Assembly (NCBI RefSeq): GCF_900114455.1
Contig: NZ_FOTC01000001.1
Span: 1 to 64,000 of the forward strand
DNA: 64,000 nt
Reading direction: 5' to 3'
From: Halogranum rubrum
GTDB lineage: Archaea; Halobacteriota; Halobacteria; Halobacteriales; Haloferacaceae
Shown here: positions 1 through 64,000 of the stretch, piece after piece
Layout: each line of letters opens with the position of its first letter
Numbering within the stretch: the first letter of the stretch is position 1
Made by a program: the position numbers and the translations under genes
Notes under the pieces: model-generated
Database searches by the model: none
What the model saw: only the letters and a program-made list of their open reading frames with translations
Told to the model about the DNA's origin: nothing

Positions 1-36
1 TAGCCCACGAGCACTAACAGTCCAAGCCACATTCAT
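1..36 (+). rRNA. 3' end of 23S rRNA (partial)
   Basis: The window opens inside the last bases of the large-subunit rRNA. The stretch CGAGCACTAACAG followed by CCAAGCCAC matches the conserved haloarchaeal 23S 3' terminus. The exact end is estimated. Positions 37-160 are the 23S-5S spacer, which carries a short hairpin (CTATGG, 7-nt loop, CCATAG) at about 136-154 just before 5S, probably part of rRNA processing. The gene is cut by the window edge. Confidence 0.75.
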
Positions 37-160
37 ACCGCATGGGATCAAATCCGTGTCCGATACACGGGTCCAGGTGCTAACTGGAATGCACGTACAC
101 AAGGTTCGATCAAGTCGAATCCGACATTGGTATCACTATGGTTCGATTCCATAGGTCGGC

Positions 161-283
161 ATTACGGCGGCCACAGCGGTGAGGTTCCACCCGTACCCAT
201 CCCGAACACGGAAGTTAAGCTCACCAGCGTGGTGGCAAGTACTGGAGTGCGAGAGCCTCTGGAAACACCACTTCGCCGCCTCC
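161..283 (+). rRNA. 5S ribosomal RNA
   Basis: This is a complete 5S rRNA of about 123 nt. The core CCCGTACCCATCCCGAACAC is the universal 5S loop region, and the ends GGCGGCCACAGCGGTG and CGCCGCC pair as helix I. It lies in the canonical haloarchaeal order 23S, 5S, tRNA-Cys. The ends may be off by a few nucleotides. The following spacer (284-524) shows no gene. Confidence 0.93.
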
Positions 284-490
284 ACTCATACTTACATTCA
301 TCAGCCTCGACGAGCAGCAGCGCTCGTCGGGGCTGTTCGCATTTCGGACGCAGAGCAGCAGCACTGTCAGAGACAGCGAGGAACAGTCGCCGTCGAAGAC
401 GTGCGCCCACCATCGCGCACAGCGCGAAGGTGGCCGAGCAACCACCTTCGTCAGAGGTAATCGCTCGAATCAGCCGACCTGAGACCGCTA

Positions 491-500
491 GGCTTAAGCG
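491..500 (+). promoter_or_regulatory. TATA-like box for tRNA-Cys
   Basis: The sequence GGCTTAAGCG contains a TTAAG core 27-31 nt ahead of the tRNA-Cys 5' end, the normal spacing of an archaeal TATA box to the start of transcription. It suggests tRNA-Cys can be transcribed separately from the rRNA operon. Confidence 0.45.
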
Positions 501-524
501 CAACTCCACACTACTCAGAGACGC

Positions 525-600
525 GCCAAGGTGGCAGAGTCCGGCCTAACGCAGCGGCCTGCAGAGCCGCCCATCGCCGGTTCAAATCCGGCCCTTGGCT
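525..600 (+). tRNA. tRNA-Cys (GCA)
   Basis: The 76-nt cloverleaf has acceptor strands GCCAAGG and CCTTGGC, anticodon stem GCGGC/GCCGC with loop CTGCAGA (anticodon GCA at 561-563), and T arm GCCGG TTCAAAT CCGGC. The unpaired discriminator base is U, as expected for tRNA-Cys. No CCA is encoded. The position after 5S rRNA is the usual haloarchaeal arrangement. Confidence 0.96.
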
Positions 601-744
601 TCTCACAGTTTCCCGCCCCACTAGCCGTTGCTAACGCGGCGTCGACCGAATAGTCGGGTCCCTCACACCGTCGACAAGCGAAAGGTTAACTCGTTCGTTC
701 TCGTACGCAAGAAAGACCTCGAATACAGTAGGTCTGTCTCACCA

Positions 745-987
745 ATGCGTACTCCAGACACACTCGACTACGCGTTCATCGTCGTACTCACCGTCCTCGT
801 CTATGTTCATCTTCCGTGGCGACCTGCGATTCGTCGTGGTCTGCGCAGCGGCGCTTCGGCCGCCGTCTCGATTGGGAACTCGCTCTTTCCGCCCAGTCCC
901 GAGAGTATCGTCGTTGCCGTCGCGGCAATCGGAGTCGTGCTGTTGGTCGTACTGTTCGAAGTTCTGCCTCGACGAAACGGTCCCTAA
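745..987 (+). CDS. small two-helix membrane protein
   Basis: This 80-residue protein is not recognised by family. Two hydrophobic segments (about residues 9-25 and 52-72) flank an arginine-containing loop, so it is probably an integral membrane protein with both ends on the same side. The ATG at 745 was chosen because the upstream in-frame extension is basic and unlike haloarchaeal proteins. It sits alone between tRNA-Cys and the next membrane protein gene. Function unknown. Confidence 0.6.
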   Translation: MRTPDTLDYAFIVVLTVLVYVHLPWRPAIRRGLRSGASAAVSIGNSLFPPSPESIVVAVAAIGVVLLVVLFEVLPRRNGP

Positions 988-1030
988 TGTGAGTGACGAA
1001 CCGACCTCTCAGATAGGGGTTGGTGTCATC

Positions 1031-1049
1031 CGAAAAGTAACCGTTATAC
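1031..1049 (+). promoter_or_regulatory. BRE/TATA promoter
   Basis: A purine-rich BRE-like CGAAAAGTAACC is followed by TTATAC at 1044-1049, about 24-29 nt before the ATG at 1073. The spacing implies a leaderless transcript and supports that start codon. Confidence 0.5.
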
Positions 1050-1072
1050 GCCGGGTAGCCTTTGCCCCACGT

Positions 1073-1957
1073 ATGCAACGACGCGCTGCGGCCATCTACG
1101 TCGCACTCTTCCTGGTCATCGGCGCGGGCGCGTACTCGCTCATTGCGACCGCCCAAAGTCCGACGATCGGGTTCGAAAACCCCGACTACGAACTCAGCCA
1201 GGGTCAGACCTTCCAAGTAGAGGGACAAACGTACAACGTCACGACCATCTCCGCAGAGATGGAGGGTGGTGGTGGCGGTGGCCACGGCGGCGGTGGCGGT
1301 GAGGAACTCGTCCGCTCCGGTGAAGTGTCGTGGGTGAACGACTCCGCGCGCTACACGGCGAACTGGGAGAACAACACCACGGTGACGACGGGTGAGGAGA
1401 ACACGACGTACCGCGTCCTCGTCCAGCAGTCGTCGGGGAACCCGACCGACTTCGTCCTCCGCGAGGAGATAAACGAGACGCAGATCCTCCAAAACGACAG
1501 CGCGGCCGACAACGAGACGGTCACGCGAAACGGTGAACGCTACGTCGTCATTCAAGACGGCAACGGGAGCGCGACGCTCGTCCCTGTCGGGGAGTACTTC
1601 CCGGAACCGTCCTCTCAGCAGTACAGCGAGAACCAGACGTTCGACTACAACGGAAACCAGACGACGGTCGAAGCCGTCGAAAACGAGTCTGTCACGCTCG
1701 CGTGGACCGCTCCGCAGACCAACACGGCAGAACTGAGCAACGAGGGCAACGTCACGCTCGGTGACCAGACGTACCTCGCACACTTCCCGAACAACGAGAC
1801 GGTCACGCTCTCGCAGGACTTCGAGAGCTACCGTTCGCAGTCACAGAATATCGAAGAGTATCACGAACACGTCAACGGCCTCTGGGGAATCGTCATCCTC
1901 TGTGGCTCCGTCGCAGCACTCCTCGTCGCGATGGCGTACCTCCCGTCGCGGTACTGA
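1073..1957 (+). CDS. membrane-anchored extracellular glycoprotein-like hypothetical protein
   Basis: The 294-residue protein has one N-terminal hydrophobic segment (about 5-25) and one near the C-terminus (about 265-285), with a large acidic domain between them that should lie outside the cell. That domain has about ten Asn-X-Ser/Thr sequons, consistent with archaeal N-glycosylation, and a Gly-rich stretch with a His at about residues 64-76. Start chosen from the TATA box 27 nt upstream. Probably a conserved haloarchaeal surface protein; no enzymatic motif was recognised. Confidence 0.7.
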   Translation: MQRRAAAIYVALFLVIGAGAYSLIATAQSPTIGFENPDYELSQGQTFQVEGQTYNVTTISAEMEGGGGGGHGGGGGEELVRSGEVSWVNDSARYTANWENNTTVTTGEENTTYRVLVQQSSGNPTDFVLREEINETQILQNDSAADNETVTRNGERYVVIQDGNGSATLVPVGEYFPEPSSQQYSENQTFDYNGNQTTVEAVENESVTLAWTAPQTNTAELSNEGNVTLGDQTYLAHFPNNETVTLSQDFESYRSQSQNIEEYHEHVNGLWGIVILCGSVAALLVAMAYLPSRY

Positions 1958-2632
1958 TGCGATAGACGCCGGCCGTCTTTTTGACAGGTCCGTCTCCTTT
2001 CGGAGCGTTTGCTCTCGTCGTGGGCAGTTTGTCAGATAGTGTAGCTATCTCCGCCGGACGCTCAGAGGCAGGTGTTCTCCCCGCCGGCGTCGACAGTGCG
2101 AAAGTCGTCATCTCGACGAACGAGGCGAATCCGGACGACGGTTATCACCTCGTTGAACACTCGATACGTACAGCGAAACGAACCGCCGACTCTCGGGAAC
2201 GGCACGTCTCACGTGCTCGTCGGCCGTTTTCGACGAGTTATGTAGTTGCTTCTGATCGCTCTCGCGTCGTCCCGCAGTTCACTGTGCGATTAATGAGCCG
2301 TTTTGCATACACTCTCTACGAGTAGAACTGTCTGTCTGTCCAGTTTATCTTCCTGTTCCGCAATACTAACAAAGTGTACTCTCCGCAATTAGCGACCCGT
2401 CGTTCTTCTCGTGCGTCGAACTGCACGGAAGCACGAACGCTCCGGAAGGAGTACCGTCGACGAACCGTCGCACGCTCGACGGTGTCTGACATCCTTCTAC
2501 GCGCGCCGTGACCGGCTTGACTTTCCCCGGCCACGGCATCGTTCTCTCCGTCGCTCACCTCGACAGAGTTCGCTCTCACGATGCGAACTCACAGGCACAC
2601 GCATAAGTAGAGCCACGCCTGTAGATACGGCC
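1958..2632. other. 675-nt region without a convincing gene
   Basis: Open frames exist on both strands (for example 1981-2325 plus and 2316-2579 minus), but their products are basic, low in Asp/Glu and lack a promoter at the right spacing, so they were not called. The 2240-2400 part is AT-richer than its surroundings. It could hold regulatory sequence, a non-coding RNA or decayed genes; nothing specific could be assigned. Confidence 0.5.
2602..2610 (+). promoter_or_regulatory. TATA box for a leaderless GTG gene
   Basis: CATAAGTAG lies about 27 nt before the GTG at 2633. This spacing predicts a transcript that begins at or near the start codon and decides the start of the next gene. Confidence 0.45.
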
Positions 2633-2977
2633 GTGTCCGACGAGTTCTCCCAGAATCCCGAGGACGAGACCGACGAGAACGTACCGACCATCTCTTGTTC
2701 ACGCTGCGGGCGAGAGTGGGACCTCTCGTACGAACTCGACGACCTCCAAGTCGGGAACCAGTCGGCCGAACAGTTCGCTCTGGACCATATGCGTCACACC
2801 GGCCACTTCCCCGACAGCGTAACTCCGTGGGTCGCACGCTGCCGACAGTGCCCCGACGGTGACGAGTTTCTCACAGAGCGACCTGCACAGCGGTGGGCCG
2901 AGATACACGCTCGCCACACGAGACACACGGTTGCGCTCACTCACAATGACGAGCAGACCACCGTCGACCCGGAGTGA
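2633..2977 (+). CDS. small double-CxxC zinc-binding hypothetical protein
   Basis: The 114-residue acidic protein has a CSRC motif near residue 22 and a CRQC motif near residue 72, each followed by His-containing segments (DHMRHTGH and HARHTRH). The spacing looks like two C2H2-like zinc knuckles or one split zinc ribbon. The family is not recognised. The GTG start is supported by the TATA box 27 nt upstream. Such proteins in haloarchaea may bind nucleic acid or act as adaptors; this is inference only. Confidence 0.65.
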   Translation: MSDEFSQNPEDETDENVPTISCSRCGREWDLSYELDDLQVGNQSAEQFALDHMRHTGHFPDSVTPWVARCRQCPDGDEFLTERPAQRWAEIHARHTRHTVALTHNDEQTTVDPE

Positions 2978-3021
2978 GCGTCTCACTTCGGCGTTTCTCT
3001 CTTCTCGTCCGACGCCGACCG

Positions 3022-3030
3022 TTTCTTATT
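3022..3030 (+). promoter_or_regulatory. TATA box of the helicase-nuclease operon
   Basis: TTTCTTATT lies 23-31 nt before the ATG at 3053. With usual archaeal spacing, transcription would begin at that ATG, making the micro-ORF, not the AddB-like gene at 3157, the first translated frame. Confidence 0.45.
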
Positions 3031-3052
3031 CCCCTCGGACGATACCACTGAC

Positions 3053-3160
3053 ATGTCTCTCCTCGCAACAGTTCTCGCTTCTCTACAGACACTGGCCGTA
3101 CGGTGGCCGGTTGGTCTCCAGTTCTCTTCGACGCACGGCCTCGTGATGTGGCGGCGATGA
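3053..3160 (+). CDS. 35-residue leader micro-ORF coupled to the AddB-like gene
   Basis: An ATG at the predicted transcription start opens a 35-codon frame starting MSLLATVLASLQTLAV. Its TGA (3158-3160) overlaps the ATG of the next gene (3157-3159) as ATGA, the same coupling seen between the two downstream genes. The N-terminal half is hydrophobic and the C-terminal part contains WRR. It may be a real small protein or a leader frame whose translation feeds ribosomes to the next gene. It is too short to judge by composition. Confidence 0.4.
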   Translation: MSLLATVLASLQTLAVRWPVGLQFSSTHGLVMWRR

Positions 3161-5196
3161 CGACATCAGGACCCACCTCACGGTCCGACGCTGACGGCGT
3201 GACAGTTCACGTCGACGACGTCGACGAGTTACTCGGTTACGCCGCTCGGTCGACCCACCGAACCGACCTGGTGGTGACACCCGAGCAGTTGCACGCGCGG
3301 AACCTCAAGCGACGACTGTCGGCGACGAGTCGACCACGGAGTTCGTTGCAGTTCTGTGACCTGTCGAGCGTCGCCAGCGACGTTCTGACGGAGGCGGGCG
3401 ACAGCGCGACCGCCCTCGACCGCATCGACCGAATTCGAACACTCGAAACGCTGCTCGACGAGCGACCCGACGAGTTCCGTCACTTCGAACCACTGTTCGG
3501 GACTCGCCTGTCGGCACACGTCTCGACTATCGAGAGTGCACGGGCGACAGTCGACGCCGTCACCGGGTACGACCCCGGACGACTCGACGCTCTGGACGAA
3601 CTCATCGAGACGACGCCACCCGTCTCTCGGCGCGACGCACGAAGCCTCGTCGAGGGTGCCGTCGCCACCGAGCGCTTGCTCGCGTCGACGACGGATGCTG
3701 CCGTCTCGGGCGACGCCGTCTTGCGAGCGGCCACGACGAGTATCCGAGAGACGAGCGGCGTCGTGTTCGAAGCGGCGTACCCGGAGGCCGAACGTCTCCA
3801 CCTCGCGGGCGTGAGTTCGGTCGCTGCGACCCTTCGTGACTTTCTGTTGGCCGTCGCCGAGGAGACAGCCGTCGACGTTCGTCTCTTCGCTCGCGCTGGG
3901 ACCGGTCCGGGAATCGCCGGACGGCTACAGGAGAGAGCGGTGACCCCGTGGCACGACCGTGCCCTCCCATCTGTTTCGCTCGACGTGCCCGTCACCGAGA
4001 TGGTGGCCACGACGCGCGAGCAAGAAGCACGACTCGCCGTGGCGCTCGTCACCCGACTCGCCGACAGCGGCATCTCGCTGAGTGACATCCTCGTCGTCGC
4101 ACGCGACGTCGATGGCTACGAACGTGCGCTCTGTCGGGCGGCGAGACAGTACCGCCAACCTCTCTCGCTTTGGACGCAGCTTTCCGTGACGGAGACACGC
4201 CCATACACACTGGTCGAGTCGGTCTGCCGTCTGCTCGATGCTCGCGACGGACCGTTCCCACTGGAGACGCTGTGCCGACCGCTGTTTGCCGAGTGGGTCG
4301 ACCCCGATGGAGAAACGCCGTCGGCGCTGCCACGGCGTGCACTCGACGATGCCCGCGACCGGTTGGGCCGACAGACCCGTTCGCTCTCCGAGTGGCGTAC
4401 ACGCGTCGCCGAGACGACGCTCCCCGAGCAGGTCGAACGGTGGCTCCGGTCGTTGCTCTCGTGGGCGGCCGCACAGCCACTCGCCCCGGAACCGACGGAC
4501 GTTCGCGAGACGTTCACACCACTCCTCGACGCGTATCGCGAACTCGTCTTGCTGACTCACCGCGAACGCGACGACGAGTCGCTGGCGGAGACGACGGAGT
4601 CTGCGCGCGCACTCGTCCGTCTCGAACGCCTCGTCGACGACGTCGCAGCGAAGTACGAGGCGTGGCTCGACCGGGGTCAGACCGACCGGACGTGGGAGGC
4701 CGTCCAGTACCTGTTCGAGACGATTGCGACGGTCAAACCGGGGCGGCGTGAACACGCGAACGCCGGCGTCGTCGACGTCGTCGATGCGACCGACGCGTGG
4801 GCACGTACGGAACCCTACGTCGTCGTACTCGGACTGGTCGACGGAGTGTGGCCGCTCCCGCCCGAAGGGCTGTTCCCCGTCGAGGTTCGCGACACGCTGC
4901 TCGGTGGGTCGACAACGGCCGCCCGGCGTCTCGCGCCCCGTGAGGGCTGGACGGTCGCACGCGAGTTCGACCACTTCGCCGACGCCGTCTCGACTGCTAC
5001 CGACCACCTCGTCTGTACTCGCCACGAACGGGCCGCAGACGGTTCGGACGCCTCCCGTTCGCCGTTCTTCGACGCCATCGACGTGACACGGGGCGCACCG
5101 ACGCGAATCGGGCAGGCGGCGACGACTCGACTGTTGAGCCACGAGCGCACGCTCCCGGACCCGCTGGCTGGCCTCGTCGGGAGGGAGAGCCGATGA
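3157..5196 (+). CDS. AddB/RecC-like inactive helicase subunit
   Basis: The 679-residue protein resembles the helicase-like half of AddB. It has a degenerate N-terminal domain with no Walker A motif (about residues 20-50), a middle section like the AddB helicase-2 region (around 290-370: TREQEARLAVALVTRLADSG, then DILVVARDVDGYERAL), and an AddB-type motif PYVVVLGLVDGVWPLPPEG at about residue 552. It ends after a CTRHERAADGSDASRSPFF segment typical of the last helicase-like motif and lacks the C-terminal Fe-S nuclease of true AddB. It overlaps the downstream helicase-nuclease by 4 nt (ATGA), implying one complex, by analogy with RecBCD/AddAB DNA-end resection. The assignment rests on motif pattern only. 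Confidence 0.6.
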   Translation: MTTSGPTSRSDADGVTVHVDDVDELLGYAARSTHRTDLVVTPEQLHARNLKRRLSATSRPRSSLQFCDLSSVASDVLTEAGDSATALDRIDRIRTLETLLDERPDEFRHFEPLFGTRLSAHVSTIESARATVDAVTGYDPGRLDALDELIETTPPVSRRDARSLVEGAVATERLLASTTDAAVSGDAVLRAATTSIRETSGVVFEAAYPEAERLHLAGVSSVAATLRDFLLAVAEETAVDVRLFARAGTGPGIAGRLQERAVTPWHDRALPSVSLDVPVTEMVATTREQEARLAVALVTRLADSGISLSDILVVARDVDGYERALCRAARQYRQPLSLWTQLSVTETRPYTLVESVCRLLDARDGPFPLETLCRPLFAEWVDPDGETPSALPRRALDDARDRLGRQTRSLSEWRTRVAETTLPEQVERWLRSLLSWAAAQPLAPEPTDVRETFTPLLDAYRELVLLTHRERDDESLAETTESARALVRLERLVDDVAAKYEAWLDRGQTDRTWEAVQYLFETIATVKPGRREHANAGVVDVVDATDAWARTEPYVVVLGLVDGVWPLPPEGLFPVEVRDTLLGGSTTAARRLAPREGWTVAREFDHFADAVSTATDHLVCTRHERAADGSDASRSPFFDAIDVTRGAPTRIGQAATTRLLSHERTLPDPLAGLVGRESR

Positions 5197-8100
5197 CCGA
5201 AGACCAAGCGAGAGCCGAAAACGGAGATAGAGACGGAGATCGGACGAGCGGCGACGGGAGTTCGTCCGAGGCGTCCACGCCGTTCGTCCGGTTGGACGGT
5301 GCGCAGCGAGCGATTCGTGACGCCTTCTTCGCTCACGAGTCGGGGCTGTTCGCGTTGGAGTCCGACCCCGGAACGGGCAAGTCGACGACGAGCGAGCACG
5401 TCGCTGCGGAGTTTCTCGCTCGCGCCCACGCCGAGGGCGTCGACGCGCCCGAGGAGACGCTGGCGTTCGTCTCGTTCACTCGCGACGACGCCGCCGCCAT
5501 CGGTCCGGGTATCGCCGACGCGCTGGAGGCCATCGCACGTGACCCGACGCGAGACGTGACGCTCTCCGTCGAGACCGCTCGCGAACTCGGCCGCCGCGTG
5601 CAGCGAGCGACAAACGTCGGAACGGTCGACAGCGTCGTAGGGAGCGTCTTCGCGACGCTCGCCACCGAGGTCGGATTCGAGGAGCCACCGGTCGTGAGCG
5701 ACGGGGCTGGCCTTCGGTCGATTCGGGCGACCTGCCTGCACCGACTCCGCACCGAGGACCAGTACGCAGACTCGCTCGACCGACTCGACGAGGCGTACCC
5801 GGGTGGGGAGCACCGAGACGACGTCGGTGACCTGCTGCGGAACGCACAACTCGCCTGTCGCGAGCGTCGGTTGTCGGTCACGGCGTTCCGAACTCGACTC
5901 GAAGCCGTCGTCGACGAGACGTACCTCGGCGGGGCTCCAGACTCGTTTGCAGACGTGCGAGACGCCGTCGAGCAGTTCGTGAACGCCGACGTCGCCGAGA
6001 CGTTCGCCGAGGGGCTCTCCGCCGAGAGGACGAGCGCGGAGGCCGTCGTCTCCGCAGACCGCACGCTCTACGAAGCGTGGACGACGGCCGTCGACGACCT
6101 CTGTACTGTCCTCGAACGCTACGTGGAACTGTACGACGAGACGACTCGACGCGAGGGTGTCGTCTCTCATCTCGACGTCTCCCACTGGGTCGCGGAGTTC
6201 TTCACGCGAGACGAGTACGCGGGTGTGTTCCGCGAGCGTCTCCGCGCACGCCACACCGACCGACTCTCGGCCGTCGTCGTCGACGAGGCACAGGACGTCT
6301 CGGCGGTCCAGCACGCCGCCCTCTCCGGACTCGTCGACGACGAGATGCGCGTCCTCCTCGTCGGCGACTACAAGCAGTGTATCTTCTTGTGGCGGAACGC
6401 CCTCCCCGGTCTCTTTCGAGACGCTATCGAGTCGGGTCGTTACTTCGGCATCGGCTGGGACGTCCACGTCGTCGAACACGAGAAGCGGACACGTCGCTGT
6501 CGTCCCGGCGTCGCCGCCGCCGTCGACACCGTCTTCGCGGGCGTGTTCACCGACCCCGCCCGTGGTGGTGACGACGCTACTGGCCGCTCGTACACGCCGC
6601 TCGAACCAACTCGTGAGGCGACGGCCGACCCGAACGTCCACGTCGCTGCGGTCACCACACCCGCTGAACCGGGGAGACCGACGTACGTCACGCCGGACTC
6701 CGGCGTCGGGGAGGCGACGGCACTTGCAAGATGCCTCGCGGACGGACTCGCCGACGGGTCGTTTGCGGACCCCGACGACAGTGAGGACGACCCCTCCGTG
6801 ACCGTGCTGTTCTCGCGACGACGGAACGTCGACGCGTTCGCGAGCGCCTTCGAGCGCGAGGGACTCGTCGTCGGTGACGCGACGGACCTGTTGTTCGAGT
6901 ACCCGCTCGTCGAACTCGTCACTGCGGTCTGTACGTGGCTCGCTGACCCCACCGACGACGCGCTTCGCACACTCGCTTCCGACCCCGTCTTCGAGGAGAT
7001 GTCGCTCACGGGCCTCTTCGAACTCTGTTCGTGGTCGGTTCCGGCCGTCGCCGACGTCGACGCCGATGGCCGACCGGTCGTCGAGTTCGTCCACGCGCTC
7101 GACAGACTCCTCGAACGTCGCCCTCGGTTCGTCACGCAGTCTCCGGTCACTGTCGTCGAAACCGTCGTCGACGAACTCGGCCTGTGGCGCGACCCACTCG
7201 ATTCGACCGACGACTCGACACGACGCGTTACCGCCCTCGACGCGCTCTTGTCCCACGTCGAGCAGTCGTCTCGTCCGGACGCCGACGACTCTTCGACCTC
7301 TTCACTCGTCGAACTCGCGGCGGAACTCTCACAGCGCCGTGAGGACCCGAGGAGCGGCGGCGCGCTCCCCGTCGTCGACGAGGGCGACTGCGACGTCGTC
7401 TGTCGAACGATTCACTCGATGAAGGGTGCCGAAGCCGACGTCGTCGCACTCGGCGACATCGGCGGTCACATCGCGACGTACGGCCCCCACACCGACACGC
7501 TGGCGACACTCGGAACACATCTCGCACTCGCCCCGCCGACCCGTGATGGCGCCGACGTTCCGGCAGTTCCAGGATTCGAACACGGGCTGTTCGCCGTCGA
7601 CCGTGACCCGTGGGACTACGACGCCGGTCTCCGGTGGGCGACACAGCGGTGGGCAGACGACGAACGACTCGCCGGGTCGCCGCCACTCCGAAGACTCTCA
7701 CACGCGAACCGTGCGGAACGATGGCGACTGCTCTACGTCGCGCTGACGCGCGCACGGAACCATCTGGTCCTCCCACTTCCGACGCACCGTGAGGACCCTG
7801 ACCCCCGTGACCGGTGGGTCGACACGCTCCGCGAGGCACTCCAGTTCGACGAGACGAGAACCGACAGCTATCGCTGTCCGACACCGACAGGCGAGTCGTT
7901 CGCGGTTCGAGTGCATCACCGGGGCGGCCGACCGGTGGAGTCAGACGAGACGACTGCCGTTCCGACCCCGTTCGTCGCGACAAGGGGTGTTGCAGGGGCG
8001 GGTGTCGAATCGACGAGGACGACGGCCGCTTCCGCTCCGTCGTCTGAGCGGCGCGATAGACGGACGTGGACGCCGCGGTTCGTCAACCCCAGTACGCTCT

Positions 8101-8780
8101 ACCCGCTCTTGACCGACCCCGACGAGCATCTCCTCGACTATCTTCAGCGACGTCCACTCCACACCGAACACGATGGCGTCGACGACGGCCTACCGCTCAC
8201 CTTCGAGACGATGGGTCCCGAAGACGTCGGCGACGTCGGCCACGCGGTGCTCGCGACGGCGATTCGAGAGCGGGTGACGACCGAGACGCTCGAACAGTGT
8301 TCGGGACCACTCGCTCGAACCCTCCGATACGCGCTGGCAGACCGTGCCGGTCGCATCAGTGCCGACGAACGGAGCCGACTCCAACGCTTCGTCGCCGACA
8401 CCATCTGTCCGCAGTTCGCGGCGAGTCCGCTCTGGGAGCGACTCCAAGACGCACAGGCAGTGTACGTCGAGGAACCGGTGGACACGCTCGTTCGGGTCGA
8501 CGGTCTCGACCGTGAACTACAGGGCGTCGCCGACGTACTCTCCGTCGACGCGACAGGGACGTGGCACGTCGACGAGGTCAAACTCGTCCTCCAGTCGAGT
8601 TCCTCCGAGACACAGAAACGGTACCGTCTCCAAGCACAGGTCTACGCGTGGGCCGTCTCGAAACAAGTGGCTTCAGAAACAGTCGTGCCAACCATCACGC
8701 AACTCGGGGTCGAGACGCGAACCGAGACCGTCGAGTGGGACGAGAAGGCCGTGCTCGACCGGTTTGGAGAGTTGCCGTAG
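5193..8780 (+). CDS. AddA/RecB-like UvrD-family helicase with C-terminal PD-(D/E)XK nuclease
   Basis: The 1195-residue protein is a superfamily 1 helicase. It has a Q-motif-like LDGAQRAI (34-41), Walker A DPGTGKST (58-65), motif Ia FVSFTRDDA (92-100), Walker B VVVDEAQD (361-368), motif III VGDYKQCIFLW (390-400) and a late motif LLYVALTRARNHLVL. A RecB-type nuclease domain closes the protein, with Asp1114 in GVADVL, Asp1127/Glu1128-x-Lys1130 and QAQVY at 1147-1151. It should unwind and cut DNA ends together with the upstream AddB-like protein. Archaeal end resection is usually ascribed to HerA-NurA-Mre11-Rad50, so this would be an alternative or accessory route. Helicase and nuclease calls are firm; the role is inferred. 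Confidence 0.85.
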   Translation: MTEDQARAENGDRDGDRTSGDGSSSEASTPFVRLDGAQRAIRDAFFAHESGLFALESDPGTGKSTTSEHVAAEFLARAHAEGVDAPEETLAFVSFTRDDAAAIGPGIADALEAIARDPTRDVTLSVETARELGRRVQRATNVGTVDSVVGSVFATLATEVGFEEPPVVSDGAGLRSIRATCLHRLRTEDQYADSLDRLDEAYPGGEHRDDVGDLLRNAQLACRERRLSVTAFRTRLEAVVDETYLGGAPDSFADVRDAVEQFVNADVAETFAEGLSAERTSAEAVVSADRTLYEAWTTAVDDLCTVLERYVELYDETTRREGVVSHLDVSHWVAEFFTRDEYAGVFRERLRARHTDRLSAVVVDEAQDVSAVQHAALSGLVDDEMRVLLVGDYKQCIFLWRNALPGLFRDAIESGRYFGIGWDVHVVEHEKRTRRCRPGVAAAVDTVFAGVFTDPARGGDDATGRSYTPLEPTREATADPNVHVAAVTTPAEPGRPTYVTPDSGVGEATALARCLADGLADGSFADPDDSEDDPSVTVLFSRRRNVDAFASAFEREGLVVGDATDLLFEYPLVELVTAVCTWLADPTDDALRTLASDPVFEEMSLTGLFELCSWSVPAVADVDADGRPVVEFVHALDRLLERRPRFVTQSPVTVVETVVDELGLWRDPLDSTDDSTRRVTALDALLSHVEQSSRPDADDSSTSSLVELAAELSQRREDPRSGGALPVVDEGDCDVVCRTIHSMKGAEADVVALGDIGGHIATYGPHTDTLATLGTHLALAPPTRDGADVPAVPGFEHGLFAVDRDPWDYDAGLRWATQRWADDERLAGSPPLRRLSHANRAERWRLLYVALTRARNHLVLPLPTHREDPDPRDRWVDTLREALQFDETRTDSYRCPTPTGESFAVRVHHRGGRPVESDETTAVPTPFVATRGVAGAGVESTRTTAASAPSSERRDRRTWTPRFVNPSTLYPLLTDPDEHLLDYLQRRPLHTEHDGVDDGLPLTFETMGPEDVGDVGHAVLATAIRERVTTETLEQCSGPLARTLRYALADRAGRISADERSRLQRFVADTICPQFAASPLWERLQDAQAVYVEEPVDTLVRVDGLDRELQGVADVLSVDATGTWHVDEVKLVLQSSSSETQKRYRLQAQVYAWAVSKQVASETVVPTITQLGVETRTETVEWDEKAVLDRFGELP

Positions 8781-8858
8781 CAGAGCGAGAATCGTGTTCG
8801 GGTTCGTGTCGAACCGAGAAAACGAGTCCGACGAGCTTTCGTTCGGTGTCTGAATGAA

Positions 8859-8950
8859 GTCAACATTTCTGGGCCGTAGAGGCTTCTAACCGGTGAGCAT
8901 AAACTGCTCACGCGATGGCTCCTCTAGCCATTTCGTTCGTCAACGTTGAC
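8859..8950. repeat. nested inverted repeats between helicase operon and wHTH gene
   Basis: Three pairs of arms nest inside each other: GTCAAC (8859-8864) with GTTGAC (8945-8950), TAGAGG (8877-8882) with CCTCTA (8921-8926), and a perfect 7-bp stem GTGAGCA/TGCTCAC (8893-8899, 8905-8911) with loop TAAAC. The right end is itself a 12-bp palindrome GTCAACGTTGAC (8939-8950). The structure could end the helicase transcript, act as operator for the wHTH gene, or be a decayed element end. Confidence 0.55.
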
Positions 8951-8978
8951 TACGATTCGTACATTTCCAACCTAATGG

Positions 8979-8986
8979 ATATATGT
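8979..8986 (+). promoter_or_regulatory. TATA box of the wHTH/partner operon
   Basis: GATATATG lies 24-31 nt before the ATG at 9010, giving a leaderless transcript. The palindrome GTCAACGTTGAC ends 28 bp upstream of it, a plausible regulator site. Confidence 0.55.
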
Positions 8987-9009
8987 TCTAGCAGTCCGTA
9001 GTCTCGAGT

Positions 9010-9528
9010 ATGACCGAAGACGAGCGCGATACCTCCGCTGGCCCGCCGATGACGCGTGGTGAACGAATTCGTGCGGCCGCACGGACACTCCGGACGCCTC
9101 GGACTGCCTCGTGGGTTGCGAAGGAGACCGAGGTCTCAGTCAAGACAGCACAGAAGTACCTCGACCAACTCGTCGAGGACAACGTGCTTCGGACGGTCGA
9201 ACAGGGAGAGCAGACGCTCTACTGCGTCGACCAGCTCATGGCGACCTACCGTGAGGTCGCAACGCTTCAGCGAGAACACAGTCGACAGGACCTGACGAGC
9301 GGCCTCGAATCGATGCGTGCGAAGGTCAGCGACTGGAAGCAGTCGTACGACGTCGAGAGTCCCGGCGAACTCCGAGCCAGCATCGCCGACGTCGACGACG
9401 CCGACGAGAGTGAGACACGGCAAGACATCGCCAGCGAGTGGGAGCACCTTCTCGACCGCATCACTATCGTCCGCGCCGCACTCAACGAATACGACTGGGC
9501 GACCGAGCGGGACTCGATCTCTGTATAG
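9010..9528 (+). CDS. winged-helix transcriptional regulator (DUF7342-like), possible antitoxin
   Basis: The 172-residue protein has a winged-helix domain at about residues 15-75. The segment ASWVAKETEVSVKTAQKYLD is a clear helix-turn-helix and the wing follows (LRTVEQGEQTLYCVD). The acidic C-terminal half is helical and may bind the partner. Its TAG is directly followed by the ATG of the next gene, so the two are translated together. It resembles haloarchaeal DUF7342 regulators. The upstream palindrome may be its own operator. Antitoxin status is inferred from layout, not shown. Confidence 0.75.
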   Translation: MTEDERDTSAGPPMTRGERIRAAARTLRTPRTASWVAKETEVSVKTAQKYLDQLVEDNVLRTVEQGEQTLYCVDQLMATYREVATLQREHSRQDLTSGLESMRAKVSDWKQSYDVESPGELRASIADVDDADESETRQDIASEWEHLLDRITIVRAALNEYDWATERDSISV

Positions 9529-9969
9529 ATGGGCCTGTCAGGGACTATCGACAGTTCGGTCTACGCGGGGCTGAAAGATGTCCTCCAGCGACATCCCGCG
9601 GTCACGTCGGTCGGCTACGAACCGGACAGCATCGTCAAGAAGTTCGTCCGAGCACGGGTCGACCCGAACCGCATCGTCCCCGTGACTGGACCAGCGCCGC
9701 CGATGCTGGACGTTGAGTGGCGCTTCGACGGCGACGACCAGCAGTTCCGCATTCACTACGCCGACCCGAACACCGGATTCAACTGCGGGTGGCACTGCGA
9801 CGACGACCACCCCGAACTCGGTTCAGTCCACTTCCAGTCCTACCACCCAGAGTCGGGTGAGACCACGCACGAGCAGGCGACGTTCGAGAAGTCACTTCCA
9901 ACGGAGATTCTGTGGACCGCGCTCGACCGACTGTTCCGAGAGCGACTGCTAAGCCTCGCTGTCGAATAG
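9529..9969 (+). CDS. small partner protein, TumE-like pattern (putative toxin)
   Basis: This 146-residue protein has a central pattern of beta strands with conserved His/Trp/Asp positions (FRIHYADPNTGFNCGWHCDD, then HPELGSVHFQ) and a C-terminal helix PTEILWTALDRLF. The order strand-rich core, HPE.. segment, HF element, terminal helix recalls TumE-type toxins, which pair with an HTH antitoxin gene. Similarity was judged by eye and is weak. It starts at the base after the wHTH stop codon and lies next to a tRNA gene with a duplicated end. Confidence 0.5.
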   Translation: MGLSGTIDSSVYAGLKDVLQRHPAVTSVGYEPDSIVKKFVRARVDPNRIVPVTGPAPPMLDVEWRFDGDDQQFRIHYADPNTGFNCGWHCDDDHPELGSVHFQSYHPESGETTHEQATFEKSLPTEILWTALDRLFRERLLSLAVE

Positions 9970-10105
9970 CTGTCTCTCATCAAGGAAAACGACCCGTCGA
10001 GCGCAGCGGCGACCGCCTCGTTACGTGTTGGACTCAACCGGCACTGAACGCTGCTGAGGCCGTCAAATCGCCTGCTGTCGGCTCTATTCGCCCCGAGAAG
10101 TGAAG

Positions 10106-10121
10106 AAGCGAGCCCGACGGG
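10106..10121. repeat. partial copy of tRNA-Arg 3' end (att-like direct repeat)
   Basis: The 16-nt AAGCGAGCCCGACGGG recurs exactly at 10219-10234, across the 3' end of tRNA-Arg, and similarity continues for about 10 nt more with changes (GTTTGGAACC versus ATTTGAACCC). Duplication of a tRNA 3' end is what integration by a tyrosine recombinase leaves, but no integrase gene is present in the window. The gap 9970-10221 contains no gene. Confidence 0.6.
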
Positions 10122-10221
10122 TTTGGAACCACGCCCGAGAACCTGCGCTCCGCGCAGAACCTCGGTCTGCTTCAAATCCCGCGTCTGCTCGCTTTGCTCG
10201 TCACGTTGTTCCTCACAAAAG

Positions 10222-10294
10222 CGAGCCCGACGGGATTTGAACCCGCGGCATCTTGGTCCGGAACCAAGTACTCTGTCCACTGAGCTACGGGCCC
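10222..10294 (-). tRNA. tRNA-Arg (CCG)
   Basis: The 73-nt cloverleaf on the minus strand has acceptor GGGCCCG paired with CGGGCTC (one G-U), anticodon stem CTTGG/CCAAG with loop TTCCGGA (anticodon CCG, reading CGG) and T arm GCGGG TTCAAAT CCCGT. The discriminator base is G and no CCA is encoded. Its 3' end is partly duplicated at 10106-10121. Confidence 0.95.
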
Positions 10295-10336
10295 TCACAG
10301 AGTACATGCCTCCTTCGGCGTTTAACCGTTGTGGAG

Positions 10337-11770
10337 TTACAGCTCGGATTCGTCGACGCCCCCGTCGGAGTCTGTCGGTTTCGACCCTGCGATGACCGCC
10401 GACTTCCACGTCCCTCGGGTGAACCACGCCGCGGCGGCGACGGCCCCGATAATCTGTCCGGCGGCCATCCCAATCCAGATACCCGTCTCGCCCAGTCCGC
10501 GGACGAACGCGAAGTAGTAGACGATGGGGACGCGACCGAGCCAGAGCGCCAAGAGCGAGAAGACGAGTGCCGTCTTCGTGTTGCCAGCGCCGCGGTACGC
10601 TCCGAGGACGACCTGAAGCACGCCGATGAAGCCGAACTCGACGGCGCGGATGCGGATGTAGGCTGCACCGAGCGCGACGGTGTCGGCGGCGGCGTCCGTC
10701 CCCGTGCTGATGAACACGGCGACGATGGGTTCGGCGAAGAGGTACGCGACGACGGCGACGACGAGCATCACCGAGGCACCGACTTTCGCCGCGAGCCACA
10801 CCGCCCGTTCGGCCCGGTCGGGTTTGCCGGCACCGAGATTCTGCCCGACGATGGTGTTCGTCGCTCTCCCGAGACCGAGTGCTGGAAGGAAGACGAGCGA
10901 CGTGAGTCGGTTGCCGAGCCCGTAGGCGGCGACGACCTCTGGCCGAAACGTGACGACCATCGCGGTGAGCGTGATGAAGCCGAGCGCCGTCGCCGACTGC
11001 TCGATGGCGGAGGGGACGCCGATACGGACGATGTCGCGGATGAAGGGTAGCTGTGGACGGAAATCGGGTAGCGAGACGTCGGGTCCGGCGCTCGTCCCGA
11101 AGAGGATGTAGAGACCGAGAATGGTCGCGATTCCGCGGGAGAAGACCGTCGCCAGCGCCGCCCCCTGGACGCCCAGCGCCGGAATCGACCCATAACCGAA
11201 GATGAGAAGCGGGTCGATGACGACGTTGACGAGAACGCTGACGAACATCACGGCCATCGGCGCGCGGGTGTTGCCGTAGCCACGCATCAGCGCCGAGAAG
11301 ACGAAGAACCCGAACAGGAAGGGAAGCCCGAGGAAGAACACCTCCATGTAGTCGGCGGCGAGCGGAATCACCTGTCCGGCCGTCGCGGGCGAACTCGGCA
11401 GTATCGAGAGCAGCGCATCGGTGGCGAAGAAGCCGACGATACCGACGATGACAGCGATGAGCGTGATGAACGAGAGCGTTTGTCCGGCGACGGTTCCGGC
11501 ACTCTCCTCGCTCTTCGCGCCGGTGTACTGGGCGACGAGCGTGCTTCCGGCGACGGTGAACCCGCCACCGACAGAGATAAAGAGGAAGATGAGCGGAAAC
11601 GCGAGGCTGATGGCGGCGACGGCGTCCGTCGAGAGACGGCCCAGCCAGAGGGTGTCTGTCAGGTTGTAGGCGACTTGGAGAAGTTCGGTGGCGATGATGG
11701 GCCACGCTAGCGCCACCATCGGTCGCGTGAGGTCACCTTCGGTGAGCGAACTGGAGGCGGGTCGGGACAC
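10337..11770 (-). CDS. MATE family efflux transporter
   Basis: The 477-residue polytopic membrane protein has two MatE repeats. The first opens with LAWPIIATELLQVAYNLTDT at about residue 18, the classic MATE N-terminal helix, and a second copy-like segment IGVPSAIEQSATALGF begins in the middle near residue 245. About twelve hydrophobic helices are present, the full family length. Such carriers export cationic drugs or metabolites with Na+ or H+ antiport. The substrate cannot be told from sequence. The short C-terminal tail is acidic. Confidence 0.92.
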   Translation of the reverse strand: MSRPASSSLTEGDLTRPMVALAWPIIATELLQVAYNLTDTLWLGRLSTDAVAAISLAFPLIFLFISVGGGFTVAGSTLVAQYTGAKSEESAGTVAGQTLSFITLIAVIVGIVGFFATDALLSILPSSPATAGQVIPLAADYMEVFFLGLPFLFGFFVFSALMRGYGNTRAPMAVMFVSVLVNVVIDPLLIFGYGSIPALGVQGAALATVFSRGIATILGLYILFGTSAGPDVSLPDFRPQLPFIRDIVRIGVPSAIEQSATALGFITLTAMVVTFRPEVVAAYGLGNRLTSLVFLPALGLGRATNTIVGQNLGAGKPDRAERAVWLAAKVGASVMLVVAVVAYLFAEPIVAVFISTGTDAAADTVALGAAYIRIRAVEFGFIGVLQVVLGAYRGAGNTKTALVFSLLALWLGRVPIVYYFAFVRGLGETGIWIGMAAGQIIGAVAAAAWFTRGTWKSAVIAGSKPTDSDGGVDESEL

Positions 11771-11923
11771 AGAGACGAACAGATGTCGTCTCCCGATTTG
11801 AACGCGTCGAACTCGGGCAGCGACACCGCTCGAGGAGTGAGAAAGCAGAGAGTCGGGTTCGGTTCGTCGGCCGTCGCGACCGGTCGCTTCCGGCGTATGC
11901 GGTAGTTACCGCGCTTACGGCGT

Positions 11924-12508
11924 TTACGGTGCTTCGCTCGTCTCGATGGAGAACGACGCCTTCGGGTAGGCGACGCAGGTCAGTACGTACCCTTCTCCGA
12001 TTTCGTCGTCGGAGAACGTCTCCTGTTTGAAGTGCGTGACGTACTCGTCACCGGGGCCGTCCTGAATGTGGGCCGCACAGGAGACACACTGTCCCTGTCG
12101 GCAGGCGTAGGGGAGGTCCATCCCCTCGTCTTCGGCCTGGTCGAGAATCGTCTCGTTGCTGGCGAGTTCGATGGTCGTGCCCTCTTTGACGAACTCGACT
12201 TCGAAGTATTCGACTTCGTCCTCGGGCATGTCGGCCGGACTCTGCTCTTCCTCTTCGGCTCCCTCTTCGAGTTCGGCTCCCTCTTCGCCGCCGACTGCGC
12301 CCGCAGCGACACCGCTACCTCCGCCGATGGCGCGGCTCATCGGCTCGGGGAAGTCGGTCTCGGCGACGGTCGACGCACGCCGTTCGAGGACGTCCTGTGA
12401 GATGTCCTGCGTCGGCGTCCACCCCGTCCCCTTCGAGAAGTGCATGGCGACGACGATGAGCGTCAGCGTCGCGCCGAGGCCGATTCCCAGTAGATTTATC
12501 TCTGCCAT
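11924..12508 (-). CDS. membrane-anchored 2Fe-2S ferredoxin
   Basis: The 194-residue protein starts with one hydrophobic helix (about residues 5-23), then an acidic Gly/Glu-rich linker (60-95), then a plant-type ferredoxin domain (about 100-194). The four cluster ligands are Cys136, Cys141, Cys144 and Cys178 (CRQGQC, CVSC, LTC). The anchor differs from soluble haloarchaeal ferredoxin and suggests electron transfer to or from a membrane complex. No partner gene is adjacent. Confidence 0.9.
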
Positions 12509-12607
12509 AGCGAGGGGTTCGAAGTGCGGGTTTAACAGGGTTATGATTAGTCCGCCCGCTGTCGGACGGTGAGACGGCGAAAAACGTTGGCACGTGACCG
12601 AACGCGA

Positions 12608-13510
12608 CTACTCCTCGCGGGCGACTTCGTGCCGACCGAACCCGTATCGGAGGCGGTTGGCGAGTCGCCGCGAGAACCGCCCAGACTCCGGTGCACGACT
12701 ACCGAACCGCTCGGAGAGCGCCTGGTAGATGAGCGGCACCGGCACTTCCTGTTCGAGCGCCTCCTGCACCGTCCACGTTCCCGTCGACCCGCCGGCGACG
12801 TGGTCGGCGACGTCGCCGAGGTCGGTCCCCTCCTCTCTGAACGCCTCTTCGCAGAGTTCGAGGAGCCACGAGCGGATGACCGCGCCGTTGTTCCACGTGC
12901 GGGCGACGGCTTCGAGGTCGAGGTCGTATCGGCCCTCCGCGAGCAGTTCGAACCCTTCGCCGTAGGTCTGCATGAGCGCGTACTCGACGCCGTTGTGGAC
13001 CATCTTCACGTAATGGCCGGACCCGGCCGGACCCATCCGGTCGTGGCCGTTCGGTCCCGTTGCGACGGCGTCGAAGACGGGCGTCATCTCGTCGTAAGCC
13101 CACTGCGGGCCGCCCACCATGAGCGAGAAGCCGAGTTCCGCACCGGCGGGACCGCCGGAGGTTCCGCAGTCGAGGTAGGCCGCGTCGACGGACTCTGCGC
13201 GGCGGGTCGATTCCTCGAAGTGCGAGTTGCCACCGTCGACGACCACGTCTTTCTCGCCCACGAGCGGGTTCAGTTCGTCCAGCGTGGCGTCGACGGCGTC
13301 GCCCGCGGGGACCATGAGCCAGATGCGCTTCCCGTCTCCCAACCGTTCGACGAGGTCCTCGACCGACTCTGCTGGTTCTGCGCCGGCGTCGGCGGCCGTC
13401 GCGACGGCCTCTGCCGAGAGGTCGAAGGCGACCACGTCGTGGCCGGCGTCGAGCACGCGATTCACTACGATTTGACCCATCCGTCCGAGACCGATGACGC
13501 CCAGTTGCAT
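12608..13510 (-). CDS. gnd: 6-phosphogluconate dehydrogenase (decarboxylating)
   Basis: The 300-residue enzyme has the Rossmann motif GLGRMG at residues 7-12, the substrate segment DCGTSGGPAGAELGFSLMVG and the catalytic helix GSGHYVKMVHNGVEYALMQ. This is the short form (about 300 residues), usually NAD-preferring, that runs the oxidative pentose phosphate pathway in haloarchaea. The ATG at 13510 starts the canonical MQLGVIGLG N-terminus. It is divergent from the aminopeptidase gene, with 159 bp between them. Confidence 0.93.
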   Translation of the reverse strand: MQLGVIGLGRMGQIVVNRVLDAGHDVVAFDLSAEAVATAADAGAEPAESVEDLVERLGDGKRIWLMVPAGDAVDATLDELNPLVGEKDVVVDGGNSHFEESTRRAESVDAAYLDCGTSGGPAGAELGFSLMVGGPQWAYDEMTPVFDAVATGPNGHDRMGPAGSGHYVKMVHNGVEYALMQTYGEGFELLAEGRYDLDLEAVARTWNNGAVIRSWLLELCEEAFREEGTDLGDVADHVAGGSTGTWTVQEALEQEVPVPLIYQALSERFGSRAPESGRFSRRLANRLRYGFGRHEVAREE

Positions 13511-13592
13511 GCTGTGGGCTGTCGCGTCCGGGGAGGTAGTGATTGCGGTTCCCCCAGCGCTGGTGGTCCTCCTCTCGCTGGCACTAATCACT

Positions 13593-13640
13593 AGGACCGA
13601 CTGGACCACTAGAACCGACTGGACCACCAGGACCGTCGGG
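13593..13640. repeat. 18-bp tandem repeats before the aminopeptidase promoter
   Basis: Copies begin at 13593 (AGGACCGACTGGACCACT), 13611 (AGAACCGACTGGACCACC) and a partial third at 13629 (AGGACCGTCGGG). They sit just upstream of a TATA-like ATTTTCA (13641-13647), which is 23-29 nt before the ATG at 13670. The position suits a regulator-binding array in the gnd/aminopeptidase intergenic region. Confidence 0.6.
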
Positions 13641-13669
13641 ATTTTCACCACCCCCGCCAACCGCCCGGT

Positions 13670-14773
13670 ATGGACCAGCGAATCCACGACCACGCCGAGG
13701 TGCTCGTCGACTGGAGCGCCCGTATCGAACGCGGAGACGACGTCGTCGTCGCCGTCGCCGAAGACGCCCACGACCTCGCTGTCGCCGTCGCCGAGAAACT
13801 CGGCGAACGCGGCGCGAACGTCGTCACGACCTACATGTCGAGTGAAGTCTCGCGTGCGTATCTGCAGGCACACGATGGTGACTTCGACGCGGACCCGGCG
13901 CACGAACTCGCGCTCTACGAGAACGCCGACTCGGTGCTCTTCCTCGGCGGCGGCCGCAACACGGCGGCGACGGCGGACGTTCCCGGGAAAAAACAGCAAG
14001 CTGCTTCGAAGGCCACGACGGGCATCCGTGAGGCCCGCATGGAGACCGACTGGGTGTCGACAGTCCACCCGACGCGCTCGCTCGCTCAACAGGCCGGGAT
14101 GGCCTACGAGGAGTATCAGGAGTTCGTCTACAACGCCGTCCTGCGCGACTGGGAAGAGCTGGCCGAGCAGATGGCCGAGATGAAAGACATCCTCGACGCG
14201 GGTAGCGAAGTCCGCATCGTCAAGGAGGACACCGACCTGACGATGAAGATCGACGACCGCGTCGCCGTCAACTCTGCGGCCTCTGTCGCCTACGACTCCC
14301 ACAACCTCCCCTCCGGCGAGGTGTTCACTGCACCCTACGCCACCGAGGGAACCGTCTTCTTCGACGTGCCGATGACGCTCTCGGGCAAGCGCGTCCGGAA
14401 CGTGCATCTGACCTTCGAAGACGGCGAAGTCGTCGACTTCTCGGCCGAGTCGGGCGAGGATGCACTGGCGGACATCCTCGACACCGACGAGGGCGCGCGC
14501 CGTCTCGGCGAACTCGGCATCGGGATGAACCGCGGCATCGACCGCTTCACCGACAGCATCCTCTTCGACGAGAAGATGGGCGACACGGTCCACCTCGCAG
14601 TCGGGCGCGCCTACGGGTCGAACTTCCCCGAGGGCCACGAGGACGAGGCCAACGAGTCGGCCGTCCACGTCGACATGATTACCGACATGAGCGACGAGTC
14701 GCGCATGGAAGTCGACGGCGACGTCGTCCAGCGAAACGGCACGTTCCGCTGGGAAGACGGTTTCGAGGGGTAG
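13670..14773 (+). CDS. M29 family aminopeptidase
   Basis: The 367-residue protein matches the thermophilic aminopeptidase family M29 (AmpS/PepS). C-terminal metal-site segments are in order: NLPSGEVFTAPYATEGTVFF (Glu), the GIGMN segment, DEKMGDTVHLAVGRAYG (His) and VHVDMI (His-x-Asp). The N-terminal domain (1-180) is the dimerising half. It would remove N-terminal residues from peptides in the cytoplasm, with two divalent metal ions. The length is slightly below the usual 400 residues. The start follows a TATA-like box by 23-29 nt. Confidence 0.9.
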   Translation: MDQRIHDHAEVLVDWSARIERGDDVVVAVAEDAHDLAVAVAEKLGERGANVVTTYMSSEVSRAYLQAHDGDFDADPAHELALYENADSVLFLGGGRNTAATADVPGKKQQAASKATTGIREARMETDWVSTVHPTRSLAQQAGMAYEEYQEFVYNAVLRDWEELAEQMAEMKDILDAGSEVRIVKEDTDLTMKIDDRVAVNSAASVAYDSHNLPSGEVFTAPYATEGTVFFDVPMTLSGKRVRNVHLTFEDGEVVDFSAESGEDALADILDTDEGARRLGELGIGMNRGIDRFTDSILFDEKMGDTVHLAVGRAYGSNFPEGHEDEANESAVHVDMITDMSDESRMEVDGDVVQRNGTFRWEDGFEG

Positions 14774-14902
14774 CCGACCCCGTTTTTCGTCCGATACGCT
14801 CGTTCCCAGACTGTCTGACTCTCGTCGTCTGCACGCTACGTGAGTCGTCCTCTCACACGATTCGGCCGAAAACGGCGTTTGAGACAGGACTACTTTCGAC
14901 GT

Positions 14903-14911
14903 ACTTTTTAT
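14903..14911 (+). promoter_or_regulatory. TATA box of rps6e
   Basis: ACTTTTTAT lies 23-31 nt before the ATG at 14934, indicating a leaderless or nearly leaderless ribosomal protein transcript. Confidence 0.65.
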
Positions 14912-14933
14912 CGCCGACCGTTTCATCCCGCCT

Positions 14934-15344
14934 ATGGCAGATTTCAAAGTCGTCGTCGCCGACCCCGACTCCGGCAACACGTATCAGGTCGACGTAGATG
15001 GACAGGACGCAAACCGGTTCCTCGGTCGCTCGATTGGTGAGGAAGTCGACGGCGCGGCCGTCGGTCTCGACGAGTTCACGCTCGAACTCACCGGTGGCTC
15101 GGACAAGGCAGGTCGTCCGATGCGAAAGGACGTCGCTGGCCCGAACCTCAAGGAAGTGCTCCTCGAGGGCGGCGTCGGCTACGAGCCATCCCGCGACGGC
15201 GAGCGCAAGCGCATCACCGTCCGCGGCCGCGAAGTCTCCGAAGAGACCGTCCAGATTAACGTGAAGGCACTCGGTGACGGCGACGTCGCCACCGCTCTCG
15301 GCGAAGGCGACGCCGAGGACGAGGGCGAAGACGCCGACGAGTAA
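14934..15344 (+). CDS. rps6e: 30S ribosomal protein S6e
   Basis: The 136-residue protein has the S6e signature: N-terminal [11 protein letters not shown], then [12 protein letters not shown], and the highly conserved [16 protein letters not shown] segment (about residues 52-68). The acidic tail ([13 protein letters not shown]) is the halophilic adaptation. It is part of the small ribosomal subunit. The DUF7112 gene follows 19 nt downstream, probably on the same transcript. Confidence 0.97.
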
Positions 15345-15363
15345 GCGACTCTTCTCTCTTTCA

Positions 15364-15795
15364 ATGGCAGAACGCGTCCCCAGTGACCACTCGTCGGTCT
15401 CGACTGTCCGCGCCAAAATCGTCCGTAGCGGCGGCACCACTCGGCCCTGTCTCCGCCTCCCGAGCGACCTCTCGCTCTCAGGCGGTGACATCGTCCGCCT
15501 CTCGCTCGACGGCGAGACGTACCACGCGCCCGTCGTCGAAGACGCCGAGGGCCTGCTCGTCCGCGGCGCGTACGACAACAAACGACTCGCGCGCAACCCC
15601 GGCGAGAGCGAGAACCGCCTCGTCGAGTGGGCCCAGTCCAGCGGCCGCGGCCCCGGGTCCAGCGTCGAAGTCGACGAACTCGAACCCGGGTTCTTCTACG
15701 GCGTCCGTGTCCCCGGCAAGCGCGTCGTCTACGACGTGCCGACCAAACCGAACGACTCGCTGGCGTCGATTGCCGAGAAACTGGAAGACAACTAG
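15364..15795 (+). CDS. DUF7112-like conserved haloarchaeal protein
   Basis: The 143-residue acidic protein looks soluble, with beta-strand-rich segments (KIVRSGGTTRPCLRLPSDL, GGDIVRLSLDG) like a small barrel or DPBB-type fold. The family is known only as a haloarchaeal DUF. It follows S6e by 19 nt, so a translation-linked job is possible but unproven. The ATG at 15364 was chosen because the longer upstream frame runs inside S6e. Confidence 0.7.
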   Translation: MAERVPSDHSSVSTVRAKIVRSGGTTRPCLRLPSDLSLSGGDIVRLSLDGETYHAPVVEDAEGLLVRGAYDNKRLARNPGESENRLVEWAQSSGRGPGSSVEVDELEPGFFYGVRVPGKRVVYDVPTKPNDSLASIAEKLEDN

Positions 15796-16211
15796 TCGGC
15801 GTGGCCGATTTTTCGGTATGCTCGCGACGTGCCCAGTGACCACTGTGGCGCGTGGCTTCGCGGCGTGTATCGCCGCGAACCACGCACGCGAGGGATGACT
15901 GAGCGACCGACGGGAGCGAAGGAATCGGTTGGGGAGGGTGTGGCTGTCGGGCGGATTGGAAGGGAGGACTCGCTGGCGAAGGACGGCGACGTAAGCACCG
16001 CAGGTGGAGCCGAGAAGCACAACGAGCCGCCCGAGTTCAGCGAGTCGGGGCTTTCGAGATGATTCTCTCTTGCGTCAATCGAACCCACCGAAACGCAGTC
16101 TGTATGTCTGAATTTTGCCATTTTGCCTCGTGCTGAATATAGAGGGTGAGTTCAGCAAAGACTAGACCACTTTTTTATCTTAGGTAGACTACACATTATC
16201 TGATAGTTGAG
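15796..16211. other. 416-nt intergenic region with a strong hairpin
   Basis: A long inverted repeat at 15850-15885 pairs GCGTGG and TTCGCGGCG with CGCCGCGAA and CCACGC around a TGTAT loop, leaving one bulged C: 15 paired bases. It may terminate the S6e/DUF7112 transcript or be part of a small RNA. The open frame 15829-16062 across it has no typical haloarchaeal composition. From about 16100 the sequence turns AT-rich, with a TATA-like TTTTTTATC near 16171. Confidence 0.55.
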
Positions 16212-16406
16212 ATGGGAATACTCATACAAATCGCGGCTCTGGGAACGATTCTATTCGGGATAGTATACGTGATGATCCCCAGAAGAGCACACGAATTCGG
16301 ATTTGAGTATCTACGGGATACTTCGTCTCCATCAAGTGGGAAGATTTGGCTCTATCGAATACTTGGTGTTGGACTCATAATGACCGGGTACTCACACTTA
16401 TTCTAA
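16212..16406 (+). CDS. small AT-rich membrane protein, DUF6199-like
   Basis: The 64-residue protein has two hydrophobic helices (about 4-21 and 47-62) joined by a polar loop with PSSGKIWLYRILGVG, a layout like DUF6199-type proteins. Codon use is foreign: ATA, AGA, TTA and CTA codons occur, unlike the C/G-ending neighbours. This suggests recent transfer. TATA-like sequence lies about 33-41 nt upstream. Function unknown. Confidence 0.6.
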   Translation: MGILIQIAALGTILFGIVYVMIPRRAHEFGFEYLRDTSSPSSGKIWLYRILGVGLIMTGYSHLF

Positions 16407-16531
16407 GATAGCCGTAAGGTAGCCCATTTCACCACACAACGTCTGACCGACTTGCGCCCTCTATTCAGCACGCTCACAGAAACCTATCAGCATAGAAGCA
16501 TCCACGCACATCCCGAAACACAGGACAGGCT

Positions 16532-16540
16532 CTTTTTACC
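16532..16540 (+). promoter_or_regulatory. TATA box of the DUF5807 gene
   Basis: The CTTTTTACC core lies 23-31 nt before the ATG at 16563. It supports that ATG over the longer frame beginning at 16452. Confidence 0.5.
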
Positions 16541-16562
16541 CCTCGACCAACGAACCCCATCT

Positions 16563-16991
16563 ATGAGCAAACTCGACGAGTTCCTTGCAGGCGAGCGCAT
16601 CGACGACGTCGCGCTCTTCCTCACCCACGAGTATCTCGACGAAGAGGGCAAGATTGCCAACTACGGCCAAGAAGTAGAGAACGGCGTCGTCCTCGTCGTC
16701 CCCGGCGACGACGGCCGCGGGATGTTCGCCGCCGGAACCGGGATGGATGCGATGGACTTCGCACAGGGTGCGATGGGCAACCGCGGCGAAATCGATGCGG
16801 ACCTCGGCGGCGGCGAGTGCCCCGAGGCCGCATCCGACGAGAACCACAACGTGAAGTTCGTCTTCACCTTCGCCGAAGAGCAGAACGAGGAGGTCGGCGG
16901 CCTCTACGAGGAGGGCGACGTCATCCACGCCTACGCGCAGTGCGAGTGCGGAACGTCCTACTCGGACCGCTGGGTCGTCGGCGAGAAGTAA
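16563..16991 (+). CDS. DUF5807 family protein
   Basis: The 142-residue soluble acidic protein matches the haloarchaeal DUF5807 pattern: MSKLDEFLAGERIDDVALFL at the start, a VVLVVPGDDGRGMFAAGTG core and a C-terminal CECGTSYSDRWVVGEK with a CxC pair. A further Cys (GGECPEA, near residue 83) may join these to bind a metal or Fe-S cluster. Function unknown. Confidence 0.75.
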   Translation: MSKLDEFLAGERIDDVALFLTHEYLDEEGKIANYGQEVENGVVLVVPGDDGRGMFAAGTGMDAMDFAQGAMGNRGEIDADLGGGECPEAASDENHNVKFVFTFAEEQNEEVGGLYEEGDVIHAYAQCECGTSYSDRWVVGEK

Positions 16992-17075
16992 CTTCGACTC
17001 CTGACGTTCTGCATTCTCGACGCAAAATAGCGGAGTTCGGCGGTCGTTCGACCCGAAACGAAGGGGTTCGGAAGG

Positions 17076-18386
17076 CTATCGTTCGGTGTCGATGCCTTCG
17101 TCGTCAGTTTCCCCGTCGTCGGCGTCGTCGCCGTCGGGTTCCTCGTCGTCGACGACGTCGCCTTCGGTCTCTTCGACTTCTTCGGCCGCTTCAACCTCTT
17201 CGGCCACTCGCTCGAACGCCGCGAGGATGACGCGCTTCGCTGCAGAGCCCTGTGTCGACCAGTGGTGGGCGTAGTCGAGCATGTCGTCGTAGATGTCGGG
17301 TTTACAGCCAGCGGCCTTCGGGTGGCCGCCGCCGTTCACCTGGCCGGCCACCTCGTGGCAGTGTTCGAAGCCGTCGGTGCCGCGGATGCTCGCGCTCCCG
17401 GCGGGTTTGACGATGACCGCCGCGTCGGTTCCCTGCTCGCGGAGCGCCTCGGCGACTTCGTTCTGCGAACACCGGCCGTAGGTGACGCCGACCGTCCACG
17501 GGCCGACCTGCTTGATCTCGGCGCGACTGACGGCGAGGTCGATGAGTTGCTCTTTCTCGACGCGGCGCTCGGCGATGTACTCCTCGACGATGTCGGGCAA
17601 ATCCGCCCCGTACGCGCCGACGATGGTGACGTACTCCTCGGAACTCGTCCAGTAGGCGTAGTCGGCCAAGTCGTCGCTGCGAGGGTCCTCGCGAAGCCAC
17701 AGGTCGTGGTCGCGGGTGACGACGGCGAGGTCGGTGAACTTAGCATCGAAGTCGTAGTCCAGCGAGCGTAGGGCGACGTCGGTGGTACACTCCTCGTCGG
17801 AATCGCCGACGACGAGGTCCACGCCGGCCGCTCGGACCGCCGCGGCCACCTCGTCGCGCCACTGGTGGTGGTCGAACCAGCGAACCGACGAAGCGCGAGC
17901 GAGGAGGTCGTTCAGTTCCTCCTCGACGTACTTGTAGCGGTCCGGACAGAGGTCGCAGATGTAGACGTCGACGCCCTCGTCGGCGAACTCGGCGACACGG
18001 GCCATCTCGTCTTCGAGGTTGTGCGGCGACGCACCCACGAGTGCGACGGGCGACTCTTGTTCGAGTTCGTCTTCTTCGTCCTCGTCGTCGAGTGGCTCCT
18101 CGTCGGGTGTCGGACGCCCCTCGCTCGCCAGTCGCTCGGCGATGTCCTCCTCGAACGGTTCGACGTCGAGCGCGGCGTCGTACATCTCGCGGAGGAGGGC
18201 GACACAGCCCAGTCCGTCGGCGTCGGAGTCGGCGATGACGACGACTTCCGCGCCGTCGACGGCCTCCTGGACGCGTTCGTCGTCTCGGTCGTCGTCGAGC
18301 GAGTCGGGATAGAAGAATCCGGTCCCCGGAAGGAGCGACTTCCGTGAGAGGGAGAGGCTGCTGCTGTCGATGAGGTCGTCGTCCAT
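17076..18386 (-). CDS. DHH family phosphoesterase (RecJ-like)
   Basis: The 436-residue protein has DHH motif I DSDADGLG (53-60), a DLCPD motif near 145, the eponymous DHH in WFDHHQW, and the DHHA1 motif GGGHPKAAG near residue 355. Metal-dependent exonuclease or phosphodiesterase activity is expected. Haloarchaea encode several RecJ-like proteins, some acting with the replication machinery. Two long acidic stretches (residues 90-110 and the last 50) are halophilic insertions. The exact paralogue is not resolved. Confidence 0.88.
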   Translation of the reverse strand: MDDDLIDSSSLSLSRKSLLPGTGFFYPDSLDDDRDDERVQEAVDGAEVVVIADSDADGLGCVALLREMYDAALDVEPFEEDIAERLASEGRPTPDEEPLDDEDEEDELEQESPVALVGASPHNLEDEMARVAEFADEGVDVYICDLCPDRYKYVEEELNDLLARASSVRWFDHHQWRDEVAAAVRAAGVDLVVGDSDEECTTDVALRSLDYDFDAKFTDLAVVTRDHDLWLREDPRSDDLADYAYWTSSEEYVTIVGAYGADLPDIVEEYIAERRVEKEQLIDLAVSRAEIKQVGPWTVGVTYGRCSQNEVAEALREQGTDAAVIVKPAGSASIRGTDGFEHCHEVAGQVNGGGHPKAAGCKPDIYDDMLDYAHHWSTQGSAAKRVILAAFERVAEEVEAAEEVEETEGDVVDDEEPDGDDADDGETDDEGIDTER

Positions 18387-18447
18387 ACTGGCGAGTAGGT
18401 GGGTAGGGTGAAAACTCCCGTGCTCCGCCGGCCGCTCTTCGCGCCGC

Positions 18448-18882
18448 TTAGCGCTCTTCGTCGGCGAGTTGTCGGACGGTCAACACGGGCACCGGACAGG
18501 TGCGGACGACGCGTTCGGCGACGCTCCCGATGAGAAAGCGGTTCTCACCGTGTCGGCCACGAGTGCCCGTCGCGACCATGTCGGCGTCGACGTCGCGGGC
18601 GTAACTCGTCACTTCGGCGGCGGGACGCCCTTCGCGGACGGCCGTGTGGACCTCGCGGTCGGTCATCTCTCGGACGCTCTCCAGTGCTTCGTCGGCCTGT
18701 TCGGTGAGCGCCTCGCGCATCTCGTCGCGGAGGCGTTCGGGCGACGACTCTACCTCACCGGTGTCGACGACGGACAGGACGTGTACCTCGGCGTCGAACC
18801 GGTCGGCCACGTCGAGGGCGACGTCGACTGCCCGGCGGACGCTCTCGGAGCCATCCGTCGCGATGACGATGCGGTCGAACAT
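18448..18882 (-). CDS. universal stress protein UspA
   Basis: The 144-residue protein begins MFDRIVIATDGSESVRRAV and ends with the ATP-binding signature GTRGRHGENRFLIGSVAERV and CPVPVLTV. This fits the ATP-binding UspA type. The ATG at 18882 replaces a longer frame lacking halophilic composition. It is divergent from a second UspA gene 112 bp away; UspA proteins often pair as dimers. Confidence 0.92.
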   Translation of the reverse strand: MFDRIVIATDGSESVRRAVDVALDVADRFDAEVHVLSVVDTGEVESSPERLRDEMREALTEQADEALESVREMTDREVHTAVREGRPAAEVTSYARDVDADMVATGTRGRHGENRFLIGSVAERVVRTCPVPVLTVRQLADEER

Positions 18883-18994
18883 ACGCGGGGTTCGTCTCCC
18901 CGTCCCATAAAACTGCACTGCGTCTCTGACTCTCGCCGTCTCTCGACGTTCCGAACAGGTGAGTGTTTTTACCATCTCGGTCCACAGAGGGGGT

Positions 18995-19444
18995 ATGGAT
19001 GCACTCGACATCGGACTCGTGCTCGTCCCAGTCGACGGGAGCGAGGAGTCAGTAACTGCCGTCGAGTACGCGGCCGCCATCGCCGCCGAGTACGACGCGA
19101 CGGTCCACACCGTCCACGTCCTCGGCGAAGACGTCGTTCGCGCCATCGAGACGGACGCCGTCGACGAAGAAGAGGTGGCTGCCGAGAGCGAGGCGTTCAC
19201 CGAAACGGCGAGAGAGATTACGGACGCCCACGGCGTCGACCTCGCGACGTCGATGGCGTACGGGTTCTCGACACGGGTGAAGATGCGCCATCCCGGCAGC
19301 GTCGTCCTCGACACGGCCGAGGACCTCGACGCCGACTTCGTCGTCGTCCCCCGTGAACCGTTCTCCAGCGACCCCGGGAAGGTGCTAGAGAAAGCGGCCG
19401 AGTACGTACTCCTCTATGCGACCCAACCCGTGCTGTCGGTGTGA
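18995..19444 (+). CDS. UspA-like protein lacking the ATP-binding signature
   Basis: The 149-residue protein keeps the UspA start (LVLVPVDGSEESVTAVEYA) and strand order, ending YATQPVLSV. In place of the Gly-rich loop GxxG(9)G it has VVVPREPFSSDPGKVLEKAAEYV, so ATP binding is unlikely. Such UspA types may bind other ligands or partners. It is divergent from an ATP-type UspA gene. A TATA-like GTGTTTTTACC (18963-18973) lies 22-32 nt upstream. Confidence 0.85.
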   Translation: MDALDIGLVLVPVDGSEESVTAVEYAAAIAAEYDATVHTVHVLGEDVVRAIETDAVDEEEVAAESEAFTETAREITDAHGVDLATSMAYGFSTRVKMRHPGSVVLDTAEDLDADFVVVPREPFSSDPGKVLEKAAEYVLLYATQPVLSV

Positions 19445-19513
19445 ACGCGAGACTGGACGCAGAACGGCAAAGAGTAGAGCAGCGAAGAAAGAGAGCGACC
19501 GAGTGAACGCAGG

Positions 19514-20047
19514 TCAGGTCAGTCGAAGCGTCATCTCCAACTCGAAGCTCTCGGCGTCGCTCGTCTCGAAGCCGATCTTCTTGTAGAGCGACACCGCCGC
19601 ACGGTTCCAGCGTTCGACGGTCAGCCACACCTTCTTGACGTCGTTGGCTCGACCGTATCCTAACAGACCCTCGATGAGTCTCGTTCCGATTCCGGCCTGT
19701 TGGTACGCTTGGAGGACGAAGATGGCGAGTTCGTAGGCTCCTTCGTCGGCGGGAACTAACGTCGCGTGGCCTGCGGCTTGGTCGCCGTCCCACGCGATGA
19801 CGTTCAGACAGTCTCCCTTGAGGATGTTCTCTAACCAACTCCGGATGCGGTTCTCTCGCCCCGGTGGAATCCCCTGTGCGCGGTCTGCGGGGTCGAACTC
19901 CAGATACATCTCGACGAGCGCCTCCATCTCGTCTTCGTCGCCGTCGTACGGCCGTATCTCGATGGGCCGACCCTCGCGGTCCTCGAACTCGACCGGCGGT
20001 TCGTCGAACTCGCTCGCCGGTTCGTCGGGGTAGATTCGGTCGTTCAT
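19514..20047 (-). CDS. GNAT family N-acetyltransferase
   Basis: The 177-residue protein has the GNAT acetyl-CoA loop QQAGIGTRLIEGLLGYGR at about 115-132, preceded by strand YELAIFVLQ and followed by VWLTVERWNRAAVSLYKKIGF. It is likely a protein or small-molecule acetyltransferase. Its ATG overlaps the upstream UspA stop by 4 nt, so acetylation and stress response are co-expressed, which recalls Pat-type lysine acetyltransferases found with Usp domains. The substrate is unknown. Confidence 0.88.
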   Translation of the reverse strand: MNDRIYPDEPASEFDEPPVEFEDREGRPIEIRPYDGDEDEMEALVEMYLEFDPADRAQGIPPGRENRIRSWLENILKGDCLNVIAWDGDQAAGHATLVPADEGAYELAIFVLQAYQQAGIGTRLIEGLLGYGRANDVKKVWLTVERWNRAAVSLYKKIGFETSDAESFELEMTLRLT

Positions 20048-20412
20048 CGCACTAGTTTCACCGTCACGTGAGAGTTCAGGAGGACGAACTCGGCGATGCC
20101 ACCGATGTTTATCTTTCCCATCGGACTGGTTTCGCCGCCGCCGAGAGCAATCTGGTCGAAGCCTTCCTCCTCGGCGATGTCGACGATACGGCTCCCCGGA
20201 TCACCGTCGACGTGGCGGATGTCGGCGCCGAGGTCGGCCTCGTCGAGGACGGCGCGAACCTGTGACTCGATGTCGTCGGGTGAGACGTCGGTGTTCGGAT
20301 TCTCCACGATGGCGACGGTGAGGTCGTCGCCGGCGGCGAGTGCGCGCTCGACGGTCTGTTCCAGCGCGCGGATGGAGTCCTCACTCCCACCGATACCCAG
20401 CAGTATCTTCAT
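20044..20412 (-). CDS. UspA-like protein, short form
   Basis: The 122-residue protein starts MKILLGIGGSEDSIRALEQT and ends with a Gly-rich GGGETSPMGKINIGGIAEFV segment and SHVTVKLV, the general UspA layout. The loop keeps several glycines and could bind a nucleotide. It is first in a two-gene operon: its stop overlaps the start of the GNAT acetyltransferase gene by 4 nt. Confidence 0.85.
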   Translation of the reverse strand: MKILLGIGGSEDSIRALEQTVERALAAGDDLTVAIVENPNTDVSPDDIESQVRAVLDEADLGADIRHVDGDPGSRIVDIAEEEGFDQIALGGGETSPMGKINIGGIAEFVLLNSHVTVKLVR

Positions 20413-20521
20413 GGCCGAGGGGTCGGCGTCGTGATAGAAAACAGTTTCTCGTGTTCGAACGGAATCGAGACCGATTCGGCGCACGACAACCCTTTTGCAC
20501 CCCGCCGGGCAAGGGCGGTTG

Positions 20522-21250
20522 ATGACCGACGACCCCGCGCCGACGGCCGACTTCGACGACGAGACGGCTGGCACGGAGAGAGAGACGGAGTCGACAGAGT
20601 CGAACGAGCGACCGGAGCAGGTGACTAAGTCGGCCGAGTCGAGTGAATCCACTGATTCGACCGATTCGACTGGGTCGACCGATTCGACCGATTCGACCGA
20701 CTCACTCGACCAAGACGTCGCCGACGAGGTCCCCGAAGACGTGCGCAAGTACGAGCGTTTCAAGAAGATGGACGGCGCGCAGTACGACCGCGTCAACTCG
20801 TTCCTGCGCGAGCGCACCTACATCACCGCCCGCGAGTGGGCTATCGCGCGTCTCTGTGCGGACTTCCGGACCGAGACGGGCGTCGAGATGACGAAGATCG
20901 GCAAGAACCTCCCGCGTCTCATCCCCTTCATGACCGACACCTACACGCCGCAGGCGGTCAATCAGGCCCGCTCGTCGTTCGAGGGAAAGGTCAAGCAGTC
21001 CGGCGCGACGTTCCTCTACGGCGCGATGTGCGGCTTCTTCACCGCAGAGGAACTGGACGAGATGATGTACGAGGTGACCGAAGTCGCGAAGTTCCTCTTG
21101 GAAGTCGAGGGCGTCGATCTCTCGGTCGAGGACGAACTGGAGGCCGAAGACCGTATCTCGCGGGTGATGCGCGAGGTGCGAAAAGAGAGCGCGCAGTTAC
21201 GGAGCGAGGAAGTCGAGTGTCCCGAGTGTGGACACGTCCACGAACCTTGA
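20522..21250 (+). CDS. DUF5806 family protein with Ser-Thr-Asp repeat N-terminus
   Basis: The 242-residue protein has a low-complexity acidic N-terminus (about 1-70) with repeated STD triplets, then a conserved mostly helical domain (YERFKKMDGAQYDRVNSFLR to about residue 210), and ends with a CPECGHVH zinc-knuckle half. It matches the haloarchaeal DUF5806 pattern. Function unknown; the CxxC pair suggests a metal site. Confidence 0.8.
   Translation: MTDDPAPTADFDDETAGTERETESTESNERPEQVTKSAESSESTDSTDSTGSTDSTDSTDSLDQDVADEVPEDVRKYERFKKMDGAQYDRVNSFLRERTYITAREWAIARLCADFRTETGVEMTKIGKNLPRLIPFMTDTYTPQAVNQARSSFEGKVKQSGATFLYGAMCGFFTAEELDEMMYEVTEVAKFLLEVEGVDLSVEDELEAEDRISRVMREVRKESAQLRSEEVECPECGHVHEP
20654..20698 (+). 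repeat. 9-bp coding tandem repeat
   Basis: Five units of the 9-mer GATTCGACC (variants GATTCGACT and GGGTCGACC) run in frame through the DUF5806 gene and encode the STD triplets. The near-identical DNA copies suggest recent slippage expansion. Confidence 0.7.
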
Positions 21251-21316
21251 ACTGACGTCTCCTCGTCGCTCGGGCTGACCGCGTACTTCACGAACTCACG
21301 TGCGCGCGGCGAGTTA

Positions 21317-21469
21317 TCAGATACTCTCGACGAACTTGCAGTTGTGACAGCGTCTCGCGTCCTCGTTCAGTTTCGAGTACCCGACTCGTCGAACGCCACC
21401 GATTGCTCGCGTCTTCTTCACCCAGGTGTGGCCACACGCCGGACACTCTACTCGTCGTTTCGTCGCCAT
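21317..21469 (-). CDS. 50-residue zinc-ribbon protein
   Basis: A 51-codon frame on the minus strand encodes a protein starting MATKRRVECPACGHTW and ending RRCHNCKFVESI. The two knuckles CPAC (9-12) and CHNC (41-44) form a four-cysteine zinc ribbon, and the region between is basic (KKTRAIGGVRRVGYSK). The size, charge and ribbon resemble small nucleic-acid or ribosome-associated zinc proteins of haloarchaea. It lies between the DUF5806 gene and a hypothetical gene. The intact ribbon makes a chance frame unlikely. Confidence 0.7.
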   Translation of the reverse strand: MATKRRVECPACGHTWVKKTRAIGGVRRVGYSKLNEDARRCHNCKFVESI

Positions 21470-21577
21470 ATCCGACACGTGGCTCGGTGGAGACAAAGTA
21501 AACCGTAGCTTACGCCGCGTGTGCGGGGCGGTATGCTCACGTTGCCGTCGCTTCAGCGCGTCTCGGACACGTTTCGA

Positions 21578-22054
21578 CTACTCCGGAAACAACAACTCGG
21601 GGTCGGTCTGCGTGAACGTCACGTGTTCGTCGTCCGACAGCGGACGGACGTGCACCTGCATCTGTCCCTCCTCCGTCGCTCGCTCGACCATCATCTGTGC
21701 GTCCTCGACACCGTAGTACAGCGGCGTCAGGACGACGCGGTTCGTCGCCGTCGACTTCGTGGCGAGAACGAGGAAGACGACGCCGCCCTCCTGTGCGCGA
21801 AAGACCTCGTACTCGTCGAACTCGCTTCCGTCGACCCACGAGGAGACGGCTTCGTACTCGTCGCCGGGGACGAGGACGGTGAGACCGAACTGTCCGTCTC
21901 TGCGCTCTTGGACCGACGGGAGCGCGTTCACGTCGCCGGGATGCAGTTCGAGCGTCTCCCAGCCCTCGTCGCGATACTCCGCCGCTGTGGCTTCCATGTC
22001 CTCGACGACACCCTCCCAGACGTCGAGTACCCCCGTGAGCGGATGGTTGTCCAT
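21578..22054 (-). CDS. conserved haloarchaeal hypothetical protein
   Basis: The 158-residue acidic soluble protein starts [20 protein letters not shown] and has the conserved-looking segments [16 protein letters not shown] and [18 protein letters not shown]. No catalytic motif is evident. The ATG at 22054 was chosen because the upstream extension is Arg-rich. It is divergent from the ABC transporter operon. Function unknown. Confidence 0.7.
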
Positions 22055-22195
22055 GCCACACCGTCGACGAGGCGAACGGGAAAAACGTTCGCTTCCCGCT
22101 CGTGGGGCGGTTTCCCACACGTGCTTCTGGCGAACGTTGACGCGAGCGATAGATGTGAAAAGCTATTTGCGGGCCGCCGGGGGAATCCTGTGGTA

Positions 22196-24640
22196 ATGGA
22201 TGACTTACTCACTCTCTCGAATCTCCGGACGCAGTTCTCGACCGACCGTGGGCAGGTCAAAGCGGTCGACGGTGTGGACCTGACCATTCGCGAAGGCGAG
22301 ACCGTCGGACTCGTCGGTGAGTCCGGGTCGGGTAAGAGCGTCACGGCGCTCTCGGCGATGGGCCTCGTCGACGAACCGGGCGACATCGTCGGCGGCGAGG
22401 TGACCCTCCGGGCACCCGACCTCGCCGAGTCGTTCCGCGACCAGTATCGCAACCCGAAGTTCGTCGACGGCGACGTCGTCGACCTCACTGCCGCCCCTGA
22501 GGAGGCACTCCGCTCCATCCGTGGCGACGCGATGAGTATGATCTTCCAGGACCCCATGACCTCGCTCAACCCGGCGCTCACGGTCGGCGAGCAGGTCGAA
22601 GAGTCGCTCCGTCTCCACCAGTACGGCAACCGAAAGAAGGACACCTGGCTCAACGGCGTCCGCGAACTCCTGCCGAAGATAGGCGGGAAAGACATCGACG
22701 AGGAGGTGCTTGACCGCACCGTCGACGTCCTCTCCGAGGTCGGCATCCCGGAGCCAACCTCCCGCGTCGACGAGTACCCCCACGAGTTCTCCGGCGGGAT
22801 GCGGCAACGCGTGCTCATCGCCATCGCCCTCGCCTGTCGCCCCCGTCTGCTCGTCGCCGACGAACCGACGACGGCACTCGACGTGACGATTCAAGCACAG
22901 ATTCTCGAACTCATCAACGAGTTGCAAGAGGAGTTGGGGATGTCCGTCCTGATGATCACCCACGACCTCGGCGTCGTCGCCGAGACCTGTGACCGCGTCG
23001 CCGTCATGTACGCGGGCGAAATCGTCGAAGAGGGACCGGTCGAAGAGATATTCCAGAACCCCTCGCATCCCTACACCTACACGCTCTTGGAGTCGATTCC
23101 GACGGAGGACAAAGAGCGCCTCACGCCCATCACGGGCAACGTCCCGGACCTCATCGACATGCCCGATGGCTGTCACTTCGCGCCGCGGTGTCCGTGGGCG
23201 ACCGAGGAGTGTACCCAAGGCGAGATTCCGTTTCTCCAACACGGCCCCGACGACGTGGACCACCGTTCGAAGTGTATCCTCGAAGAGTTCGACACCGACG
23301 AGTACGGCGGCGACGAGGCGCTCTCGACGAGCGACAACGACATCGGCGCGCCGCTCCTCGAAGCGCAGGGCGTGAAGAAACACTTCTCGCGGGCCGACGG
23401 CCTGCTCGACGAGTGGCTCGGCCTCGACGGTGCGAGCGTGAAAGCCGTCGACGGCGTCGACTTCACCGTCTACGAAGGCGAGACGCTCGGTCTCGTCGGC
23501 GAGTCCGGATGTGGAAAGTCGACCACAGGTCGGACGCTGCTCAAACTGCTCGAACCCACCGAGGGCCGCGTCGTCTTCGCGGGCGAGGACCTGACCGACC
23601 TCGACGGGTCGGCGATGCGAGAGAAGCGCCGCGACCTCCAGATGATCTTCCAGGATCCGATGTCGAGTCTGGACCCCCGGATGACTGTCGGGCAGATTAT
23701 CACTGAGCCGCTGAAGATTCACGACTTACCCGAGGCGGAACCGTCGGACGGGCAATCTCGTCGCCAGCAGCGCAAGGACCGCGTCGCCGAGTTGATGGAG
23801 GCCGTCGGTCTCGAACCGGGACAGGTCGACCGCTACCCCCACGAGATGTCCGGCGGGCAGCGCCAGCGTGTCGGCATCGCCCGTGCGCTCGCCGTCGACC
23901 CGGATTTCATCGTCGCCGACGAACCCGTCTCCGCACTCGACGTGAGCGTGCAGGCGCAGATTCTCAACCTCATGGAAGATTTACAGGACGAGTTCGGCCT
24001 CACCTACCTGTTCATCGCCCACGACCTCTCTGTCGTCCGGCACATCTGCGACCGCATCGCCGTAATGTACCTCGGCGAAATCGTCGAGACGGCCGACACC
24101 GACGACCTGTTCGACGACCCGAAACATCCCTACACGCAGGCGCTGCTCTCGGCGATTCCCGACCCCGACCCGACCGTCTCGCGGGACCGAATCATCCTCG
24201 AAGGCGACGTCCCGTCGCCCATCAACCCGCCATCGGGGTGTCACTTCCGGACGCGGTGTCCGCAGGTCATCCCGCCCGAAGACGTCGACATCGACCAAGA
24301 GACGTACCGCGAGGTGATGGACCTCCGCCAGCGCGTCGAGAGTCGAAATATCGACCTCGATGCCGCCGAAGGCGAGACTACGCAGGCGAGTGGGCACCAG
24401 GCGGCCGCCGACGGTGGCCGTCCCGCCGCCGCAGCGTTGCGAGCGCGGTTCTTCGACACCGGCCTGACGGGCGAGAACCGCGCCGTCGTCGACGAAGCGC
24501 TCGCCGCCCTCGTCGACGAGGACTGGGAAGCGGCCGAATCCCGCCTGCGCGACCGCTTCGAGAGCGTCTGTGAACGGAAGAATCCGGCGCTCGGAGAGAA
24601 CCCGCACCCGGCGGCCTGTCATCTCTACGAGCAGGACTGA
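22196..24640 (+). CDS. oligopeptide/dipeptide ABC transporter, two fused ATPase domains
   Basis: The 814-residue protein joins DppD- and DppF-like ATPases that are usually separate. Domain 1 (about 1-345) has Walker [20 protein letters not shown], signature SGGMRQRV and the oligopeptide C-motif [10 protein letters not shown]. Domain 2 (about 390-690) has [20 protein letters not shown], signature SGGQRQRV and [10 protein letters not shown]. The first domain carries an insertion before its Q-loop (about 70-95), and about 130 residues of unknown role extend the C-terminus. It heads the import operon; receptor and permeases follow. Confidence 0.93.
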
Positions 24641-24710
24641 CGATACTCTTACCTAGTATCTCCTTTACTTCCGGGTGCGTTTCTCTATACTCCTCGGTAT
24701 GACTATCGAT

Positions 24711-24718
24711 AGTTTTAG
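24711..24718 (+). promoter_or_regulatory. TATA-like box before the receptor gene
   Basis: AGTTTTAG lies 25-32 nt before the ATG at 24743. A separate promoter would let the binding protein be made in excess over the ATPase, as is usual for such systems. Confidence 0.4.
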
Positions 24719-24742
24719 GAATGAAGTGTATGATGTGCTCGT

Positions 24743-26467
24743 ATGCCACGCGATAGCTCTGTCAATCGTCGCAGTTTCCTGAAAGCGGCTGGCGGTGCGG
24801 CGGCCGCTGCAACGCTCGCAGGCTGTGCAGCCGACCCCGACGAAACGACCTCCGGCTCCGACGGCGGAGCTGGTGACGGCGGGTCCAACGCTACCGACGG
24901 CGGCGACGGTAGCGACGGCGGCAGTGGTGGAGACGTCCTCACGTACGCCCGCGGGAACGACTCGGGAACGCTCGACCCGCAGAACACGACCAGCGGGGAG
25001 GACGTGAAGGTCACGAACCAGCTGTACGACCAGCTCATCATGTTCAAGCCCGGCGAGACGTCGCTTCGCAAGGGGCTCGCGACCGACTGGTCGCTCGACG
25101 GTACGACGACGACGCTCACGCTCCGAGAGGGCGTCACGTTCCACAACGGCGAGGAGTTCACCGCCGCGGACGTCGTCGCGACGTACAACCGCTTCGTCAA
25201 CCCCGACTACGAGCACTACCCGGGCGACGACTACACGTCGGCCTACGGCCCGTTCACGCTCGGTAACTGGATAGAGGAGGTCACCACCGACGGCGAGTAC
25301 AAGGTGACGATGCAGATGACCCAGAAGTACGCGCCGTTCCTCCGCAACCTCGCGATGTTCGCGGCGTCCATCCTCTCGAAGAAGGCCATAGAGGAGAAGG
25401 GGACGGACCTCAAGAGCGAACCAGTCGGGACGGGACCGTTCCAGTTCGAGGGGTGGGACACCTCCAACCAGCGCATCCGTCTCTCGGCGAACGACGACTA
25501 CTGGGGTGACGCGCCGCAGGTCGGCGAAGTCGTCTTCACGGCCGTCGCTCAGAACTCCACTCGCGCCCAGACGCTCGACTCCGGCGGTGCCGACATCATC
25601 GACGGTATCGGCGCGCAGGCGTCGAAAGTCGTCTCGAACTCCTCGAACGCCGAACTCGTCGAGAAGGCCGGCATCAACGTCGGCTACATGGCGTTCAACA
25701 TGGCGAAAGTCGAAGAGTTCCAGGACAAGAAGGTCCGACAGGCAATCAGCTACGCCATCGACACGAAGGCCATCGTCGACACCATCTACAAGGGCATCGC
25801 CGAGCAGGCCAGTCAGCCAATCCCCTCGAACGTCATGGGGTACAACGACGACCTGAGTCCGTACGGGCAGGACCTCGACAAGGCACAGTCGCTGCTCGAA
25901 GAGGCCGGTTACGGTGACGGCTTCAGCTTCGAACTCGCGACGTTCAAGAACCCGCGGGCGTACAACCCGTCGCCGATTCAGGCGGCCCAGACGGTCAAGT
26001 CCAACCTGCAGGAGGTGGGCATCGAAGTCAGCATCAACCAGCAGTCGTTCAACCCGTTCCTCGACTACACGTCGGCGGGTAAGCACGACGCCTGTTTCCT
26101 CGGGTGGATGACCGACAACGCCGACCCGGACAACTTCTTCTACGCCCTGCTGCACCCCGGCATCTCCACCGACGACGTGCCGGACGGACAGGACTACGTC
26201 GGCTTCGACACCGAGGACTTCAACACGCTCAACGTCGCCGCGTGGGCTAACACCGACTACATGACGCTCGTCGAGGACGCCCAGACCACCTACGACGAGG
26301 CGACGCGCAAGGAGAAGTACAACCAGGCGGCACAGCTCGCACACGACGAGGCTCCGTGGGTCTTCATCGACCACGCGAAGGAACTTCGCGGTGTCGCGAA
26401 CGGCGTCGAAGGGTTCACGCTCGCACCCATCAGCGGACCGTTCCTGAACCTCGTCAGCCTCAACTAA
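24743..26467 (+). CDS. ABC transporter substrate-binding lipoprotein, family 5
   Basis: The 574-residue protein carries a Tat signal with NRRSFLK and lipobox LAGC (about residues 8-28), so it is exported folded and lipid-anchored. An Asp/Gly/Ser-rich linker follows. The mature part is an SBP_bac_5 protein with segments LREGVTFHNGEEFTAADVV and the C-terminal DEAPWVFIDHAKELRGV. It binds oligopeptides or similar ligands and delivers them to the permeases encoded downstream. The specific ligand is unknown. Confidence 0.94.
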   Translation: MPRDSSVNRRSFLKAAGGAAAAATLAGCAADPDETTSGSDGGAGDGGSNATDGGDGSDGGSGGDVLTYARGNDSGTLDPQNTTSGEDVKVTNQLYDQLIMFKPGETSLRKGLATDWSLDGTTTTLTLREGVTFHNGEEFTAADVVATYNRFVNPDYEHYPGDDYTSAYGPFTLGNWIEEVTTDGEYKVTMQMTQKYAPFLRNLAMFAASILSKKAIEEKGTDLKSEPVGTGPFQFEGWDTSNQRIRLSANDDYWGDAPQVGEVVFTAVAQNSTRAQTLDSGGADIIDGIGAQASKVVSNSSNAELVEKAGINVGYMAFNMAKVEEFQDKKVRQAISYAIDTKAIVDTIYKGIAEQASQPIPSNVMGYNDDLSPYGQDLDKAQSLLEEAGYGDGFSFELATFKNPRAYNPSPIQAAQTVKSNLQEVGIEVSINQQSFNPFLDYTSAGKHDACFLGWMTDNADPDNFFYALLHPGISTDDVPDGQDYVGFDTEDFNTLNVAAWANTDYMTLVEDAQTTYDEATRKEKYNQAAQLAHDEAPWVFIDHAKELRGVANGVEGFTLAPISGPFLNLVSLN

Positions 26468-26488
26468 CTCACTCCCACTTCCTTTATC

Positions 26489-27514
26489 ATGGTCTCGAAG
26501 CGTTTTTTCCTGAAGCGACTTCTGCTCCTCGTGCCGGTGCTGTTCGGCGTGGCGACGCTCGTGTTCGCCATCCTGCACCTCAGTCCGGGCGACCCGGCGA
26601 AGGTCATCGCCGGGCAACGAGCCACCGCAGAGCAAGTCGCCGCCGTCCGGACAGAACTCGGGTTGAACGACCCCATCTGGGTCCAGTACGGTCGATATCT
26701 CTTCGATATCGTGACGCTGAACCTCGGTGACTCGTACATCGTCCGCAAGGGCGTTCCCGTGCTCACCATCCTTCGAGCGCGACTCCCCGTCACGCTCGAA
26801 CTCGCGCTCTACGGACAGCTACTGGGCATTCTGTTCGGCATTCCACTGGGTGTACTGAGCGCGGTCAAGCAAGACACCATCACCGACCACCTGACGCGGG
26901 TGGGCGCACTGACGGGTATCAGCGTCCCCATCTACTGGAGCGGGCCGCTGCTCATCTTGCTGTTCGCACAGTTCCTCGGCCTGCTGCCCGCGAGCGGCCG
27001 TATCGCCTCCGCCTACGACGTCCCCGTCTACACGGGACTCATCACCCTCGACTCGCTCGTCTACGCGCTGTCGGGCGGCGGGTTCGGCGCGTTCCAATCC
27101 GCGATTTCGCACATGCTCCTGCCCGCGGCGGTCATCGGCGTCTACTCGATGGCGCTCATCTCCCGGATGATGCGCTCGTCGATGCTCGAAGTCGTCAGGC
27201 AAGACTACATGCGGACCGCCCGCGCGAAGGGCCAAGGCGCGAAGATAACGATTATGAAACACGGCTTTCGGAACGCGACGATCCCTGTCATCACCGTCAT
27301 CGGCATCCAGTTCGGGACGCTCCTCGGTGGGGCCGTCCTGACGGAGACGGTGTTCGGTATCGGCGGTATCGGGACGCTGCTCGTCAACGCCATCGAGGTG
27401 GGTGACTACCCGCTCGTACAGGGGACCGTGTTGGTCTTCGCGTTCCTGTTCACGCTGGTCAACCTCGGCGTTGACCTGACCTACTCGTATCTCGACCCGA
27501 GGATCGAACAATGA
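26489..27514 (+). CDS. dppB: ABC transporter permease (DppB type)
   Basis: The 341-residue membrane protein has the DppB N-terminal helix, the motif PGDPAKVIAG (about 33-42) and the coupling segment RQDYMRTARAKGQGA, the EAA-type loop that contacts the ATPase. About six transmembrane helices are seen. It sits 21 nt after the receptor gene and overlaps the next permease gene by 4 nt. Confidence 0.94.
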   Translation: MVSKRFFLKRLLLLVPVLFGVATLVFAILHLSPGDPAKVIAGQRATAEQVAAVRTELGLNDPIWVQYGRYLFDIVTLNLGDSYIVRKGVPVLTILRARLPVTLELALYGQLLGILFGIPLGVLSAVKQDTITDHLTRVGALTGISVPIYWSGPLLILLFAQFLGLLPASGRIASAYDVPVYTGLITLDSLVYALSGGGFGAFQSAISHMLLPAAVIGVYSMALISRMMRSSMLEVVRQDYMRTARAKGQGAKITIMKHGFRNATIPVITVIGIQFGTLLGGAVLTETVFGIGGIGTLLVNAIEVGDYPLVQGTVLVFAFLFTLVNLGVDLTYSYLDPRIEQ

Positions 27515-28452
27515 GCACGGAAACAAAGACCAAACAGGCCGCCGACGAGCGGGGGTTCCTCGCTCGCTTACAGGCGTCGCCGTTCCTCTCTGACCTGCTG
27601 TCGAACCGCCTCGCCGTCGGGGGTATCGTCATCATCCTCGCGATGGTCGCTATCGCCATCTACGCCCGTTTCGGCGCACTCATCGGCATCGCGCCGGACC
27701 TCCAGACGCTGAAGACGACGCAACTTGGCACGAACCCGAGTCTCGCGCCGCCGAGTGCCGCCCATCCGTTCGGGACGGACATTCAGGCGCGTGACATCTT
27801 CGGACGCGTCCTCTACGGGGCGTGGCTGGCGATGAAGTTCGGCACCGTCACGGTGGCCATCTCGACGACGCTCGGCGTCGGCCTAGGCATCGTCGCGGCG
27901 TACTACAGCGACATCACGGACAACATCATCATGCGGACGATGGACGTTCTGCTCGCCTTCCCGTCGCTTCTCTTGGCGCTCGCCCTGGTCGCTATCTTCC
28001 CGGACGAACTCGGCTTGTGGCGTGCGGTGACGGCACTGACGCTCGTCTACACGCCGCGGTTCGCCCGCGTCGTCCGTGGCGCGGCGCTGAAAGTGCTCGA
28101 AGACGAGTACATCGACGCCACCGTCGCCCTCGGCGCGAAGGACCCGCGCGTGCTCGTCCGGCACGTCCTGCCGAACTGCCTCGCGCCCATCACGGTCCAG
28201 TCGACGCTCAACTTCGGGCTTGCCATCCTGGACCTCGCGGCGCTCTCGTTTCTCGGCTTCGGTGCCGAGGCAGGGACGCCCTCGTGGGGACTCATCCTCT
28301 CGAACGGGGTGAAACAAGGCCTCCTGACGGGCGAGTGGTGGTGGTCGTTCTTCCCCGGTCTCTTGCTCGCCATCACCGTCCTCGGGTTCAACCTGCTCGG
28401 TGACGGGATGCGCGACGCACTCGACCCACGGATGCGGGACGCCGTCGAGTAG
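27511..28452 (+). CDS. dppC: ABC transporter permease (DppC type)
   Basis: The 313-residue membrane protein has a DppC layout: polar N-terminus, first helix near 33-50, the motif HPFGTDIQARDIFGRVLYGA, and the EAA loop DEYIDATVALGAKDPRVL. It ends with the usual LGDGMRDALDPR. It overlaps dppB by ATGA and is followed directly by the small membrane gene at 28453. Confidence 0.94.
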   Translation: MSTETKTKQAADERGFLARLQASPFLSDLLSNRLAVGGIVIILAMVAIAIYARFGALIGIAPDLQTLKTTQLGTNPSLAPPSAAHPFGTDIQARDIFGRVLYGAWLAMKFGTVTVAISTTLGVGLGIVAAYYSDITDNIIMRTMDVLLAFPSLLLALALVAIFPDELGLWRAVTALTLVYTPRFARVVRGAALKVLEDEYIDATVALGAKDPRVLVRHVLPNCLAPITVQSTLNFGLAILDLAALSFLGFGAEAGTPSWGLILSNGVKQGLLTGEWWWSFFPGLLLAITVLGFNLLGDGMRDALDPRMRDAVE

Positions 28453-28791
28453 ATGTTCGAGTCTCGCCTGCGCCTCGTCGGGTCGGCACTCGCCGTCGGC
28501 CTCGTCGTCGGCGCGGGCGGTCTCGTCTTTGCGATTCTCGCACTCGGGAGCGTCCGCGACGCCAGTGAGACGATGTTCGTCCTCGGTGCACTCGCGTTCG
28601 GTTTCGGTCTCCTCGGCTGGTCGGGGTCGATTCTCGCCGCCAACAGTGTCGAGGCGATGCAGGAACATCTCGACGCGGCGTCGGGGTGGACCGAGCAGAA
28701 CTCGCGGCGAGCGATGGCGAGGATTGGCAGTTTCGGCTTCGGTGTGATGGTCGGGTCGGCGGTGGCGACGGTTGCGCTCGGCGGAGTCTGA
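28453..28791 (+). CDS. small three-to-four-helix membrane protein (DUF7268-like)
   Basis: The 112-residue hydrophobic protein starts at the base after the dppC stop, so it is translated with the importer. Helices lie at about 8-30, 40-60 and 90-110. It resembles a haloarchaeal DUF family. No transport motif is seen; an accessory role in the importer is only suggested by position. Confidence 0.7.
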   Translation: MFESRLRLVGSALAVGLVVGAGGLVFAILALGSVRDASETMFVLGALAFGFGLLGWSGSILAANSVEAMQEHLDAASGWTEQNSRRAMARIGSFGFGVMVGSAVATVALGGV

Positions 28792-28913
28792 GTCACCCAC
28801 ATCTCTGCCAGCCGTCTTCTCTGTCGACGCCCCATTCTGTCGTGTTTTCATCAACTACTGGCGGCCGAGAGTCTCGTGATTATTCCCCTATATTTGGCGC
28901 AAAAAATCTACTT

Positions 28914-29252
28914 ATGGCTCGCTCGCGTTTCTTTTCGCGCATGGGATTCCTCAGTCAGATGCGGAGCGACCGGTCTAATCAGATGAACGAACTGGAACAA
29001 GAGATGACGTCCATGGGCGAACCAGAGCGGACCACGTCCGACATCGCGGTGCTCGCGGCCGGCGCATCAGTCCTCCTCTCGTGGTACGAGTTCTACTACC
29101 GAGGGCGGAAGACCCAGGGGCTCTTCATCGGTCTCTGGCCTCCGACCATCCTCGCGTTCGCGAGTTACCTGAAACAGCGGTCGATGGAGCGCAGCATAAA
29201 CAACTCGCTCGTCGGGATGTCGATGCGGGGACTGAAGAAGTTCCTCGAGTAG
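28914..29252 (+). CDS. conserved haloarchaeal membrane-associated hypothetical protein
   Basis: The 112-residue protein has a polar, basic-to-acidic N-terminus (1-40) and two hydrophobic segments (about 44-60 and 68-84), then a basic tail. TATA-like CTATATTTG (28889-28897) lies 17-25 nt before the ATG; an in-frame ATG at 28941 is an alternative start. Function not recognised. Confidence 0.6.
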   Translation: MARSRFFSRMGFLSQMRSDRSNQMNELEQEMTSMGEPERTTSDIAVLAAGASVLLSWYEFYYRGRKTQGLFIGLWPPTILAFASYLKQRSMERSINNSLVGMSMRGLKKFLE

Positions 29253-29286
29253 ACTACCCCTCGCGACGCGGGCATACTTTTTCCGG

Positions 29287-31170
29287 TCAATTACCCGTCT
29301 GTGCCGCCCACAGCGAGGCGTACTTCCCACCGGAGTCGAGCAGCACCTCGTGGTTCCCGCGTTCGATGACCCGGCCGTCTTCGAGGACGAGAATCTCGTC
29401 GGCGTCGACGACAGTGGAGAGGCGGTGCGCGATGACGAACGTGGTTCGGCCCTCGCTCAGTCGGTCCAGCGAGCGCTGGATGGCGCGCTCCGTCTCGGTG
29501 TCGACGGCGCTCGTCGCCTCGTCGAGGACGAGAATCGGCGGGTCCTGCAGGAAGACGCGGGCGAGGGCGATGCGCTGGCGCTGTCCACCGGAGAGTTTGA
29601 CGCCGCGTTCGCCGACGCGGGTGTCGTAGCCCTCGGGCATGCGCTCGATGAACTCGTCGGCCTCGGCGGCGCGGGCGGCCTCGCGGACGGCGTCGTCGCC
29701 CGCGTCGAACCGTCCATATCTTATGTTGTCGGCGATGGTGCCGTCGAAGAGGAAGGTGTCCTGTGAGACGTAACCGACGTTTCTCCGCAGACTGCCGAGC
29801 GTCAGTTCCCGAACGTCGTGGCCGTCGACGCGAATCGCCCCGTCCGTGACTTCGTACAGTCGTAAGAGGAGTTTCAGCGCCGTCGACTTGCCCGCGCCCG
29901 TCTCGCCGACGAGGGCGACTGTCTCACCGGGGGCGGCGTCGAACGACAGGTCGTGGATGACCGCCGTCCCGCCCGCCTGGTCGCCGCCGTCTGTCTGCGT
30001 TCGGTCGGCATAGGCGAAAGAGACGTCGTCGTAGGCCACGCGGCCGGTCGAAGTCGAGAGGTCGACGGCGTCGTCGCGTTCGGTGATGTGGACCGGAATG
30101 TCGGCCAAGCCGAAGACACGCTCGGCGGAGGCGCGGGCGCTCTGAATCTGGTCGACGATGTTCGAGACTTCGGCCAGCGGCGCGACGAACCGCTGGGTCA
30201 TGAAGATGAACGTGACGAACGTCCCCGCCGTGAGGCTCCCGGAGAACCCGGGCGGTGCGCCGACGAGGAGCCAGTAACCGCCGACGAGGAACGTCGCCGC
30301 GAAGGAGAGGCCGGCGAGCAGTTCCATCCCGGGGCGATAGAGGTAGCTCAGTTTGAGCACCTCCATCGTGGTTCGAAACAGGTCGTGGGAGGCGTCCGAG
30401 ACACGCTTCGCCTCGTACTGCTCGCTGTCGGTCGTCTTCGTCAGTTCGATACCGCCGATACCGTTCTCGACGCGGGTGTTGAACCGGGCGACGGCCGACT
30501 GTCGCTCCCGATACCGTGGTGCGATGACGCGCATGAACCACCACGTGAGCGCGACGATGGCGGGGACGGCGACGAGCGTGACGACGGCGAGTTGCCAGTT
30601 CAACGAGAAGAGGATGAACGAGATGCCGCCGACCATGACGACGAGGCGCAGCGAGTTCATCAGCGCGTTGTCGAGGAACGCTTCGAGGTTACTGGCGTCG
30701 TTGTTCAGAATCGCCATCACCTCGCCGGTCTGTTTGTCGTCGAAGAACGACATATCGAGCGCGAGCAGTTTCTCGAAACTGTCGGTGCGGACGGCGTGCA
30801 TCACCTCGTGGGCGAACAGGTTGGCCGACACGCCGTATATCCAGGTGAAGACGGCCGTCGTGAGAAACGACCCGACGATGAGCGCGAGCGAGAACCAGAA
30901 CTGTGCCTCGTCGCCAGCGGGAATCCACGCGTCAGGGACGAAGAGCAGTTGGTACGCCGTCTCCGACTCTCCGCGCGAGAAGACGGCGTCCAGCGCCGCC
31001 CCGAGGACGACCGGCGGCACGAGCGAGGCGGCTTGGGCGAGCAAGTTGGCGAGCAGACCGACCGTGAGCCACGTCCACCGTGGCGTTCCGTAGACCGAGA
31101 AGAGGCGGGCGAGCGGCCGTTCGACCTGGGCACGGTAGCGGTCGAAGGCGCTCTCCTCTGTGAGACTCAT
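29287..31170 (-). CDS. ABC transporter, fused permease and ATPase (exporter type)
   Basis: The 627-residue half-transporter has six N-terminal helices (ABC_membrane, about 30-340) and a C-terminal ATPase (about 375-620). Motifs are Walker A GETGAGKS, Q-loop YVSQDTFLFDG, signature LSGGQRQRIALARVF, Walker B ILVLDEATS and the H-loop IAHRLSTV. The family exports lipids, peptides or drugs as dimers. It lies 57 nt after pyrC on the same strand. The substrate is unknown. Confidence 0.94.
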   Translation of the reverse strand: MSLTEESAFDRYRAQVERPLARLFSVYGTPRWTWLTVGLLANLLAQAASLVPPVVLGAALDAVFSRGESETAYQLLFVPDAWIPAGDEAQFWFSLALIVGSFLTTAVFTWIYGVSANLFAHEVMHAVRTDSFEKLLALDMSFFDDKQTGEVMAILNNDASNLEAFLDNALMNSLRLVVMVGGISFILFSLNWQLAVVTLVAVPAIVALTWWFMRVIAPRYRERQSAVARFNTRVENGIGGIELTKTTDSEQYEAKRVSDASHDLFRTTMEVLKLSYLYRPGMELLAGLSFAATFLVGGYWLLVGAPPGFSGSLTAGTFVTFIFMTQRFVAPLAEVSNIVDQIQSARASAERVFGLADIPVHITERDDAVDLSTSTGRVAYDDVSFAYADRTQTDGGDQAGGTAVIHDLSFDAAPGETVALVGETGAGKSTALKLLLRLYEVTDGAIRVDGHDVRELTLGSLRRNVGYVSQDTFLFDGTIADNIRYGRFDAGDDAVREAARAAEADEFIERMPEGYDTRVGERGVKLSGGQRQRIALARVFLQDPPILVLDEATSAVDTETERAIQRSLDRLSEGRTTFVIAHRLSTVVDADEILVLEDGRVIERGNHEVLLDSGGKYASLWAAQTGN

Positions 31171-31227
31171 TGTCCGTCAGAGTCGGCACTGGCGTATCAA
31201 CCCACCCAGTTGCGGCAGTCGCGTCCG

Positions 31228-32538
31228 CTACTCGCGGACGTTCTCTCCCGCCGCGTCGCCGAACTGTTCCGTCTGCCGCTCCGCTTGCTCCGTCTCTTCC
31301 CCGCTTCGTTCGTAGACGACCGAGCCACGGACGAGCGTCAACTCGGGGAACACCCCGCGCCGACCCTCGAACGGCGTCCAACCGCAGTTCGAGTGGAGGT
31401 CCTCGCCGCGAATCTCTCTACTCGCCTCGGGGTCGACGAGCACCAAGTCGGCGTCGTTCCCGACGTCGACGCGGCCCTTCTGCGGCAGGTCGAATATCTC
31501 GGCGACGTTCGCCGCGGTGACGTCGCGGACGCGTTCGTAGGAGAGCGTCCCCGCTCGGGCAGTCTCGAGCAGGAGCGGCAGCATCGTCTCCACGCCGGGG
31601 ACGCCGCTCGGCGCGTCCCAGATGCTCGCGTCTTTCTCTTCGACCGTATGCGGTGCGTGGTCGGTAGCGACGATGTCGATGGTGCCGTCGAGGAGTCGTT
31701 CGAGCATGCCCGCGCGGCGTTCCTCGCTCCGCAGTGGCGGGTTCATCCGCCCCTTCGTCCCCAACTCGTCGTAGTCGTCACGGGAGAGAAAGAGGTGATG
31801 CGGCGTCACTTCGCAACTCGCGCCGGCGTCGTGGGCCAAGTCGGCACCTTCGGGCGTGGAGGTGTGAGCGATGTGAATCTGCGCGGTGGAGTCGCCGCCG
31901 ACTTCGAGGGCGCGTTCGACGGCGGCGGCCTCTGCTTCGGGCGCACGGTACGCGCTCCACGCGTCGTAGTCGTCGCCAGCGCGCTCCTTCGCCGAGTCGT
32001 CGAACAGCGTCGCGTCCTCGGCGTGGACGGTCACGACCACGTCCTCCTCTGCCGCGCGTTCGACGGCGTCGGCGAACAGGTCGGCCTCGATACCCATGTT
32101 GCCCGTCGAGTCGGCGAGAAAGACCTCACCGAGTGCGAAGACCGGTTTCGAGAACAGCGAGTCGGGGTCCCACTCGGCGGTGACGCCGCCGTTGATACCC
32201 CAGTCGACGAGCGACTCTCGCGCGTAGTCGGCCTTCTCGTCGAACGCCTCGCCCGACACCGTCGGTGGCGACGTGTTCGGTTGGTCGACGACGGTGGTGA
32301 CACCACCTGCGGCGGCGCTCTTCGAGCCACTCGCCCACGTCTCCTTGTGTTCGTAGCCCGGTTGCCGGAAGTGGACGTGCGCGTCGATTGCGCCGGGGAG
32401 GAGCAGTTTGTCGGTGGCGTCGACGACTCGCTCGTCGGCTTCGGGCGAGAGGTCGGTGTCTATCTCTGCGATTCGTTCGTCTTCGATTCGGACGTCCCGA
32501 GTCCGGTCGTCGGCGAGTGTCGCGTTCCGAAAGAGCAT
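31228..32538 (-). CDS. pyrC: dihydroorotase
   Basis: The 436-residue amidohydrolase has the metal motif DAHVHFRQPGYEHKE near residue 53, DQPNTSPPTV, HAEDATLF, HIAHTST and the late VATDHAPHTVEEK with the catalytic Asp. The YEHKE and PHTVEEK motifs are typical of dihydroorotase, which closes carbamoyl-aspartate to dihydroorotate in pyrimidine synthesis. No other pyr genes are adjacent. Confidence 0.93.
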   Translation of the reverse strand: MLFRNATLADDRTRDVRIEDERIAEIDTDLSPEADERVVDATDKLLLPGAIDAHVHFRQPGYEHKETWASGSKSAAAGGVTTVVDQPNTSPPTVSGEAFDEKADYARESLVDWGINGGVTAEWDPDSLFSKPVFALGEVFLADSTGNMGIEADLFADAVERAAEEDVVVTVHAEDATLFDDSAKERAGDDYDAWSAYRAPEAEAAAVERALEVGGDSTAQIHIAHTSTPEGADLAHDAGASCEVTPHHLFLSRDDYDELGTKGRMNPPLRSEERRAGMLERLLDGTIDIVATDHAPHTVEEKDASIWDAPSGVPGVETMLPLLLETARAGTLSYERVRDVTAANVAEIFDLPQKGRVDVGNDADLVLVDPEASREIRGEDLHSNCGWTPFEGRRGVFPELTLVRGSVVYERSGEETEQAERQTEQFGDAAGENVRE

Positions 32539-32880
32539 ACTGACTGTGTTCGCTTACGGGTGCTAAAGGTCGTGGCTTCGGGTGAATAGTGTTCAGTTGA
32601 GGGGCCGGTCGGTCGATTCTGTCGCTGGTTCGACTGTTCGCGTTGTTGTTCGTTCTGGGGTGGTTTCGGCACGGGTTACTCACGACTTCCGAAACACACC
32701 GAGAGACAGCGGACCGCACCGCCCACGTCCTCCCCAACCGACTCGCTCGTTCGCACGCTCACTCGCTCATCCCTCGCAAGAGCTCGCTCTTGCTGCCCTT
32801 CACTCGCTCCGCTCGCGAAGACCTCGCACGCAACAGGCGATTCACGGAGGAATCGCCAGCGCGCTCCAATCGAACAAAAA
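32539..32880. other. 342-nt intergenic region with two hairpins
   Basis: No convincing gene is seen. A perfect 8-bp hairpin GGCGATTC/GAATCGCC (32836-32843, 32850-32857) and, on the minus strand, a run of five T immediately after the lipoate-ligase-like stop codon (32876-32880) probably end that minus-strand transcript. A second hairpin GCAAGAG/CTCTTGC lies near 32777-32794. Confidence 0.5.
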
Positions 32881-33573
32881 TCAGTCGTCGACGTGTTCGA
32901 TGTTCATCTCACGCTCGCCGACGAACGCGTGTTCGACGGCGCGGGCGACGGTTTCGGGGTCGTCGGGGCCACCGGCGTCGGCGACAGTGCCCACAGATTC
33001 GGGGTCGAACGGGACATCGAGGGCAGCGTAGACCGGTTCGAGCACGTCGACGAGTTCGTCGCGCTCGGCGACGAGGACGCATCCGGAGACGAGCGCCGAC
33101 CCGCGAGTCACCCGCTGGGCGATGCCCGAAATCTTCCCACCGCTCTGTACGGAGTGCGCGCCCGGACAGAACGAGTGGTCGGGTTCGCCGCGTCGGGCGA
33201 CGACGCCGACGTCGCGGAGCGCCCGCAGAATCGTCTGTGTCGCTTCCTCGTACCGGCGGTCGAGTCCCTGCCGCATGTCGTCGACGGGGACGGCGGTAGC
33301 GAACGCGAGTGTCGTCTCGCCAGTGTAGGCGACCGCTCGACCACCGACGCTTCGCTCGATGGCGAGATAGCCTCGGTCTTCGGCGGCCGCCGTCGCCACG
33401 TCGTAGTCCTCGGCGTGACCGTCCCGGCGACCGAAGGCGACCTGCCGGTGGGGCGTCCAGACGCGAATCGCCGGAACGCCGCCGTCGGCCGTCTCGGCGA
33501 GCATCTCGGCCGTCATCTGTCGGTCGGCCGCTGGCCCCGATGCACGGCCGCGAATGACCCGCATAGTGGACAT
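32881..33573 (-). CDS. biotin/lipoate A/B protein ligase family protein
   Basis: The 230-residue protein has the lipoate ligase fold signals WTPHRQVAFGRRD (about 39-51), ERSVGGRAVAYTGE with the RxxGG motif, and a lysine in SGGKISGIAQRV near 148, the usual catalytic position. It should attach lipoate or octanoate to carrier domains; in haloarchaea partners may include glycine cleavage H protein or 2-oxoacid dehydrogenases. TTTAGATAC on the minus strand about 25 nt upstream supports the ATG at 33573 over the one at 33564. Confidence 0.85.
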   Translation of the reverse strand: MSTMRVIRGRASGPAADRQMTAEMLAETADGGVPAIRVWTPHRQVAFGRRDGHAEDYDVATAAAEDRGYLAIERSVGGRAVAYTGETTLAFATAVPVDDMRQGLDRRYEEATQTILRALRDVGVVARRGEPDHSFCPGAHSVQSGGKISGIAQRVTRGSALVSGCVLVAERDELVDVLEPVYAALDVPFDPESVGTVADAGGPDDPETVARAVEHAFVGEREMNIEHVDD

Positions 33574-33625
33574 AGTGGAGTGAGGAACCCGACGTATCTA
33601 AACACTCGCGTCGCTTCGTCCACGC

Positions 33626-34468
33626 ATGGCGGTCACGCTCTCGGAAGACGTTCTCCGACGCTACCGACGCTTCTCGCTGTACAACTCGCCGTACCCCGCC
33701 CACGACCACGGCTGTGCAATCGACCTCTACCCCGAGACGAACGACGGCCTCTCGCCAGTCGCCGGCGAAGTCGTCGCGACGAAGACGGTTCGCTGTCCCG
33801 ACCAACCGTACGCCGTCGACCACGACCACCTCATCGTGATAGACTGTGACGAGTACGTCGCTCGCATCCTCCACGTCGACCCGACGGTCGAACCGGGCGA
33901 TATCGTCACCGTCGGCGACTCACTCGGCGAGATGGTCCGCTCGGGGTTCTTCGGGCAGTGGGTCGACAACCACGTCCACCTCGGCTTTCGCGAGCAGGGG
34001 CAGAACTACCTCCGCGCTGGCGGGTCGCTCCCCGTCGACGTGGCCGTGGCCGTCGAACCGCTGGACTGGGACGGGTCGGGCGAAGTCGTCGCCGTCGGCG
34101 AGACGTACGCCGTCCTCGACGCGCCCACACACCCTGCACCCGGCGAGTGCTTCGCGGGCATCGCCGCCGACTCGGGGGCCGTCCTCGACGGCGGCCTCAC
34201 CCACTACACGGGCGGCGGAATCCTGACACCGACACAGGGGCCGGTCTCTTTCCTCGGGACGCCGGTCGGCGTCGCGGACGGACGCGACGTGACGTGGAAC
34301 GACGTCGAACTCCGCGCGAACGGACAGCGCATCGTCGGTCTCTCGCTTTTCGCCGCCCAAGACGCCGCGTTCGGCGCGAAACTCGTCGCCTTCGACCACG
34401 AGTTCACCGTCGGCGACGACGTCGAACTGACGGTACGGCCGACTGACGACCCGATTCGACTCGGATAG
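33626..34468 (+). CDS. M23-like (LytM fold) protein
   Basis: The 280-residue acidic protein has the order of an M23 metallopeptidase domain in its first 125 residues: HDHGCAID (His28, Asp33), SPVAGEVVA, a HLIVID strand, ILHVDP (His83), PGDIVTVGDSLGEM and the final HxH in NHVHLGF (His116, His118). These are the zinc and catalytic positions of LytM-type enzymes. No signal peptide is present. The second half is a beta-rich domain of unknown kind. Peptidoglycan is absent from haloarchaea, so any substrate differs. The promoter overlaps that of the divergent ligase gene. Confidence 0.7.
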   Translation: MAVTLSEDVLRRYRRFSLYNSPYPAHDHGCAIDLYPETNDGLSPVAGEVVATKTVRCPDQPYAVDHDHLIVIDCDEYVARILHVDPTVEPGDIVTVGDSLGEMVRSGFFGQWVDNHVHLGFREQGQNYLRAGGSLPVDVAVAVEPLDWDGSGEVVAVGETYAVLDAPTHPAPGECFAGIAADSGAVLDGGLTHYTGGGILTPTQGPVSFLGTPVGVADGRDVTWNDVELRANGQRIVGLSLFAAQDAAFGAKLVAFDHEFTVGDDVELTVRPTDDPIRLG

Positions 34469-34498
34469 ATTCGGCAAAGTCGACTCGACTCGACTCGG

Positions 34499-34978
34499 CT
34501 AGCCGTACTGCTCGCGGTGTCGCTCTTTCGCCCGTTGGTACGTCTCGTCGCCTTCGACTCTCTTCCACCAGACGTCGTACACTAACGCCGCCTCCCGCTT
34601 GTCGTGGTCGGCCCAGTGTTTGGGTTCGCGCTCTTCACCGTCCTCGTACTTCTGTCCACCCGGATACCGAGCGTACCGCATCGCTCGCGTGTACCCCATC
34701 TGGAGGTACTTCCGCGCCATGTCCATCCCGACGAACTCGCCGTTCTCGCGGTACTCGCGGAACTTCTCGTAGATGGCTTCCCCGCCTTCGTCGGCCGTTC
34801 TTCGGTCGGCGTAGCCCCACGACGGGAGCAGTTCGCTCTTGTACGGTTCGACTTTGAACACGCCCTCTTCGCCGCGGCCGACGCGGTACGCTTCGGGGTG
34901 TTCGCGGAAGTCCGTCTCGTACTCTGGTCCGTCCTCACCATTGTCGCTCTCGCCGCCCTCTCCGTTCTCATCGCTCAC
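34499..34978 (-). CDS. DUF4385 family protein
   Basis: The 159-residue very acidic protein matches DUF4385: YETDFREHPEAYRVGRGEEGVF, then PYKSELLPSWGYADR, FVGMDMARKYLQMGYTRAMRYAR and the C-terminal VYDVWWKRVEGDETYQRAKE. The family is widespread in bacteria and archaea without assigned function. No membrane segment is present. Confidence 0.87.
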   Translation of the reverse strand: MSDENGEGGESDNGEDGPEYETDFREHPEAYRVGRGEEGVFKVEPYKSELLPSWGYADRRTADEGGEAIYEKFREYRENGEFVGMDMARKYLQMGYTRAMRYARYPGGQKYEDGEEREPKHWADHDKREAALVYDVWWKRVEGDETYQRAKERHREQYG

Positions 34979-35037
34979 GAAAAATCACTGGTCGCTGTTC
35001 GTCCGTCGGTCACCTCGGTCTGTCGGCCGACCGTCGG

Positions 35038-35325
35038 TCAGATGTCGTCGACGATAGCGCCGAACTGGTCGACGGGGATAATCTCCATCGTCTGCGTGTC
35101 GAGGCCGTAGCGCTCGACGGAGAGCGCGATTTGGAGCGCCGACTCGTGGTCCTCGGCCTCGAACAGCACGAGGAAGTCGTGTTCGCCGAGCATCGCGTAT
35201 GCGTCTCGCAGTTCGCCGCCGCACTCCTCTATGTCTTGACTGATGTCGCCCCACACCGATGCGAACTCTTGGACGTTCTGGACGTTGGTACCGGTGACGT
35301 CGACGAGCGCGCTGTACGTTCCCAT
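35038..35325 (-). CDS. GYD domain protein
   Basis: The 95-residue protein has the ferredoxin-like GYD layout: TYSALVDVTG strand, a helix, then ELRDAYAMLGEHDFLVLFEAEDHESALQ where GEHDFL replaces the usual GxYD. Such small dimeric proteins occur widely with unknown biochemical role. The ATG at 35325 was preferred over that at 35334 because MGTYSALV is the family-like start. Confidence 0.75.
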   Translation of the reverse strand: MGTYSALVDVTGTNVQNVQEFASVWGDISQDIEECGGELRDAYAMLGEHDFLVLFEAEDHESALQIALSVERYGLDTQTMEIIPVDQFGAIVDDI

Positions 35326-35421
35326 GAAACACACTTCTCACATAGACCGACTATCGTTTCTGGCCGATTCGTCTAAAGAGTCTGTGTGACGCCGTGTCGA
35401 CTGACCGACGAGTACAAACCG

Positions 35422-35925
35422 ATGCTCCGTGCACTCTTCGATATGGCCGACGATTCCTCCGGAGACTCGGAGTTTCCCGCAGACGCCGCCCAGTGGGTCC
35501 AAGAGTACATCGAGGACCGCCACGACTTTCTGGCGTGGCTCAACACCTCCGTCGACGACATCGAGTACGGTCGCGTCGTGATGTCCGTCCCCTTCGACGA
35601 GAAACTGACGAACAAGCCCCCATCGGGTGACGTCGAACCGTCGACACCGCAGATGCACGGCGGTGTCGCCGCGACGCTCATCGACACGGCCGGCGGCGTC
35701 GCCCAGCGGACGACGTTCGACGACCCCTTCTCGGGCGGCGTGGCGACGGTCAACCTCAACGTGAACTATCTCCGGCGCGCGTCCGGTAATCTGACCGCGA
35801 CGGCCGACGTCGTCCGCGCCGGTGGCTCTATCGGCGTCAGCACCATCACCGTCGAGAGTCCGACACCCGACGGCGACACCGAAGCCGTCGCCACGGGGCA
35901 GGCGGCCTACCGTCTCTTTCGGTAG
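35422..35925 (+). CDS. PaaI family hotdog thioesterase
   Basis: The 167-residue protein has the hotdog thioesterase core: MHGGVAATLIDTAGGVA (HGG motif and catalytic Asp), ATVNLNVNYLRRA and SIGVSTITVES. It would hydrolyse acyl-CoA or phenylacetyl-CoA-like thioesters. The start is uncertain: ATG 35422 and ATG 35443 are both possible, and a TATA-like TCTAAAGAG lies at 35372-35380. Confidence 0.85.
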   Translation: MLRALFDMADDSSGDSEFPADAAQWVQEYIEDRHDFLAWLNTSVDDIEYGRVVMSVPFDEKLTNKPPSGDVEPSTPQMHGGVAATLIDTAGGVAQRTTFDDPFSGGVATVNLNVNYLRRASGNLTATADVVRAGGSIGVSTITVESPTPDGDTEAVATGQAAYRLFR

Positions 35926-35933
35926 CCAGTCGA

Positions 35934-36515
35934 TTACTCGGTCGAGACGAACTCGACGCCTTCGCGCGTCGTCACCTCGCCGAACAACCACTCGGCGTGG
36001 TCGACGGCGTACGTCTCGTGTTCCTCTTCGATGTAGCCGAGTGCGTCCTCGACGATGACCGGCCTGAAGTCTCTGAGTCCGGCGCTCCCCGCCGTGTGCA
36101 GGACGCAGACGTTCGCGAGCGTCCCGCAGATGAGCAAGTCGTCGATGCCGTGGGCGTCGAGCCACCCTTCCAACTCCGTCTGGTGGAAGGCGTCGTAGGT
36201 GTGCTTGACGACGACGTGGTCCTCGTCGCGGACGTCGAGTCCGTCGACGAGTTCGGCCTCCCACGACCCTTCGACGACGTGCTCGCCCCAGCGGTCGAAC
36301 TCGTCGTAGTAGTGGTTCCCCTCGAACTGTTCTGGCGGGTGAACGTCGCGGGTGTAGACGATGGCCGCGCCTGCCTCGCGGGCAGTGGCGACGAGGTCCG
36401 AGACGGGTTCTATCGCCGCTTCGCTTCCGGGGGCGTAGAGACTCCCGTCGGAGTGACAGAAGCCGTTCTGCATGTCGACGACGACGACGGCGGTTCGGGC
36501 GGGGTCGAAGTGCAT
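35934..36515 (-). CDS. isochorismatase-family cysteine hydrolase
   Basis: The 193-residue protein has all three catalytic residues of the family: Asp in VVVDMQNGFC, Lys in VVKHTYDAF and Cys in TLANVCVLHTA. HPPEQFEGN follows the metal-site region of nicotinamidase-like enzymes (with DVH). It may be a nicotinamidase, which would fit the nicotinate phosphoribosyltransferase gene at 42138, but isochorismatase or other amidase roles cannot be excluded. Confidence 0.85.
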   Translation of the reverse strand: MHFDPARTAVVVVDMQNGFCHSDGSLYAPGSEAAIEPVSDLVATAREAGAAIVYTRDVHPPEQFEGNHYYDEFDRWGEHVVEGSWEAELVDGLDVRDEDHVVVKHTYDAFHQTELEGWLDAHGIDDLLICGTLANVCVLHTAGSAGLRDFRPVIVEDALGYIEEEHETYAVDHAEWLFGEVTTREGVEFVSTE

Positions 36516-36560
36516 ACTCGCCGATTCGAGCGTGGAGGGCAAAACGGTTGGCTCGGGTCC

Positions 36561-37007
36561 CTACTCGTCGACCCAGCCAGACGGGTCCATGCGGTGACGA
36601 CGTGCCTTTGGAACGGGCCGAACGACGCCGAAGAGGAAGCGGTTCACCGCCATGGCGACGGCGAGTCCGAGGAAGAACCATCCGTAGGGAAACGTTCGGA
36701 ACTCGCCGGTCACGGCTAGCCCGACGAGTGCCGCCATCGCGAGAAGTCCCGCCCCGACCAGCGTCCAGAGGCCTGCACGACTCCTATCGGCGGCGGCGAA
36801 CAGGGCGAACGTGACCAGGGCGACGGGGACGGCGACCCACCAGTCGTCGTTCGTCGCGAGTTGGCGACCGAGCCAGTACTGGAAGACGAAGGAAGCGGCG
36901 AGGAACGCGTCGAGGAGGACGACTTTCGTTCCGGTATCGAACTGCATGAGCCCATGCTGTCGGCTCAGTGAGATAAACGTGCCGAACGCTGCGACGACGA
37001 CCGGCAC
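36561..37007 (-). CDS. four-helix membrane protein
   Basis: The 148-residue protein has four to five hydrophobic helices and a basic C-terminal tail. The GTG at 37007 was preferred because minus-strand TATA-like CATATACTG lies about 30 nt upstream, implying a leaderless transcript; the longer frame from ATG 37064 would start upstream of that box. Function unknown. Confidence 0.6.
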   Translation of the reverse strand: MPVVVAAFGTFISLSRQHGLMQFDTGTKVVLLDAFLAASFVFQYWLGRQLATNDDWWVAVPVALVTFALFAAADRSRAGLWTLVGAGLLAMAALVGLAVTGEFRTFPYGWFFLGLAVAMAVNRFLFGVVRPVPKARRHRMDPSGWVDE

Positions 37008-37099
37008 GGCGTCATTTAGTCGATAGAGCGACAGTATATGTTTCTTCAGAATCACGACACGCAAGTAAGGTACTTGACCGACCCGCCCTACTCCCGAGT

Positions 37100-38635
37100 A
37101 TGCGACGGTTCATCGCCCTCTGTCTCGTCTCGCTCGTCGTCTCTGCCGGGTTTGCGCCGATTGCGGCGGCCGACGGCCCTGCTGTTCAACAGAGCAGTGC
37201 GCCGTCGGACCCCGACAGCGACGTCGTCGGCTGGGAAGACGGCTACTGGTACAACGAGTCTATCGACGTCGACCAGTCCGACGGTCTCTCGGACGCGGAA
37301 CTCGACGCCTACGTCGCCCGGTCGATGGCGCGTGTCGAACACCTCCGAGAGCGAGAGTTCAAACAGTCGGTTCCGGTCTCTATCATCACACGCGAAGCGT
37401 ACCGCGAGCGGTCTGCGAACCAGTCGAAGACGAACGACTCCTTCGAGGCGTGGAACAACCAGGTGTGGGAGGGGCTGTTCATCACCGGCGAGACTGACAA
37501 CGTCCAGTCGGAACTCGGGTCGACGCTCGGGTCGGCGGTCGCCGGCTTCTACTCGCCGAAGGACGACGAGATCAAGATCGTCTCCGATAATCCCGACGAG
37601 GCGGTCATCGACAACGCGACGCTCCACCACGAACTCGTCCACGCGCTGCAAGACCAGTATCACGACCTGTCGAGTAAGACCTACAGAGGAGAGACGCAGG
37701 ACGGTGACCTCGCCGTCTCCGGCGTCGTCGAAGGTGAAGCCAACTACATCGAGTATCTCTACACCGAGAAGTGTAGCGGCGAGTGGGAGTGCGTCGAGAC
37801 GCCGAAGACGGCCGGAAGTGGCGGGGGCAACAGCAATCTCAACCTCGGTATCTTCCTCGTCATCTACCAACCGTACTCCGACGGCCCGCCGTTCGTCCAC
37901 AACTTGAAGCAAGCGGGCGGATGGGCCGCCGTCGAAGAGCGCTTCGCGAACCCGCCCGTCTCGACGGAACAGGTCATCCACACCACCGACGAGCAACCGG
38001 TACCCATCGACTACACCGACCGCGCTCGCAACGGCTGGTCACTCTTCGAGCAGGGCGAAAACGGCTCTGACACCGTCGGTGAGGCGTCGCTGTACGCGAT
38101 GTTCTGGTACCAAGACAGGGAAGGGACCGACGGCTTCGACGGCTTCGAGTACCAGTCGGTCGGGCAGCAACAGGGCCAGTACGACCGGTACAACTACCAG
38201 TCACCGGCGACCGACGGGTGGGGTAACGACCGTCTGTTCCCGTACGCGAAGGGAAGCGGTGACGACGCCGAACACGGCTACGTCTGGGTGCTGGAGTGGG
38301 ACTCGCCGGAAGACGCCAGGCAGTTCCGGACGACGTATCTCTCGATGCTGCAGGCACACGACGCCGAGTCCCAGGGTTCGAACGTCTTCGTCGTCGAGGA
38401 CGGCGCGTTCGCGGACGCCTTCCGCGTCACGCGACAGGGAACGACGGTCACTATCGTCAACGCGCCGACGGTCGACGACCTCGGGGACGTCCGTCCCCGC
38501 TCCGCCCAAGAGCAACCGGAGACAGCGTCGCCCTCGCCGACGTCGTCGACCGATTCGCCCGGATTCGGCGTCCTCGTCGCACTGGGCGCACTCGCCGCCG
38601 CCGTCCTCACCGCCCTACGTACCGGCCGGCGGTGA
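37100..38635 (+). CDS. Hvo_1808 family surface protein, PGF-CTERM anchored, intact HEXXH
   Basis: The 511-residue protein has a Sec signal (1-24), the family motif GWEDGYWYNES (44-54), a zinc motif HELVH (177-181) and a downstream VVEGEANYIEYLY (Glu211 as possible third ligand), like a gluzincin protease. The C-terminus is a Thr/Ser/Pro-rich spacer, PGF motif in DSPGFGVL, hydrophobic helix and RTGRR, the PGF-CTERM signal cut and lipidated through archaeosortase A. It should be an S-layer-side membrane-anchored metalloprotease-like protein. It is the first of three tandem paralogues. Confidence 0.88.
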   Translation: MRRFIALCLVSLVVSAGFAPIAAADGPAVQQSSAPSDPDSDVVGWEDGYWYNESIDVDQSDGLSDAELDAYVARSMARVEHLREREFKQSVPVSIITREAYRERSANQSKTNDSFEAWNNQVWEGLFITGETDNVQSELGSTLGSAVAGFYSPKDDEIKIVSDNPDEAVIDNATLHHELVHALQDQYHDLSSKTYRGETQDGDLAVSGVVEGEANYIEYLYTEKCSGEWECVETPKTAGSGGGNSNLNLGIFLVIYQPYSDGPPFVHNLKQAGGWAAVEERFANPPVSTEQVIHTTDEQPVPIDYTDRARNGWSLFEQGENGSDTVGEASLYAMFWYQDREGTDGFDGFEYQSVGQQQGQYDRYNYQSPATDGWGNDRLFPYAKGSGDDAEHGYVWVLEWDSPEDARQFRTTYLSMLQAHDAESQGSNVFVVEDGAFADAFRVTRQGTTVTIVNAPTVDDLGDVRPRSAQEQPETASPSPTSSTDSPGFGVLVALGALAAAVLTALRTGRR

Positions 38636-38698
38636 GCGGAGGAGTAACCAACTCGGGCAGCACACATTTGCGTCTCGCACTCTAACGTCGAGGTAGAC

Positions 38699-40213
38699 GT
38701 GCGACGCCTCCCAGTCTTCGCGGCCGTGATTCTCGTAACACTCTCTGGCTGTGCCGGGTCGATACCGTTCATCGACGACGGCCCGCCAGACACCATCGTC
38801 CCCGAGGGGGACGCTCACGCCGATATTCCGCCCGTTCCAGCGGACCTCTCGGACCCCGCCGAGGACCGACTCGGCTGGGAAGGCGGCTACTGGTACAACG
38901 AGTCTATCGACGTCGACCAATCTGACGGCCTCGACGACGAGGAACTCGCGGCCGTCACCAACCGGTCGATGGCCCGCGTCGAGTATATCCGTGGTCTGGA
39001 GTTCGAGCGGTCGGTCCCCGTCGACGTCGTCGCCCGCGACGAGTTCTCGCAGGCCCGCGGCAACCGAACGACGTCGGCGAACCGAACCCGCTTTGACAAC
39101 GTGAAGTTCGAGGCGCTGTTCATGATAAACGAGTCGACGAACTCGATGGCCGTCCAGTCGCAGAACCGCGGTGCCTCCGTCGGCGGCTACTACGCGCCGG
39201 AGAGACAACGAATCGTCATCGTCAGCGAGAACGCCGACTCGCCGCGACTCTCGGAGGTGACGCTCTCACAGGAGTTGTTCCACGCGCTGCAGGACCAACA
39301 GTTCGACATCACGTCGTACAACCAGTCGACGCGCGAGGACCACAACGCCATCGACGGCATCGTCGAGGGCGACGGCAACCTCGTCGACTATCTCTACGAG
39401 CAGCGGTGTGAGTCGGAGTGGTCGTGTCTGACCGACGAGTCGTCGAGCGATAGTACGGGTGAGACCGGTGAGAACGCCAGTTCGCCCGAGAGCGGCCTCG
39501 CCGACATCGGCCCGTATCTCCTGAAGTACCAACCGTACTCTGACGGTCCGGCGTTCGTCTACGCGCAGTATCAAGAGGGCGGGTGGGACGCCGTGAACGC
39601 CGTCTACGAGAACCCGCCGGCGTCGACGTCGCAGGTCATCCACCCCGAGCAGTATCCCGACGACGCACCCGCAGAACCGACCGTGACTGACCGTACTACC
39701 GGGTCGTGGGAGCGAATCGCCGTCGACGGACGAGTGAACTACGCGGAAGTCGGCGAAGCGGGACTCGCGGTGATGCTCGCCGCACCGCTCTACGAGAAGC
39801 CCGGCGCGCGAATCGTCTCGCCGCGCGAGTGGCTCAACACGAACGAGAGCGGCGACCCACGGCAGTTCGACCCGCTGAGCTACGACACCTCCTACACCGA
39901 CGGGTTCGAGGGTGACCGACTCGTTCCATACGCGAACGACGCGAACGAGACGGGCTACGTGTGGCAGATTCAGTTCGAGAACGAGTCGTCGGCGAACGAG
40001 TTCCGCGACGGCTACGAACAGTTACTCGACTACCGCAACGCCAGCGAAGTCGAGGACGCGAGCGGGCCGGGAACCGTCTACCGAATCCCGGATGACGACC
40101 CGAACGGGTTCGGCGACGCCTTCCGCGTCGTCCAGCGGGGAGACACTATCGTCGTCACGAACGCACCGACCGTCGACGCACTGTCGAAGGTCCACGCTGT
40201 CAGCGACTCCTGA
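38699..40213 (+). CDS. Hvo_1808 family lipoprotein with degenerate zinc motif
   Basis: The 504-residue paralogue starts at GTG and has lipobox LSGC (15-18) and the shared GWEGGYWYNES (59-69). The HEXXH position reads QELFH (191-195): codon CAG at 39269-39271 replaces the first zinc-ligand His. IVEGDGNLVDYLY keeps Glu223. It is therefore probably inactive as a protease, or binds metal differently. It lacks the PGF-CTERM tail and is lipid-anchored at its N-terminus instead. It follows the first paralogue by 63 nt. Confidence 0.88.
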   Translation: MRRLPVFAAVILVTLSGCAGSIPFIDDGPPDTIVPEGDAHADIPPVPADLSDPAEDRLGWEGGYWYNESIDVDQSDGLDDEELAAVTNRSMARVEYIRGLEFERSVPVDVVARDEFSQARGNRTTSANRTRFDNVKFEALFMINESTNSMAVQSQNRGASVGGYYAPERQRIVIVSENADSPRLSEVTLSQELFHALQDQQFDITSYNQSTREDHNAIDGIVEGDGNLVDYLYEQRCESEWSCLTDESSSDSTGETGENASSPESGLADIGPYLLKYQPYSDGPAFVYAQYQEGGWDAVNAVYENPPASTSQVIHPEQYPDDAPAEPTVTDRTTGSWERIAVDGRVNYAEVGEAGLAVMLAAPLYEKPGARIVSPREWLNTNESGDPRQFDPLSYDTSYTDGFEGDRLVPYANDANETGYVWQIQFENESSANEFRDGYEQLLDYRNASEVEDASGPGTVYRIPDDDPNGFGDAFRVVQRGDTIVVTNAPTVDALSKVHAVSDS

Positions 40214-40274
40214 CCACGACTGCCGCCTCGCGCGCGGCGAACGACCTTTGTCGAACCGGCGCCGAGAGTGACCT

Positions 40275-41663
40275 GTGTCACGACTGCTCGCCGTCTTCGC
40301 GGTACTGACGTTGGTCCTCGCTGGCTGTGCAACCCCCGTCCCGCCGACGGCGGGCGACCCGAACTGGGAGTGGCCCGAGGACCCGCCGACGGACCGTCTC
40401 GGCTGGGAGAACGGCTACTGGTACAACGAGTCGCTGGATATCAGCCAGTCAGACGGCCTCGACGAGGCCGAACGCGAGGCGCTCGTCGCCCGGACGATGG
40501 CCCGCGTCGAACACATTCGACAACTGGAGTTCACGAAACAGGTTCCAGTGGAAGTCGTCAGTCGCGAGGAGTACCGAGCGAACCGCGAGAGTCGGTCGAC
40601 ACAGAGCGACCGGAGCGCCGAGTATCGCGCGTGGAACAACCAGGTGTGGGAGGCCCTCCTTCTCGTCGGCGAGGACCGAGAGGTGAGCGACGTTCTCGAA
40701 GAACTGTACGGCGGGTCGGTGTTGGGCTTCTACTCGCCGAGTCGTGACCGAATCGTCATCGTCAGCGACTCGGAGACGCCGCAGATAAACCGCGGCACAC
40801 TGGCGCACGAACTCGTCCACGCGCTGCAGGACCAGCAGTTCGGTCTCGCCAGCGACGCCCGAACGCAGGACGCCCAACTCGCCCGAAGCGGCATCGTCGA
40901 GGGCGACGCCCGCTACGTCGAGTACCTGTACGAGGACCGCTGTGAGAGCGGTGCGTTCGACTGCATCCCCAAGCCCGAGCGGTCGGGCGGGAGCAGTAGC
41001 GACCGCTCCGCACCTGGTGTCTTCGTCACCATCTACACCCCCTACAGCGAGGGTCCGGCGTTGGTCGACTCGCTCTACCGCCGCGGCGGGTGGGACGCCG
41101 TGAACGACGTCTACACGAACCTCCCGGCGAGCACGGAGCAACTCATCCACCCCGAGAAGTATCCTGACGAGGCTCCCGTCGAGATGTCCGTCCCCGACCG
41201 TTCGTCGGGTGAGTGGTCGCGGTTCGACCGGGACCAGCAGTTCGACACCGTTGGCGAGGCGTCGCTGTACGCGATGTTCTGGCAGAACCACTACATCGAG
41301 CAGTCGGCGCTCCGGCGGAACACGGGGAACTACTCCGCGTACAACTACGCCCACCCGGCGACGACCGGATGGGCCGGCGATAGGGTCGTTCCGTATCGGA
41401 GCGACGACGGCGAGAACACCAAATACGGCTACGTCTGGGCTACCACGTGGGACTCCGAGGAAGACGCGAGGGAGTTCAAGTCTGCCTACGAGACGACCCT
41501 GAAACTCCACGTCGGTGGTCAGCGCGTCGAACAGGGCGTCTACCGCGTGCCCGACGACCGGTCGTTCGGCGACGCCTTCCGGGTGACTCGCAACGGAAAG
41601 CGCGTCACCATCGTCAACGCGCCGACGGTGGAAGATTTGGATTCGGTCCATCGGCGGCGTTGA
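40275..41663 (+). CDS. Hvo_1808 family lipoprotein with intact HEXXH
   Basis: The 462-residue third paralogue begins at GTG and has lipobox LAGC (15-18), GWENGYWYNES (43-53), zinc motif HELVH (178-182) and IVEGDARYVEYLY. It is thus an N-terminally lipid-anchored metalloprotease-like protein. The Ser/Gly-rich loop near residue 237-246 is shared with the others. No C-terminal anchor is present. It ends 48 nt before the next gene. Confidence 0.88.
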   Translation: MSRLLAVFAVLTLVLAGCATPVPPTAGDPNWEWPEDPPTDRLGWENGYWYNESLDISQSDGLDEAEREALVARTMARVEHIRQLEFTKQVPVEVVSREEYRANRESRSTQSDRSAEYRAWNNQVWEALLLVGEDREVSDVLEELYGGSVLGFYSPSRDRIVIVSDSETPQINRGTLAHELVHALQDQQFGLASDARTQDAQLARSGIVEGDARYVEYLYEDRCESGAFDCIPKPERSGGSSSDRSAPGVFVTIYTPYSEGPALVDSLYRRGGWDAVNDVYTNLPASTEQLIHPEKYPDEAPVEMSVPDRSSGEWSRFDRDQQFDTVGEASLYAMFWQNHYIEQSALRRNTGNYSAYNYAHPATTGWAGDRVVPYRSDDGENTKYGYVWATTWDSEEDAREFKSAYETTLKLHVGGQRVEQGVYRVPDDRSFGDAFRVTRNGKRVTIVNAPTVEDLDSVHRRR

Positions 41664-41711
41664 AGAACGCGCTGGCGAACACTTTTGATTCACCCGCATA
41701 TCGGCTGACAC

Positions 41712-42068
41712 ATGGTCTCCGAGCGGTACCACACAGTCCTCGGCGTCGTCTCCGGCGTCTCCCTCTTCGGACTCGGCATCTGGGGTCTCCAGCGAAGCAC
41801 TCCGGTCTCACACGTTCTCTTCGCGTTCACGGCGGCGTTCTTGTCTCTCGGTGGTGCGAGTGCGACGGTTCGAGCGCGAATCCCTCGATACAAGCGAGTT
41901 TCGATGCTCCTCTTGGGAATCCTTGCGCTCCTCGCACTACTCGTCGGCCCGGAGAGCAACGCCCTCCCCGGTCTGCTCGTGGTCAGTCTCGGCTACGGGG
42001 TGGATACGCTTGTCGAGCGGGTCCACCACGGTGAGTGGCTTCCGACAGACGGCGAGCGACCGAACTGA
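41712..42068 (+). CDS. three-to-four-helix membrane protein
   Basis: The 118-residue hydrophobic protein has helices at about 8-25, 32-50, 62-78 and 84-100 with a basic loop (RARIPRYKR) at 53-61. No family was recognised. It lies between the Hvo_1808 cluster and pncB on the same strand. Confidence 0.65.
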   Translation: MVSERYHTVLGVVSGVSLFGLGIWGLQRSTPVSHVLFAFTAAFLSLGGASATVRARIPRYKRVSMLLLGILALLALLVGPESNALPGLLVVSLGYGVDTLVERVHHGEWLPTDGERPN

Positions 42069-42137
42069 AGACGGATTCTCTTCGACGCCGCCGACCGAAC
42101 GGGTGTCTTTTTCAATTTCCCGAAAGAAGGTGAGCCA

Positions 42138-43298
42138 ATGACCGTGTTCGACATCGTCGGCGAGGAGGCGATTTTGGCGGGCGACGCTACCGACGCCTAC
42201 TTCGACCGCACGGAGACGACGCTTCGCCACGCGGGGAAGAATCCCCACGTCGTCGCCGAAGTCACCGCCGACCAGTTCCCCGACGGCGGGTTCGAACTGT
42301 TCGCCGGCCTGAAAGACGCCGCACACCTGCTCGAAGGCCACGACGTCGACGTCGACGCCATCCCGGAGGGCCGACTGTTCGACGGTGGCCCCGTGATGCG
42401 AATCGAGGGCGACTATCTCGAGTTCGCCCGACTCGAAACGTCGCTCTTGGGTTTTCTCTCGCACGCCTCGGGTATCGCCACGGCCGCACTCGAAACCCGG
42501 CAGGCGGCCCCCGACTCGCAGGTGCTGTCGTTCGGGGCGCGCCACGTCCATCCGTCGATGGCGGCGATGGTCGAACGGAGCGCCCTCGTCGCCGGAGTCG
42601 ACGGTATCTCGCACGTCGCCGCGGGTGAGGTACTCGGCCGTGAAGCGAGCGGGACGATGCCGCACGCGTTGATGATTGCGTTCGGCCGCGGCAACCAAGA
42701 GCAGGCGTGGCAGGCGTTCGACGAAGCCGTCGACGAGGACGTGCCTCGCATCGCACTCTGTGACACTTACTCCGACGAGAAAGACGAAGTCGTCCGCGCC
42801 GTCGAGGCACTCGGTGACCGTCTCTCGGGCGTCCGACTCGACACGACGAGTTCACGCCGTGGCGACTTCCGGCACATCTGCCGAGAGGTCCGCTGGGAAC
42901 TCGAAGCCCGCGGCGAGGACGACGTCGACATCTTCGTCAGTGGTGGTCTCGGGCCCGACGACTTGCGACACCTGCGCGACGTCGTCGACGGCTTCGGCGT
43001 CGGCGGCTACATCTCGAACGCGAACCCGGTCGACTTCGCGCTCGACATCGTCGAAATCGACGGCGAACCGGCGGCTAAACGCGGGAAGCTCTCGGGTGTC
43101 AAAGAGGTGTACCGGACGGCCGATGGCGGTCACCACGTCGGACTCCGTGGGCACGACGCTCCTGCCGACGCCGAGGCGCTACTGCAACCGCTCGTCCGTG
43201 ACGGTGACATCGTCGACGACGACCTGTTCGACCTCGATGCGGCGACGGCACGGGCAGTCGACGACGCGGCGCTGACCGGGTTCAGTCGCGACGAGTGA
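42138..43298 (+). CDS. pncB: nicotinate phosphoribosyltransferase
   Basis: The 386-residue enzyme shows the NAPRTase segments GFLSHASGIATAAL, SFGARHVHPSMAAM, GTMPHALM and the phosphate-binding VSGGLGPDDLRHL, with GVGGYISNANP near residue 291. It makes nicotinate mononucleotide from nicotinate and PRPP in NAD salvage. A purine-rich GGTGAG ahead of the ATG could serve as a Shine-Dalgarno site and TATA-like CTTTTTCAA lies near 42107. The cysteine hydrolase at 35934 may supply nicotinate. Confidence 0.9.
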   Translation: MTVFDIVGEEAILAGDATDAYFDRTETTLRHAGKNPHVVAEVTADQFPDGGFELFAGLKDAAHLLEGHDVDVDAIPEGRLFDGGPVMRIEGDYLEFARLETSLLGFLSHASGIATAALETRQAAPDSQVLSFGARHVHPSMAAMVERSALVAGVDGISHVAAGEVLGREASGTMPHALMIAFGRGNQEQAWQAFDEAVDEDVPRIALCDTYSDEKDEVVRAVEALGDRLSGVRLDTTSSRRGDFRHICREVRWELEARGEDDVDIFVSGGLGPDDLRHLRDVVDGFGVGGYISNANPVDFALDIVEIDGEPAAKRGKLSGVKEVYRTADGGHHVGLRGHDAPADAEALLQPLVRDGDIVDDDLFDLDAATARAVDDAALTGFSRDE

Positions 43299-43388
43299 GA
43301 AAGCTAGCTCTGGAGGTAGCGTGATTCGAGATGGGGAACGTGCAGTCGGCGAGACGTGCGTCGACGTTCGCTGAAGGAGAGTGGCGAG

Positions 43389-44000
43389 TTACCGAATCTG
43401 CAGCTCTTGGACGCTGCCGCCGTCGGGGCGCTCTTGGAAGACCTGCCCTTCGATGAGCGTCACCATGGTGTCTTCGTCCTGCCACGCGAGCGGCGAGAGC
43501 TTTGCCTTGCGGCAGACGCGACTGAGGTACTTCTCCTTGCTCCAGCCGTTCTCGACGGGAATCGTCGGGTAGAGCCACCCGTGGTTGCCGCCTTTGTCGA
43601 CGGCGACACCGTGTTTGCCGAGTTCGAGGTCGGCGAGTGGGTCGTTGGTGAGGATGTGGTTCGAGACGATACAGACAGAGACGTTGAGGTTTTGGAGTTC
43701 AGGCGGTTCGATTTCGGAGCCACAGGAGTCGCCGGAGGCGGCCTTGATGGCCGCGTCGACGATTGCGTGGCCGAGTTGGTTCTTACCTTGGTAGGTGCCC
43801 GCACACCCACGCACGCGACCTCGACCCCGTGTCGAGGTCAGTCGGACGAACGCGCCGGTGCGGTTGTAGAACGCATCCCGCATACTGCCCGGTTGTTCAC
43901 GTTGCCCATGAAGGACGTACGATTCGACCGATTCTCGCGCTAGTTCGACCGCCCGAGCCCCATCCTCGTAGGAGAGGCGTACGGTCTGCGCCTCGGACAT
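43389..44000 (-). CDS. AMMECR1 domain protein
   Basis: The 203-residue protein is a stand-alone AMMECR1 domain: AFVRLTSTRGRGRVRGCAGT includes the conserved RGC(A/I)G motif, followed by SDP-like LTNDPLADLELGKHGV and GWLYPTIPVENGW with KEKYLSRVCRKAKL. The family is universal in archaea and eukaryotes, with no settled function. The start at 44000 matches the family N-terminus. Confidence 0.92.
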   Translation of the reverse strand: MSEAQTVRLSYEDGARAVELARESVESYVLHGQREQPGSMRDAFYNRTGAFVRLTSTRGRGRVRGCAGTYQGKNQLGHAIVDAAIKAASGDSCGSEIEPPELQNLNVSVCIVSNHILTNDPLADLELGKHGVAVDKGGNHGWLYPTIPVENGWSKEKYLSRVCRKAKLSPLAWQDEDTMVTLIEGQVFQERPDGGSVQELQIR

Positions 44001-44061
44001 ACCCACACACAAGGCTCCGAGAGACTTGAACGCTTCCCTTCGCACAAGAAGAATCATGAGG

Positions 44062-44070
44062 AATATTATC
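44062..44070 (+). promoter_or_regulatory. TATA box of RNase P RNA
   Basis: AATATTATC lies 28-36 nt before the predicted 5' end of the RNase P RNA at about 44098, the expected archaeal spacing. Confidence 0.6.
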
Positions 44071-44097
44071 CCGAAGTCACCCGACCGAACGCCTTAT

Positions 44098-44533
44098 CTG
44101 AGGGGCCAAGCTACTCTCCGACGGCAGAGAGAGCCCGACTCCCGTGCCTCTCTGAGGCATGAGGAAAGTCCCCCCACCGTCCGAACAGGTGACCGGGCGC
44201 AAGCCCGGAGTCGGAGACGGCTGGCTCTGGAACAGAAACGAGACCACTCGACCCGACCGATGAGACGTGCGAACCCGACCGCGAGGAAGGGGAGTTAACC
44301 CGTCGAGGGCTACGAGATGCAACGCATCTCGACGACGACCGGGCGCTTCGCGCCCACGAGTTGACGGTCGAGAACGGATGGAACGGCGAATCCTCACCGG
44401 TGCAAGTCCGCGCCACGTGGCGGCCGGACGACACGATTCGTGTGTCGTTCGTCTGCCCACAGGTAGTTTGGACGACGGACGCGGACGCTCAGCCGAATGT
44501 CGGGAGGAACAGAAGGGGGCTTACTCCTCTCAG
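44098..44533 (+). ncRNA. rnpB: RNase P RNA (archaeal type A)
   Basis: The catalytic RNA that matures tRNA 5' ends is recognised by conserved region I GAGGAAAGTCC (44160-44170), the CAGAAACGAG segment near 44231, the GGTGCAAGTCC segment near 44399, and conserved region V ACAGAAGGGGGCTTA (about 44509-44523). P1 pairs CTGAG at 44098-44102 with CTCAG at 44529-44533. The length near 436 nt fits haloarchaeal RNase P RNA. The ends are estimated from P1. Confidence 0.93.
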
Positions 44534-44584
44534 CCACACTCTCACTCGTGCAGTGGCGACGCTCGATTCGAGTCGGCGACCCAC

Positions 44585-44625
44585 GTTATTAACAAACTAC
44601 TCCTGAGTTAGTAATTTGTAATAAC
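44585..44625. repeat. long imperfect inverted repeat before the metal ATPase gene
   Basis: GTTATTAACAAACTAC (44585-44600) faces GTAATTTGTAATAAC (44611-44625), with most bases paired around a GAGTTA-like centre. It lies about 25 bp upstream of the TATA box (TTAATAGG, 44651-44658) of the P-type ATPase gene. The AT-rich arms stand out from the surroundings. It resembles the size of metalloregulator operators but may also end the RNase P transcript. Confidence 0.55.
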
Positions 44626-44681
44626 CACTGATGTACCACTGGCAGGGAGATTAATAGGACCGCGCGAACTACGTCAACACA

Positions 44682-47315
44682 ATGAGCGACGAGACGCAGG
44701 ATAGCTGTGGTGGGTCGTCGTGTGGGTGCGACCACGAGGAGAAAGCGCACTCATCCGACACCGACTCAACGACTGAATCGACTGACGGCACCGAGACGCT
44801 CCAGTTGTCGGTCCCCGAGATGGACTGTGCGTCGTGTGCCGGAAAGGTCGAGAACGCTCTCGCAGACCTCGACGGTCTCACCTCGGTCGAACCCCGACCG
44901 ACGACGGGCACGCTCGTCGTCGCCTACGACCCCGACGTGACGGGTCTCGACGAAATTCGGAAGCGGGTCGAGAGTGCAGGTTACGGCGTCGACGACGCCG
45001 AATCCGAGTCGTTCAGCGTTCCCGACATGGACTGTGCGTCCTGTGCGGGGAAAGTCGAAAACGCGCTCTCCGGTCTCGACGGCATCCGCGAGTTCGAGAC
45101 CCAACCGACGACGGGCCGCGTCCTCGTCACCTACGACCCCGCACGCACGACTCGCGGGTCGGTCGTCGCGACCATCGAAGGGGCCGGTTACGCCGTCGAA
45201 GACGACGAGGAGACCGACACCACCCAAAGCGTCTGGCGGAGTCCGCGCGCCCTGAAGACGTGGGCCGGTGCGGCGTTCCTACTCTTCGGTCTCGTCTTCG
45301 AGTATCTCCTCACTGGCCTCGACGTCACGCTTCTCTCTGTGCTCTCCCGCGACATCAGCGTCGCGTGGGTGCTCTATCTCGGCGCGGTGCTCGTGGCCGG
45401 ACAGGCTATCGTCCGCAACGGCTACTACTCGGCGACGAACCGCAACCTCGACATCGACTTCCTGATGTCGGTCGGCATCGTCGGCGCACTCCTCGTCGAC
45501 CTGCCGTTCGAGGCGGCGACCCTCGCCGTTCTCTTCAGCATCGCCAACCTGCTCGAACGCTACTCGATGGACCGCGCACGCAACTCGATGCGCGAGTTGA
45601 TGGAACTGTCACCCGACACGGCGACGGTTCTGCGCGACGGCGAGGAGACGACCGTCGCCGTCGAGGACGTCTCGGTCGGCGAGACGGTCGTGGTCCGCCC
45701 CGGCGACAAGGTCCCGCTGGACGGCGTCGTCCGCGACGGGTCGAGTCCGCTCGACGAGTCGCCCATCACCGGCGAGAGCGTCCCGGCCGACAAAGCCGCG
45801 GGCGACGAGGTGTACGCGGGCAGCATCGTCGAAGGCGGCTACCTCGAAATCGAAGTGACGTCGACGTCCGACGACTCGACGCTCTCGCGCGTCATCGAGA
45901 TGGTCGAGGAAGCGCAGTCCAACCGAACGGAGTCCGAGCAGTTCGTCGACCGGTTCGCCCGCTACTACACGCCGGTCATCGTCGCACTGGCTATCGCGAC
46001 GGTGCTCGTCTCGCCGCCGCTGTTCGGCGTCTCGTGGACCGAAGCGTTCGTCCGGGGGCTGACGCTCCTCGTCATCGCCTGCCCGTGTGCGTTCGTCATC
46101 TCGACGCCCGTCTCCGTCGTCTCCGGTATCACGAGCGCCGCCCGCAACGGTGTGCTCATCAAGGGCGGCAACTACCTCGAAGCGATGGGCGACGTCGGTG
46201 CCGTCGCGTTCGACAAGACGGGGACGCTCACCACCGGCAACCTCGCCGTCACGGACGTCATCACGCTCAACGGCACGACCGAGTCCGACCTCATGGGCTG
46301 TGCCCGCGCCATCGAGCAGCGGAGTGAACACCCCATCGCGACGGCCATCATCGACCACGCCGAGTCACAGGGCGTTCCCGACCGGGAGATTACGGACTTC
46401 GAAGCCATCACTGGCAAAGGCGTGAAGGCCGACCTCGACGGTGAGACGCACTACGCTGGCAAACCCGGTCTCTTCGCGGACCTCGGATTCGAGTTAGAGC
46501 ACGCACACGTGGTAAGCGACGGGGGACAGGTCGTCGCCGGGAGCGACGGCGACGCCGCCGACCCGCAAGACTGCGAACACGGCACCTACCTCGATTTGGT
46601 CAACGAGACGATTCCCCGACTCCAAGCCGAGGGGAAGTCGGTCGTCCTCGTCGGCACGGAAGACGAGTTGGAAGGTGTCGTCGCCATCGCCGACACGGTC
46701 CGTCCGGAGGCGAAGTGGGCCGTCTCGCGTCTGCGTGAACTCGGTGTCGAACACGTCGTGATGCTCACCGGCGACAACGAACGCACCGCACAGGCCATCG
46801 CCGGACAGGTCGGCATCGACGAGGTCCACGCGGACCTCTTACCCGAGCAGAAAGTCGACGTGGTCGAACGCCTGCGCGAGGAGTACGACGGCGGCGTGGC
46901 GATGGTCGGCGACGGCGTCAACGACGCGCCTGCACTGGCCACCGCCACGGTCGGTATCGCCATGGGTGCGGCCGGAACCGACACCGCGTTGGAGACGGCG
47001 GACGTCGCGCTCATGGCCGACGACCTCACGCGAATGCCGTATCTCTACGACCTCGCCTCGCGGGCCAACGGCGTCATCCGACAGAACATCTGGGCGTCGC
47101 TCGCGGTGAAAGCCGTCCTCGCAATCGGTGCACCGCTCGGCTACGTCTCTGTCATCGCGGCTATCGTCGTCGGCGACATGGGGATGAGCCTCGGTGTCAC
47201 CGGCAACGCGCTACGTCTCGCCAACGTCTCGCCGGAGTCGGACGAAGCCGACCACGAGGAGGGTCGTCCACACGACCACGACCACAGCGACCACGCTGAC
47301 CACGACCACGTCTGA
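44682..47315 (+). CDS. heavy-metal P1B-type ATPase (Zn/Cd type)
   Basis: The 877-residue pump has a Cys-rich N-terminus (CGGSSCGCDHEE), two HMA domains with MDCASC (Cys49/52 and Cys118/121), the ion-path motif CPC at 467-469 within IACPCAFVISTPVSVVSGIT, phosphorylation motif DKTGT (511-515), an SEHP motif, the hinge GDGVNDAP and a His-rich C-terminus. The CPC surroundings and IKGGNYLE segment match ZntA/CadA rather than copper pumps, so Zn2+, Cd2+ or Pb2+ efflux is likely. TTAATAGG 24-31 nt upstream supports the ATG. Confidence 0.93.
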   Translation: MSDETQDSCGGSSCGCDHEEKAHSSDTDSTTESTDGTETLQLSVPEMDCASCAGKVENALADLDGLTSVEPRPTTGTLVVAYDPDVTGLDEIRKRVESAGYGVDDAESESFSVPDMDCASCAGKVENALSGLDGIREFETQPTTGRVLVTYDPARTTRGSVVATIEGAGYAVEDDEETDTTQSVWRSPRALKTWAGAAFLLFGLVFEYLLTGLDVTLLSVLSRDISVAWVLYLGAVLVAGQAIVRNGYYSATNRNLDIDFLMSVGIVGALLVDLPFEAATLAVLFSIANLLERYSMDRARNSMRELMELSPDTATVLRDGEETTVAVEDVSVGETVVVRPGDKVPLDGVVRDGSSPLDESPITGESVPADKAAGDEVYAGSIVEGGYLEIEVTSTSDDSTLSRVIEMVEEAQSNRTESEQFVDRFARYYTPVIVALAIATVLVSPPLFGVSWTEAFVRGLTLLVIACPCAFVISTPVSVVSGITSAARNGVLIKGGNYLEAMGDVGAVAFDKTGTLTTGNLAVTDVITLNGTTESDLMGCARAIEQRSEHPIATAIIDHAESQGVPDREITDFEAITGKGVKADLDGETHYAGKPGLFADLGFELEHAHVVSDGGQVVAGSDGDAADPQDCEHGTYLDLVNETIPRLQAEGKSVVLVGTEDELEGVVAIADTVRPEAKWAVSRLRELGVEHVVMLTGDNERTAQAIAGQVGIDEVHADLLPEQKVDVVERLREEYDGGVAMVGDGVNDAPALATATVGIAMGAAGTDTALETADVALMADDLTRMPYLYDLASRANGVIRQNIWASLAVKAVLAIGAPLGYVSVIAAIVVGDMGMSLGVTGNALRLANVSPESDEADHEEGRPHDHDHSDHADHDHV

Positions 47316-47399
47316 CGGCCGTTTCGATTCGACTGTACTCTTCCTCTCCCGTCTCAAGCGCCGCAACGCTCTTGAGTCCGTCCGACGGAGAACGACGCA

Positions 47400-48503
47400 A
47401 TGCGGAATGTGCGGCCCGCGGCACTCACGCTCGCTCTCGTCTGTCTCGTCGTCGTCTCCGGGTGTCTCGGCGCGTCGTTCGACGATTTCCGACCCGACAG
47501 TGACAACCCCGCTGGTTCGACGACCGAGACGGTGTCGTCGACAGGAAGTACGTCCCCCGGACCGGTGAGCGGCACGTCCGAAAACGGTACAGCCCTGACG
47601 CCCGTCCCAGACACGCAGAACCCGTGGGGGGACGACCCAATCGTCGTCGGTATCGACGCCCCGAGTGACGACAGTCGGTTTGCCCGTATCGTCGAGGAGG
47701 CCACAGCCTACTGGGCCGCAAACGGCGAGCAGTACACCGGCTTCGACGTGCGATACCGCGTGGACGCAGACGCCGAGTCACCCGACTTGGTGGTCCACTT
47801 CGTCGACGAGGTGCCGAAGTGCGGCGACACGAACGACGCCGTCGGCTGTGCGCCGCTCGTCACGAAGTCGCGACAGATCGACCGCCCGGCGGCAGTCTAC
47901 GTGAAGGACGGCCTCTCGGTGGCGTCGACGACGCTCGTGACGAAACACGAACTCGGGCACACGCTCGGTCTGCGTCACGACGACGCGCCGCACGAAGTCA
48001 TGCGTGCCGAGTCGGTGCTTCACACGCAGCCACGACTGAACGCGACGGAACGTGACTTCCCGTGGCGTGACGCTGTGTTTACCGTCTACGTCGACGATGC
48101 GAACACGTCGGACCCGGACGCGACGCGCGAACAGGTCGACCACGCGCTGGACTACTACGAGTCCGGCGCCGACGGGAACGCCCGTGTTCCGGAGAACATC
48201 TCCTTCGAGTACGTCGACTCGCCCGAGGACGCCGACGTCGTCGTCCGATTCAGCGAGACGTCTCCCTGTGGCGAGGACGCGGGGTCGTGTTTCCAGACGC
48301 TCGGGCCGGACCCCGACGGCGACGGCGCAATCGAGACGTACACGAAACTCCGCATCACGCTCGTCGGTCTCGACACGCCCGCCATCGGCTGGCACGTCGG
48401 CAACTGGCTGGCCTACGGACTGGGGATGGAAGACCCGAACGAGCGACCCGAACCCTTCCGCGACGCGAGCTACCGTGACCGCCGAAGCGCGTGGTGGGAG
48501 TGA
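47400..48503 (+). CDS. metzincin-like metalloprotease lipoprotein
   Basis: The 367-residue protein has a lipoprotein signal with lipobox VSGC (Cys22), a Ser/Thr/Pro-rich linker (about 35-70) and a matrixin-like domain with the full zinc motif HELGHTLGLRH (183-193) and a Met-turn candidate VMRAES (Met201). The second half (215-367) is another alpha/beta domain starting VFTVYVDD that resembles the first without the motif. It should act outside the membrane. Confidence 0.85.
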   Translation: MRNVRPAALTLALVCLVVVSGCLGASFDDFRPDSDNPAGSTTETVSSTGSTSPGPVSGTSENGTALTPVPDTQNPWGDDPIVVGIDAPSDDSRFARIVEEATAYWAANGEQYTGFDVRYRVDADAESPDLVVHFVDEVPKCGDTNDAVGCAPLVTKSRQIDRPAAVYVKDGLSVASTTLVTKHELGHTLGLRHDDAPHEVMRAESVLHTQPRLNATERDFPWRDAVFTVYVDDANTSDPDATREQVDHALDYYESGADGNARVPENISFEYVDSPEDADVVVRFSETSPCGEDAGSCFQTLGPDPDGDGAIETYTKLRITLVGLDTPAIGWHVGNWLAYGLGMEDPNERPEPFRDASYRDRRSAWWE

Positions 48504-48547
48504 CACGCCGACCAACCCTTTTGTCGGGGTGACGAGTAATAGCCAGT

Positions 48548-49399
48548 ATGGTCCCCTCCCACGTCGAGTGGTCCGGCCGTCGACCGGACCGGCTCGCATC
48601 GGCCGTCAGGCACGTCGGTGCCGGTGTCTTCGTCGTCCTCGGCCTCTTCGTGACGTACGTTTTTGCCCGACTCGTCCTCGGCGGTGTCTCACAGTTCGTC
48701 CTCTTCTTCGTCGTCACGCTCCTCGTCGGTGGCCCGTTCTCGCTGCTCTACCTCTGGTACGCGCTGCGCTACGGTGAGAACGACGAGGGACGGATGCTCC
48801 GGAACTTCCTCGCCGGCCTCCGTCGTCGACTCCGGCTTCGGTGGCTCGTCGTCACGACGCCAGTCGCTGCGCTCGTCCTCTACGGCGCGGCGCTCGCTCC
48901 GTGGTTACTGTTCGTCTATCTCCCCCTCGGTATCGCGGTGTGGGTCGTCGTGAGAGTCGGACAGACGGGCGGGACGCTGGACACCGAGTCGGGCGTGCTC
49001 GTCCGCCGAGACGAAGAACGGGACGAACGCCGGGTCGAATACGACCTCGGCAGACTTCGGTCGTTTCGCTCTGTTCGACTCGGCCCGTACGTCGTCTGTC
49101 TGTTTCGGTACGGTCGAGACCGGTCACTCAACGATCCGTTCGGCGTGGTCGTTCCGGCGGACGCTTTCGAGACACTCCGGCCTGCACTGCGGGCGCTGAC
49201 CGAGCGGAACGAGTCGGACGACGAGTCGACGGAGTCTCGGACAGTGACCCCTGAGCGGGTCGTCCTCGTCGGGTTCGCGCTCACCTTCTTCGGTGTCGCC
49301 GCGGTGTTGGCGACTTCCGACGTGCCACGAGCCATCGGGCTCTCGTGGTTCGTCGGCGCCTGGGGGCTGTTGTTCGTCTTCTTCGCGTGGACCGCGTAG
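48548..49399 (+). CDS. multi-helix membrane protein with PH-like middle domain
   Basis: The 283-residue protein has helices at about 22-45, 48-70, 97-115 and 116-134, then a polar segment (140-225) with alternating strands (GVLVRRDEERDERRVEYDL, RLGPYVVCLFRYG) reminiscent of membrane-tethered PH-like domains, and two final helices. No enzymatic motif is visible. Function unknown. Confidence 0.65.
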   Translation: MVPSHVEWSGRRPDRLASAVRHVGAGVFVVLGLFVTYVFARLVLGGVSQFVLFFVVTLLVGGPFSLLYLWYALRYGENDEGRMLRNFLAGLRRRLRLRWLVVTTPVAALVLYGAALAPWLLFVYLPLGIAVWVVVRVGQTGGTLDTESGVLVRRDEERDERRVEYDLGRLRSFRSVRLGPYVVCLFRYGRDRSLNDPFGVVVPADAFETLRPALRALTERNESDDESTESRTVTPERVVLVGFALTFFGVAAVLATSDVPRAIGLSWFVGAWGLLFVFFAWTA

Positions 49400-49431
49400 C
49401 GCTCAAACGTCTCCACTTCGTGGGTCTTCAC

Positions 49432-49710
49432 ATGGACCCCGAAAAAATCGAAGCCGCCCTCGAATCGGCGTTCGGCGGCACTGCACCGGAGCGACGTGTC
49501 GTCGCCCGACAAGCCCGCGACTTGGCGGACTCGGGCAAGCACGACGCCGACCGAGGGCGTCCACTCACCGTCGAGGAAGTCGTCGAGAACCTCGCCGACG
49601 CACCCGACGGAGACTCGCTTCCCTCGCGCTGGAACTGGTGGCTCGGCGCGCTCGACGTCGCCTACGGCGGCTATCGGGAGTTCCAAGTCGAGCGCGTCCC
49701 GCGGGAGTGA
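49432..49710 (+). CDS. conserved haloarchaeal hypothetical protein
   Basis: The 92-residue acidic soluble protein starts MDPEKIEAALESAFGG and contains RRVVARQARDLADSGKH, PLTVEEVVENL and RWNWWLGALDVAYGGY, a Trp-rich segment. ATG 49432 was chosen because the longer frame runs within the previous gene. Function unknown. Confidence 0.65.
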   Translation: MDPEKIEAALESAFGGTAPERRVVARQARDLADSGKHDADRGRPLTVEEVVENLADAPDGDSLPSRWNWWLGALDVAYGGYREFQVERVPRE

Positions 49711-49711
49711 G

Positions 49712-50002
49712 TCACTCGTCGTCCAGACGTGCGAGTACCTCGTCGGCCAGCGTCTCCGCGGCGGCGACGTGGTCGTCGGCCTCTTCGTCGCCCGTCTCGT
49801 CGACGTTCGAGAGGAGGTCACGGACGTGGCCTACACGCTCGGCGACGACGTCGTTCGGAAGGTCCGCGTCGGCGACGTCGCCCGCGACGGCGTCGGCTTC
49901 GGCGACCCAATGAGTCACCTCGGGTCGCATCGGCCGTGAGGCGGTCGCATCGAGTTGTGCGGCGAGTTCCGAGAGGAGCGTCTGCACGTCGCTGTCGACC
50001 AT
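49712..50002 (-). CDS. small acidic helical hypothetical protein
   Basis: The 96-residue protein is almost wholly acidic and alpha-helical, with several heptad-like stretches (VQTLLSELAAQLDA, VGHVRDLLSNVDE), typical of small haloarchaeal cytosolic proteins. It is convergent with the 49432 gene, whose end is one base away. Function unknown. Confidence 0.6.
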   Translation of the reverse strand: MVDSDVQTLLSELAAQLDATASRPMRPEVTHWVAEADAVAGDVADADLPNDVVAERVGHVRDLLSNVDETGDEEADDHVAAAETLADEVLARLDDE

Positions 50003-50055
50003 AGAGCGTGTCGGGCGGGCGTGCCCAAGAGTCCACTGGCGAGTCGAGCGTCGAA

Positions 50056-50075
50056 GGCAGTCGAGCGCGACTGCC
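50056..50075. repeat. perfect 8-bp hairpin in intergenic region
   Basis: GGCAGTCG and CGACTGCC pair around an AGCG loop, within the 288-nt gap 50003-50290. The gap holds no gene; a TATA-like CCATATCCC lies at about 50151-50159. The hairpin sits upstream of the divergent hypothetical gene ending at 50002 and could be a regulatory site. Confidence 0.4.
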
Positions 50076-50290
50076 GTCGACCGAAGTTACAACGAACTCT
50101 AGAGAGACTCTCGACAGAGTCTGTATCGATGTGAGTCCGAGTTTGAAAAATCCATATCCCTCGAGACGACCTCTCTGTACTCGTCGTGCTACACGACACG
50201 GTGGACGTTCCTCGCCGTCGGCGCAGTCGGAAAACTCGCTATCTCGCCGGGCGAGACGATGGACGGCTAATCGAGAAGCGAGATTCACAC

Positions 50291-51826
50291 ATGGCACCCC
50301 AAACACGACACACACTCACCGACCGCCTGCATCCCGTCAGCACCACCTTCGTGGCCCTCTTGGCCGGTCTTGCGGGCGTCGCTGGCTCCTTCGCTGTCGC
50401 CTCCTTTACGCCCTCGTTCGTCGCCGGCCCCATCGCGGGCTTCCTGGCCCGCCGACTCCCGGGACCGGTCATCACGTTCGCTATCGTCGTGCTCGGTGAC
50501 TTCGGCGACCAACTCAACGTCTTGACCGCGCTGGCGCTCTCGGTCCTCCTCTTCGCCGTCGCCTCGTTCGTCGGCCTCGCCGCCGGCAGGCGATTCGACG
50601 CCCCGGTCTCCGGCCTCTTCGCGGCGGCAGCGACTGCAGTCGTCGCAGTTGCCGTCACCGGCGCGCTCTCCGCGTCGCTGGCAGCGGGTGTCGCCGCGGG
50701 CGTCGTCGTCGCCGTCGCGGACTTCGCCGCCACGCGAGACGTACTCTCCGCACTCGGCCCCAGTGTCGGGGGAACCTCGCCGGGTCGACGGCGCGTCCTC
50801 GCGGCGCTCGCGAGCGCACTCCCGTTCGTCGTCGGTGGCTACGCTCTCGGCGCACGCACTCGTCCGGACACCGCGACGACCGGCGCACCGCTCGACGTAG
50901 GGACGCCGTGGGCCGGGTCGGACGTGGACGCGCTGCTGGCGGAAGCCAGTGAGAAGTCGTTCGCCGTCGAGGGGTTGGAACCCCTCGTCAGCGACGCGTT
51001 CTACGAAGTCGACATCAACTCGACCGACCCGGAAGTCGACGCCAGCGAGTGGACGCTGACGGTCACCGGCGCAGTCGACGAGGAGGTCACGTACGGGTAC
51101 GAGGACATCACGTCGATGGAACCGGAACACCGGTTCGTCTCGCTCCGCTGTGTGGGTGAGGCGCTCAACGGCAAGAAACTCGACAACGCGCTGTGGACAG
51201 GAGTTCGGATTATGGACCTCGTCGAACCCGCTGGCCTCCCCGAAGGCTGCTGCGTGATGTTCCGCGCCGCCGACGGCTTCTACGAAGAGTTCCCGCTGTC
51301 GGCCCTCCGCGACGGCTTTCTCGCCTACGGGATGAACGGCGAGGCGCTTCCGAGAGGCCACGGCTACCCTGCCCGGGCGCTCATCCCCGGCCACTGGGGC
51401 GAGATAAACGTCAAGTGGCTCACCGAGATAGAGATTCTCGAACGCCCGGAGGACGGCTACTGGGAGAAACGCGGCTGGCACGGCACCGGGCCGGTGAACA
51501 CCGTCGCGAAACTTCACGTCGTCAACGACCTCGACGATGGCCGAAAGGAGGTCGCCGGACACGCCTACGCTGGCACTCGCGGTATCGAGCGTGTCGAGGT
51601 ATCGACCGACGGGGGCGAGACGTGGGCCGAGGCGACGCTCTCGGAGACACTCCCCGGAACCGACGTCTGGCGGCAGTGGATGTATCAGTACGACCCACCG
51701 ACGGGCGAACACGAGGTTGTCGTCCGCGCCACCGACGGCACCGGCCAACTCCAGTCGTCCGAAGAGGCGTCTCCCTTCCCGAACGGACCGTCCGGGTGGG
51801 TGTCGCGGACGGTACGGGGGCGATGA
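50291..51826 (+). CDS. membrane-anchored sulfite-oxidase-like molybdopterin enzyme
   Basis: The 511-residue protein has four to six N-terminal helices (about 15-170), then a helix and linker, then an oxidoreductase molybdopterin domain (about 245-400) with the Cys ligand in VSLRCVGEALNGKKLDNALW and GHGYPARALIPGHWGEINVKWL. A Mo-co dimerisation-type domain (VHVVNDL.. GTRGIERVEVSTDGGETW) closes it. It probably oxidises a small sulfur or other substrate at the cell surface. ATG 50291 was chosen; a GTG at 50186 gives a basic, unlikely extension. Confidence 0.85.
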   Translation: MAPQTRHTLTDRLHPVSTTFVALLAGLAGVAGSFAVASFTPSFVAGPIAGFLARRLPGPVITFAIVVLGDFGDQLNVLTALALSVLLFAVASFVGLAAGRRFDAPVSGLFAAAATAVVAVAVTGALSASLAAGVAAGVVVAVADFAATRDVLSALGPSVGGTSPGRRRVLAALASALPFVVGGYALGARTRPDTATTGAPLDVGTPWAGSDVDALLAEASEKSFAVEGLEPLVSDAFYEVDINSTDPEVDASEWTLTVTGAVDEEVTYGYEDITSMEPEHRFVSLRCVGEALNGKKLDNALWTGVRIMDLVEPAGLPEGCCVMFRAADGFYEEFPLSALRDGFLAYGMNGEALPRGHGYPARALIPGHWGEINVKWLTEIEILERPEDGYWEKRGWHGTGPVNTVAKLHVVNDLDDGRKEVAGHAYAGTRGIERVEVSTDGGETWAEATLSETLPGTDVWRQWMYQYDPPTGEHEVVVRATDGTGQLQSSEEASPFPNGPSGWVSRTVRGR

Positions 51827-51869
51827 GCACCTATATACTGCTCCTCTCAGATAGTGGAGATGAACTCGG

Positions 51870-52145
51870 ATGGAGAAGGCGCTCTGGTATCTGTTGGCCG
51901 GAATGCGCGGCGGTGAGAACCGCGCGCGAATCATCCGCGCCCTCTCGGAGCGTCCGCGAAACGCCAACCAACTCTCGGACGTCCTCGGCGTCGAGTACAA
52001 CACCGTCCGATACCACCTCGATTTGCTCCTCGACCACGACATCGTCGAGAAGGGCGAGGAGTCCTACGGGACGATGTACTTTCTCACCGACCGCTTCGAG
52101 CAACACCGCGACCAGTTCGAAGAGATTCTGACGAAGATGGACTAA
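51870..52145 (+). CDS. ArsR-type winged-helix regulator
   Basis: The 91-residue protein is a single winged-helix domain: ENRARIIRALSERPRNANQLS followed by the recognition helix VEYNTVRYHLDLLLDH and wing EKGEESYGTMYFLT. TATA-like CTATATACT (51832-51840) 30-38 nt upstream suggests a short or absent leader. The small membrane gene begins 6 nt after its stop. Such pairs are common in haloarchaea; the ligand is unknown. Confidence 0.88.
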   Translation: MEKALWYLLAGMRGGENRARIIRALSERPRNANQLSDVLGVEYNTVRYHLDLLLDHDIVEKGEESYGTMYFLTDRFEQHRDQFEEILTKMD

Positions 52146-52151
52146 CCCACC

Positions 52152-52448
52152 ATGGCAATGAGTACGACCCTCACGATTGCGACCGCGCTGTCCGGCTTGA
52201 GCATCCTGCTTCTCTTCGTTCTCACGGGAGTGTGGGTCCGAAACTACCGGACGTTCGAGTCGACGCTGACACTCGGCCTCATCGCCTTCGGGGCGGCGAT
52301 GCTCTTGGAGAACGCACTCGCCATCTACTTCTTCTTCAGTACGACGATGCTCTACTCGGGCGACCCGGTCGTCCAGACGGCTATCCTCGCGCTCCGGAGC
52401 CTCCAACTCCTCGCCATCGCCTTTCTCACCTACGTCACGGTGAAGTAG
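52152..52448 (+). CDS. three-helix membrane protein paired with the wHTH gene
   Basis: The 98-residue protein has hydrophobic helices at about 7-28, 37-60 and 78-97 and starts MAMSTTLTIATALSG. It is co-transcribed with the winged-helix regulator immediately upstream. It may be a sensor or effector in the pair; this is inferred from position. Confidence 0.7.
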   Translation: MAMSTTLTIATALSGLSILLLFVLTGVWVRNYRTFESTLTLGLIAFGAAMLLENALAIYFFFSTTMLYSGDPVVQTAILALRSLQLLAIAFLTYVTVK

Positions 52449-52484
52449 GCGACAGGTTTTGTCGTTGGCGCACCTTCTCTCTCT

Positions 52485-53174
52485 GTGCAATACCTGTCGA
52501 AAGAACTGAAGGGACTGCTCGCCGTCGGCGGCGGCGCACTCGCCCTCTGGGTCGGTTGGGGGCTGTACGTGAACCGAACGACCGAACGCGTCCCCTACGA
52601 TACACTCGCTTCGTACGACGACGTCGAGATACGGCGCTACCCGCGGACTATCCTCGTCGAGACGACGGCCGAGAGCGGCGAAGCGGCGTTCCGCCGCCTC
52701 TTCGACTACATCACCGGCGCGAACGAGTCGAGCGAGGAGGTGTCGATGACCGCACCCGTCGCCAGCGACGGTGAGAACGTCTCGATGACTGCACCGGTCC
52801 GAACAGAGAGCGCAGAGAGTGAAGCGGTGTCGATGACTGCACCGGTCCGGACGACTGACGACGGCGGCGACGTGACCATGTCGTTCTTCCTCCCCGCCGA
52901 CTACACGCCGGCGACGGCCCCGACACCGACGGACTCTCGTGTCAGACTCGTCGTACAGCCACCGCAGATTCTCGCCGTGAAGACGTTCTCGTGGTGGAGT
53001 TCCGAGACGCGCGTCGCCAAACAGCGCGCGGTTCTGCTCGACACACTGGCCGAGTACAGTCTCGAACGCCGCGGCGGCCCGTTCCTCCTGCAGTACAACG
53101 ACCCCTACACGCCGCCGTTCATGCGACGAAACGAAATCGCGGTCGAAGTCGAGTGGGACGAGGACGACGCGTAG
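52485..53174 (+). CDS. SOUL family heme-binding protein
   Basis: The 229-residue protein has one N-terminal hydrophobic helix (about 10-28) then a SOUL domain: YDDVEIRRYPRTILVETTAE, FRRLFDYITGANESSEEVSMTAPV, FFLPADYTPATAPTP and QYNDPYTPPFMRRNE, all typical. The VSMTAPV motif, normally single, occurs three times (about residues 85-122). It probably binds heme or tetrapyrroles at the membrane. It starts at GTG 52485. Confidence 0.88.
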   Translation: MQYLSKELKGLLAVGGGALALWVGWGLYVNRTTERVPYDTLASYDDVEIRRYPRTILVETTAESGEAAFRRLFDYITGANESSEEVSMTAPVASDGENVSMTAPVRTESAESEAVSMTAPVRTTDDGGDVTMSFFLPADYTPATAPTPTDSRVRLVVQPPQILAVKTFSWWSSETRVAKQRAVLLDTLAEYSLERRGGPFLLQYNDPYTPPFMRRNEIAVEVEWDEDDA

Positions 53175-53200
53175 TCACTCACCAGTCTCACCAGTCTGTC

Positions 53201-53632
53201 TCATCGCTCTGTCTTCGCCAGTCGCCGCACGTCGTCGACGCCGACGGTACTAGCGAGACCGGCGAACGCGAGGACGACGAGGTAGAGGAGTACCCCACGA
53301 ATCACCGGATAGAGCGACCCGCTGAGTCGAGCGTCGGGGGCACCGAAGACCAACGAACAGAGGAGAAAGCCGACGAAGGTAGCGATGCCGAACACCCACG
53401 CGCGGCGGACCGTCGGAGCGACTCCGGCCAATTCGAGCACGACGACGAGCGCCACCGTGACCGGGAGCGACCACATCGTCGTGGCGTTCCACGGTTCGTT
53501 GACGAGCAGGGGCGCGACGACGAGTGAGAGACCGACGCCAACCGCTTGGTTCAATCCGAACACGACGAGGAGCGAGCGTCCGAGCGTCTTCGCTTCCCGT
53601 TCGACTCCGTTCCACAGGCCGTCGTCGCTCAT
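53201..53632 (-). CDS. four-helix membrane protein coupled to the PQQ-propeller gene
   Basis: The 143-residue protein has helices at about 18-40, 50-70, 78-98 and 110-130. Its ATG overlaps the stop of the upstream propeller gene by 4 nt. It could anchor or assist the exported propeller; no motif supports a specific role. Confidence 0.7.
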   Translation of the reverse strand: MSDDGLWNGVEREAKTLGRSLLVVFGLNQAVGVGLSLVVAPLLVNEPWNATTMWSLPVTVALVVVLELAGVAPTVRRAWVFGIATFVGFLLCSLVFGAPDARLSGSLYPVIRGVLLYLVVLAFAGLASTVGVDDVRRLAKTER

Positions 53633-54840
53633 CGCTCGCCCTCCTGGAGCGCGACGATACGCTGACCGCTCCCGGCGTACAGCGTCCCGTCGGCCAGTGC
53701 GAGGGAGTCGGGACCCTCGCCCGGAACGCGGCGGCGGAACCGCTCCGTCCCGCCTTCCGCTTCCAATCCGACTACCGTGGGACCCGCGACGACGTACAGC
53801 GTGTCGCTCGTCACGACCGGACTCCTCGTGAGTTCCAGTCCCGACATCTCACGTTCCCACTGCGTCTCGCCGGTCCGACGGTCGAGCGCGAACACTCGCT
53901 CGGTTCCGGGCGAGACGACGTACACCGTCTCACTGTCGACACAGGTCTGCAAGCCGTCGTCTTCGGTGCCGAGGTCACGCTTCCACTGCGTCGACCCGTC
54001 GGCGAGCGAGAGCGCGTAGAGCGTCTGCGTCCCGTGGAAGACGGTCCCGTCCGAGACGGACGGAAGGTGCCAGTACGGGTCGTCGACGGCGAGGTTCCGC
54101 GTCCATCGTGTCCGGCCAGTCTGGGCGCGAACCGCGCCGAACGTCGCGTCCGAGTCACCCGCCGCTACGCCGACGACGACGCCGTCGCTGTACGCCTGTG
54201 GAACAATCGTCGGCGGCGAGTCCGTCCACCGGGTCAGTCCGGACTCGGTGTCGAGTGCGACGAGCGTCTCGTCGTCGAGACGCGAGGTGAAGTAGACCGT
54301 GTTGCCGGCGACGAGGACGTTCTGGAAACTCCGCGACGTCCGGTACTGCCAGCGTGACTCTCCCTCGCCGTCGACGGCGAACAGGCTGACACTGCCGCTG
54401 ATGTAGACGCCCTCGTCGCCGACGACGGGGTGGCTCTGGACGAACTGCGCCTCACCGCCCAGAAGGCTTCTCGAGTCGAACTCGTACTGCCACGTCTCTG
54501 CTCCCGAGTCGGCGTCGAGCGCGTGGATAGTGTTGCGCGTCGCCGTGTAGACGGTCCCCGAGTCGACGACCACTGGTGTGTCGATGCCCGGGAAGAAGTC
54601 GTCCAACTCGTGGGTCCACACGACGCCGACAAACTCGGTCGGGCCGCGTTCGACGAACCCCGTTCGGCCGGGGTCACGGCCGGCCATCGGCCACGTCTCG
54701 TCGGCGATAGTGGTGTCGAGTCGTTGTGGACTGCGGAACCACGTCGAGTCGAGGAGACCGACACTGGCCGCTGCCGCCGCCCCGCCGAGCGCGAGGAGGC
54801 CGCGTCTGGAGATGGGGAGAAGGCGGGTCGAGGGCATCAC
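53629..54840 (-). CDS. Tat-exported PQQ-like beta-propeller protein
   Basis: The 403-residue protein starts with a Tat signal (ISRRGLLALGGAAAAASV) and contains about seven repeats of the pyrroloquinoline-quinone type, such as TVYTATRNTIHALDADSGAETWQ and QTLYALSLADGSTQWKRD. No catalytic PQQ enzyme residues are evident, so it may be a surface scaffold rather than a dehydrogenase. It is followed by a membrane gene with a 4-nt overlap. The true start could be ATG 54837. Confidence 0.87.
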   Translation of the reverse strand: MMPSTRLLPISRRGLLALGGAAAAASVGLLDSTWFRSPQRLDTTIADETWPMAGRDPGRTGFVERGPTEFVGVVWTHELDDFFPGIDTPVVVDSGTVYTATRNTIHALDADSGAETWQYEFDSRSLLGGEAQFVQSHPVVGDEGVYISGSVSLFAVDGEGESRWQYRTSRSFQNVLVAGNTVYFTSRLDDETLVALDTESGLTRWTDSPPTIVPQAYSDGVVVGVAAGDSDATFGAVRAQTGRTRWTRNLAVDDPYWHLPSVSDGTVFHGTQTLYALSLADGSTQWKRDLGTEDDGLQTCVDSETVYVVSPGTERVFALDRRTGETQWEREMSGLELTRSPVVTSDTLYVVAGPTVVGLEAEGGTERFRRRVPGEGPDSLALADGTLYAGSGQRIVALQEGER

Positions 54841-54879
54841 GGAAGAGAGGCGACGACGTCGCCACTTATCAACGCTCCG

Positions 54880-56616
54880 TTACGAAGTGGTCGGGCGCTC
54901 CACTTCGGCGTCCACCAACTCGACGTTGGTGAAGGAGATGCGCGCACCACCGTCGGGTCCGTTGCTCATCGTGACGGTCCAACCGTGTGCGTTCGCAATC
55001 GATTCGACGATTGCAAGTCCGAGCCCCGTTCCCGATTTTGCCGTCGTGTATTCGTAGTCGAAGACCCGTTGGTGTTGGTCGAGTGGAATCCCCGGTCCGT
55101 CGTCCTCGACGTAGAACCCGTCGACGAGACGACCGAGTGTAATCGTCACCGCACCGTCGCCGCTTCCGACGGGAGGGTCTGACCCGCTCCGACTCTTCGC
55201 GGAGCCATGCTCCACGGCGTTGCGAACGAGGTTCTCGAAGACGTTTCGCAGGCGGGTCTCGTCGGCGTACAGGACGACGTCAGCGTCCAGTTCGAGTTCG
55301 TATCTGGCGCCGGCGGTCGTCGTCGTCTCCCACGCGTCTTCGAAGATGTCGACGATGCGGACTCGCACCAGTTCGTGGTCGTCTATCGCTCGTCCCTCCC
55401 GAGCGAGCGTCAGCAAATCACTGATTATCTGATCCATTCGGTCCAGTGCGCTCTGTGACCGTTCGAGATGCTGGAGGTCTCCACTCTCGATAGTGACGTC
55501 TATCCAGCCCTGTGCGACGTTCAGCGGGTTCCGGAGGTCGTGTGAGAGCGTACTCGCGAACCGTTCGAGTTGCATCGTCTGTTGTTCGAGATCGCGGATG
55601 TGCTGCTGACGCTCCGTCACGTTTCGGATGATTACTCCGTATCCCCGAATCGACGTATCGACGGTCAGTAGCGAGGCGTCGACGGTGTACTCGTCTAACC
55701 TCCCGTTCTCGTAGGTGGTGAACGAATCAGTGAACGAGTCGCCGTCGAGGAGATGCGGGAGAACCTCTACGAGCGGGGACCCCGTCGCACCCACCAGTTC
55801 GGGGAACGCTCGCTTCGCCGACTGGTTGTAGTCGAGGAGGTGGTAGTCGGGGTCGACCACGAGGACGATTTCGTCTAACTCCTCGAACACACGCTCGCGT
55901 GCCAGTGGGACCACGTCGAAGAGTTGGTGTCGAAAGACTGCCCACGCGACGAAACTCAGAGATACCGTCGACCCGACGATGAACGCACCGTTCAGAGGAC
56001 CTGGAACCATTCCGAGACCCCACAGTACGAGGATGACGAGTGGCATCGTGAATCCGGCGAGCAACGTCGCTGTTCGGCGACTACTCCGTGACGGACCGAA
56101 CAGGAGGTGGTAGCCCAACACGCCGATTCCGGCCAGATGGAAGAGCGTCATGCCAGTGGTAAGAACGAGAAACAGAAGCGTTGGCTCCCCCTCGACGTAG
56201 GGAAACGGGTCGGTGACGACCCGATAGCTACGCCACACTGCCCGATGCGTGGTGTTCGTCACCTCGAGCGTAGCCGTACCGACGAAGTAGCCGACGATGA
56301 GGCCAACCACCGGCCGAGAGAGTATCCGTGTCCGGTTCGCGTAGGCCAACGTGAAGGCGAACCACACGACGTTGATGGCGACGAGCGTCGTATTGTGTAT
56401 TCCGTAGAAGACGAAGGCTAGCGACTGACTTGGTGCGAGCAGTTCGGCGACGACGACCAGGCCGACGATTGGATGCAGCAACAGCAGGACGGTGAACAGT
56501 CGGACGGCCTGTTCGTTCGCACTCCGCGTTCGTAACCAGACGGCGACGCCGACGTTCACTGCGCTCGATAGAAATAGAACTCCTATGTAGAATGTCTCTA
56601 AGCGCAGATAATCCAT
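54880..56616 (-). CDS. sensor histidine kinase with 7TM and PAS domains
   Basis: The 578-residue protein has seven N-terminal helices (1-225, the haloarchaeal 7TM kinase type), a PAS domain (about 240-350) beginning LDEIVLVVDPDYHLLDYN, the HisKA motif STLSHDLRNPLN with the phospho-His, and an ATPase domain with NLVRNAVEHG (N box), DDGPGIP and GTGLGLAIV (G boxes). It should sense a membrane or redox signal and pass phosphate to an unlinked response regulator. ATG 56616 is 28-36 nt after minus-strand TATA-like ATATTTATT. Confidence 0.92.
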   Translation of the reverse strand: MDYLRLETFYIGVLFLSSAVNVGVAVWLRTRSANEQAVRLFTVLLLLHPIVGLVVVAELLAPSQSLAFVFYGIHNTTLVAINVVWFAFTLAYANRTRILSRPVVGLIVGYFVGTATLEVTNTTHRAVWRSYRVVTDPFPYVEGEPTLLFLVLTTGMTLFHLAGIGVLGYHLLFGPSRSSRRTATLLAGFTMPLVILVLWGLGMVPGPLNGAFIVGSTVSLSFVAWAVFRHQLFDVVPLARERVFEELDEIVLVVDPDYHLLDYNQSAKRAFPELVGATGSPLVEVLPHLLDGDSFTDSFTTYENGRLDEYTVDASLLTVDTSIRGYGVIIRNVTERQQHIRDLEQQTMQLERFASTLSHDLRNPLNVAQGWIDVTIESGDLQHLERSQSALDRMDQIISDLLTLAREGRAIDDHELVRVRIVDIFEDAWETTTTAGARYELELDADVVLYADETRLRNVFENLVRNAVEHGSAKSRSGSDPPVGSGDGAVTITLGRLVDGFYVEDDGPGIPLDQHQRVFDYEYTTAKSGTGLGLAIVESIANAHGWTVTMSNGPDGGARISFTNVELVDAEVERPTTS

Positions 56617-56639
56617 ATGAAATATCACTATTTCCCGGT

Positions 56640-56652
56640 TACAATAAATATT
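56640..56652. promoter_or_regulatory. AT-rich divergent promoter region
   Basis: The stretch ACAATAAATATTG supplies a TATA box for the histidine kinase on the minus strand (about 28-36 nt from its ATG). It is the only AT-rich spot between the kinase and the divergent beta-CASP gene and may serve both. Confidence 0.45.
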
Positions 56653-56764
56653 GCTTCGGGATTTTGACGACTGATGGCCTATTCGGGTTCTCAGCGACAC
56701 CCAACTGGGCCTCGGCGTTCACGAACCGATGGATGAAAACCGTCTGACCCACTACCGGGACGTA

Positions 56765-57997
56765 ATGAAACTCCAGTTTCTCGGTGGGGCGCGCGAGGTT
56801 AACAAAAGCGCCATTCTCGTCGACGACTCCCTGCTCTTGGACTACGGGATGCTGACGGGCAACCCCCCGCAGTACCCCGTCGACTCACCGGACCCCGACG
56901 CCGTCGTCGTCTCTCACGGGCATCTCGACCACGTCGGCGCGGTGCCGACGCTCCTCTCGGGCGACCGACGACCACCCATCCACTGGACGCCGCCGACGCA
57001 GGAACTCGCGCTCACGCTCTCTCGTGACACCCTCAAACTCCACGGCGGAACCTACGACTGCCCGTTCACCGAGACACACGTCCAGCGGATGACACAGGTG
57101 TCGAACCCCCACGAATATGGAGAGACGTTCGAGGCGGCGGGCTACGAGGTGACGCTCTTCAACGCCGGCCACATCCCCGGCAGTGCGCACGTCCTCGTCG
57201 ACGACGGCGACACCCGACTGCTCTACACCGCCGACTTCCACACCGACGACCAGCGGCTCGTCTCCGGGACGACCGACCGACCGGACGCCGACGTCGTCGT
57301 CTGCGAGAGCACGTACGCCGACGTGGACCACGAACCTCGCGAGGTAGTCGAGAACCGCTTCGTCGAGAGCCTCCAGACGACGATGTGGGAGGGCGGCACC
57401 GTCGTCGTCCCGGCGTTCGCCATCGGCCGGACACAGGAGATGTTGCTCGTGTGCGACGCCCACGACTTGGAGTGCTACGTCGACGGGATGGGCAAGGGCG
57501 TCACGACGATGCTCCGGAACTACCCGGCGTTCGTCCGCGACGCCGACGCACTCAGAAAGGCGAAGTCCCACGCTCGGTTCGTGACGGGGCGAAACGGCCA
57601 GCGAAGACGTATCGCCGAGCAGAACACCGTCATCGTCACGACGAGCGGGATGCTCTCGGGCGGGCCGGCGATGACCTACATCCCCGAGATTCGCCGCGAC
57701 CCGACGAACAAAATCACGATGACCGGCTATCAGGTCGAGGGGACGCCCGGCCGCGAACTCCTCGAACGTGGCCGCGCCGACATCGACGGCCGTATCATGC
57801 CTATCGCCGCGCAGGCCGAATCCTACGACTTCTCGGCGCACGCCGACCACGACGGCCTCCGCGAGTTTCTCACCGCCTACGAGGGCAGCGAGATTCTCGT
57901 CAACCACGGCGACAACTGCGAGCACTTCGCCGCCGAATTACGCCACGACGACTACGACGCCAGCGCGCCCGAAGTGGGCGACGTCGTCGAAGTTTAA
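56765..57997 (+). CDS. beta-CASP metallo-beta-lactamase fold ribonuclease
   Basis: The 410-residue protein starts with the family MKLQFLGGAREV, then carries the metal motif SHGHLDHVGA (61-70), the motif HIPGSAHVL, YTADFHTDD, and the beta-CASP signatures PAFAIGRTQE and DGMGKGV, followed by TTSGMLSGGPA and SAHADHDGL. It is the single-domain archaeal CPSF-like form without KH domains, likely an RNA-processing nuclease. ATG 56729 would add 12 residues but is less typical. Its end overlaps that of the convergent gene by 4 nt. Confidence 0.88.
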   Translation: MKLQFLGGAREVNKSAILVDDSLLLDYGMLTGNPPQYPVDSPDPDAVVVSHGHLDHVGAVPTLLSGDRRPPIHWTPPTQELALTLSRDTLKLHGGTYDCPFTETHVQRMTQVSNPHEYGETFEAAGYEVTLFNAGHIPGSAHVLVDDGDTRLLYTADFHTDDQRLVSGTTDRPDADVVVCESTYADVDHEPREVVENRFVESLQTTMWEGGTVVVPAFAIGRTQEMLLVCDAHDLECYVDGMGKGVTTMLRNYPAFVRDADALRKAKSHARFVTGRNGQRRRIAEQNTVIVTTSGMLSGGPAMTYIPEIRRDPTNKITMTGYQVEGTPGRELLERGRADIDGRIMPIAAQAESYDFSAHADHDGLREFLTAYEGSEILVNHGDNCEHFAAELRHDDYDASAPEVGDVVEV

Positions 57998-58401
57998 CGC
58001 TTCAACCGCCGGTATCTCACCAGCCGTCGAACCCCGACGACGAGTGCGAGCACGCCGACGAACACGAGTCCGTCGGCGAGGAGACCGGTTCCGATATCGA
58101 TGCCGAGAGACGCGAGCGACTCCGGCGTCGACCCGACGAAGACGAGTGCAGCGCCGACCGTAGCAACCGCGAGACCCCTCGCCAGCGACGGTTCGTCCGG
58201 GTTGCTTGCGGCTTCGAGGCGGCCGTACTCCTCCAGACTCACGTACACGACCTGCCCCACGTGGACACGCTTGCCACTGGCGTCGGCGACGCGAAGCAGC
58301 GTGACTCGGTCGTCTGCGACGCCGACCACGCGGTACGTCCCCGCGTCGACGGGTGTGCCCTCGCTGCGGACGTGGTCGTAGGGTCGGGGGGCGACTGACA
58401 C
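57994..58401 (-). CDS. membrane protein with N-terminal NfeD/OB-like segment
   Basis: The 135-residue protein has a polar beta-rich segment (VDAGTYRVVGVADDRVTLLRVAD, HVGQVVYVSLEEYGRLE; about 16-62) like an OB-type fold, then two hydrophobic helices (about 75-95 and 105-125) and a basic tail. Family not recognised; the OB-plus-membrane layout only loosely recalls NfeD proteins. It converges on the beta-CASP gene. Confidence 0.6.
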   Translation of the reverse strand: MSVAPRPYDHVRSEGTPVDAGTYRVVGVADDRVTLLRVADASGKRVHVGQVVYVSLEEYGRLEAASNPDEPSLARGLAVATVGAALVFVGSTPESLASLGIDIGTGLLADGLVFVGVLALVVGVRRLVRYRRLKR

Positions 58402-58500
58402 GAACGGCCGTTCGTCGTGGGTCGGTAAATAGCTCTCTCGCTCTCTCGACGCACCCGCGACGACGCTACAACTTTACACCGTCTGGCCGACTGCTGAGCT

Positions 58501-59850
58501 ATGTCTCTCCGTCTCCTCCACTACTCGGATATCGAGAACGCGTACGACGACGCCGCACGCATCGGCCGACTGGCGGGAGTCATCGAGTCTCGCCGCGACG
58601 ACCGGACGCTCGTCGTCGGCACCGGCGACAACACCGCGCCGGGTGTGCTCGCACTCGAAACCGAGGGACGACACGCCCTGGAGTTCTTCGACGCTATTGC
58701 TCCTGACGCCGAGACGTTCGGCAACCACGACTTCGACTTCGGGCCGGCGAAGACGCGCGACATCGTCGCCGACTCGCCACAACCGTGGCTGAGTGCGAAC
58801 GTCTACGAACCGGACGGTGAGCGACGATTCGCCGACGTCTCCGCCTCGCTCGTCGTCGAACGCGACGGAACCCGCGTCGGTTTGTTCGGTCTGACCGACC
58901 CGAAGACCCCGTCGATGTGTCCCGCCGCGGGCGACCTCGTCTTCGCCGACCCAATCGAGGCGGCCAGCGAGACAGTCGCCGACCTGCGTTCCCGCGGTGT
59001 CGACCACGTCGTCGTCCTCTCACATCTCGGCGACGGCGACGACGAGTTGGCTCGCGCCGTCGACGTCGACGCGATTCTCGGCGGGCACCTCCACAGCGAA
59101 CGGTGTGACTTCGTCGACGGGACGCTACTCACTCGACCTGGCGCGAACGGCGGGGTGCTGTGGGAGGTCGAACTCGGCGAAGAAGCGGCGACTGCGACCC
59201 GTCACGACGTGACCGAGGCCCCTGTCGACGACTCTGTCGCCGACCGCCTCCGTGCTCGGATGGACGCGACCGGACTATCGGACGTGGTCGCCCACGTCTC
59301 GAACCCGGTGATGCGGAACCGAGAACACCGGTACGACGGCGAGTGCCGTATCGGCAACCTCGTCGCAGACGCGTACCGCTTCGTGACGGACGCCGACGTG
59401 GCGTTCACGAACACCGGAGGACTGCGTGACGGCCCGCCGCTTTCGGGCGACGTGACCGTCGCCGACCTCGTCGGTCTCTCGCCGTTCGCTGGCATCCTCC
59501 AGACGGCCGAAGTGAGCGGTGGGGACCTACGGGCGCTGGTCGAGTGCGCGGCGACACCGCCCGAGCGTCTCGCACACAAACGCTGGTTCGGCCACGTCTC
59601 GGGGCTGGAGGTGGTCTGGGACCGCGAGGCGATGGAACTCGTCGAGTTGACGCATCGAGGAGAGCCAGTCGACACAGAGGCGACGTACACGCTCGCTACG
59701 AACGGATTCGTCGTCGACACCGAACAGTTCCCCGCGCCGACGCCCGACGACGTCGTCGCCGACCACGGCGTCCAGTACGACGCTATCGTCGCGTACGCCC
59801 GCCAGTGCGGACTGGACGTGGAACTGGACGGCCGACTGCGCGACGTCTGA
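58501..59850 (+). CDS. 5'-nucleotidase/UDP-sugar hydrolase-like phosphoesterase
   Basis: The 449-residue protein has the calcineurin-like metal motifs HYSDIENAY (7-15, altered from the usual HxND), GTGDNT, GNHDFDFG (near 79), LSHLGDGDDE and GGHLHSE, then a C-terminal nucleotide-binding domain (about 255-445) with TNTGGLRDG and LSPFAGIL. No signal peptide is seen, so it is cytosolic, unlike UshA. It probably removes phosphate from nucleotides. Confidence 0.87.
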   Translation: MSLRLLHYSDIENAYDDAARIGRLAGVIESRRDDRTLVVGTGDNTAPGVLALETEGRHALEFFDAIAPDAETFGNHDFDFGPAKTRDIVADSPQPWLSANVYEPDGERRFADVSASLVVERDGTRVGLFGLTDPKTPSMCPAAGDLVFADPIEAASETVADLRSRGVDHVVVLSHLGDGDDELARAVDVDAILGGHLHSERCDFVDGTLLTRPGANGGVLWEVELGEEAATATRHDVTEAPVDDSVADRLRARMDATGLSDVVAHVSNPVMRNREHRYDGECRIGNLVADAYRFVTDADVAFTNTGGLRDGPPLSGDVTVADLVGLSPFAGILQTAEVSGGDLRALVECAATPPERLAHKRWFGHVSGLEVVWDREAMELVELTHRGEPVDTEATYTLATNGFVVDTEQFPAPTPDDVVADHGVQYDAIVAYARQCGLDVELDGRLRDV

Positions 59851-59925
59851 GTTCGAGCAAACGTCTCCGACCGAGACTGACCGAACGAGCACTTTTGCTC
59901 GACGCCGATAGAGAAGAGACGAGCT

Positions 59926-60366
59926 ATGGGTTTCGAAGCGCTCCACCACGTCGTCCTCGTCGTCGAGAATCTCGCCGAGGCGGAGACGTTCTACTGCGAG
60001 TTGTTCAAGATGGACGTCCGGTTCCGAGAAGGCGAACGCGACGGCGACTACGGCAGAGTCCCCGACCATCCCGATTGGGAGACTGCCGTCGCCGACGGTG
60101 TCACACCCGCGATGTCGTTTCTCGGGAACGGCGCGCTCTCGTTGGCGCTCGCCGCGAGCGACGACCCGGTCGAGGGTGGCCGCGTGGACCACCTCGCGTT
60201 TCAGGTCAACGAGTCGTTCTTCGATTCGTTCTCCGACCGCGCCCGGTCACTCGGTTGTGCAGTCGACGAACGTGAGACGACGGCGTTCGTCACCGACCGC
60301 TACGGGATGGAGTGGGAGCTAAAGACGAGTTCACCGCCGCCGACCTGTCCGTTCGAGGAGATTTGA
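59926..60366 (+). CDS. VOC (glyoxalase/bleomycin resistance) family protein
   Basis: The 146-residue protein has the two beta-alpha-beta modules of the vicinal oxygen chelate fold: LHHVVLVVENLAEAETFYCELFKM and DHLAFQVNESFFDSFSDRARSLGC, ending with DRYGMEWELK that supplies the last Glu ligand. Metal-ligand His and Glu positions are present. The reaction is unknown. Confidence 0.87.
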   Translation: MGFEALHHVVLVVENLAEAETFYCELFKMDVRFREGERDGDYGRVPDHPDWETAVADGVTPAMSFLGNGALSLALAASDDPVEGGRVDHLAFQVNESFFDSFSDRARSLGCAVDERETTAFVTDRYGMEWELKTSSPPPTCPFEEI

Positions 60367-60394
60367 CGGCGCGGCGCTGCGAGCGACTCAGTCG

Positions 60395-61336
60395 TCAGTC
60401 GTCGCTCTCGAACCGTCTCGCGTCGTATTCGGCCGTCGTGACGAACCGTTCGACTTCCGACTGCAGTTGGTGGCGCTGGAGAAGTCCGAACCCGGCGAGG
60501 ATGACGCCGAAGCCGACGAGCGTCGTCGCGGCCAGTTGCTCGCCGAGGAGTCCCCACGCCGTCACCGCCGCCACCGCGGGCACGGCGTAGGCGACGAGGT
60601 TGGCGCGAACCGGCCCGGCGTCGGCGATGAGGAGGAAGTACGCGCCGTAGGCGACGGCCGTACCGGGGACACCGACGTAGATGATGGCGGCGAGCGTCTC
60701 GGCCGTCAACGGAACCGTCGCCGCCGACTCACCGAGAACGAGACTGGCGGCGTGAAGTCCGAGTGCGCCGACGAGCATCGACCACGCCGAGAGCGGGAGC
60801 GTCGCCAGTCGTGGGCGAGCACGCTGGAGCAGGACACTCCCGAACGAGACGCTGAGTGCGGCGACGAGCACGAGCGACTGGCCGATGGCACCCGTTCCCA
60901 ACTGGTCGGGTGAAGGCTGGACGATGACGACGACGCCCACTAAGCCCAGAAGGATGCCGGCGGCGTCCCAGCGAGCGAGTCGCTCACCGAGGAGGAGGTA
61001 GGCGAACACCGGCGAGACGACGGGCATCATGCTGTACATGATGGCTGCCGCGCCGCTGGCGGTGTACTGCTGGCCGACGAACAGCAACGCGTTGTTGATG
61101 CCGACGATGAAGACGGCGCTGGCGGCGATGCCGAGAGCGTCTCCACGGGTCCGTGGGAGCCACGAGTCGAAGGTGACGGCGACGAACGCCAAGAGGAGGA
61201 CGGCGGCGATGTCGAAGCGGAAGGCGGCGAAGAGGACCGGCGGGATAGTCGCCAATCCGGCTTTGATGGCGACGAACGAGGTGCCGAGACAGACCGACGC
61301 CGCACCGAAGAGAGTGAGTGTTCCGCGAGAACTCAT
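60395..61336 (-). CDS. EamA/DMT family transporter
   Basis: The 313-residue protein has ten hydrophobic helices in two EamA repeats (about 5-138 and 153-290): GTSFVAIKAGLATIPPVLFAAFRF near the start and the second repeat opening ALSVSFGSVLLQRARPRL. Such carriers export amino acids or metabolites. The ATG at 61336 gives the family start. A near-perfect palindrome lies 10-59 nt upstream over the likely core promoter, suggesting tight control. Confidence 0.9.
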   Translation of the reverse strand: MSSRGTLTLFGAASVCLGTSFVAIKAGLATIPPVLFAAFRFDIAAVLLLAFVAVTFDSWLPRTRGDALGIAASAVFIVGINNALLFVGQQYTASGAAAIMYSMMPVVSPVFAYLLLGERLARWDAAGILLGLVGVVVIVQPSPDQLGTGAIGQSLVLVAALSVSFGSVLLQRARPRLATLPLSAWSMLVGALGLHAASLVLGESAATVPLTAETLAAIIYVGVPGTAVAYGAYFLLIADAGPVRANLVAYAVPAVAAVTAWGLLGEQLAATTLVGFGVILAGFGLLQRHQLQSEVERFVTTAEYDARRFESDD

Positions 61337-61345
61337 CGCCGCACC

Positions 61346-61395
61346 CCCGGTTTCGGGACGCCTGCATTTGGGGTATTGCAGGCACCGAAACCGGG
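61346..61395. repeat. near-perfect 50-nt palindrome at the EamA promoter
   Basis: Outer arms CCCGGTTTCGG (61346-61356) and CCGAAACCGGG (61385-61395) are perfect complements, as are inner arms GCCTGCA (61360-61366) and TGCAGGC (61377-61383). Only GAC on one side and A on the other break the 18-bp stem; the loop is 10 nt. It covers the expected TATA region of the EamA gene, so it is probably a regulator-binding site, though an RNA hairpin is possible. Confidence 0.65.
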
Positions 61396-61555
61396 AGTCC
61401 TGGCGGCGATACGAGAACACACGTCGAGAGAGTGATAGCCCATGTGTTTGGTTCCTCAACTAATAATCGGGTCCACTACTACTTATTTTCACTGGGAGAC
61501 GATTGACCGTGACAAAGAGTTACTCACCATCGTCAAAAACCAACATGGTTGTCAC

Positions 61556-61590
61556 CGTGTATCGTGTGACGTGTGTCGTGTGTCGTGTAA
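61556..61590. repeat. 7-bp tandem repeat, five copies
   Basis: Five consecutive heptamers read CGTGTAT, CGTGTGA, CGTGTGT, CGTGTGT and CGTGTAA. They lie in the 310-nt gap 61337-61646 between the EamA gene and the DUF6360-like gene, a moderately AT-rich stretch with no other gene recognised. Confidence 0.65.
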
Positions 61591-61646
61591 TCGTCTCGTA
61601 CGAAGGAAGGGACAGAAGAAACGGCGTCGTCTCGGCTACTCGTCTG

Positions 61647-61934
61647 CTACTCGTCCGCTTGGGCGGCGTCGACTCTGTCGGCGTACTTCTCTAACTCGCC
61701 CGCGAGCGTCCGGGCTTGTTCGGCGGAGAGCGTCACTCGGTCGGCGTGGGCCGGAAGATACGCTAACTGGGTGTTGTCGAGTTCGAACTCGAGTTTCACG
61801 TGGTCGGGGTTCTTCCGTGGTGCGGTGACGTTGAGCACTGCGAACGCATCTTCTTCGAAGTCGTGGCCCGTCGCGGTGCCGTCGAGCATGTCGAACGTGG
61901 TGTAGGCGTTGATACGCAGGAGTCGGTCGGGCAT
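61647..61934 (-). CDS. DUF6360 family protein
   Basis: The 95-residue protein starts MPDRLLRINAYTTFDMLDG and carries FAVLNVTAPRKNPDHVKLEFELDN and VTLSAEQARTLAGELEKYAD, the pattern of the small haloarchaeal DUF6360 proteins. The ATG at 61934 was preferred over 61961 on family grounds. Function unknown. Confidence 0.75.
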   Translation of the reverse strand: MPDRLLRINAYTTFDMLDGTATGHDFEEDAFAVLNVTAPRKNPDHVKLEFELDNTQLAYLPAHADRVTLSAEQARTLAGELEKYADRVDAAQADE

Positions 61935-62039
61935 GGGTAACTCTGGTACCTTCGTGTGCAAATGGTTGTCGTCACGCTCGTCACACGACGTTTCGTGTCA
62001 CGGGAAAGATTTATCTTCTTTCACAGAATTTATTGTATC

Positions 62040-62342
62040 ATGATGGGAAACCAAGTCTCTGTCCAGCCAGAACAGCGCTTGGTTCACCTGACGCGTCACG
62101 CTCGCGAGAGCGGCGAGTCGCTGAGTACTGCCGTCGCATCGGCCGTGGCGGCCGCCGACGACAATGACCCGGCGGAGACGTCGTGGACGCTCACCGAGTA
62201 CGTCGACCCGGACGCACTCGACTCGCTCTTCGACCGCTACAGCGACGTGACAGATGGGGTGTGGCGCTTCGAGTTCGCCATCCACCGCTACTGTGTCGTC
62301 GTCGAGGGAAGCGGTATCATCAGCGTCTATCGACGACTGTGA
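62040..62342 (+). CDS. HalOD1-type output domain protein
   Basis: The 100-residue protein is a single HalOD1-like domain: an N-terminal helix region (VHLTRHARESGESLSTAVASAVAAADD) then VDPDALDSLFDR, WRFEFAIHRYCVVVEGSGIISVY with alternating strands. HalOD1 is the output module of haloarchaeal response regulators; here it stands alone. AT-rich TTTATC (62011-62016) lies about 24-29 nt upstream. The start may be either of two adjacent ATGs. Confidence 0.75.
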   Translation: MMGNQVSVQPEQRLVHLTRHARESGESLSTAVASAVAAADDNDPAETSWTLTEYVDPDALDSLFDRYSDVTDGVWRFEFAIHRYCVVVEGSGIISVYRRL

Positions 62343-62447
62343 CTCACGACCCCTCGTCTCTCGACGCGACGACGGACGAGACCCCCAGTACCTCACACTG
62401 ACGTGTCAGTCGAAACTGTCTTTTGTGTCTGACTGTTATCATTCAGT

Positions 62448-62867
62448 ATGTCTTCTACTGTGAGCGCCGCGAGCGGTAGCGCCCTCCGCGAGCACGTCCA
62501 CGACGTCGTCGACGACGACCTCAGGGCGGTGATAGCCTACTCGGGGTCTGGAAGTATCGAGTACGTCTATCTTCGCCCCGGACTCAACTACCAACTAGAA
62601 CAAGAGAGCACCGAGGCCCGTGACGACATCCTCGAAGAACTCCTCGTCGAGTCGCTGGCGAAGTCGACCAGCGAGGACTCGTTCGACCTCGGGTCGCTCA
62701 ACTGTGCGGTCCGGTTCTTCGACGACGCTACCGTCGTCCACTGCATCGTCAGCGAAGGAGCGGGTGTCGCGTTCAGCCTCGAACCCGGGACGCTTCTCGC
62801 AAACCAGTCGCTCCTCGACGACTGTCTAGAGATCGTCGGCATCGACGCTCCGGCGTCGGCCGAGTAG
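62448..62867 (+). CDS. DUF7522-like small acidic protein
   Basis: The 139-residue acidic protein has LREHVHDVVDDDLRAVIAYSGSGSIEYVYLRPG, then LGSLNCAVRFFDDATVVHCIV and GVAFSLEPGTLL, a pattern of strands resembling roadblock-like or HalOD-neighbouring haloarchaeal DUFs. It lies 105 nt downstream of the HalOD1 gene on the same strand. Function unknown. Confidence 0.7.
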   Translation: MSSTVSAASGSALREHVHDVVDDDLRAVIAYSGSGSIEYVYLRPGLNYQLEQESTEARDDILEELLVESLAKSTSEDSFDLGSLNCAVRFFDDATVVHCIVSEGAGVAFSLEPGTLLANQSLLDDCLEIVGIDAPASAE

Positions 62868-62916
62868 CGCAGAAGAAGTGCGAGGAAATGCGGGAAATGC
62901 GAGTGACTGACGGCGC

Positions 62917-64000
62917 TCAGTCGTCCGCCTGCAGCGAGTTACCTTCGCCGTCGGTCGGCGCGGGACTCGCGTCCATGGAGTCGTCGTCGGCGTATGGGTA
63001 CCACGTCATCTTCGTGTTGTGCATCATCGGGTCCTCGTAGCTGGTCTCTTCGGGTTCGACGAGGTCGGCGAGCGCCTCCTCGTCCGTCCGCTCGACGAAC
63101 TCGCGGAACGTCTCGTCGCCTTCTCTCTCGTCTTCGAAGTTCGCGAGCAGGTTCTCGATGGCTCCCGGCACCTCGTCGACGGGGATACGCTGCGCGACCC
63201 AGTCGGCGAAGTTCGGATTCTCGCCGAGACCGCCGCCGAGACCGATGTCGAGCGCCTCGACCGGTTCGCCGTCCTTGCGGGTCTTCATGCCGCGCAGGGA
63301 GACGTCCGCAATCTGCGGTTGGGCGCAGGAGGCCGTACAGCCCGAGAGGTGGATGTGGAAGTCTTCGACACCCTCGGGAAGTTCGACGTTCTCCTTCAGC
63401 CAGCGAGCGTAGCGCACCTGTCGGTTCTTCGTCTCCACGATAGAGAGCGAACAGAACTCGGTGCCCGTACAGGCGACCGAACCACGCATGAACGGATGCG
63501 GGTCCGGCGAGTAGTGTTCGAGCAGGTCTTCGCTCTTCAGCGCGTCGAGTTTCTCCTCGGGGACGTCGGTGATGATGACGTTCTGGCGCTGCGTGACACG
63601 AACTTCGCCGGAGCCGTACTCGTCGGCGACGCGGGCGAGTTCCTTCGTGTCGTCGACGCCCATTCGACCGACGAGCACGTCGAGACCGACGTAGTAGTTG
63701 CCGTCTGGCTGTTCGTGGATGCCGACGTGGTCGGAGTGACCGCCGTTGGCGTAGCCGGAGTTGTAGCTGTACTCCGAGCGCAGGTCTTCGCCCGCCGTCT
63801 CCAGTTCGTAGTCGACGTACTCCTCTTGCAGGACGTTGCGGAACTTCTCGGGACCCCACTCGTCCATCAGGAACTTGATGCGGGCGTTGTAGCGGTTCTC
63901 CCGGTCGCCGTTGTCGCGGAAGAGCGCGGAGATGGCACCCGACACCTCGGGGGCCTGTTCGGGCGTGACGAAGACGTCGATGTCGCGGGCGAGTCGTGGT
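62917..64000 (-). CDS. nirA: ferredoxin-dependent assimilatory nitrite reductase, 5'-truncated
   Basis: Only the C-terminal 361 codons lie in the window; the reading frame stays open to the edge at 64000. The siroheme/4Fe-4S ligands are present as ACTGTEFCSL and HLSGCTASCAQPQI, with NiR/SiR beta-region motifs RVTQRQNVIITDVP and HVGIHEQPDG. The family reduces nitrite (or sulfite) with ferredoxin electrons; nitrite reductase is more likely by the haloarchaeal pattern. The C-terminus has an acidic tail. Confidence 0.85.
   Translation of the reverse strand, partial: PRLARDIDVFVTPEQAPEVSGAISALFRDNGDRENRYNARIKFLMDEWGPEKFRNVLQEEYVDYELETAGEDLRSEYSYNSGYANGGHSDHVGIHEQPDGNYYVGLDVLVGRMGVDDTKELARVADEYGSGEVRVTQRQNVIITDVPEEKLDALKSEDLLEHYSPDPHPFMRGSVACTGTEFCSLSIVETKNRQVRYARWLKENVELPEGVEDFHIHLSGCTASCAQPQIADVSLRGMKTRKDGEPVEALDIGLGGGLGENPNFADWVAQRIPVDEVPGAIENLLANFEDEREGDETFREFVERTDEEALADLVEPEETSYEDPMMHNTKMTWYPYADDDSMDASPAPTDGEGNSLQADD

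What the first reader, a model, noticed from the sequence alone, without database searches (positions are those of the whole stretch)
3157..8780. AddAB/RecBC-like helicase-nuclease pair in a haloarchaeon
Two genes overlapping by ATGA encode a protein with an inactive AddB/RecC-like helicase fold (no Walker A, VVVLGLVDGVWP motif near residue 552, no C-terminal nuclease) and a full UvrD-type helicase with a RecB-type nuclease (Asp1114, Asp1127/Glu1128-x-Lys1130, QAQVY 1147-1151). The division of labour is closer to RecB/RecC than to two-nuclease AddAB. Archaeal end resection is normally attributed to HerA-NurA with Mre11-Rad50, so this may be a second resection route or a defence nuclease. The motifs are seen; the complex and role are inferred.
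Basis: partly seen in the sequence, partly recalled or inferred. Interest (0 to 1): 0.72.

Follow-up and report, generated by a model that had tools for sequence, protein, structure and literature searches.

The report
Haloarchaeal AddAB with nuclease-free AddB
Some salt-loving archaea carry a mobile two- or three-gene machine, related to the bacterial DNA-end-chewing enzyme AddAB but with one of its two cutting domains deleted, which probably unwinds and degrades broken or invading DNA.

Summary
Window 3157-5196 and 5193-8780 encode a 679-aa inactive helicase (B) and a 1195-aa UvrD-type helicase with a PD-(D/E)XK nuclease (A), overlapping by ATGA. The relationship is AddAB. The predicted B structure (pLDDT 89) matches AddB chains best, ahead of RecC, and predicted A matches AddA best. 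B has no Pfam or NCBIfam match, but profiles connect it to longer haloarchaeal B proteins with a dead nuclease and intact iron-sulphur cysteines, and through them to AddB. So this is an AddAB-derived enzyme whose B lost its nuclease, convergent with RecC in labour but not ancestry. A and B co-occur perfectly (45 of 292 haloarchaeal genomes have both, none only one). Every family member found is in Halobacteria. In half of the family B is split into two genes at the boundary between its helicase domains, always by an RTGA overlap. The cassette is patchy, often on megaplasmids, nearly identical between families, and replaced by another gene in a same-genus genome. NurA is near universal there, so this is an accessory machine. 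Activity, complex formation and role (defence or accessory resection) are inferred. On plasmids B is annotated only as 'hypothetical protein'.

The parts
3157..5196 (+). B subunit: 679-aa AddB-like inactive helicase without nuclease domain
   Evidence: AlphaFold2 pLDDT 89, pTM 0.84; Foldseek best five hits are AddB chains
3199..3927 (+). B residues 15-257: helicase domain 1 (1A/1B-like) with beta strand 15-19 followed by a loop that has no P-loop (degenerate ATP site)
   Evidence: secondary structure; no GxGKT in any of 16 aligned homologues
3928..3972 (+). B residues 258-272: low-confidence linker; in the split clade the gene is divided here (B1 | B2)
   Evidence: pLDDT dip; split boundaries
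3973..5136 (+). B residues 273-660: helicase domain 2 (2A/2B-like)
   Evidence: profile match to long B and AddB
4819..4854 (+). VVVLGLVDGVWP motif (residues 555-566), equivalent to the LG(L/V)xxGxxP helicase-like motif of AddB/RecC
   Evidence: V555 G559 V561 D562 G563 W565 P566 invariant
4864..4926 (+). Insertion with helix 575-583 directly after the DGVWP motif; candidate counterpart of the AddB/RecC ionic latch
   Evidence: helix; P574 and G584 invariant, R578 in 14 of 16; latch described in PMC4824097; equivalence not proven
5193..5196 (+). ATGA overlap between the B stop and the A start (translational coupling)
   Evidence: the same kind of overlap in most homologous loci
5193..8780 (+). 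A subunit: 1195-aa UvrD-type (SF1A) helicase fused to a RecB-family nuclease
   Evidence: Pfam UvrD-helicase 1.7e-16, PDDEXK_1 3.2e-6; AddA best in PDB by profile and fold
5364..5384 (+). Walker A region DPGTGKS (residues 58-64)
   Evidence: G60, G62, K63 invariant in 25 homologues
6282..6296 (+). Walker B DEAQD (residues 364-368)
   Evidence: invariant in 25 homologues
8202..8762 (+). PD-(D/E)XK nuclease domain without the four iron-sulphur cysteines
   Evidence: Pfam match from residue 1004; fold elements 1009-1192
8532..8645 (+). Nuclease catalytic region: D1114, E1128-x-K1130, Q1147, Y1151 (plus H1017 at 8241-8243)
   Evidence: invariant residues, again
3053..3160 (+). 35-codon upstream ORF ending in an ATGA overlap with the B start; possible leader, may be chance
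   Evidence: sequence reading; not tested in homologues
2928..10165 (.). Stretch not matched by DNA in the same-genus genome, where a 316-aa ORF (fumarylacetoacetate-hydrolase-like by reading) sits between the same neighbours

Best explanation
The two genes encode an AddAB-derived helicase-nuclease. A is the only motor and the only nuclease: it should load on a free double-stranded end, move 3'->5' on one strand and cut the strands as they emerge. B is a catalytically dead SF1 helicase that clamps on A, holds the 3' strand channel and may scan it for a recognition sequence, as the equivalent domain of AddB does with Chi. B has lost the nuclease domain of AddB altogether. In half of the family B is made as two translationally coupled pieces, one per helicase domain, so the enzyme there is expected to be A plus B1 plus B2. 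It is a mobile accessory cassette of haloarchaeal chromosomes and megaplasmids and most likely destroys linear or invading DNA, and/or resects breaks, alongside the near-universal NurA. Shown here: genes, motifs, fold relationships, co-occurrence, coupling, patchy and mobile distribution. Inferred: complex, activity, polarity, scanning and role.
For: Fold: B model pLDDT 89, pTM 0.84, top five PDB matches all AddB chain B (E 3.2e-18 to 2.9e-16), RecC at 2.3e-13; A model (pLDDT 78) top four matches all AddA chain A (E 1.4e-30 to 2.0e-27), RecB next. Sequence chain: B family vs long B (dead nuclease) E 1.7e-36 over 646 columns; long B vs nuclease-bearing AddB 1.6e-14; B family vs that AddB 4.6e-7; long B profile vs PDB hits AddB 3.7e-8, RecC only 0.017. 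Long B keeps C839, C1148, C1151, C1157 but not the DYK active site present in the nuclease-bearing AddB. Linkage: 45/45 co-occurrence in 292 genomes; 4-nt overlaps; 20 of 20 split loci use RTGA; Halobaculum plasmids keep both genes though 7-15 kb apart. Accessory and mobile: about 15% of genomes; plasmid copies; 98% DNA identity over 7.3 kb between genomes of different families (family codes); a different gene in the orthologous site of a same-genus genome. NurA in 115/116.
Against: No direct sequence match of B to any PDB chain or curated family, so the AddB link rests on fold prediction and on intermediates. The A model is less certain (pTM 0.62) and its full-length superposition is loose. 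No heterodimer model could be made. No partner gene or constant neighbourhood indicates the role. The proposed latch pair is not strictly conserved.
Confidence: 0.68

Rival explanations
1. Anti-invader defence system: the enzyme degrades linear DNA of viruses and plasmids, much as RecBCD does, and spares the host because B recognises a host sequence or because host ends are protected.
For: Patchy, mobile, plasmid-borne distribution; a different gene in the orthologous site; several copies lie near restriction or DUF1156/helicase genes; related long or nuclease-bearing pairs sit next to DNA methyltransferase or DUF499 genes.
Against: Many copies have ordinary neighbours, no background rate was measured, no PADLOC model matches B and A matches only the generic helicase part of GajB.
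Confidence: 0.45
2. Accessory end-resection enzyme for homologous recombination, acting beside Mre11-Rad50 and NurA and feeding RadA.
For: Closest folds are AddAB, whose known role is resection; a related pair in Halapricum lies next to genes annotated as a DNA repair exonuclease and a double-strand-break-repair AAA ATPase.
Against: Present in only about 15% of genomes while a NurA-family gene is near universal; moves between families.
Confidence: 0.35
3. A true RecBC (plus missing RecD) enzyme acquired from bacteria.
For: Same division of labour: one nuclease and one dead partner.
Against: Profile comparison of B with E. coli RecC finds nothing; AddB and AddA are the better structural and profile matches; no RecD-like gene recurs among the neighbours; the RecC nuclease-like domain (PMC1185551) is absent.
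Confidence: 0.04
4. The split B in half of the family is decay (pseudogenes) or sequencing error, not a functional two-piece subunit.
For: A gene divided in two is often decay; one genome (G078) holds a B fragment with two stops.
Against: 20 of 20 split loci share the same RTGA overlap at the same domain boundary across diverged sequences; the state changes once on the tree, on a branch with 99% support; both halves stay conserved and linked to A.
Confidence: 0.03

Closest known systems
AddAB (RexAB), Bacillus subtilis; PDB 3u44, 3u4q, 4ceh-4cej
   Same: A matches AddA and B matches the AddB helicase-like region by fold; two genes, B then A; dead helicase in B, SF1A motor plus PD-(D/E)XK nuclease in A
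   Different: B lacks the entire C-terminal nuclease and its iron-sulphur cysteines; the A nuclease lacks the four cysteines; B is split in half of the family; found only in Halobacteria
RecBCD (E. coli)
   Same: One active nuclease in the motor subunit and a catalytically dead partner with a helicase fold
   Different: No RecD, no RecC nuclease-like domain or pin domain, no sequence relation to RecC, AddB-like by fold
AdnAB (mycobacteria)
   Same: SF1 helicase-nuclease heterodimer; AdnA is among the structural matches of B
   Different: B has neither an active motor loop nor a nuclease
Haloarchaeal 'PD-(D/E)XK nuclease family protein' + 'UvrD-helicase' pairs (e.g. Haloplanus rubicundus, Halapricum desulfuricans plasmids)
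   Same: AddB-AddA-like adjacent pairs, patchy, often on plasmids (60 of 282 genomes)
   Different: Their B keeps an active-looking nuclease and the cysteine motif; they are a separate family that co-occurs freely with the present one (12 genomes have both)
Gabija (GajAB)
   Same: A and GajB share the UvrD helicase core
   Different: No GajA-type nuclease gene; B is unrelated to GajA by fold search; A carries its own nuclease

Membership tests
AddAB (AddB subunit) | N-terminal inactivated SF1 helicase fold | tested here: met
AddAB (AddB subunit) | Sequence relationship to AddB | tested here: met
   met only through intermediates; the direct search found none
AddAB (AddB subunit) | C-terminal PD-(D/E)XK nuclease | tested here: not met
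   protein ends after helicase domain 2; no nuclease match
AddAB (AddB subunit) | Four-cysteine iron-sulphur site | tested here: not met
   absent in B; present in long B and nuclease-bearing AddB
AddAB (AddB subunit) | Ionic latch insertion in domain 2A with a conserved salt bridge to 1B | tested here: inconclusive
   an insertion with a helix is present, but the arginine is in 14 of 16 and no invariant acidic partner was found
AddAB (AddA subunit) | Active SF1A helicase motifs plus PD-(D/E)XK nuclease | tested here: met
AddAB | Adjacent, co-occurring genes | tested here: met
   operon broken in two Halobaculum plasmids with both genes retained
AddAB | Heterodimer, Chi-regulated end processing | not testable with these tools
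   needs biochemistry; no multimer prediction available
RecBCD | RecC sequence relationship | tested here: not met
RecBCD | Dead nuclease-like domain in the RecC-type subunit | tested here: not met
   RecC domain described in PMC1185551
RecBCD | Linked RecD helicase | tested here: not met
   no recurring third helicase gene among the neighbours
AdnAB | Nuclease in both subunits and motor in AdnB, nucleotide site in AdnA | tested here: not met
   no P-loop and no nuclease in B
Gabija | GajA partner (OLD-type ATPase-nuclease) | tested here: not met
   B gives no GajA match in PADLOC and B folds as AddB

The most novel reading that the evidence does not exclude
A Halobacteria-specific, horizontally mobile immune machine: an AddAB derivative stripped to one nuclease, with a dead-helicase scanner that can be a two-piece subunit and reads an archaeal Chi-like mark to tell host from foreign ends. 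It would be the first Chi-type regulated end processor in Archaea and a third evolutionary solution beside AddAB and RecBCD.
Probability: 0.2. Interest if true: 0.8.

Novelty: new variant of a known kind. Interest (0 to 1): 0.55.

Why it matters
AddAB and RecBCD are treated as bacterial, and papers read here describe haloarchaeal resection through Mre11-Rad50 only. A family of AddAB-type enzymes in which B has first a dead and then no nuclease provides the intermediate states proposed for the origin of RecC, independently evolved. The split B gives a natural two-piece version of the Chi-scanning domain. Mobility makes it a candidate defence system that can be tested in genetically tractable Haloferax.

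Tried and rejected
Direct sequence search of B against Pfam, NCBIfam, PADLOC and PDB gave nothing useful. The first genome-contig scan with A alone found nothing; the B profile worked. No B relatives in IMG/VR viral contigs, nor in the rest of the archaeal phylum sampled apart from one marginal match, E 6e-4 over 54 positions. RecBC ancestry rejected. Gabija membership rejected (one search matches are the shared helicase core). Shared-neighbour search found no constant partner; the recurrent DUF7344, HNH and integrase neighbours belong mainly to parts of the split clade. Programmed frameshifting as the reason for the split was considered and disfavoured, because every junction is an RTGA stop/start overlap and no shared slippery run is seen. 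Background rate of defence genes around the cassette not measured.
Full report
Observation. The two ORFs lie where stated. B runs 3157-5196 and A 5193-8780, joined by ATGA. Alignment of 16 one-piece B proteins (38-51% identity to the window's) fits the ATG at 3157 as the likely start and shows many invariant residues, including V555-P566 (VVVLGLVDGVWP) and no P-loop. Alignment of 25 A proteins shows invariant Walker A, DEAQD, motif VI arginine and nuclease residues H1017, D1114, K1130, Q1147 and Y1151, with E or D at 1128.

What B is. B matches nothing in Pfam, NCBIfam, PADLOC or the PDB by sequence. AlphaFold2 with 19 family rows gives pLDDT 89 and pTM 0.84. Foldseek against the PDB places all five AddB chains first (E 3.2e-18 to 2.9e-16, TM by query length 0.56-0.62), then UvrD, RecC (2.3e-13) and AdnA. 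Sequence intermediates agree. Haloarchaeal long B proteins of about 1140-1180 aa align with nearly the whole of B (E 1.7e-36, 646 columns). Their profile hits AddB in the PDB at 3.7e-8 and RecC at 0.017. They also align with haloarchaeal AddB that still has a nuclease (1.6e-14), as does B directly (4.6e-7). B against E. coli RecC gives nothing.

A loss series. The nuclease-bearing AddB (L122, L123) has GxIDRV, HDYKTG, QLPxY and four cysteines. The long B (L076, L077, L078, L120, L121) keeps the cysteines (C839, C1148, C1151, C1157 invariant) but has no DYK. The window type ends after helicase domain 2. RecC by contrast keeps a dead nuclease-like domain with a structural role (PMC1185551). The resemblance to RecBC is therefore in division of labour, reached by another path. 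The order of events is an inference; the tree is rooted on four long-type A proteins only.

What A is. NCBIfam addA_Gpos, E 1.5e-17, is the best of many SF1 families, all far below cut-off. The A profile hits AddA 4.4e-29, AdnB 4e-24 and RecB about 1e-6 in the PDB. The A model (pLDDT 78, pTM 0.62) matches AddA first (1.4e-30), then RecB. The nuclease lacks the iron-sulphur cysteines seen in long A proteins.

One system. In the same 292 haloarchaeal genomes, 45 have B, 45 have A, and they are the same 45; one further genome (G078) holds only a B remnant with two stops. The genes are adjacent in nearly all loci, usually with 4-nt overlaps. Two Halobaculum plasmids have lost adjacency (7 and 15 kb) yet keep both genes, which argues for functional rather than merely positional linkage. 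All members found lie in Halobacteria; the wider phylum sample gave only one marginal match.

Split B. In about half of the loci B is two ORFs meeting at residue about 260, the low-confidence linker between the two helicase domains. All 20 junctions inspected are GTGA or ATGA. On a tree of 52 A proteins the one-piece and split states are separated by a single branch with 99% support. This predicts a three-subunit enzyme A-B1-B2 in that clade. Which state came first is not settled by the tree.

Accessory and mobile. The cassette occurs in about 15% of genomes and in 15 plasmid records (B annotated as 'hypothetical protein', A as 'UvrD-helicase domain-containing protein'). Copies in different families share 98% DNA identity over 7.3 kb (L055 and L056, families f2 and f1). 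In a same-genus genome the flanks are conserved (ferredoxin side, tRNA-Arg, zinc-ribbon-like ORF, tRNA-Cys), but a 316-aa ORF stands in place of the pair. A NurA-family gene is in 115 of 116 genomes including this one, and a DUF87/HerA-like ORF lies about 4 kb from it. PMC7776575 states that HerA and NurA are absent from H. volcanii, and PMC12977600 that they are not apparent in halophilic archaea. The Pfam NurA match in H. volcanii disagrees at family level; whether it is functional NurA is open.

Role. Neighbours vary. Some copies lie near restriction, Eco57I or DUF1156/helicase genes, others near metabolism or siderophore genes. The related long and nuclease-bearing pairs lie near methyltransferases or DUF499, or beside a repair exonuclease/ATPase pair. 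No background rate was measured, so defence is favoured only moderately over accessory repair. A scanner function for B is inferred from AddB, where the equivalent region harbours Chi recognition and the latch (PMC4824097).

Literature. Searches of the held open library for AddAB/AddB with haloarchaea found no description of this family. Most subscription papers are not held, and one survey of RecBCD/AddAB distribution that was looked up was not available, so prior notice of archaeal AddAB cannot be excluded.

Verdict. A real, conserved, nuclease-free AddB family that is not recognised in the annotation seen here, with a split form, in an archaeal AddAB-type enzyme: a new variant of a known kind. 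My estimates: identity of the fold family about 0.93, complex about 0.85, defence versus repair undecided.

Noticed in passing
own genome contig C10:62877-68331 (L006 6878-12332): A second AddAB-like pair in the same genome: an 860-aa protein with an intact-looking PD-(D/E)XK site followed by a 975-aa AddA-like helicase-nuclease, on a 99.7-kb contig.
   Followed up: partly
L123 (Haloplanus rubicundus plasmid) 1-8409: A nuclease-bearing AddB/AddA pair sits next to a DNA methyltransferase, an 'alkaline phosphatase' (possibly PglZ) and DUF499, a layout resembling BREX/Pgl-type defence loci.
   Followed up: no
own genome C6:1027308-1028222 and 115 of 116 haloarchaeal genomes: A NurA-family (PF09376) gene is near universal in haloarchaea, H. 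volcanii included, although recent papers call HerA/NurA absent or not apparent there; a DUF87 (HerA-like) ORF lies about 4 kb away in this genome.
   Followed up: partly
L130 (reverse complement) 2939-3889 versus window 2928-10165: The orthologous site of a same-genus genome carries a fumarylacetoacetate-hydrolase-like ORF instead of the AddAB-like pair and the two genes after it.
   Followed up: yes
window 9010-9969: DUF7342 winged-helix protein followed immediately by a 146-aa protein without family; looks like a small two-gene unit.
   Followed up: no
window 3053-3160: 35-codon upstream ORF whose stop overlaps the B start codon as ATGA; possible translational coupling leader.
   Followed up: no
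L077 8824-12321, L076, L078, L120, L121: Long B proteins that retain an AddB-type cysteine motif but have lost the nuclease active site: a cluster apparently kept only for structure.
   Followed up: partly
L059, L062, L071 (downstream), L069, L071, L092 (upstream): Parts of the split-B clade recur with a phage-integrase-family gene downstream, and with DUF7344 regulators and an HNH-like protein upstream.
   Followed up: partly
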